Assembly (NCBI GenBank): GCA_031281735.1
Contig: JAITEZ010000245.1
Span: 1-36,507 of the forward strand
DNA: 36,507 bases
Direction: 5' to 3'
DNA from: Deltaproteobacteria bacterium
GTDB lineage: Bacteria; Desulfobacterota; Desulfarculia; Adiutricales; Adiutricaceae
Shown here: in pieces, positions 1 through 36,507 of the stretch
Layout: each line of letters begins with the position of its first letter
Position numbering within the stretch: position 1 is the stretch's first letter
The notes under the pieces: model-generated
Seen by the model: the letters and a program-made list of their open reading frames with translations, nothing else
The model's database searches: none
What the model was told of the DNA's origin: nothing
Translations under genes and position numbers: made by a program

Positions 1-300
1 CGGGCGGGAACGCGTGTGTGCTGGGATCCGGAGGCATGCGCGGCGCGGGGGTTCCGGGGGAGCCACGCCGGGGGGCTCCGGCGGCGGGTCGCCCGGACTG
101 CCAGGCAGACGGGCGGCAGTCGCGCGGGTGCGCCTTAGGGAGGCCGCCGCGGCCTGATGGGGGTGAGGAGGTTGAGGGTCTGCTCATTCTAAGTGATAGG
201 TGATGCCAATTCAACGGGATGGGTGATGCCTGGTTCCGCCGATCCAGCCGGGCCGCGCGGTTCGGGGCGGGGGCCCGCGCCCCCCCCGCCGGCCCCCGCC

Positions 301-1140
301 TCAGAGGATCGCCCTGCCCGGCCGGAAGCTGTGGCAGCAGAGGTTCACGGCCACGGGGAGCGAGGCGATGTGGGTGGGCACGGCGACCACCCGCAGGCCC
401 AGCACGGTCGTCCGCCCCCCCACGCATCCCGGCCCCAGCCCCGAGGCGTCCAGGATCCCCTTCACCGCGGCGGCGATGGACTCCTCCTCGGGCGTGGGGG
501 GCGGCCCCCAGAGGATGTCCCAGAGTGCGCGGCGGGCGTGGCGCGGCGCGGACTCGAAGGAGCCCCCGACGCAGACGCCCAAGTAGAATGGCGGGCAGGC
601 GTCGGGGCCCGCGGCCACCGCCGCGGCGGCCGCCGCCCTGGCCGCCTCCGCCTCCCCCGAGGTCGGGGGGAGGTTGACGAGGAGGCTCTTGTTGTCGCAG
701 CCGCCACCCTTGGCGAGGGTGTAGACGGTGACCGAGTCCCCCGCCACGAGGCGGGTCTCGACGCTCACAGGCAGATCGTAGCCCAGATTGGCGCGGGTGA
801 GGGGGAGGCACCCCGAGCAGCGGAGGCCGCCCTCCCGGTAGGCCTCCCTGGCCCCGGCCTCGCAGGCCTCCTGGGGCGTGGCCCCCGTCCAGAGGATCTC
901 CTGGCCGCACTCGAGGAGGATTTGGGGGAGCCCGGTGTCCTGGCAGAGCGGGATCCGGCCGTCCCGCGCCGCCCGCATGTTCTCGCAGAGGATCGAGAGG
1001 ACGTCCCGCGCCTGCGGCGACTCCTCGGCCGCGAGGGCCCCCGCCAGGTCGTACTCCACCCTCCGGGGCAGCCGGAAGGCCGTCTCCAGGAAAAGGGCCT
1101 TCACGGCCGCCTTGAGCTCCTCAGTGTCTATGCGTCTCAT
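301..1140 (-). CDS. Class I (Fe-S) fumarate hydratase / tartrate dehydratase alpha subunit
   Basis: 279-aa ORF with class I hydro-lyase alpha motifs PLCQDTGLPQI, KGGGCDNKS and GVCVGGSFE. Confidence 0.9.
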   Translation of the reverse strand: MRRIDTEELKAAVKALFLETAFRLPRRVEYDLAGALAAEESPQARDVLSILCENMRAARDGRIPLCQDTGLPQILLECGQEILWTGATPQEACEAGAREAYREGGLRCSGCLPLTRANLGYDLPVSVETRLVAGDSVTVYTLAKGGGCDNKSLLVNLPPTSGEAEAARAAAAAAVAAGPDACPPFYLGVCVGGSFESAPRHARRALWDILWGPPPTPEEESIAAAVKGILDASGLGPGCVGGRTTVLGLRVVAVPTHIASLPVAVNLCCHSFRPGRAIL

Positions 1141-1393
1141 GTTCCCGCCGCCCCGCCGTCCACAGGGGAATTCCCCGCCGCCCCTGGGGCCCCGCCGGCC
1201 CCGGGCTCCGCGGCCAGGGGCCCCCCGCGGGCGCCCTGGATCGTCACGCCCGGCGGGAGCAGGGCCCGGAAGAGAGGGAGACAGTCCCGTGCCGTCCCGG
1301 CTCGCGTTGCGGGACGCCCGTCCCGCCCCCCGTGAACGGATGCTATCATTTTCACATGGGTTTTGTTGAGAATGTCGCCTGGCTCACCTTCGC

Positions 1394-1870
1394 GAGGCCC
1401 CGTGGCCGGAGAGCCCAGGGCCGGCGTGAGGCCCCGCAAGCCGTGAGGGTCCTCGGAGCCGGGATGAGGGCCGCAGGGGGGGGGGAGGCTCAGACCCAGG
1501 GAGAGGCCCCGTGGAGGGCCTCGCAGGCCGTCAGAGGCACCTGAAGCCGGGGGAGAGGGCCGGGGCTCAGGAGAGCCGGGGAAGAGGCCCCTGGGGAGGC
1601 GCGAGGCCCCGTGGAGGGCCTCGCAGGCCGCCAGAGGCAAATAAGCCGGGGGAGAGGGCCGGGGGGGGCTCAGGAGAGCCGGGGAGAGGCCCCTGGGGAG
1701 GCGTGAGGCCCCGTGGGCGGCCCCGTAGGCCGTGGAGAGGCCTTGGTGCCCGGGAGAGGGCCGGAGGGGCCTCGGAGCCGCGGAGAGGCCCCCGTGGGAC
1801 GTGCGTGGAAGCCGGAAGCAGGGAGAGGGCCGGGGTGGGAGGCCTCAGAGCCAGGAGAGGGCGGGGCAGG
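1394..1870. repeat. Degenerate ~100-bp GC-rich tandem repeat, intergenic
   Basis: Unit starting GAGGCCCCGTGGAGGGCCTCGCAGGCCG at 1503 recurs nearly identically at 1603; diverged copies begin near 1394 and 1705. Internal words GGGGGAGAGGGCCGGGG and GCTCAGGAGAGCCGGGG are shared. Confidence 0.85.
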
Positions 1871-1926
1871 GGACAGGCCCCCTAGCCTGGTGCCGGCTCC
1901 GGCGGGGGTCGGTCGATCCCTGCGGG

Positions 1927-2955
1927 TCACAGCAGCTTTATGTACGGGCTCTCCGTCAGGTTCCTGCGTTTGAGCTCCCTGCCGTAGGCCTCGGCGGCCT
2001 CATGATCCTCGAAGACCCCGCTCATGACCCTCCAGTAGGGCTGGTTGTTCACCACGACGTGTACCACTTCGGCGGGGAGGCCCTCCTGTTCGAGCCGGTC
2101 GCGCTGCCGCTCGGCGTTGGCCTCCTTGATGTAGGAGCCCGCGATGACGGTGTAGCGCCGCTTCTCCCCGACGGGAGGCGCTGCCTCCTGGACCGGCGGC
2201 CCGGAGGGGGCGCGGGGGGGCGGCGTTAGCCGGGGCCGCCTCGTCATGGCCTCCTCCTCGGGGACCGGTGGCTTGAGCTCGATGCGGACGGCCTTGGGGA
2301 CCGGGTTGGCGGGATCGAGGCGGCGGCCCAGGGGCTCCATGCGGCTGATGACCGGTGCCATCTCGCCGGCCCCCGTGATCATGGCTCCGGGGGGCGGGAA
2401 GGGGCCCTCGCCGTTCACGCCCGCGGCGGCATCTGGAGCGCCGGAAGGGGCGTCCCGGGCGGGGCCGTCCGCGGCGGCCCCGGCATCGGGGATTTCCAGC
2501 AGGAACTCCTCGACGTCGGGGTTGACTATCACGGGAGGGGGCGGTTCGATCCTGAAGCTCAACATCGGGGAGGGACGCGGCACCGGCGCGGGCTCCTCGG
2601 CCGGTGGGGCCTCCTCGGCCGGGGACGGCGGCTCTTCGGCAGGCGCGCCCAGGAGCGAGATACCCAGCCAGAGGGCGGCGGCCGCCGCCGCCGCGAACGC
2701 CCCCAGGGCCTTGAAGCGCGGGCGCTGGCGGGGGCCCGGGGGTGACGGGGCCCGGTGCTGGGCGCGCGCCCCGCCTAGCGGCGCCCTGAGGGGCGGCTGG
2801 GAGGCGGGGGCAGGGCGGGCCGGCACCGCGAGCAGGGCGAGGGCGAGGAGGGGTGCCAGCGGGAGCGGCGCTCCGGGGGAAGCGGCCGCCCGCGCGAGCC
2901 CGGCCAGTTGGCCGGCGAGCTGGTGGACGATGGCGTCCACGGCCGGGATGGCCAC
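1927..2955 (-). CDS. SPOR-domain protein with hydrophobic segment and long P/A-rich linker
   Basis: C-terminal RRYTVIAGSYIKEANAERQRDRLEQEGLPAEVV...YWRVMSGVFEDHEAAEAYGRELK is a SPOR fold; TM-like FKALGAFAAAAAAALWLGISLLG upstream. Confidence 0.85.
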   Translation of the reverse strand: MAIPAVDAIVHQLAGQLAGLARAAASPGAPLPLAPLLALALLAVPARPAPASQPPLRAPLGGARAQHRAPSPPGPRQRPRFKALGAFAAAAAAALWLGISLLGAPAEEPPSPAEEAPPAEEPAPVPRPSPMLSFRIEPPPPVIVNPDVEEFLLEIPDAGAAADGPARDAPSGAPDAAAGVNGEGPFPPPGAMITGAGEMAPVISRMEPLGRRLDPANPVPKAVRIELKPPVPEEEAMTRRPRLTPPPRAPSGPPVQEAAPPVGEKRRYTVIAGSYIKEANAERQRDRLEQEGLPAEVVHVVVNNQPYWRVMSGVFEDHEAAEAYGRELKRRNLTESPYIKLL

Positions 2956-2958
2956 CGT

Positions 2959-3858
2959 CTACTCCCCGCCCCCAGTCCCCTCGCGGCCGGCGGGGGACGC
3001 GCCCTCGCGAGCCGCTCCAGGGGCGGCGCACTCGCGATCGCCATGGGCCTCGGGGCGGGCGTCCGGCGTGCCCTGAGCGCCGTTCCGGTGCCGGATGACG
3101 GTCACCACCGGGCCCGAGGCGAGGTAAACCAGCCCGAGCGGGAACAGGAGGGTGCGCCCCTTGAGGATCAGGAGGGCCAGCAGGAGGATTATGAGCACCA
3201 GGGTCTCGAAGGGCCTCCGGTTGTGGGAGACGGCCTTGTTCTTGAGGCTGAAGTAGTCGAGGTTCGATACCATGAGGAAGGCGAGCACCAGCGTGAGGGT
3301 GAGCACCAGGGTGGGATCCGGCGGCTGCGCCGGAAGGGCGCCCGGGATCCGGTGGTGCCAGAGGACGGCGGCCGCGGCCACCGCGGCGCCGCCCGGGATG
3401 GGCAGGCCCTGGAAGAAGCCCGGATCCCGTATGCCCGCCGAGACGTTGAAGCGGGCGAGGCGCAGGGCCCCGCAGGCCATGAACACGAAGGCCGCCACGA
3501 ACCCGATGGTCATCGTCTTGTCGTCGGAGCTGAGCCCCCCCAGCACGTGGAAGACGTTGGGCCGGAGGGCCCACTGGTAGAGGAGGACGGCGGGCGCCGC
3601 CCCGAAGGAGACGAGATCGCAGAGCGAGTCGTACTCCACGCCGAAACGCGAGGTGGTGCGGGTCATGCGGGCCACCGTCCCGTCCAGGGTGTCGAATACG
3701 GCGGCGAGGAAGATGGCGAAGGCTGCCGGGACGAAGCGGCCGTTTATGGAGGACACCATCGAGTAGAAGCCGGCGAAAAGGCTGCAGGTGGTGAAAAGGT
3801 TGGGCAGGATGTAGACGGCGCGGCGTTCTTTCCCGCGGCTCTTCCGTTTCTGGGACAT
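2959..3858 (-). CDS. pssA: CDP-diacylglycerol--serine O-phosphatidyltransferase
   Basis: In-frame start MSQKRKSRGKERRAVYILPNLFTTCSLFAGFYS; CDP-alcohol phosphatidyltransferase signature DTLDGTVARMTRTTSRFGVEYDSLCDLVSFG. Confidence 0.92.
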   Translation of the reverse strand: MSQKRKSRGKERRAVYILPNLFTTCSLFAGFYSMVSSINGRFVPAAFAIFLAAVFDTLDGTVARMTRTTSRFGVEYDSLCDLVSFGAAPAVLLYQWALRPNVFHVLGGLSSDDKTMTIGFVAAFVFMACGALRLARFNVSAGIRDPGFFQGLPIPGGAAVAAAAVLWHHRIPGALPAQPPDPTLVLTLTLVLAFLMVSNLDYFSLKNKAVSHNRRPFETLVLIILLLALLILKGRTLLFPLGLVYLASGPVVTVIRHRNGAQGTPDARPEAHGDRECAAPGAAREGASPAGREGTGGGE

Positions 3859-4702
3859 CTTGGGTGATCCTCGTTGGGCATGGGCGCCTGCGGTGGCCTC
3901 CGGGCGCCGCGGGGTTGCGGCTGGAAGGCGGGGCCCGGACGGGGGGCGGCCGGCGGGCTCCGGGCGGCAGGGTCCCGGGGCGGCAGGCGATCTATTTATA
4001 GCACGGTGCGCCAGGAAAACCCATACCGGCGGCGGCAGTCGGGCGGGCCGCCGCCGCGACCGATACGGCGGCGGGCGGGGCATGCCGGCGGCGCGGGCGG
4101 CGCCGGGGACGGGGCTGCCGTCGTGGCCGGGGGCTGGGCCGGCCCGGGCATGAGTTCCGGTGATTAGCCGCGGCCGGGGACGGACTACCCGCCGTCACGG
4201 CGCGAACGGGTACCCGTGCGCGCGCGTCCCGCGGGGCCGGGGCGACCGGCGCGCATGACGCGGCCACGCGCCGCGCCGTGACGCGGCATGGTGCGATCAG
4301 GCTTGCCGAAACGGACCACCGTGAGAGGCCGGCCTTCGCGTCCGGGGACGAGGTGGGGGCGGCCGGCCGGCGGATAGGGAGGTGCAACCTAAATTCCCAA
4401 AAAAATGAGCACCTACGTTATGAATACCAAAAAAATAAAATAAATATGTCTTTAGTTAACAAGCTAAATTTCAAAATTTGCTTAGACTCAAACGCATTAG
4501 TGCTACTAGACAATGTGTATTTTTAATCTTTGATCAATATTTAGAAATATATTTATATATTAGAAATCTTTTTATGGAACGATATAGATCAAAGTTAATC
4601 AGATATTCTGTATATTGAAGCGATCCATTAAATCCAGCCTATATATAGATTTTTAAAACATTAGAACGCTTATGACATAATTAGCTTGATTTGCCCTTCA
4701 AA

Positions 4703-4721
4703 AGGTGTTAAATATGCACCT
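4703..4721 (+). promoter_or_regulatory. Dyad AGGTG-N9-CACCT just upstream of transposase RBS
   Basis: aggtgttaaatatgcacct, followed by aagggag and GTG start at 4742; CACCTA half resembles the inner end of the terminal IR. Confidence 0.45.
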
Positions 4722-4741
4722 AGGATGAAGGGAGATTTCAA

Positions 4742-6361
4742 GTGACACTCGACTCTAGTTTAAAGGTAAAGATGCCTGAGACAGGTATAGTCATTAGACG
4801 ATCAGGAAAGTATCAAACTGTATTCAAGAAAATCAGCTCGTTTCGGACTCCTGGAAAGCTTTATCCTGATGGACAACGGGTAACCATTGGAAAACTTGAT
4901 AAAGATACCGGCTTGTTGGTACCAAATAGTAACTATTGGAAGCTTTATCATGAAGAACCACCCTGGAATGAGACTATCTATAGATCAGTAATATCTATAG
5001 GGCCTGCATTTTTAGCTGACCATACTTTGAACGCTTTAGGGATCACCAGTATCCTAGACGAATGCTTTGGCCAGGACAGAGCACGGAAGATCAGAACCGC
5101 TGCTCTGTACATGATCTCACGGGGAAACGTCTTTGATGACGTGGAAAACTTCTGTGATGGATACACCATAAACGGGGCGCACCTTACTTCTCAGTCATCA
5201 TCAGTACTATTCGCCACAATCACACATGACGAGCGCATGGCTTTTTTCAAAAAATGGTCCAAGGTACATCAATTTAATTCCCATCTGGCATATGATGTAA
5301 CATCATTCTCCACTTATGCCAAAGGCATAGAAGATAGTGAATATGGATACAATAGGGATTGCGAAAGGTTACCGCAAATCAACTTTGGATGCTACCTTTC
5401 CCAGGCAACTGCACTTCCCATGTTTTATGTCACATATCCAGGCTCTATAATTGATAAGTCTCATCTCACGTTCATGATGGCTTACAATGAGGATCTAGGC
5501 ATATCAGACATGGGATTCGTTTTGGATAGAGGCTTTTGTAGCAAAGATAATATTATATACATGGTAGAAAATGGATTGGATTTCTATATGGGCATTGAGT
5601 CACGCCTTAAGATAACACAGGAGGCGATTGAATCTGTACGTCCAGTAATTCTTAAGTTCGATAACTGTATCGACCATGAAGGCATTTTCGGAATAGCTGT
5701 TCCAGGCAAATACTATGGTTTTGATTTAAATCTGCATGTCTACTACAATCCTGATATGGCTGATGATCAAAGGAAAGACTTATATCGTCTAATTCAATCT
5801 GAGGAAGAGACACTATCCCAACTCAAAACCATTTCCCACGAACAAGCTAAACATTTTTCCCGACATTTTGTCATTGATAGGGATGATAATGGTCTTTTTA
5901 AATATTCCTACAATACTCATAAAATAGATAAAAAATCATTAAATTTTGGATACTTTAGTATTCTAACCAACACCACTGTCGATAGCAAACAGCTTCTTTC
6001 TATTTACCGGCGACGGGATACCATAGAGAAGTGTTTTGATGATCTAAAGAACCACATCGACATGAAACGATTGCGTACACATGTTACGGAAACAACCGCT
6101 GGCAAGATGTATTGCTCATTCATTGCGTTGATTTTGATCTCAGAAATCGGAAACAAACTAAGGCCGCTATTACAGGAGAAAGCGTGGAGCAAGAAAGGCG
6201 TAATAGCTGAATTAGAAAAAATCAAGGTACTAACGTCCACTAGTGGCAAGAGGCGATTAATGAACCCGCTAACGAAGACACAACGAATGATATTTCAGCC
6301 GTTCGGGCTGAAAGAGAGTGACTTGGAAATATACGTCAAGACCGAGGCGAAATCAGTGTAG
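4742..6361 (+). CDS. IS1634/IS4-superfamily DDE transposase
   Basis: 539 aa intact; candidate DDE residues in YDVTSFSTY, FVLDRGFCSKDNI and YRRRDTIEKCFDDLKN; stop codon TAG lies in the right IR. Confidence 0.9.
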   Translation: MTLDSSLKVKMPETGIVIRRSGKYQTVFKKISSFRTPGKLYPDGQRVTIGKLDKDTGLLVPNSNYWKLYHEEPPWNETIYRSVISIGPAFLADHTLNALGITSILDECFGQDRARKIRTAALYMISRGNVFDDVENFCDGYTINGAHLTSQSSSVLFATITHDERMAFFKKWSKVHQFNSHLAYDVTSFSTYAKGIEDSEYGYNRDCERLPQINFGCYLSQATALPMFYVTYPGSIIDKSHLTFMMAYNEDLGISDMGFVLDRGFCSKDNIIYMVENGLDFYMGIESRLKITQEAIESVRPVILKFDNCIDHEGIFGIAVPGKYYGFDLNLHVYYNPDMADDQRKDLYRLIQSEEETLSQLKTISHEQAKHFSRHFVIDRDDNGLFKYSYNTHKIDKKSLNFGYFSILTNTTVDSKQLLSIYRRRDTIEKCFDDLKNHIDMKRLRTHVTETTAGKMYCSFIALILISEIGNKLRPLLQEKAWSKKGVIAELEKIKVLTSTSGKRRLMNPLTKTQRMIFQPFGLKESDLEIYVKTEAKSV

Positions 6362-7663
6362 GTGCACATAATTGGGGGAATTTAGGGTGCAAGGCGGCGC
6401 ATGTCGATGACTGGGTGCCGCTTTCCCTTGCCGCCTCCCTCAGGCACCATCCTTGCCGGCAGGCATCCGTATTACCCTCCGCCAAGCTGCACGTTCCCCG
6501 CCGGCTCCTGCCGGCCGGTTTGCAGGTGCTCACTCTCGCGCGCCACCGGCGCAGAACCGCGACATGCCAGCATGCAAGCCGGAGCCGGAAGCTCCCGCCG
6601 CGGCGAATCCCCAATCCTGCCCGCGCAGGTACATGCCGCGTGGGTCTTCCGGAAGCCCGCCCCGCCGGCTCGTCGTGATTACCACACGGGGGACTGCCGG
6701 CGGGAGAGACGGGCGGGTATCCGGCTGTGAAGGCACGGCGGCTGCGATTCGCCGGCCGATCGGACGCGCCGCGACCAGGCGAGGCGCTTACCGACGCGTT
6801 GCGTCCCCCGGGCGCGACGGAGGGAGCGGCCGGCGGCCCGGGTTGGCGGCGGCGTCACGGGGCCGTCTTCCCGACACTTCGACCAGCCGCCGGCATGGCC
6901 CGGGGGGCGACGCGGGCCTCCTCCCTGAAGCCAGGCGAGATCCCGCCAGATGAAAGGTGCTGATGAGAAGCCTTCAACGGGTCAAACGGGGCAATTCGAT
7001 GGATTGCGTAATCAATCCTTCAGGAAACTGCCGATCCGCTGTGCCGGCTCTTCCGCGCTATTCCCGGGATGAACCCGAGTGCTGGGCGCCCTCGAGGCGT
7101 ATGTGTAGGTTCTTGTACAATACGTCCACAATTGCATGCTCCGCACGGGATCGCGCGCGGGCGTCCCCATGAGCGGGGCGCAGCCGGGACGGTCATGTCC
7201 GGTTGCTGCCGGCGGCGAGGGAATCCCCTGCATTCCCCTGACCGGCCCTGAGGCCCCCAGCCCCGGCGGCGACCGGGAAGCGCCCGTCCCCCGGGGCTCC
7301 CCTTCAGGATCCAGGATCCGCGCCCGGGCAGCCTCATCCGGCGCACCTCCGCGGGAGTGAGGCGAACCGCGAGGTCCGGACGGGCGTGGGACACGGGAAA
7401 GGCGGAACCGCATGGCTGCCTGGGTACGCGCCGCGGCGGCGGGTTCCCGCGATCCGTCGCGGCTGAAGGGCCCGTGGCGTCGTGCAGCGGGCCAGGGCCA
7501 GCCGGGGGATGGCCACCCTTGGCCGGGCCTTACCCCCGGGCGGGGTGTCGGATTCAGGGCTCCCCGGAATGTGCCGCTTCCGGTGTCCATGCCGCGGAGC
7601 CGGCCGCGGCCGCCCCCCCCGCGCCCGCGCCGTGACATGTCCCGCCCGGACGGCGCCTCTCGT

Positions 7664-8794
7664 CTAGCGGCGCCTCTCTGTCTGACCGGTAACGGCCTTC
7701 CTCGGGCCGATCAGGCTTACCACGGTCTCGAGGTCGGCCAGCGGCCTTGCGCGCCAGTTCCTGGCGATGAAGGTGGAGAGCAGATGCTCGACCTTGTTCC
7801 ACTTGGATGTTCCCGGGGGGAAATGGCACACGCTGATAGGCGTCCCGATATCTTCGCACAGCCGCTGCAATTCCAGATCGAACGCCCCCGACCACGGCGA
7901 GTCGATTCCCCCGCAGTCGGCTGCGATCATCAGCTCCGTGCATCCTCCGTACGTCTTCCCGCCCGCCTCATGCCACCATCTCCTTATCGACTCCACGGCG
8001 AACAGAGGCCTTTCATGACCGGCCACGGTAGTGACTGAACGTTGACGGCCGACAGTCTCCGCTGTCCCGAACGGGACCGATTCCAGCGGCCCAGGCGCGG
8101 GAAAGGCGAGGCGCTCGGCCCCCGCGGGACGGCCCTTCGGCCCCCGCCTCCCGCCGGCGTCGGGAAAGCCCTCAGGCATCTCCCTCTTCCTCGTGGCGAT
8201 GGAAAGCACCGGGTTGTTCTGACGGATCATCTTCTCCGCCATCCGGTTGATGAATTCGAACTGCTTTTCCCGGGACGAGTTCCGGTTCCTCTCGCTGGAT
8301 TTCCTGCTTCCCCTGAGGCAGTAGCCGAGGCCGTGCAGCAGGTGATCCACGAGGCAGTTGCTCGCGGTGAAGCCGCGCTTACCGAGTTCCGCCGACAGTT
8401 CCCTGGTGCTCTTGCAGGTCCACCTCAGCGGTGAATCCCTGTTGCCCCTGGAAACGGGATCAATCAGCGACTCCAGGGCCTCGAGCAGGCCGGGCTGTGA
8501 GATCTCGGCGGGCTTCCGCCCGCCCCCGGGCTGCCTTATCCTGTAATGCCCCGCCGGGTCGGGGTCGGCCCTGGAATCGGCGATGCCCCTGGCCACGGTC
8601 TTGGGTGACATGCCAGTCACTCTGGCGACCAGAGAAATGCCGCCGTAGCCTATTGATTCGGCCGCGGAACCCGCCCATATCCTTCGCAGGCGCTCGTCTT
8701 GCAGATGAGGGCCGATGAGGGTGAACTGTCGGATTATCATGTCCTCTACGTCCAGCATGAGGTCGATAGTAGATCGCCATGGCAAACAAGTCAA
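7664..8794 (-). pseudogene. Decayed ISAzo13-family transposase
   Basis: HFPPGTSKWNKVEHLLSTFIARNWRARPL, FAVESIRRWW and ELMIAADCGG motifs; centre is scrambled and the C-terminus ends early (VVSLIGPRKAVTGQTERRR). Confidence 0.8.
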
Positions 8795-9989
8795 GATTTA
8801 TTTTAAGATACAAACTAAATATGCATTTTTATAGCTTTTGATAGCTTTTGTGGAGTTATTGGTTAACCAAGCTGTACCATAACGAGTAACCGGCTTGAAT
8901 CCGCCCCTTTCTAGCCCCGGACCGCCCCAGTCCTTCTCCGGTCCGCCGCTGTCAAGATACCGGCCCGGATCACGCGTCGCCGCGCCCCTTCCGCCCCCCG
9001 CGGGGATTACCCCCCGTCACGTGACGCAGTCCCCCTGCGTGGCCTCGCGAGGCATGGGCCGGGTTCCCCGCCGGGCAGGGGCGCGGCCCTCCGTCCCTTC
9101 CCGCGGGACCGTGTGCGGCGCGTGCCCCGCCCGGAAGGCTGCGCCCGTGCCCTCCCCGCTCCAGCCTGGCACGCGCCTTCACATGTCCGCATCGCAGGGC
9201 CCGGGGCATGGCCGGCCCCCGCAGCCGGGGAGCCCCCGTTCCGGCAGTCCGGGGTCGGGGGCCCTTGGCGGGCCGGTCATGTCCCCGCTCGCGGCATCGC
9301 TCGCTTGGTGCTCTCGCAGTGACTTGCGTGCCGATGGACGTCCGCCGTGCCAGGGCAGAGGGGGCTGCCGTATCCGGGGGAGCCGCCGGTTCGGCGTGCC
9401 CGCGCCTAAAGCGAGGGCCTGGACTCCCGACAATAGAGCAAGTCCTGCCGCTCGGGGAGGGCCGCCCCTCCTTCCGGGGCCTTCCGCTTCCGGCGGTTCC
9501 AGGAGCGGCGTGGCCCCCGCCGGCCCCTGCGGGGTGGCGCGGTCGGATGCGCGCCCTGCTGTGCCGAGGTCATGAAGAATGTGTTCATTCCTCGACTGAA
9601 GACCCTGACTCTCAAGGGGTATGAAGGTCAGCGCCCGCCTGGCGCGTAAGCGGGGGCGCTTCCCGAGCCGCGCCCCGGCGGCGTCCCCTTCCCGGTCATA
9701 AGGTGTGTCCCGGCTCGTTTCCCTGACCGCGCACCCGGCATGTTCGGCACGATTGCGCGACTGCTGCGGCACCCGGCCTCCCCGCGCGCCCCGGCGGTCG
9801 CCAAGTGCGGCGGCCGGGGCGACAGCCGCCAACCGGCCAGCCTGTCAGCGCGGCGCGCGGTTTCAGCGTCTGCCCGGATCGCCCGGGTTAGCGCTGGGGT
9901 TGCGATCGTGCTAGAATGAATGATATTTTCCCTCCGTCCGGTCCGAGACTCCCGCCGGCTCCGGCGTGACTGCCCACGGCAAACCCTTC

Positions 9990-11501
9990 ATGGCACCTTC
10001 TGAACTTGAGGTCATCAAGAACCTGGTCAAGGCGGCCGAGTCTGGCAACGCCGAGGCCCAGTGCATCCTCGGCAAGCTCTACTACCTCGGCGAGGGGGTC
10101 GCCCCGGACAAGCGGGAGGCCCTCAACTGGTTCGAGAGATCGGCCGAGGGCGACTGCCTGGACGCCCAGTACATCCTGGGCAAGGTCTATCTTGAGGGCT
10201 TCATAACCCCCGTAGACTACGACAAGGCCCGCCATTGGCTCTCCCGGGCAGCCGAGCGCAGGCATTCCCTGGCCGAGGCGGATCTGGGCAGGATGTTCCT
10301 GAACGGGAGCGGGGTCCCCGAGGATCCGGCCGCGGCCTACCGCTGGTTCGAGCAGGCGGCCCTGGACGGGAACGTCTCGGCGCAGTACAACGCCGGTCTC
10401 ATGTGCCTGGGCGGATGCGGCACCGCAGCCGACCCCGCCAGGGCCTTCGCATGGTTCAAGAGCGCGGCCCTGGAGGGGGACGTCCCCTCGCGCTTCAACG
10501 TCGGGCTTATGCTCTTCACGGGCGAGGGGGCGGCCCAGGACTACCTGGAGGCCAGGGAGTGGTTCGAGAAGGCGGCGGGGGACGGGGACGCCGCCTCGGA
10601 GTTCTACCTCGGGCTCATGCACGAGGAGGGGCGGGGAGTCCCCCGCGACGGCTTCAAGGCCCTGGAGTATTACAAGAAGGCCTCGCTCAAGGGCTACTCC
10701 AAGGCCCAGTACTGCCTGGGTCTGAGGTACCTGAACGGGGATGGCATCGCTCAGGACGAGGAGGAGGCCTTCTACTGGCTCGAGAAGGCGGCCGACTCCG
10801 GCAACAGCTACGCCAGCTTCGAGCTGGGGCTCATGCATCTCTACGGGCGTGGCATCCCTCAGGATCACGAGGCGGCCTTCCAGCGTTTCTCCCGGGCGGC
10901 CGAGGCGGGTCTACCCGTGGCCGCCGCCAACCTCGGCTCCCTGTACCTCAAGGGGCAGGGGGTCGGCCAGGACTACGGGAAGGCCCTGCTCTGGTCGCGG
11001 AAGGGCGCCGAAGGCGGTGTGGGCGAGGCCATGCTCAACCTGGGACTCCTCTTTTTCTACGGCAAGGGGGTCAAGCGGGACTACGCCATGGCCCTGGAAT
11101 GGTTCCGGAAGGCGGCGGCCGAGGGCGCGCGGGAGGCCTACTACGAGTTGGGCCTCATGTTCTTCCAGGGGGCAGGGGTGGCCCTCGACTACGAGCAGGC
11201 CTACGAGTATTTCTCCAAGGGCGACGCCGAGGGCGAGATCCAGTCCTCCCTTTACGCTGGCCTGCTCATGCTCAACGGCTACGGTGCCCCCATGGATCGC
11301 GAGCGGGGGCTCGCCAAGGTCCGCGCAGCCGCGGAGCTGGGGCTGGCCGATGCCGAGTATTTCATGGGGGTCATCCACATCCAGGGCCTGGGGGTGGAGC
11401 CTAGCGAGGAGGAGGGCCTCCAGTGGCTCCGCAAGGCGGCCGCGCAGGGGCACGCCCGGGCCGCCGAGGAGCTGGCTTCCCGGAGAGGGCAAGTCAACTG
11501 A
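9990..11501 (+). CDS. Sel1-like repeat protein (13 consecutive 36-aa repeats)
   Basis: Regular units such as AQYxLGxxYLxGxGVxxDxxxAxxWFxKAAExG from NAEAQCILGKLYYLGEG to LADAEYFMGVIHIQGLG. An in-frame GTG at 9966 is an alternative start. Confidence 0.92.
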   Translation: MAPSELEVIKNLVKAAESGNAEAQCILGKLYYLGEGVAPDKREALNWFERSAEGDCLDAQYILGKVYLEGFITPVDYDKARHWLSRAAERRHSLAEADLGRMFLNGSGVPEDPAAAYRWFEQAALDGNVSAQYNAGLMCLGGCGTAADPARAFAWFKSAALEGDVPSRFNVGLMLFTGEGAAQDYLEAREWFEKAAGDGDAASEFYLGLMHEEGRGVPRDGFKALEYYKKASLKGYSKAQYCLGLRYLNGDGIAQDEEEAFYWLEKAADSGNSYASFELGLMHLYGRGIPQDHEAAFQRFSRAAEAGLPVAAANLGSLYLKGQGVGQDYGKALLWSRKGAEGGVGEAMLNLGLLFFYGKGVKRDYAMALEWFRKAAAEGAREAYYELGLMFFQGAGVALDYEQAYEYFSKGDAEGEIQSSLYAGLLMLNGYGAPMDRERGLAKVRAAAELGLADAEYFMGVIHIQGLGVEPSEEEGLQWLRKAAAQGHARAAEELASRRGQVN

Positions 11502-11622
11502 AGGGCGCGGGCCGGCGCTTGCGGGGGGTGCCGCAGTCCGGGGGACACTGGGCATGCCCTGGTCGCCGGCGGACGCCGCGCGGGCCCGAGGCACCGGCAG
11601 ACGCCGGGCGGGAGAGTCGCCC

Positions 11623-12528
11623 ATGAGGGATCCCAGACATGTCGCCATCACCGGGGCCTCCGGAGGCCTGGGGAGGGCTCTCGCCCTCGAGTACGCCCGG
11701 CCAGGGATGGCGCTCTCCCTGTGCGGCAGGAACGCCGAGTCCCTGGCCCGGACGGCCGGGCTCGCCAGGGGGAAGGGGGCGGAGTGCTTCGAGGCGCTCT
11801 TCGATGCCAGGGACGCCGAGGCTCTCGTGGGCTGGCTCGCCGTCTCCGATCGCCGGGCCCCGCTGGATCTCGTGATAGCCAACGCCGGCATCTGCCGCGG
11901 GGTGGGCCCCGACGGCCTCGAGGATCCCCGCGACGCGGTGGACACCCTCCGCGTCAACGCCGAGACGGCGATCCTCACCTCGCTCTGCGCGGCCAGGATC
12001 ATGCGCACACGGGGACGCGGCCAGATAGCGGTCATAAGCTCCCAGGCGGGCCGCGTGCCCCTGACCTTCACCCCAGCCTACGCGGCCTCCAAGGCCGCCG
12101 CCCGCTCCTACGCGCTCTCCCTCCGGGACGGACTGGCGGCGCAGGGCGTGGAGGTGACGGCGGTGAGCCCCGGGTACCTCAGGAGCCCCATGCAGGAGAC
12201 CTTCGTGGGCGGGCTCATCCGGGCCTGGCCGGCGGAGCGGGCGGCCCGCCGCATCGCCTCTGCCCTCCGGGGGAACCCCAGGGAGATCCGCTTCCCCCTC
12301 CTCATGAACCTCCTGGTGTGGGCCTTCCAGTTCTGCCCCCGCTTCCTCGCGCCCCCGCTCCTGAGGTCCTTCAGCTTCCGTTGCGAGCCGCCCTCCGGGT
12401 CCGGGGGAGGGAAGCCGGCCCAGGGAGCGGCGGGCACGGCGGCAGGGGATCCGGACGCCCCAGGCGGCGGGACGTCTCTCGGGGACGGTAGCGGATCAGG
12501 GACGGGGGCTGAGCCTTTCTCAGGTTAG
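11623..12528 (+). CDS. Short-chain dehydrogenase/reductase (SDR) family protein
   Basis: MRDPRHVAITGASGGLGRALA (Rossmann), NAG, and YAASKAA active-site motif. Confidence 0.9.
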   Translation: MRDPRHVAITGASGGLGRALALEYARPGMALSLCGRNAESLARTAGLARGKGAECFEALFDARDAEALVGWLAVSDRRAPLDLVIANAGICRGVGPDGLEDPRDAVDTLRVNAETAILTSLCAARIMRTRGRGQIAVISSQAGRVPLTFTPAYAASKAAARSYALSLRDGLAAQGVEVTAVSPGYLRSPMQETFVGGLIRAWPAERAARRIASALRGNPREIRFPLLMNLLVWAFQFCPRFLAPPLLRSFSFRCEPPSGSGGGKPAQGAAGTAAGDPDAPGGGTSLGDGSGSGTGAEPFSG

Positions 12529-12625
12529 TACCGGGACGGGCCGCATGTCGGAACATGACATCATGCGGTCATCTCCGAGCCTGAGCGTCTCGTGGGAATC
12601 TCGTACTGTGGTTTCACATGATCAT

Positions 12626-12946
12626 TCAGGAGAAATCCAGCTTTGGTAGGCCCTTGACGATTTTCATGGTCTCCAGGCCCACTGTGATCACCCGCAACAG
12701 GAGTTCCGGGATGTACCTGGGCTCCCCGTGTTCCCTGGCCCAGTCGTTGGATCGTTTCTGATCTCGGAATCTTTGTGGAACGCGATCTGGTAGCGTTCAG
12801 TGATCCAGCCGATCGCGGAACTTCCGTTCAATACGTAATCGCAGGCAGCAAGGGGGATCCCCTCGACGCGGATCGTATCGTTGCAATGCATAACTGACTT
12901 GCCATTTCTTGCCATCCGGTCCCTTCCCGAAGCGCATCATGGCCAT
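12626..12946 (-). pseudogene. C-terminal remnant of a type ISP restriction-modification/helicase protein
   Basis: Minus-strand segments MRFGKGPDGKKW / SVMHCNDTIRVEGIPLAACDYVLNGSSAIGWITERYQIAFHKDSEIRNDP / NDWAREHGEPRYIPELLLRVITVGLETMKIVKGLPKLDFS* joined across two frameshifts (near 12750 and 12900). Confidence 0.72.
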
Positions 12947-13843
12947 CCGTACAGGCCATGAATTTGAAGCCAAGAGGCCAACCGGCAAACCCCTCATGCG
13001 CATGCGCCAATCCGCCGGGTGCCGCCGTTTCGTCCATGACAAAGCCATCGCCTGGCAAACTGGGCGGCTGGCCGACAAAGGTAACCCGCTCACTTACGCC
13101 GGGCTTTTCCGCCTGCCCGTCAACCGGGAGAAAGAGCCTGATACAGCCTGGCCGGCCGAGGCGCCTTCGCCATGTGAAAAACCTCAGGCGCCGGCAAACG
13201 GCCCCTTCCCGCAGGCTTGAGGCCGCCAGAGAGCAGGCCAGAGAGGGCGGGGACGGCTCCCTTAAAACCGCCCGGGGGAGCGGCTGCCGGAAGGCCAGGC
13301 TCCAAGCCGCCAAGGCCCGCATGAAGGCCGCTTTCTCCCGCAAGGGTCTCCCGCGGGAACACCCGGCCCGGCCGCCATCTGCAAAAAACCACGCCGCGGC
13401 GGTCGCGGGGGACCTGATAGTCCGAGATATGTCCGCCTCTGCAGCTGGGATCGCAAGCGCCCGGCCGGAACGTCAGGGCCAGAAGCGGCCTCAGCAGGGC
13501 TGTCCTGGGCCAGGGCTGGGGAATTCCTGTGATCATGCTGGTCGGCAAGACGCCGGCCAGGGGCGGAAAGCTGATCAAGATCCCGGCCCGTCACACCGGC
13601 CGGACTTGCCCTGAATGCGGGTTCAGACATGCGTACAACCGTGAAAACCAAGCCAGGTTAGGATGCCGGCACCGCGGTGTTGCGGATAATGCCGATGTCG
13701 CCGGGGCAAAGAATGTTTTCACGGCCGGGCAGGCCGCCCTGAACGCCTGTGGGGGACATGGCGCCCGAGGCCGGCCTGTGAAGCAGGAACCCGCCGGAGA
13801 CCAGAGGCCGGCTTTCGCCTCCGTGTCCGCCGGTACCCCCTGA
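12939..13843 (+). pseudogene. TnpB (IS200/IS605-type RNA-guided nuclease) pseudogene
   Basis: N-terminal AIRTGHEFEAKRPTGKPLMRMRQSAGCRRFVHDKAIAWQTGRL; middle DLIVRDMSASAAG; C-terminal GGKLIKIPARHTGRTCPECGFRHAYNRENQARLGCRHRGVADNADVAGAKNV; spread over several frames with RuvC-I apparently deleted. Confidence 0.8.
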
Positions 13844-13865
13844 CTTCAGTCTGGGGAGGATGCCA
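13836..13865 (+). other. IS200/IS605-like right-end hairpin overlapping tnpB stop
   Basis: CCCC-T-GACT-TC-AGTC-T-GGGG followed by AGGATGCCA; the tnpB remnant stop TGA (13841..13843) lies inside it. Confidence 0.55.
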
Positions 13866-14626
13866 GCGCCTGGAATCGGGGTCCCATGTCATGCCGGAAA
13901 CGGTGGGGCCTTGCATACTCGCCGCGGTCCGCCCCGGACTACCGGAACGCCTGACGCACCGGCCCCATGACCCCCGAAGTCCGGGAATACGATACTCTCG
14001 GGGCTTGTCGGAGATCTGTCCAGGAACTCCCAGGAAACGCTTCAGCCGGGAGGCAGGCGCAATGAGGCCGTTTCCCGAACTGCCGGCGTCTTCCGGCGAC
14101 TGCCGGTGCGTTTGCCGATGAGCCTGTTTCGGAGGCGCCTTTCCCGGCGCCCGCAGTAAGCGGGATCCGCATTTCGCAGGAAGCGAGGCAAGCGTTGCAT
14201 ATAGTGGTATTCAGCCAGCCGTGCGGGCTGGCTTCGGTCCTGCGGGCAAGGCGCGCCCGGGTCGCTGACTGGCGACGCATTGGACCTGCCTAACCGTAGC
14301 CGGGCGGGGCCGCGGCAAGCGAAGGGAGGATGCCGGCGGCATCGGCGGGCGGAGGCCGAACCGCCGGGGCGGTCTCCCCGGCCCCAGAGGAAAGCCGGGG
14401 GATCGCTGGCTCATCTTTTGCGGTGGCTTTCCAGGGGAGGGGAACGGGGCCCATGTTGGGATCCGCAGGGGCGGGGGCTCAATCCGCCGGGCTTCCCCAC
14501 CCATGAGGGGGAGGGGGGCTTCAGCGAGCCGGGTCATTTCCCGGATGGCGATGGGAGGCGGAAGGAACACGGCGGCAGGGCCCCCGCCTCCGGCCGGACG
14601 GCCCCGGACCGGCCTGGCGCTTGTGT

Positions 14627-14655
14627 TTGAAAAAACAGGCTACCGGACCTATAAT
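14627..14655 (+). promoter_or_regulatory. Sigma70-type promoter upstream of the M23 peptidase gene
   Basis: TTGAAA (14627..14632) - 17 bp - TATAAT (14650..14655). Confidence 0.65.
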
Positions 14656-14777
14656 ATTCCGGGCCGGTTTCCGTCACGGCCACGCTAGAGCCTTCCCCGC
14701 ATTCACGGGCCTCGCCAGACTGAGGGAGGCGCCGCCTGCGACCCAGCAGGTCCCGGCGCCCCCGCCTCAAGTGATTT

Positions 14778-16070
14778 ATGGCCTCTCGCTACAGAATCTG
14801 CATAATGACCGAAGGCCGGGGCCCCCTGCGGATCAGGGGGCTCGTGATCCCGGCCTGGGTGCCTGTCGTCGCTGTCGCCTTTACCATCTGCCTGGCGTCG
14901 GCCCTCTCGATCTATGCCTTCCACGCCAACCGGGCCATCTCGGGCTTCGAGGACCGGAGCTTCGATCTGGAGATCCTCCAGGCCGAGAACGCCGCCAAGG
15001 AGCTGCAGGTGGCCGCCCTGACGGAGCGCCTGAGCGCGCTGGAGGGCCAGGTGGAGGTTCTCTCCGACCGGGACAGGGATCTCAACCTCCTCACACGGGA
15101 CTTCAACCGCCAGCTGGGCCTCCCGGAGGGGACGGAACTCGCGGCGGTGTGGCCGGAGCTCGTGAACACCGTGGCATGGACATGGGGGGGCCAGCAGGAC
15201 CAGGGCGGCGTGAGCCGGGAACCCGGCGGCCCCGCCTTGCCTGCGGCGAACCCGGTGACGGTGCTCCGCGCCCTCCACAGGGATCTCGACCGCCTGGAGG
15301 AGGGGGCGGCCGCGACCGGCTTCGCGCTTTCCGAGCTCTCCTCGGCCCTCATGGGCTCCCAGAACCTGCTCGCTGTGACACCTTACGCCAACCCCGTGCC
15401 AGGGGGCAAGGTCTCGTCCCTGTTCGGCTATCGCTCCAATCCCTTCGGCAGATCCCTCGACTTCCACGCTGGGCTTGACCTCGCCGCCCCCACCGGCACC
15501 CCGGTCTACGCCCCGGCGGACGGCACGGTGCTCTCCTCGGACTGGTCCAAGAGCGGCTACGGCCTCATGATCGCCCTGGATCACGGCTACGGGCTCACCA
15601 CCCGCTACGCCCACCTCTCGGAGAGCCTGGTCGCCCCCGGCGACAAGGTCGCCCGCGGCGACCTCATCGCCCGTGTCGGCTCGACCGGCCGCTCCACCGG
15701 CCCCCACCTCCATTACGAGACGTTGCTGGGGGAGACGGCGGTGGATCCGCAGACCTTCCTCCAGGCCGAGCTCGAGTACCAGACCGCCTATCTGGAGGAG
15801 AAGCGGGGTGCCCGGGCCCTCGCGGCCGGTCTCCACGCGCCCGGGGGCATGCAGATGGCGACCGACGCGGATTCGGCCGCCCCCGTCCCCGACGGGACCG
15901 CCGCCGGTACGCCCGCCGCCGCGGCGGCAGCCCCCGCCAAGGCGCCGGCCCAGGCGGCGGTGGCCGGGGGCAGGCCCGCCCGCCGCGAGATCAAGCCTTC
16001 CCGCAAGGCGACCCGCCCCAAGCCGGCCAAGGCGAGGGCGGCCCGCCCCAGGCAGGCCCGCCGCGGATGA
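14778..16070 (+). CDS. M23 family (LytM-type) metallopeptidase, membrane anchored
   Basis: N-terminal TM, coiled-coil region, SLFGYRSNPFGRSLDFHAGLDLAAPTGTPVYAP...YGLTTRYAHLS...TGRSTGPHLHYE; basic C-terminal tail. Confidence 0.9.
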   Translation: MASRYRICIMTEGRGPLRIRGLVIPAWVPVVAVAFTICLASALSIYAFHANRAISGFEDRSFDLEILQAENAAKELQVAALTERLSALEGQVEVLSDRDRDLNLLTRDFNRQLGLPEGTELAAVWPELVNTVAWTWGGQQDQGGVSREPGGPALPAANPVTVLRALHRDLDRLEEGAAATGFALSELSSALMGSQNLLAVTPYANPVPGGKVSSLFGYRSNPFGRSLDFHAGLDLAAPTGTPVYAPADGTVLSSDWSKSGYGLMIALDHGYGLTTRYAHLSESLVAPGDKVARGDLIARVGSTGRSTGPHLHYETLLGETAVDPQTFLQAELEYQTAYLEEKRGARALAAGLHAPGGMQMATDADSAAPVPDGTAAGTPAAAAAAPAKAPAQAAVAGGRPARREIKPSRKATRPKPAKARAARPRQARRG

Positions 16071-16560
16071 GGGCGGCCCCCCCCCCTGCGGGCGCCGCCC
16101 CGGCGCGTCCCGGGCCTCCGGGCCGCCTCCTGCGGCCTTCCGTCCGCCCGCGCCACACCCTTCGCCGGAACCTGGCGGCCTCCCGATCCCCGGCTAGGGC
16201 CTCCCGCTTCCCGGTCCCGCCGGGCGCCGGGGCATTCGCGCGCCCCCGTCCTTAACGGCTTTCAGGCATCCCGGCCCGCCTGTCCCGGGGCCGGCCCCGC
16301 CCCCAGACAGCGCGCCCCCCGGGCATCCCCCGCTGGGCGCCTCCGCTCCCCTCCGCCCCGCAGGCCCCCCCGGCCTGCGAGGCCTTCCCGCCCGCGGCCG
16401 CCGAGGCCCGCAGGCGCCTGCCCCCTTCCGGCCCGTCATCCGCGTCCGGGTTGGGGCGCTTCCGGACATCCTGATCCCCAGCCGCGGCGGGGGGAACGGC
16501 GGGGCGAGAGCCCCCCGGACAGCCGGCCAGGCCCGCAGGGGCCACCCCAGCCCCCGGTTC

Positions 16561-16589
16561 CCGGGAGATACCTCTCCCGGTCTTTTTTT
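16561..16589 (+). terminator. Intrinsic terminator-like hairpin immediately upstream of secA
   Basis: CCGGGAGA-TACC-TCTCCCGG perfect 8-bp stem, then TCTTTTTTT; 31 bp before the secA ATG. Confidence 0.75.
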
Positions 16590-16620
16590 CCGGGGTCGGG
16601 CGAGAGAGAGCCTTCCACTG

Positions 16621-19155
<2,535 letters not shown>

Positions 19156-19343
19156 GGCCGCGGCTCCCGTCGGCCTGCCCGGCTCCGCCCCGATCGGCCG
19201 CTGTCCCTTGCCCGGGCGCGTCAGGCTTTCCGTCTCCCCGGCCGCCCGGGGGCTCGCTCCGGCGTCTGCCCTCCTGCCCCGCGCCCCTGACCGGGTTTCC
19301 GGCGAACCGCCAGTCCTGCGGGCGCCGCGTGTTTCCGGGCGGG

Positions 19344-20330
19344 CTACCTGACCTCCTCCCCGCCCTGAAGGACTGGGATTCCCTCCGGATACAGGGTCCT
19401 GTTCTGCGCCCCTTCCCCGCGGCAGGGCCCTGCCCTGCCTCCCTGCCCCCGGAGCCGTTCTCCTGAGGCTCCTGCGGGGGCCCCGGGCGCCCATCCCCCG
19501 CAGGCGATGACGGCCCGCCAGGACGCCGGGGCCGGCATGACCGGCGCTGCCCCCGCATCCGCGTCACGGGCGCCGGAACCCGGCCTGGGAATGCCGGTTC
19601 CAGGCGTCCGCGCGCGGGGCACGTCCGGCCGGCATGCCGGGGCGGCACCCTGACGGGTCCCCCGCCCCGTCCCGCCGGTCCCCATCCGGGCATCGTCCTG
19701 AACGTCCCCCCGGCCCTGATCCGGGATCGCCCGGTCCGGCGCGCTCCCGGCCGCCAGGTGGCGGCGTCCCCCTGGCGGAGGAGGCGGACATGCCCGTCAC
19801 CTCCAGATCCCCGGCCGCCGCGGCGGCGCGGTCCCTGCCGGTCGCGGCCGGGGCCCCGCGGAGGGAATCCCGGCGGGCCCGCAGTCCAGCGCCGGAACCG
19901 CGTCGCCTTCCTCCCGGCCCTGAGCCGTCCCTGCCGCCTTTTTTTCTTCCGGGACGGGTTCCCGTCCGCGCCTCGGCCGGCCTTTTCAGCCGTTTCCCCA
20001 GGGGGTTGGGCGGCCCGGTGAACGTCCCTCCCGTCCGGAAGGGTGGCGGACCGGGCGATCCCCATGCCGATTCCGATCGCCGAGACGGACGGGCCGGATC
20101 CGGGATCACGCGTCCGGTCTGAACCGGGATGGAGATCCCCGGGCCCGGCACCACCGCGGCCGCGTTCCCAGTGCTTCCCTGACCCCTCCGGCTCCTGCGG
20201 CGTCGCGCCCGCCCCGGCCCGGGGAGGCGGATCCGCCCGTCCAGCCGGGACCGCGCCGTACTGGGGCCCTGAAGGGGTCGTCCGGGCCCTTCCCGTGGAA
20301 ACGGGGGATCCCGCAGCTCTCCGAAGGAGA
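19344..20330 (-). pseudogene. Second TnpB pseudogene (IS200/IS605 type)
   Basis: Minus-strand fragments in different frames: GIPRFHGKGPDDPFRAP; ISIPVQTGRVIPDPARPS; SAIGIGMGIARSATLPDG (RuvC-I); GDLEVTGMSASSARGT (RuvC-II); PPRHAGRTCPARG; GIPVLQGGEEVR*. Confidence 0.75.
19349..19383 (-). other. IS200/IS605-like right-end hairpin of the second TnpB remnant
   Basis: Minus strand GGGAATCCCAGTCCTTCAGGGCGGGGAGGAGGTCA, at the 3' end of the tnpB remnant. Confidence 0.5.
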
Positions 20331-21493
20331 CGGCCGGACGCCTGGCACGGATACATGAGGGCCTGTCGCCCGGCGCCGGCGGATGACCCCGCCGGCCAGG
20401 GCGTGTCGTGATGATGCCGCCCGGGCGTTGGGCCCGTTTCGCCCGGCGCGTTGCCGCGCTTCGCGCGGCGCGGGATTCTGCATCCTGGCGTCAGCCAGGT
20501 CGCCCCGGGGCGGCCCTCGGCCGTCTCCGCCAGCGGGGCCCGGGCGGCATCCAGCAGGGCTCGCAAGCCTTGCCGCCCGGGTTGCCCTTGCCGGACCCCT
20601 TCTCTTCCGGGGGCGGGCAAGGCCCAGCTGGCCCCGGCGGCTCTTCCGGTAGCGGCGGGTCCCGCCGGGGCGGGTCCATGATCCGGCGGCCGGGCCTGCG
20701 GAACCGGCAAGGGGGGCCGCGTTCCCCTCCACTCATCCCGGAGGAGGCGAAAGCGCCGCCGCCCGCCTGACACGGGCTTTCGCGGCGGGCTTGCGGTCCG
20801 TCCCGCCGTTCCTGCCGGGACGGCATGCGGGACTCCGTACCCCAGCGGTATCCTGGCGGGAGCGTACTTGCTCGGGACGGCACCCTCCCCAGCGCCTGCT
20901 TTCAGGAAAGGCTCCCCGGGCGGTCGCCTGCGGGATCGTTTCACGGGGCGGCCCCCGAGGCTGGTTACCGGCCGCCTGCTCCCGGGACGGCCTGCCGGGC
21001 GATGTTCACGCGGATCCTGCCAGCGGGGCGATTTCCCGGGCGCGGCCTCCCCCGCCGCTTCTTGCGGGGCGGGGTCACAGGCCCGGGCCCTCCCGGGCTG
21101 CCCTTCAGGGGCTGACGGCCCTCCGGCCTGCAAGCGGCCCCGGTCCCGAGGCCGGCGGGAGGAATCCCGCTGGGGGGCCGGGGTGCCGCCGGCCTGTTTC
21201 GGATCCTTGCCGAGGAATCCGCCGGAGTCACGCCGAGCCGCGTACCGGGCGCGTCTCGGGGATCCCCCTGCGCCCTGTTGCTGCCTGCGGCGGATGAAAC
21301 ATGCAGTCTCGCAAGATATGGGCATATTTATCATTTATAGAATAATGAGCTTATGTCTGTATAGTTATAAGATTGATTGTTTTGACCTTCGGAGGCAGGG
21401 CTTCTGCAAAGACTGTCGTGATAACAAAACATGCCTGTTGAGATAAACGGTGATTTTCCTGCATTTTCAGAGTCAATATTAGTTTAAGATATT

Positions 21494-21509
21494 ATTACTA
21501 AATAGTAAT
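21494..21509. repeat. Short perfect inverted repeat in AT-rich island
   Basis: ATTACTA-AA-TAGTAAT. Confidence 0.6.
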
Positions 21510-21819
21510 TTAAATTATTATTTCTAAACATGCCGCTATCCGATCATGGCAAGGAGGGGCAGAGAGAGAGGCAGGGTTCGGAGCACCGCCGCCTGGAAGG
21601 GTCTGGGCCTTCCCGGCACCTGGGCAGGCGCGAAGGTGCCTGGGGCAGGCGGGCGGTACAACGAATCCCGGCCCCGTAAGGCGGGGGAGGGAGCGCAGCG
21701 CCCCCCGGGCGATGCCGCAGGCCCGGCCCGCCGAATCCCCGCGGGGGGCGGAGCCGTGACCCGTCCCAGAGACGCCTCCGGTTCCCTCTGGCTGAGTTCC
21801 CCGCCGGAAGGCTCAGGGT

Positions 21820-21881
21820 GGGGGGAGGAGAGGGGAAGAGAGGAGAGGGGAAGAGAGGAGAGGGGAAGAGAGGAGAGGGGG
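21820..21881 (+). repeat. 62-nt polypurine tract containing a 15-bp tandem repeat
   Basis: (AGGAGAGGGGAAGAG) at 21826, 21841 and 21856 plus a partial fourth copy; no pyrimidine from 21820 to 21881 on the + strand. Confidence 0.9.
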
Positions 21882-22301
21882 CTTCCCGGAGCGCCGGCAC
21901 GCGCCTGGGGGATTCTGGGCCCGTCACAGCGGGCCTCGCCTTTCCATGGCAACACGGGAGGGTAGCCCGCAGGGGTCACGCCTGACCCCGGAAGCGGGGG
22001 CGGCCTCCGCAGGCGGCACTGGCTGGCGGCCCCTGCTGGCGGCCGCCGAGCCAAGGCTTGAGGATCCCGGCGCCGCCCGGGGGCTCGCACGGCAGCCTGA
22101 GGCCCTTGCCTAACGAGTTCCATAATCATTATCATGTCAGGCAGAAGGGGGTCAGGAGGTCGGCTTCCGGGCGGCCTCCGCGTTGGCCCCGAGGCTCCGG
22201 AAACATGGCCCTTAACTTGCAGCCGCTCTGCCCGTCAAGCCGAAGGACCGCGCCCGGGGATCCTCCCCGGTACGCCGGACTCGCGCGTCACGGGGAAAAG
22301 C

Positions 22302-24074
22302 ATGGCCTTCAACCTGAGCGACCGGATCTCCCGCGGGAGGGAGCGCATAGCCTCCACCAGCCCCTCGAAGCTCGCCGTGGGGGGGCTCCTGCTCCTGGCC
22401 GCCACTGCGGCCTTCGTGTTCTTCCTGGTCTCCAACAACCGCGAGGAGTACGGGGTGCTCTACTCGGGGCTCTCCCCCGAGGACGCGGGGGCCATCACGG
22501 CCGAGCTCAAGAAGGACGGCGTCCCCTACCGGCTGGCCCAGGAGGGCTCGGCCATAGAGCTTCCTGCGGAGCGGGTCCAGGAGGCGCGGCTCGACCTGGC
22601 GGTCAAGGGGCTCCCCTCCCAGAGCGGGGTGGGCTTCGAGATCTTCGACGAGTCCCGGCTCGGGGTGACCGACATGGAGCAGAAGATCCGGCTCCAGAGG
22701 GCGGTCACGGGCGAGCTCGAGCGCACCATCATGCGTTTCCCCGAGGTCAAGGACGCCAGGATACACCTGACAGTGCCCCGCGAGACCCTCTTCATCGAGG
22801 ATCAGAAGGAGCCCACCGCCTCAGTGGTGCTCACCCTGATCCGCGGAGCCGAGCTCGACAAGCCCAAGCTTATGGGCATCGTCCATCTCATCACCTCCGC
22901 GGTGGACGGGCTCAGGGCCGAGAACGTCTCCGTCATCGACACCGAGGGGGGGCTCCTCTGGAGCAAGGACTCCAACAAGCCGGGGCTGCTGAACGAGGAG
23001 CAGCTCAAGCAGAAGAGGGCGTTCGAGCGGGATCTGCAGGCCCGCATCAACGCCATGCTGGAGAGGGTGCTCGGGCCCTACAAGGCCACCACCCAGGTCA
23101 ACGTCGAGCTGGATCTGAAGGAGGTCGTGACCTCCGAGGACATCTACGACCCGGAGCAGACGGCCGTCCGGTCCGAGCAGCGCATCCAGGAGAGGGAGAC
23201 CGGGCCGGGGCGTGCCAACGCCGGCATACCCAACGCCACCTACGAGCTGGGGACGGCCAACCGCCAGAACTCCGGGGACGAGGGCAACCAGGTGGTGTCG
23301 TCGCGCACCGAGGAGACCACCAACTACGAGGTCTCCAACACCAAGAGGAAGACGGTCGCGGCCTCGGGGGACCTCAAGAAGGTGTCCGTAGCGGTGCTGG
23401 TCGACGGGACCTTCGTCGAGAACGCGGCAGGGGAGCGGGTCTTCACCCCCGTGCCCCCCGAGATCCTGGCCCAGCTGGCCGAGGCGGTGAAGAACACCGT
23501 GGGTTTCGACGAGAGGAGAGGTGACACCGTGTCCGTGACCTGCCTGGAATTCTACCGCGAGGAGAGCGTCTCGGTATGGGCCCTCTTCCTCCTGGATCTC
23601 CTGAGGGAGTTCGGGAGGCCCCTCGTGAACCTCCTGCTCGTCATCCTCTTCTTCTTCTTCGTCGTGCGACCCATCCTCAACTGGCTCAAGAAGGAGGTGG
23701 AGCCCGTGGGCTCCGGGGCCGAGCAGGCGGTGCTCCCCGACTACCCCCTCTCCGGGGGCGGGGCCGGCGAGACCCTCCCTCTCCCGCTGCCGCCCAGGGA
23801 GGAGGCCGCCGCCGCGACGGCGGCCTCCTCGGAGGTGGCGGAGGCCGATTCCGCCGCGGAGGCCGCCCCGGAAGGGGAGTACGAGGCCGAGGAGGAGGCC
23901 CCGGACTACGGGGACGAGGAGCCGGAAGAGCCCGGCGAGCCGGGCAGGCTCGAGTACGGCAGGCTCTCGCGGGAGAACATCCTCCCGCTCGCCAGGGAGA
24001 ACATGGATCGCACCGTGGGGCTCCTGCGGCGCTGGATCGAGGAGAAGGCCCCGGAGGCCCGCGAGGAGAAGTAA
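22302..24074 (+). CDS. fliF: Flagellar MS-ring protein FliF
   Basis: MAFNLSDRISRGRERI...YGVLYSGLSPEDAGAI, RAVTGELERTIMRFPEVKDARIHLTVP, C-terminal TM and FliG-binding-like tail ILPLARENMDRTVGLLRRWIEE. Confidence 0.96.
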   Translation: MAFNLSDRISRGRERIASTSPSKLAVGGLLLLAATAAFVFFLVSNNREEYGVLYSGLSPEDAGAITAELKKDGVPYRLAQEGSAIELPAERVQEARLDLAVKGLPSQSGVGFEIFDESRLGVTDMEQKIRLQRAVTGELERTIMRFPEVKDARIHLTVPRETLFIEDQKEPTASVVLTLIRGAELDKPKLMGIVHLITSAVDGLRAENVSVIDTEGGLLWSKDSNKPGLLNEEQLKQKRAFERDLQARINAMLERVLGPYKATTQVNVELDLKEVVTSEDIYDPEQTAVRSEQRIQERETGPGRANAGIPNATYELGTANRQNSGDEGNQVVSSRTEETTNYEVSNTKRKTVAASGDLKKVSVAVLVDGTFVENAAGERVFTPVPPEILAQLAEAVKNTVGFDERRGDTVSVTCLEFYREESVSVWALFLLDLLREFGRPLVNLLLVILFFFFVVRPILNWLKKEVEPVGSGAEQAVLPDYPLSGGGAGETLPLPLPPREEAAAATAASSEVAEADSAAEAAPEGEYEAEEEAPDYGDEEPEEPGEPGRLEYGRLSRENILPLARENMDRTVGLLRRWIEEKAPEAREEK

Positions 24075-24077
24075 GCC

Positions 24078-25103
24078 ATGCCCCGCGAGGAGAACATGCC
24101 CGCCCAGACCCAGGGCGAACTCAAGGGACCCGACAAGGCCGCCATCTTCCTCCTGACGATGGGGGAGGAGTTCACGGCCGACGTCTTCAAGGAGCTTGAC
24201 GACATCGAGATCAAGGGCCTCGGCAAGGCCATGACCGGCATCCAGAACGTGACCCCCTCGCAGGTCCAGGACGTCCTGTGGGAGTTCTCGCTGGCCATGC
24301 AGGAGCCGGGTGACATCCGGGTCAGGGGCGACGACTTCTTCAAGAACACCATCGGCCGCGCCCTGGACGGGGAACGGGCGGACGGGCTCATCCAGGACGT
24401 GAACTCGCCGGTGCCCTTCTCCAACATCAAGAACATCGACGCCAAGGCACTGGGGAACTTCATACGCAACGAGCACCCCCAGACCATAGCCCTGGTGCTC
24501 GCCCATATCGACCCCGGCAAGGCCGCCGAGATAATCTCCGAGTTCCCCGAACCTCTCCAGCAGGACGTGATGCTCCGCATAGCCGACCTCGAGTCCGTGC
24601 CCATCAGCATCCTGGACGAGGTGGAGCAGGTGCTCCGCGAAGAGATAAAGGCCCAGGGGCCCGTGGGCGGCCGGCCGGCCGGCGGCTCGGGCACCGTGGC
24701 CGAGATCCTCAACCAGGTGGATCAGAGCACGGAGAACGCCATCCTGACCAGGCTGGAGGAGGAGCGCTCGGATCTGGCCAACGAGGTGAGGAAGCTCATG
24801 TTCGTGTTCGAGGACCTCATCAGCGTGGACGACCGGAGCATCCGGACGATACTCAAGGAGGTCAACAACGACGAGCTCACCCTCTCGCTCAAGGCGGCCT
24901 CCCCCGCCATGCAGGAGAAGATCTTCTCCAACCTCTCCGAGCGCGCCGCCGACATGATCCGCGAGGATCTCGAGGCCATGGGGCCCACCAGGCTCGCGGA
25001 CGTGGAGAAGGCGCAGCAGGCCATCCTCCGCGCCGCCAAGAAGCTCGAGGCCGAGGGCAAGATTGTCATAGGCAAGGGCGACGGAGGCGACCAGTTTGTC
25101 TAG
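24078..25103 (+). CDS. fliG: Flagellar motor switch protein FliG
   Basis: 341 aa; GPDKAAIFLLTMGEE, IRNEHPQTIALVLAHIDP, LMFVFEDLISVDDRSIRTILKEV. Confidence 0.97.
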   Translation: MPREENMPAQTQGELKGPDKAAIFLLTMGEEFTADVFKELDDIEIKGLGKAMTGIQNVTPSQVQDVLWEFSLAMQEPGDIRVRGDDFFKNTIGRALDGERADGLIQDVNSPVPFSNIKNIDAKALGNFIRNEHPQTIALVLAHIDPGKAAEIISEFPEPLQQDVMLRIADLESVPISILDEVEQVLREEIKAQGPVGGRPAGGSGTVAEILNQVDQSTENAILTRLEEERSDLANEVRKLMFVFEDLISVDDRSIRTILKEVNNDELTLSLKAASPAMQEKIFSNLSERAADMIREDLEAMGPTRLADVEKAQQAILRAAKKLEAEGKIVIGKGDGGDQFV

Positions 25104-27090
25104 CGCGGGACAGGGCCCCGCCTCCACCGCGCCCGGGCCTGCCGGAGGCGGCGCCCCGGGCGAACCTACGGCCGGAGGCGTTACGGGCGGCCTGCCGGGG
25201 GAGCCTGCGGCCGGAGGCGATCCGGGCGGCCCGCCGGCGGATCCGGCGGCCGGAGGCGCCGCAGGAGGCGATCCGGGCGGCCCGCCGGGGGAGCCCGCAG
25301 CTGGGGATCCTGCCGGAGGACGGGCGGCCCGTCCGGGGCGGGATCCCGCGGGCAGCCTCGCCGGAGGCGGTGCTGCCGACGGCCATGCGTCGGATCCCGG
25401 GCCTTTCGGGCCGGAGCCCGGACCTTCCCCCTCCGGGGCCGGGCGCCGGGTGGGCCCGGGGCACGACTGGGGGCCGCCCCCGCCCGCCCGCGACGGCCCT
25501 CCTTCCGTCGGCGAATGGGACGCCCCCGCCTTCGACCAGGGAGGGGCCGGACCCATGGACGACGTCCCCAGGGATCCCGCCTTCGAGGAATTCAAGGACG
25601 AGGGCCGGACCCTTTCCGAGCTCCTGGCGGAGACGCCCTCGCTCGGCTACCTCTTCACCCCCTTCGATCCGGGCCGCCCCGAGAGCCGCCCCTACGAGTC
25701 CATGCTGCCGGACGTCCAGGTGCAGGAGTTCCCCTTCGAAGATCTGGACGCGCGGGACTCCGCCATCATCCACACCCTCGAGCGCGCCGAGAAGAAGGCC
25801 AGGCAGATAGTGGACGAGGCCGACGGCCAGGCCAGGGCCATCATGGAGGATGTCCGCGCCAAGGCCGGCGGGCTGGACGCCGATCTCAAGGCCCGGGCCC
25901 GCGCGGACGCGGAGGAGATACTGGCCGAGGCCTCGGCCAAGGCGAACGTCATCCTCGCCGACGCGGCGGCCAGGGAGGCGGAGCTCGCCGAGTCGCGGGC
26001 GGCCCTCGAGTCCCTGAAGGAGCAGACCCGCGCCGTCTCGGAGGAGCTGGCCACCGGCAGGGAGGAGAACCGGAAGCGGGAGGAGGAGCTCCAGGCGCTG
26101 AAGGCCGACTTCGAGAGGGAGAGGGCCGATTGGGTGGCCGCCAGGGACAGTGATCTGGGCGAGCTCCGGCGCAGGGCCGAGGAGGAGGGCCGCGCCCTCG
26201 GCCAGGCGAAGGGCGAGGACGAGGGCAGGAAGAAGGCCTACGAGGAGTCGGACGCGAGACTGAGGCCGCTTCCCGCGATCCTCGAGCGGATAGGCTCCCT
26301 CTACCAGGATCTCTGGCGCGAGAACTCCCCCCAGATGGTGGAGCTAGCGGTGGAGGCGGCCGAGGCGGTGCTGAACGTCCGCCTGGAGGACGGGAGGGGC
26401 CTCGCCGCCGGGGCCTTCGAGGCGGCCGTGGGGTATCTCCAGCACGCCCACGAGGCGACCTTCAAGGTGCGCCCCGAGGATCTGGGGGAACTCGAGGGGG
26501 CCCTGCGGCGCCTTCGCGGCAACCTGCCGGGCCTCCTGAACATCAGCTTCCTCCCCGACCCCTCCCTGGGGCCCGGGGACGTCCTGATGGAGTCCGATGC
26601 CGGCAGGCTGGACGCCACCGTGGCCACCCGCCGCGAGAACGTCATCTCGGCCCTCCGCGGCGCCATCAGGAACGGCGTGCCCGGCGAGCTGCCGGGCCCG
26701 CCCCCCCTTGCCGGGGAGGAGATAGAGCTGGCGGCTGCCGGGCCCGCCGCCGCGCCTGGGCCCGCGCCGGAGCCCGCCACCGGGCGGGGGCCGGGGCCGG
26801 GGGATCCCGGCGGGACGGCATCGGAGGCCTCCCCGCCGGCCGAGCCCGCAGGTGGCGCGATCGGCCCCCCCCCTCCCGCGGCGGCGGGCGCGCCTGCCCC
26901 CCCTCCGGCGGCCGGTCTGGAAGGGGATCCGCGACCGGTCCCCGCCCCCGCCGTTGCGGCGGGCGAGCCCGATCCGGGGGCGGGCGCGGCGGACGCCGGC
27001 CGGCAGGGGCTTCCCCCATCCGGCCCCGCGGACGATCCGGCGGCGGCCGGGGCGGCGCCTTCCCCCGGCGGGGCGCCAGAGGTTTCATGA
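25096..27090 (+). CDS. fliH: FliH-like flagellar assembly protein with long low-complexity N- and C-terminal extensions
   Basis: Follows fliG; long coiled coil (ERAEKKARQIVDEADGQARAIMEDV...) then PQMVELAVEAAEAVLNVRLEDGR domain. TTG start at 25096; in-frame ATG at 25555 is an alternative. Confidence 0.8.
   Translation: MSSAGQGPASTAPGPAGGGAPGEPTAGGVTGGLPGEPAAGGDPGGPPADPAAGGAAGGDPGGPPGEPAAGDPAGGRAARPGRDPAGSLAGGGAADGHASDPGPFGPEPGPSPSGAGRRVGPGHDWGPPPPARDGPPSVGEWDAPAFDQGGAGPMDDVPRDPAFEEFKDEGRTLSELLAETPSLGYLFTPFDPGRPESRPYESMLPDVQVQEFPFEDLDARDSAIIHTLERAEKKARQIVDEADGQARAIMEDVRAKAGGLDADLKARARADAEEILAEASAKANVILADAAAREAELAESRAALESLKEQTRAVSEELATGREENRKREEELQALKADFERERADWVAARDSDLGELRRRAEEEGRALGQAKGEDEGRKKAYEESDARLRPLPAILERIGSLYQDLWRENSPQMVELAVEAAEAVLNVRLEDGRGLAAGAFEAAVGYLQHAHEATFKVRPEDLGELEGALRRLRGNLPGLLNISFLPDPSLGPGDVLMESDAGRLDATVATRRENVISALRGAIRNGVPGELPGPPPLAGEEIELAAAGPAAAPGPAPEPATGRGPGPGDPGGTASEASPPAEPAGGAIGPPPPAAAGAPAPPPAAGLEGDPRPVPAPAVAAGEPDPGAGAADAGRQGLPPSGPADDPAAAGAAPSPGGAPEVS
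25213..25288 (+). repeat. Direct repeat (25 bp, 51-bp spacing) in fliH 5' extension
   Basis: GGAGGCGATCCGGGCGGCCCGCCGG at 25213..25237 and 25264..25288. Confidence 0.85.
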
Positions 27091-27761
27091 TTCCCGATCC
27101 GGATCTCAATATCTGGGAGCACTCCAGCGTTCTCGCCGGACTGCTGAGGCGGAGGGCGCGGGATCTGGGGCCCGAGATGGACTGCGCGGCCCAGGCGGCG
27201 GAGATCCTGGGATCCCTGGGGCTCCCGCCCGGCTCGGGGCTGGTCGACATGGGGTGCGGCGCGGGGCATTTCATCCACTCCCTCCGGCGGCGGGGCATCC
27301 CACTGGACTACCGGGGCCTCGACTCGAGCGCCACGGCCATCTCCATAGGCAGGGAAGCCTACCGGGAGCTCTCCCTCTGTCCCGACCGCCTGATCCTCGC
27401 CTCCATGGAGGACTTCCGGGGGACGGGGGCGGATTCGGCGCTCTTCATGAACGTGCTCTCCTTCTGCCCGGACTTCCGCCGCCCCCTCGACCGGGCGGCG
27501 GCCTGCGGGGCCCGGGTCATCCTCGTGAGGGACAACTTCGGGCCGGAGACGGTCGTGACCTGGGGGGAGGATGGCTATCTGGACGAAGGCTGGAACCACC
27601 TCAAGGGCTACTGGAACCGCTGGTCCTGCCGGGAGATGGAGGGCTTCCTCGGCTCGCTGGGCTTCGCCTGCGAGTTCATCGAGGATCGACGCACCGGCGG
27701 CCGCCCCGAGCCCGTGGTGGACAGGCCGTACTACTGGCGGTTCCTGCTGGCGAGGAGATGA
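27087..27761 (+). CDS. Class I SAM-dependent methyltransferase, translationally coupled to fliH
   Basis: GLVDMGCGAGHFIHSLRRRGIPLDYRGLDSS (motif I); ATGA overlap with the fliH stop. Confidence 0.85.
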   Translation: MIPDPDLNIWEHSSVLAGLLRRRARDLGPEMDCAAQAAEILGSLGLPPGSGLVDMGCGAGHFIHSLRRRGIPLDYRGLDSSATAISIGREAYRELSLCPDRLILASMEDFRGTGADSALFMNVLSFCPDFRRPLDRAAACGARVILVRDNFGPETVVTWGEDGYLDEGWNHLKGYWNRWSCREMEGFLGSLGFACEFIEDRRTGGRPEPVVDRPYYWRFLLARR

Positions 27762-28349
27762 CGCACGGGGCCGTCCGGGCCGCGTCAGCCCCCCGCTGCG
27801 GCGACGCGGTCAGTACCGGCCTCTTCGGCAGCCGCCCGCGTCCGGGCCCGGCCGCGTGCCAGAGGGAGGGGGAGGCTCCGGCGGCGCCCCCCAGGCTCGC
27901 GGGAGTCCGGAGTTCCTCGGGAGCCGGAAGTGGTTCCCCGGGGACGTCCGCGGCCCCGCGCCCCGGCTGTCTCGTCTGCGCGCCGCGCCCCGCGCGGGGG
28001 CCGGGGCGTTCCCGGGGCAGCTGGGCGATGCTTCCCGGGGTGACCGTAACGGCCGGCTGATCCGGAGGCCGGCGGCGGGAGGGTTGCACCCTGACTGATA
28101 AGCGCATCCCCGTCGCACCCGTGTCCTGTCGAGCCTGCCCTTCTCCTCCTGCCAGCCCGCCCGCGCGCGGGCAGCCGGCCCCCGCCCCGCCCGTGCGCGC
28201 GGTCGTTTCGGCAGGGCGGGTCTTTCATACCGGGCATGTCGTGGACGGCTCCGCCTCCCGGGTGCAGCCGGCGGTCCCCGGGCCGGATGAACTGCGGGCT
28301 CCGGGGAAGGGCCGGCCGATTAGCATGCGCGGCCAGCCTTCGGCCCTTG

Positions 28350-28379
28350 TTGAGTTCAGGGCCCATAATGGGGTATGAT
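28350..28379 (+). promoter_or_regulatory. Possible sigma70-type promoter upstream of the lipoprotein gene
   Basis: TTGAGT - 18 bp - TATGAT, in an AT-richer stretch. Confidence 0.35.
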
Positions 28380-28555
28380 AATAAGGTTATAGCCATCCAA
28401 TGCCCGGAGTTGCCGGAAGTGCCGGATCCCCGGCGTCCCGTAGCGTCAACCCCCCGGGATCACCAGCTCCCCGGCCCCTCCCCCACCTTTGTAGGCACCC
28501 CGGCGCCCCCAGGCACGCCAGAGGGCGTCCCCAAGCACGCCAGAAGGAGACGGTC

Positions 28556-29155
28556 ATGAGACCGCGCCACATAGCGCTAGCCCTGGCGCTGGCCTTCCTG
28601 TCCGCGGCCTGCGCCTCCGGGCCTTTCGATCCAGGAAGGCTCGAGGACATGAAACGCCGCAGCGAGTACACGGATCTGGCCGCGGCCTGTCTCTCCCACG
28701 ATGAGATCTGGTTCTTCAACGAGGCGGGGGAGAGCCTCCGCATCGACGCTCTCAACGTCACCCCCGAGCTCCTGGCCGCCGCGCGGGCTCGCTGGTCCGG
28801 CGACCGCACCTTCACGGATACCCTCGCCCGCTGGCTCCCCAAGGGCGAGGGGCGCTTGGTCCTCCTGGGCCTCTTCAACAGGAGGTTCAAGAAGGACGAC
28901 TTCCTCAAGACCGGGAGCTACCGGGCGCGGCTCGTGCTCCCGGACGGCAGGGGGATAGATCACGACTTCGCCGAGGAGGCCCAGGCGCGGTTCCTAGCCG
29001 ACTACTTCCCGGCATTCAACCACTGGGCCAAGGTCTTCGCGCTCCACTTCCCGGCCGACCCCGCCGCCCCCGCCTCGCTCGAGGTCCGCTGGCCCTCCGG
29101 CGACAGGACCCTCCCCCTCAAGCGTCCCGCCGGGGCCCCGGCCCCGGCTTCCTGA
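28556..29155 (+). CDS. Putative lipoprotein of unknown function
   Basis: MRPRHIALALALAFLSAACASG lipobox; AGAAGGAGAC RBS; 5 bp before the next CDS. Confidence 0.75.
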   Translation: MRPRHIALALALAFLSAACASGPFDPGRLEDMKRRSEYTDLAAACLSHDEIWFFNEAGESLRIDALNVTPELLAAARARWSGDRTFTDTLARWLPKGEGRLVLLGLFNRRFKKDDFLKTGSYRARLVLPDGRGIDHDFAEEAQARFLADYFPAFNHWAKVFALHFPADPAAPASLEVRWPSGDRTLPLKRPAGAPAPAS

Positions 29156-29159
29156 CCAG

Positions 29160-31439
29160 ATGCCTCCCGGCGCAACCCCGAGTTACGTCATCGGCCCCGA
29201 CCCCGCCGCCGCGGGGGGGCCGCCGGACGGCCCGCTGCGGCGGCGCCCGGCCTCCCCGGCGCGGCTGGCCTGGATCCTCTCTGCCCTTCTCGCCGCGGCC
29301 ATCCTCCTCGGCGCCCTGCCGCCCGCCGCCCGGGCCGCCGTCCCCAACGGCCAGGCGCCGGACGGCTGGCTCCCGGACGCGATCCTGGATCCCGGCGGCA
29401 ACCCCGGCCTGATCCTCGTGGTGGACAAGGCCCGCCAGGAGCTGCAGATCTATCTCCACGACGGGCGGGGGCGGATAATCCTGGAGAAGGTGATCCCCTG
29501 CTCGACTGGCATGGCCAGGGGCGACAAGCTCGTCCGCGGCGACAGGAAGACCCCGGACGGGTTCTACGTCTTCAACCAGAAGCTCCTGTCGGCGGAGCTG
29601 CCTGAAATCTACGGCATACTCGCCTACCCCATGGACTACCCCAACTTCTGGGACCGCGTGAGCGGCCACGGCGGGGACGGTATCTGGACCCACGGTGTGA
29701 ACAAGCCGCTGGTGGACTACGACTCCAACGGCTGCGTGGAGCTCTTCAACCACGACATTGCGGCCCTGGAGGACCGGATCCGCCTCTACGACACCCCCAT
29801 CCTCGTCTACGAGGAGGTGCGCTACGCGCCCCCGGAAGCCCTCCGGGAGGAGGCAGGCAGGGTGAGGGCCTTCGTCGAGGGCTGGAGGAGGGCCTGGGCC
29901 GGCAAGGATCACGAGACCTACGCGTCGCTCTACGCCGAGGACTTCGTGAGCTCCGACGGCATGGACCGCGGCTCCTGGCTCTCCCACAAGCGGAACGTCG
30001 CGGCGGGCTACCGGAGCATCCAGGTGGAGGTGGAGGGCCTGAGGATCTTCCGGCACCGGGATGTAACGGTGGCCACCTTCGTCCAGCGCTACCGCGGCGA
30101 CACCCGCTACTCATCCTCGGGAGGCAAGCGGCTCTTCCTGAGGCCCGCCGGGGACACCTACCTCGTCGCCGCCGAGGAGTTCGAGGGCGAGAGGCCCCCC
30201 TTCCCGGACAAGCGCCTGGGCCTCGAGGAGAAGCTCGCCGCCCTCACGACCCCCCCCCTGTCGGTGGCCTCCTTCGCCGCCCCCGTGGCGGCGGCCGGAG
30301 CGGGTTCCATCCTGCCCGGCGCCCCCGCTCTCGCGGTGGCCTCGGCGCCCGCCGCCGCAGGGGCGGACGGCGCCGGGGACGAGCTCGCACGCCTGGAGCT
30401 CGAGACACGGGCCAGGGGCCTGGGCCCCGGCAGGCCCGCCCCCGCCCCCCCCGCCGCTGGCGCCGAGGACGGCCCGGAGATCCCTGCCGCCGGCCCCGCC
30501 CCGGGGATCCCCGCCGGTGCCGGGACCGGGGCAGGGCCCGGGGCCGATGCCGCGGGCGGCCCCGAGACGCCGATACTCATGGCGTCCCTCGATCCGAGGG
30601 TCGCGGGGGGCGCGGTGCCGGACGCCTCCGGACCCGTTCCGGGGGAGGCCCCCGGCACAACTCCCGCCGCCTCCCTGGGCGGGGCGGGATCCCCCGCGAT
30701 GCAGTCCCCGGCAGGCCCCCGCATGAGCTCCCTGAGCGTACCCGCCTCGACCCAGAACCCCACGGTCTCCGGTTCCCTGACCCCCCCGCCCCCCGAGATC
30801 GAGGGCGGCGGGATCACCGCCCGGACGCCTCCGCCGGGGGACGCGGCCGAGGCCTCCGCGGACGTCCAGCCCTCCCGCGCCTCCCACCGGGTCACGGCCT
30901 CCGCCAGCGCCGGGGATCGCCCCCCCGTCCGCACCGGGGCGGGTGCCGCCGCCCCGGGCGGGGCCGGGGGCGGCCCCGGACCGCCGGACGCGCTCCTGGC
31001 CTCCCTCCTGCCGTTCGCGCCCCCCGCCGGCGCGGCGGCCGCCCCGCCGCCCGTCCCGCCCGCCGCCGCCGGCCCCGAGGCCGACCGGGCCGCGATCCTG
31101 GGGCTCCTCGCCGACTGGGCGGAGGCCTGGGAGGAGAAGGATCTCGACTCCTACTTCTCCTTCTATGCCGAGGACTTCCTTTTCCCCGACCGCGACATGG
31201 GCCGGGAGGCCTTCGTGAGGTACCGCTCGCGCCTCATCCGCGGCGCGGGGGTCATCGACGTGGAGCTGGAGGGGCCCGAGATCAGCGTGGACGGGGACCG
31301 CGCCGCGGTCAGCTTCGTGCAGCGCTACGCGAGCGACGCCTACAGCGACTCCGGCGAGAAGACGCTCCGGCTCGCCCGGAGGGGCGGGGCCTGGCGCATC
31401 GTCTCAGAGACCTTCCGCGTCTCCGGCGGTAGGGGGTGA
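29160..31439 (+). CDS. L,D-transpeptidase/L,D-carboxypeptidase (YkuD) with two NTF2/Cds6-like domains (Csd6/Pgp2-like)
   Basis: YkuD region LILVVDKARQELQIY...GDRKTPDGFYVF...GIWTHGVNKPLVDYDSNGCVEL; NTF2-like repeats VRAFVEGWRRAWAGKDHETYASLYAEDFVSSD... and ILGLLADWAEAWEEKDLDSYFSFYAEDFLFPD.... Confidence 0.88.
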   Translation: MPPGATPSYVIGPDPAAAGGPPDGPLRRRPASPARLAWILSALLAAAILLGALPPAARAAVPNGQAPDGWLPDAILDPGGNPGLILVVDKARQELQIYLHDGRGRIILEKVIPCSTGMARGDKLVRGDRKTPDGFYVFNQKLLSAELPEIYGILAYPMDYPNFWDRVSGHGGDGIWTHGVNKPLVDYDSNGCVELFNHDIAALEDRIRLYDTPILVYEEVRYAPPEALREEAGRVRAFVEGWRRAWAGKDHETYASLYAEDFVSSDGMDRGSWLSHKRNVAAGYRSIQVEVEGLRIFRHRDVTVATFVQRYRGDTRYSSSGGKRLFLRPAGDTYLVAAEEFEGERPPFPDKRLGLEEKLAALTTPPLSVASFAAPVAAAGAGSILPGAPALAVASAPAAAGADGAGDELARLELETRARGLGPGRPAPAPPAAGAEDGPEIPAAGPAPGIPAGAGTGAGPGADAAGGPETPILMASLDPRVAGGAVPDASGPVPGEAPGTTPAASLGGAGSPAMQSPAGPRMSSLSVPASTQNPTVSGSLTPPPPEIEGGGITARTPPPGDAAEASADVQPSRASHRVTASASAGDRPPVRTGAGAAAPGGAGGGPGPPDALLASLLPFAPPAGAAAAPPPVPPAAAGPEADRAAILGLLADWAEAWEEKDLDSYFSFYAEDFLFPDRDMGREAFVRYRSRLIRGAGVIDVELEGPEISVDGDRAAVSFVQRYASDAYSDSGEKTLRLARRGGAWRIVSETFRVSGGRG

Positions 31440-31442
31440 GCG

Positions 31443-32459
31443 GTGGACATTCCCGGATGCATCAAGGAACCCGCCGTCCGCGAGCCGGTCAAGCGCCTGC
31501 ACGTCCTCGTCATGACGGACGGAGGCTCCACGCGCAGGTTCTCGCTTTCCACCACCTTCCTCTGGATCATAGTTTCCATAACCCTCCTGGTGTTCCTGGC
31601 CCTGGGGGTCCTCTCGTACCTCGCAAGCTCCCTGCTGGTGGACAACAGGAGGCTCCAGACCCGCTACGACTTTGAGATCAGGCGGCTGGAGACCCAGGCG
31701 TACAACAGGACGATCCCCGACACGGGCGAGGCGGCGGGGCGGATACTGGAGAGGCTGGATCAGGCGGCGCTGAGCGCACGGGACGATGCCCCGGATCTGC
31801 CCGATCCGGTCCCGGCCGCCCCCGACGGCGGGGCGGTGTCGGTGGACGGGGGCGGAGGGGCGGCCGAGGCCGGCGCCCCCCCCCCCCCCGCGGGATCCGC
31901 GCAGGCGGCCCCGGCCGGGCGGAACCCCGCCGGGCAGGTCACCGCCGGGGACGGGCCGGACGCCGACCCCGCCCAGGCCGAGATCCCCGGGGCGCCGGCC
32001 GCGGGCGAGGACGGGGACGGTGTCGCCGCCCCCCCGGGCGCCGCGGGACCCGAGGAGGAGGCCTGGGCCGCCCTCCACAAGCGCCTCGCGCTGCCCTCCG
32101 GCGTCCCCGTGCTGGACGTGGACGAGTTCAGGTTCTCCCCTGACGGCTCCTTCACCTATTACCTGAAGAAGATTACCGAGCCCGGCGACCGCCTACGCGG
32201 GCGGGCCATCACGGTGTTCTCCGTGCGGGACCGGGGCGGCAAGGTGGCCCTGGTCTCCGACCCCGAGATAGATCTGCGGAACCCCTCCCAGGGCTGGGAC
32301 CGGGGCGGCCGCTACAACATCATCGCCTCCAAGGTATACAAGGGCCGCATCCGCATCCCCCAGGGTGGCATGGCCCTCGCGGCCGAGGTGCTGGCCTGGG
32401 AGGAGGACACCAAGGCGCTGGTCTTCCTCAAGAGGGTGCCCTTGGAAGGGGGGGAATGA
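31443..32459 (+). CDS. Uncharacterised single-pass membrane protein with P/A/G-rich linker and C-terminal domain
   Basis: GTG start; cytoplasmic RLHVLVMTDGGSTRRFSLSTTF, one TM (LWIIVSITLLVFLALGVLSYLASSLL), C-terminal FRFSPDGSFTYYLKKITEPGDRLRGRAITVF.... Confidence 0.75.
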   Translation: MDIPGCIKEPAVREPVKRLHVLVMTDGGSTRRFSLSTTFLWIIVSITLLVFLALGVLSYLASSLLVDNRRLQTRYDFEIRRLETQAYNRTIPDTGEAAGRILERLDQAALSARDDAPDLPDPVPAAPDGGAVSVDGGGGAAEAGAPPPPAGSAQAAPAGRNPAGQVTAGDGPDADPAQAEIPGAPAAGEDGDGVAAPPGAAGPEEEAWAALHKRLALPSGVPVLDVDEFRFSPDGSFTYYLKKITEPGDRLRGRAITVFSVRDRGGKVALVSDPEIDLRNPSQGWDRGGRYNIIASKVYKGRIRIPQGGMALAAEVLAWEEDTKALVFLKRVPLEGGE

Positions 32460-32460
32460 C

Positions 32461-34614
32461 ATGACGGGGTCAGTCAGGGCCCTGCCGCCGCCCCGGCGGT
32501 TCCCGGCGGCCGCCGCGGTAGCCCTCGCGGCGCTGGCGCTGGCAGCCGGGCCCGCCGCGGCGCCCCTCCCGGCCGCGCCCGAGCCCCTCGCCGGATACCG
32601 CTCCCCCGCGCCCGCGGGGGGCGCGGATCGCCAGCACATCGTCTATTTCCGGGGGACGGAGCAGGAGCTGGAGATCTACAAGATCTTCGGGCGGCGCGAG
32701 GGGCCCACCGTCATGATCCTGGGCGGCATACAGGGGGACGAGCCCGGGGGCTTCCTTTCGGCCGACCTATACGTGGACACGGCCCTGGAGCGCGGGAACC
32801 TCATCGTGGTGCCCCGCGCCAACTTCAAGTCCATCATCTCCTTCGATCGCGGCACCCTGGGCGACATGAACCGGAAGTTCTCCGAGGGCGTCCCCGGGCC
32901 CGCGCCGGACCCCGACCCCGACCAGGAGGCGGTGCGCGTCATCAAGAACCTCATGGCCGAGGCGGACGTGTTCCTGAACCTCCACGACGGCTCGGGCTTC
33001 TACCGGCACTCCTGGGAGTCCGACATGGCCAACCCCAGGCGCTACGGCCAGTGCATCATCGCGGACGCGGAGGAGTACGCCGACCCCAGGACGGGGCGTG
33101 TCCTGCGGCTGGGGCGAGACGCGCGGCGCGCGGTCGAGATGGTCAACCGCGAGATCCCCGAGGACATCTACAAGTTCCGGTTCTCCAACCACGACACCCT
33201 CTCCGCCGACACCCGGCACGCGGAGCAGCGCGGGAGCGCCACCTTCTACGCGCTCACCGCCCTGGGCATCCCCGCCTACGGCATCGAGACCTCCAAGCAG
33301 CTCCCCAGCCTGGAGATGAAGATCCGCCAGCACAACCTGGCGGTCAACGCCTTCATGGAGATCTACGGGGTGGTGCCCGAGAGCCCGCGGGTCAGGCTCG
33401 AGCCCCCCGAGCTGAGCTTCATCGTGGTCTCCGTGGAGGGCCATCCCGCCATGGCCGTGCGCGACGGCGAGACCCTCCTCGTGCCCGGGGGGGCCCTCGT
33501 GGAGATCCTCCACGTGGCCTCCAACTACTCGCGGGGCCTCTCCGCGGACGTGCTGGGCCTGGGGGGCCTCAACGACATCGGGACGCCGCTCGCCGTGAAC
33601 GCGCCCACTGCGGTGGTCGCCCGCCGCGACAACATCCGGATAGGCCGGGTGGGGCTGGGGATCCTGCCGGGAGACGCCCAGTCCCCGCCGCGAGTTGTGG
33701 CGGCCCCGGGCGCCGCCGGGACGGCCGGTGCTGTGGCCGCGGCAGGCTGGCTCCCCGGCCGTCCTTCGCCCGGAACCCCCTCCGTCCCCGCGGCGGGCGC
33801 GGCGGGTACGGCTGCGGGGACGGCCGGGGCCGGATCCGCGGCGGCGGGGTTGCCTGCGGGTGCGGCCGGGCCCGCGGCTGGGCCTGGCATCGGCGGCGCC
33901 GTCACGGGCGACGGCGGCGCGGGCGTTTCCGGGGCGGGGGCCGCCCCCCCTTACGCCAGGCCACAGGTGAGCGGGCCCCTCCCCCCTCCCGGGGGGGAGG
34001 GGGCGGCCGGATCCGGCGGCGTCACGGCCTTCATCCTGGAGGTGGACGGCCGGCCCGTGAGCCTCGCCCCGGGCGGGATCCTGAGCGTCCGCCAGGGGGC
34101 GCGGATCAGGATGGTGGACATCTCGAGCCTCTCGCCGCTGCCTGCCTCCGTCGTCATGAACTTCCGGGGCTTCGTGGGCAGGGCCGGGGACGCCACCGGC
34201 AACGACCGTGGCACCGAGTGCGACACCGCGCGGGATCTCATCGCCCGTTTCGCCACGAGAGGCCAGAACGGCTTTCCCGTCTATCAGCTGGGGGCCGAGG
34301 ACGGCAAGGAGATCCTCGCCCGGGCCTTCGTGGAGGTGGTCTCCCTCCAGCTTGAGAGCATCGTGTTCGAGAGGGAGGGGAAGCAGAAGATCCTCCGCCT
34401 CGGTGAGCGCTGGCACGTGCCTGCAGGCGCCCGGGTGATTCTGAAGGAGGTGCGGCTCCTGGGCGGCCTCCCCCTGGAGGAGCCCAGGCTGACCCTCGGT
34501 GGCAGGCCGCTGCCGGTCGGACTGCCGCAGACGCTCTTGATGCCGCAGATCGCGGTGTCGCTAGCGGTCTTCTCCAAAGGCGATCTCGCCGGCAAGGTGG
34601 TGCTCTACCCTTGA
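32461..34614 (+). CDS. M99 family metallocarboxypeptidase (Csd4/Pgp1-like), secreted
   Basis: Signal peptide; MILGGIQGDEPGGFLSADLY, GDMNRKFSEG, LNLHDGSGFYRHSW, AYGIETSKQLPSLEMKI match remembered Csd4 motifs. Confidence 0.88.
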   Translation: MTGSVRALPPPRRFPAAAAVALAALALAAGPAAAPLPAAPEPLAGYRSPAPAGGADRQHIVYFRGTEQELEIYKIFGRREGPTVMILGGIQGDEPGGFLSADLYVDTALERGNLIVVPRANFKSIISFDRGTLGDMNRKFSEGVPGPAPDPDPDQEAVRVIKNLMAEADVFLNLHDGSGFYRHSWESDMANPRRYGQCIIADAEEYADPRTGRVLRLGRDARRAVEMVNREIPEDIYKFRFSNHDTLSADTRHAEQRGSATFYALTALGIPAYGIETSKQLPSLEMKIRQHNLAVNAFMEIYGVVPESPRVRLEPPELSFIVVSVEGHPAMAVRDGETLLVPGGALVEILHVASNYSRGLSADVLGLGGLNDIGTPLAVNAPTAVVARRDNIRIGRVGLGILPGDAQSPPRVVAAPGAAGTAGAVAAAGWLPGRPSPGTPSVPAAGAAGTAAGTAGAGSAAAGLPAGAAGPAAGPGIGGAVTGDGGAGVSGAGAAPPYARPQVSGPLPPPGGEGAAGSGGVTAFILEVDGRPVSLAPGGILSVRQGARIRMVDISSLSPLPASVVMNFRGFVGRAGDATGNDRGTECDTARDLIARFATRGQNGFPVYQLGAEDGKEILARAFVEVVSLQLESIVFEREGKQKILRLGERWHVPAGARVILKEVRLLGGLPLEEPRLTLGGRPLPVGLPQTLLMPQIAVSLAVFSKGDLAGKVVLYP

Positions 34615-34783
34615 GACGGCCGGGATGGGAGGGTAGGGGCAGGCGCGCGGCTCCGGGTTCCCGCTGCCGTCCCCGATCCCCGTCCCGCCCGTGCCTCCTC
34701 AAGCTCTCAGGAGCCTCCCAGTGAGGCCTTCCTTGGGCCCTCCCTGGGGCTCTCCCCTGGGGCTTCTCCCCTGGGGGGCTCCT

Positions 34784-34879
34784 GAGGGCTTCCCTGAGGG
34801 CTTCCCAGAGGGCTTCCCTGGGGGCTTCCCTGGGCTGCTTCCCTGGGGGCTTCCCAGAGGGCTTCCCTGGGGGCTTCCT
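34784..34879 (+). repeat. 12-bp tandem array (GRGGGCTTCCCW)n, about 8 units
   Basis: GAGGGCTTCCCT / GAGGGCTTCCCA / GAGGGCTTCCCT / GGGGGCTTCCCT / GGGCTGCTTCCCT / GGGGGCTTCCCA / GAGGGCTTCCCT / GGGGGCTTCCT; degenerate related sequence extends over roughly 34708..35010. Confidence 0.9.
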
Positions 34880-35114
34880 GAGGCTCCTGAGAGGCTCCCC
34901 TTGGGGGGGGCTTCCCCTGGGGCTCCCTGAGGCTGGCTCCCTGAGGATTCTTCCCCTGGGGCCCTCCCTCTCCCCCTGCCTTTCCCAGAGGGGCCTCCCT
35001 GCCTCCCTGGGTCGCCCAGAGCGTCCCGGTGCCCCGGTTTTCCCCCGGGGCGCCCTTTTTCGGCGCCTCCCCCGTCCGCCCGCTTCCCACACGAGGAACC
35101 AGACCGCCCGAGAC

Positions 35115-36464
35115 ATGAAGTTCCGCATCCACACCATGGGCTGCAAGGTAAACCAGGCCGAATCAGCGTCCATGGCCGCGAGGCTCGAGGCGGCCGGGTT
35201 CCTGCCCTGCGGGGACGGCGAGCCGGGCCTCGTGGTGCTCAACACCTGTTGCGTGACGGGGGCTGCCGAGAAGGAGGCCTACCGGATCCTCAGGCGCCTG
35301 AGGCGCGAGCATCCCGGGGCCAGGGTGGTGGCGGCGGGCTGCCTGGCCCATCTCGCGCCGGACAGGCTGGCCGCGGGGGGGCTCTCGGATCTGGTGCTGG
35401 GCAACTCCTGGAAGGGCGAGCTGCCGGATCTCCTGGATCTCCCGGACGGCACGGCGCTTGTCGGGGGCGGCCCGGAAGGGGGCTCCCCGGGTGCGGCCCG
35501 CGCGGGCGGCGGGAAGGGGCCTGGTGCCCCCGCCAGCCCCGCCCCGGCGGTCCCCCGGGGTCGGACCCGGCTGTTCCTCAAGATCCAGGATGGCTGCTCG
35601 CGCACCTGCGCCTACTGCGTCATCCCCTCCGTCCGGGGCCCCTCCCGGAGCCTCCCCCCGGAGGCCGTGCTCGCGGGGCTCAGGGCGGCGATGGAGCAGG
35701 GGGTGGGCGAGACGGTGCTCACGGGGGTGCACCTGGGGTCATGGGGGTCGGATCTCCGGCCCCGCTCGAGCCTGCCCGCCCTCCTGGACGCGGTGGAGAG
35801 CGAGCTCGCCCCGGACCCGGGGCGCTTCCGGCTGCGGCTCAGCTCGCTCGATCCCGGCGAGGCCCTGCCTCTGCTCCCGGCCTTCCACAGGATGCCGTTC
35901 CTGGCGCCGCACCTCCACCTCCCCCTCCAGGCGGGGTCGGAGCGTGTCCTGAAGGCCATGGGGAGGCCCGCAGGCCTGCGCGGGTTCCGGGAGGCGGCGG
36001 AGGCCTTCGCGGGGGCCTTGCCGGGCGCGTCCGTGGGCGCGGATCTCATAGCGGGCTTCCCCGGGGAGACCCCGGAGGACTTCGCGGAGGGGTGCGCCGC
36101 GGTCGACACCCTTCCCCTCTCCTACCTCCACGTCTTCCCCTTCTCGGGGCGCCCCGGCACGCCCGCGGCCGTCATGCCGGGCCAGATCCCCCTGCGGGAG
36201 AGGGCGCGGAGGGTCTCCGAGCTCAGGAGGATCGACCGGGCCCTGCGGGAGGCCTTCCTGGCGCGCTCCCTGGGGCGGGAGCACCTGGCGCTGGCGGAGG
36301 TGGGGGTTCACCGCGGGTCAGGGCGCATGAGGGTCCTGACCGGAAACTATCTCCGCGCCCTCCTCCCCGGGGGCGCGGGGCCGGCTCCCGGAAGCCTCCT
36401 GAGGGTGCGCCTGGGCCCAGCCCGCAACCCCTGGGGCCTCACCGAGGCCGAGCCGTGCCCGTGA
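35115..36464 (+). CDS. mtaB: tRNA (N6-threonylcarbamoyladenosine(37)-C2)-methylthiotransferase MtaB
   Basis: MKFRIHTMGCKVNQAES, VLNTCCVTGAAEKEAYR, radical SAM CSRTCAYC, VGADLIAGFPGETPEDF. Confidence 0.93.
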   Translation: MKFRIHTMGCKVNQAESASMAARLEAAGFLPCGDGEPGLVVLNTCCVTGAAEKEAYRILRRLRREHPGARVVAAGCLAHLAPDRLAAGGLSDLVLGNSWKGELPDLLDLPDGTALVGGGPEGGSPGAARAGGGKGPGAPASPAPAVPRGRTRLFLKIQDGCSRTCAYCVIPSVRGPSRSLPPEAVLAGLRAAMEQGVGETVLTGVHLGSWGSDLRPRSSLPALLDAVESELAPDPGRFRLRLSSLDPGEALPLLPAFHRMPFLAPHLHLPLQAGSERVLKAMGRPAGLRGFREAAEAFAGALPGASVGADLIAGFPGETPEDFAEGCAAVDTLPLSYLHVFPFSGRPGTPAAVMPGQIPLRERARRVSELRRIDRALREAFLARSLGREHLALAEVGVHRGSGRMRVLTGNYLRALLPGGAGPAPGSLLRVRLGPARNPWGLTEAEPCP

Positions 36465-36507
36465 GGGGCGCCTCCGGCGGCCCCGGCGGCGGGCCGCCCG
36501 GCGAGCC

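Follow-up and report, generated by a model that had tools for sequence, protein, structure and literature searches.

Peptidoglycan stem peptides are shortened from tetra- to tri- to dipeptides by characterised relatives of the enzymes described here (PMC8938487, PMC10151779). Bd1075, an LD-carboxypeptidase of Bdellovibrio bacteriovorus, generates cell curvature; according to the paper that describes it, there is no known mechanism by which a protein could be directed to a single lateral wall (PMC8938487). On the cytoskeletal side, the cytosolic hairpin of LmdC binds bactofilin (PMC10945521), and the cytosolic N-terminus of Csd5 binds CcmA, whose described complexes in Helicobacter pylori include either Csd5 and MurF or Csd7, Csd1 and Csd2, and not the trimming enzymes (PMC9507126). 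Here, these systems are compared with a gene cluster in the window, by which we mean the whole 36,507-nucleotide stretch of DNA analysed; it comes from the genome assembly of an uncultured bacterium of the Adiutricaceae (3.96 Mb in 418 contigs, 86% complete). The enzymes encoded by the cluster are of known kinds; the part that appears new is the conserved operon that unites them with a transmembrane (TM) protein and bactofilin, and a literature search by title, abstract and term found no paper on such an operon.

Gene cluster and enzyme assignment

Four open reading frames (ORFs) were recovered on the forward strand, encoding a lipoprotein (28556-29155, 199 aa), a YkuD protein (29160-31439, 759 aa), a bitopic membrane protein (31443-32459, 338 aa) and an M99 carboxypeptidase (32461-34614, 717 aa). 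They are separated by gaps of 4, 3 and 1 bp, and AAGGAG precedes the lipoprotein ATG in the junction DNA. The initial annotation had described the cluster as four closely spaced, co-directional genes for a lipoprotein, a YkuD enzyme with NTF2-like domains, a single-TM protein and an M99 carboxypeptidase, and each of these assignments was borne out. In Pfam, gene 2 matched YkuD (E=1.2e-12) and Cds6_C (E=3.7e-33) and gene 4 matched Peptidase_M99 (E=1.7e-32), which places both proteins inside the families proposed for them; we regard the two enzyme types as near certain. Gene 1 encodes a lipobox Cys at position 19 and gene 3 a single hydrophobic segment close to the N-terminus, and neither has a Pfam domain or a trusted match in NCBIfam or PDB sequences.

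The gene downstream of the cluster (35115-36464, forward strand), named MtaB-like from its sequence alone, is a conserved neighbour in the family and is not needed for the module. Elsewhere in the window, two transposase genes of the DDE_Tnp_1 and ISAZ013 types (4742-6361, forward strand, and 7664-8794, reverse strand) lie in the first third, and a short-chain dehydrogenase ORF (10741-12528, forward strand) has about 300 residues ahead of its domain and may reflect a wrong start or a fusion.

The YkuD catalytic domain of the gene 2 protein (residues 85-214, encoded at 29412-29801) contains His178 and Cys192, and it is followed by a Cds6_C/NTF2-like domain (29862-30176), a long low-complexity linker and a second domain of the same kind (31095-31409), both copies scoring above the curated cut-off. 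The active-site His is present in 60 and the Cys in 61 of 64 YkuD homologues, the remainder being gaps. As judged by comparison with solved structures, the best-scoring relative was 7o21 (Bd1075; 8.9e-46, over residues 53-341), followed by 4xzz (Csd6; 4e-23) and 6xj6 (Pgp2; 5e-21), the first two entries being described in PMC8938487. Csd6 of H. pylori and Pgp2 of Campylobacter jejuni share the combination of YkuD and Cds6_C and the Cys/His active-site pattern with the gene 2 protein, but they score below Bd1075 and possess a single NTF2 domain each (PMC8938487). The Csd6/Pgp2-like label given earlier therefore stood with respect to domain content, whereas the protein is closer to Bd1075. The latter has the same YkuD LD-carboxypeptidase fold and a C-terminal NTF2 domain, yet only one such domain, whereas the window protein has a second behind the linker and shares its operon with genes for TM and M99 proteins. 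By analogy, the gene 2 product is predicted to be a periplasmic LD-carboxypeptidase that converts tetra- into tripeptides.

Gene 4 scored 113 bits with the Peptidase_M99 model against a Pfam cut-off of 27, exceeded the cut-off in the genome search too, and matched PDB entry 4wck, which we take to be Csd4, at 3.5e-29. Its catalytic domain is encoded at 32689-33363. All tested catalytic residues of Csd4, taken from PMC4220969, are present: Gln91, Glu94, Arg130, Asn137, Arg138, His175 and Glu276 correspond to Csd4 Gln46, Glu49, Arg86, Asn93, Arg94, His128 and Glu222, such that the QxxE...H metal motif and the catalytic Glu are kept, and the equivalents of Arg86, Asn93 and Arg94 reside in a retained RG..GDMNRKF stretch. 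All of the 51 M99 sequences compared have the equivalents of Glu94, His175 and Glu276, and 44 of them have Gln at the Gln91 position.

The gene 4 product had also been called Csd4/Pgp1-like, and this holds for the catalytic domain, the metal motif and the Arg86, Asn93, Arg94 and Glu222 equivalents that it has in common with Csd4 (H. pylori) and Pgp1 (C. jejuni); its length of 717 residues, long linker and C-terminal region set it apart from both. The label fits less well at the level of subgroups. In a midpoint-rooted M99 tree that contains no Helicobacter sequences, all YkuD-adjacent proteins, the window's included, form one clade together with two unlinked proteins of family f25, and the other stand-alone M99 proteins fall outside it. 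These include the highest PF17033 scores, several being about twice as high or more. Because of the clade and these scores, the window protein is assigned by sequence to a YkuD-linked subgroup and not to the stand-alone, most Csd4-like group. M99 relatives were searched for in viral contigs, and none was found.

Conservation of the cluster in the family and the phylum

Within the window's family, the order (lipoprotein)-ykuD-TM-M99 was seen in every neighbourhood read on a long enough contig, usually with the mtaB-like gene next, and a TM homologue was found in 33 of 36 sampled relatives. The initial annotation had treated joint occurrence of these genes across genomes and a conserved neighbourhood as marks of a genuine module, and both were observed. 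Among 297 genomes of the phylum, M99 was above the cut-off in 55, Cds6_C in 74 and both in 54; that is, Cds6_C occurs in 54 of 55 M99-positive versus 20 of 242 other genomes (Fisher p=3e-41, to be taken only as a guide since the genomes are not independent). When 40 M99 loci of the phylum were read, ykuD was adjacent in 30 of them (17 families), with a TM gene in between in 23 (12 families); ykuD-M99 loci having neither the TM protein nor a fused copy of it are L104, L109, L114, L120 and L135. The cluster arrangement is not a product of chance: some 30 genomes of the window's family have it, and the ykuD-M99 adjacency recurs in 17 families of the phylum.

Several individual cases were recorded alongside these counts. 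Genome G089 has six Cds6_C matches, spread over several contigs, and no M99 match. In family f37, locus L128 carries pyrE-like, ykuD, TM and M99 genes, and loci L194 and L195 carry a TM gene between pyrE-like and tsaD-like genes (names from sequence) with YkuD and M99 not beside it; the TM gene at the latter two loci is probably a relic of the operon.

The lipoprotein is distributed more narrowly. Its full-length relatives were found only in the window's family, and Cys19 is nearly invariant in 25 relatives, where it follows a signal-like stretch. Matches in other families were weak, mostly covered the C-terminal half, and belonged to other lipoproteins with a common FP-F--W motif. A wider lipoprotein family with this motif, of some 215-240 aa and with no Pfam name, is encoded at L185-L188 and is weakly related to the window lipoprotein. 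As far as sequence relatives tell, the lipoprotein is a family-specific addition to the cluster. Comparison of its profile with solved structures gave nothing convincing, and a fold search with its model (three sequences, mean pLDDT 52) gave no match at E<=0.001.

The bitopic protein and its linkage to bactofilin

The protein encoded by gene 3 consists of a predicted cytosolic beta-hairpin, RLHVLVMTDGGSTRRFSLST (31494-31553), a TM helix placed approximately by hydropathy (31554-31631) and a periplasmic C-terminal domain (32043-32456) that appears strand-rich in a low-confidence model. The N-terminus in 56 homologues has two strands, the first of them hydrophobic, separated by a turn that usually contains Gly and followed by the TM helix. 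This pattern is also present in LmdC-like M23 proteins that these genomes encode, one of them on the forward strand of the window at 14778-16070 (hairpin, TM and M23), about 12 kb upstream of the cluster and upstream of fliF. Alignment of the two hairpin profiles with hhalign, in which some 30 residues were compared, gave P=6e-6 and a probability of 68%. In a rank test, M23 N-termini outscored 116 other bitopic N-termini (p=6e-6), and this test is conservative in that several of the high-scoring "controls" are themselves TM or M23 homologues. The similarity of the hairpin to that of LmdC-like proteins is only moderately significant at the sequence level. The hairpin profile also picked up an ATP-synthase protein at L155, which was discarded as a false positive. 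An M23 gene and the module share one contig in genomes G011, G018 and G023, and the window's M23 peptidase may belong to the same shape system as the cluster.

Points of resemblance to the LmdC-bactofilin pair of Hyphomonas and Rhodospirillum are the short cytosolic beta-hairpin, predicted for the TM protein, the single TM segment and, for many homologues of the TM gene, a neighbouring bactofilin gene. In LmdC the hairpin and TM segment are joined to an M23 peptidase, whereas the TM protein has a periplasmic domain that gave no enzyme match and goes together with YkuD and M99: no Pfam domain was found in the protein, hence no M23 peptidase domain and no SH3 match. Its family profile gave nothing convincing against solved structures, and a model of the periplasmic domain (three sequences, mean pLDDT 48) found no match at E<=0.001 in a fold search. 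At L101, L116 and L126, in two families, this domain is fused to the YkuD C-terminus, where it replaces the second NTF2 domain. The fusion points to physical cooperation of the TM protein with YkuD.

Bactofilin genes were found in or beside the operon at 14 of the 30 ykuD-linked M99 loci, in 8 families. The gene directly follows M99 in f5, f11, f81 and f85 and directly precedes ykuD in f21, f54 and f57, all seven confirmed with Pfam PF04519; in f44, the order is ykuD-TM-M99-M23-bactofilin, the bactofilin here being matched by our own profile and sitting where a Pfam match lies. Genomes of some 3 Mb mostly hold between one and a few bactofilin genes, so that such adjacency is far beyond chance. 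In f5, a family of the same class as the window's (L097-L100, L118, L189, L190, L209), the bactofilin of the operon is short and divergent, and a normal copy is located elsewhere in the genome. TM genes also pair with bactofilin where M99 is absent (L189, L190) or YkuD is absent (L198, L199, L200, L208, L209); L204-L207, L210 and L191 were left out of these counts, having been chosen because bactofilin had already been seen nearby.

A TM profile search over the whole phylum returned full-length relatives mostly beside YkuD/M99 or bactofilin, and its weaker matches were limited to the hairpin, TM and coil; those read were either M23 proteins or short ORFs (about 100 aa) next to bactofilin. At L204, L205, L206 and L210, the short ORF has no part besides hairpin, TM and coil, immediately adjoins a bactofilin gene, and is a possible stand-alone bactofilin anchor. 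Within the family of the window, bactofilin is encoded outside the operon, and the single copy of the window genome is on another contig; a few family genomes have no detectable bactofilin, those assemblies being mostly incomplete. The cluster is thus not the fully self-contained module that had been suggested, since its bactofilin is encoded elsewhere and its lipoprotein is confined to the family. Nevertheless, as its relatives often adjoin a bactofilin gene, the TM protein is probably a plug that links the trimming enzymes to the bactofilin skeleton.

Discussion

The initial annotation had suggested that the two unknown members of the cluster could be scaffold or regulators, and for gene 3 this idea gained ground from three sides: its linkage to bactofilin, a cytosolic hairpin like that of LmdC, and the fusion to YkuD. 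On these three lines of evidence, we infer that the TM protein is a Csd5-like adapter coupling bactofilin to the trimming of tetra- to tri- to dipeptides. H. pylori Csd5 is likewise bitopic and non-enzymatic, with a periplasmic domain and a cytosolic contact to bactofilin of the type proposed here; its periplasmic part is an SH3 domain that binds peptidoglycan, and the likeness drawn here is one of architecture. More specifically, the TM protein may found a family of non-enzymatic transmembrane adapters, in which an LmdC-like hairpin plugs bactofilin into Csd6/Csd4-type enzymes and thereby directly positions YkuD and M99; we consider the odds of this to be about even.

Our main reading, to which we assign a probability of roughly 0.7, is that the cluster is a cell-shape operon of trimming enzymes plus a bactofilin adapter, the activities, binding, asymmetry and effect on shape being what we infer for this organism. 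The YkuD-NTF2 protein would act in the periplasm as an LD-carboxypeptidase stripping D-Ala from tetrapeptide stems, and M99 would next take meso-DAP off the resulting tripeptides to leave dipeptides, in the order Csd6 then Csd4 (Pgp2 then Pgp1). The short cytosolic beta-hairpin of the bitopic protein would dock on bactofilin filaments, with its periplasmic domain holding or positioning the YkuD enzyme. Trimming by YkuD and M99 would then be restricted to a single side, or to one zone, of the wall, wall growth would become asymmetric, and the cell would bend. The lipoprotein would be an accessory peculiar to the family and might serve as an outer-membrane anchor or as an activator.

Stem trimming could instead serve the wall in general, in its maturation, in recycling or under stress, and have no part in shaping, with bactofilin acting as a positioning device at division sites or poles, for example. 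Bactofilins do serve non-shape roles as well, but the characterised relatives Csd4, Csd6, Pgp1, Pgp2 and Bd1075 all determine shape, and in other lineages the operon itself contains bactofilin, in f44 also M23; we consider this alternative unlikely. To a role in flagellar wall remodelling, in which the cluster would thin the peptidoglycan for flagellar assembly, we give very little credence and have set it aside: fliF-fliG-fliH and a methyltransferase gene do lie upstream of the cluster, both here and in several relatives, yet this neighbourhood was seen in the window's family only, and elsewhere ykuD-TM-M99 adjoins unrelated genes.

The activity of the YkuD protein itself might also differ from our prediction, since YkuD is a mixed family in which some domains are transpeptidases or amidases. 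Were it an LD-transpeptidase or a DpaA-like amidase, as a weak NCBIfam DpaA match (22 bits versus a cut-off of 365) might hint, the operon would regulate cross-links or lipoprotein attachment. This is distinctly improbable, given that the protein is paired with a tripeptide-needing M99 in nearly every M99-positive genome and that Bd1075, Csd6 and Pgp2, to which it is closest among proteins of solved structure, all have NTF2 domains and act as LD-carboxypeptidases (PMC8938487).

Taken together, the operon joins the two trimming enzymes with a membrane protein and, in eight other families, with bactofilin as one conserved unit. It gives a likely role to an unannotated TM protein family found across the phylum. 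For the question of how bacteria limit trimming to one cell side, the operon offers a concrete route, open to testing, by which the cytoskeleton could reach the enzymes.
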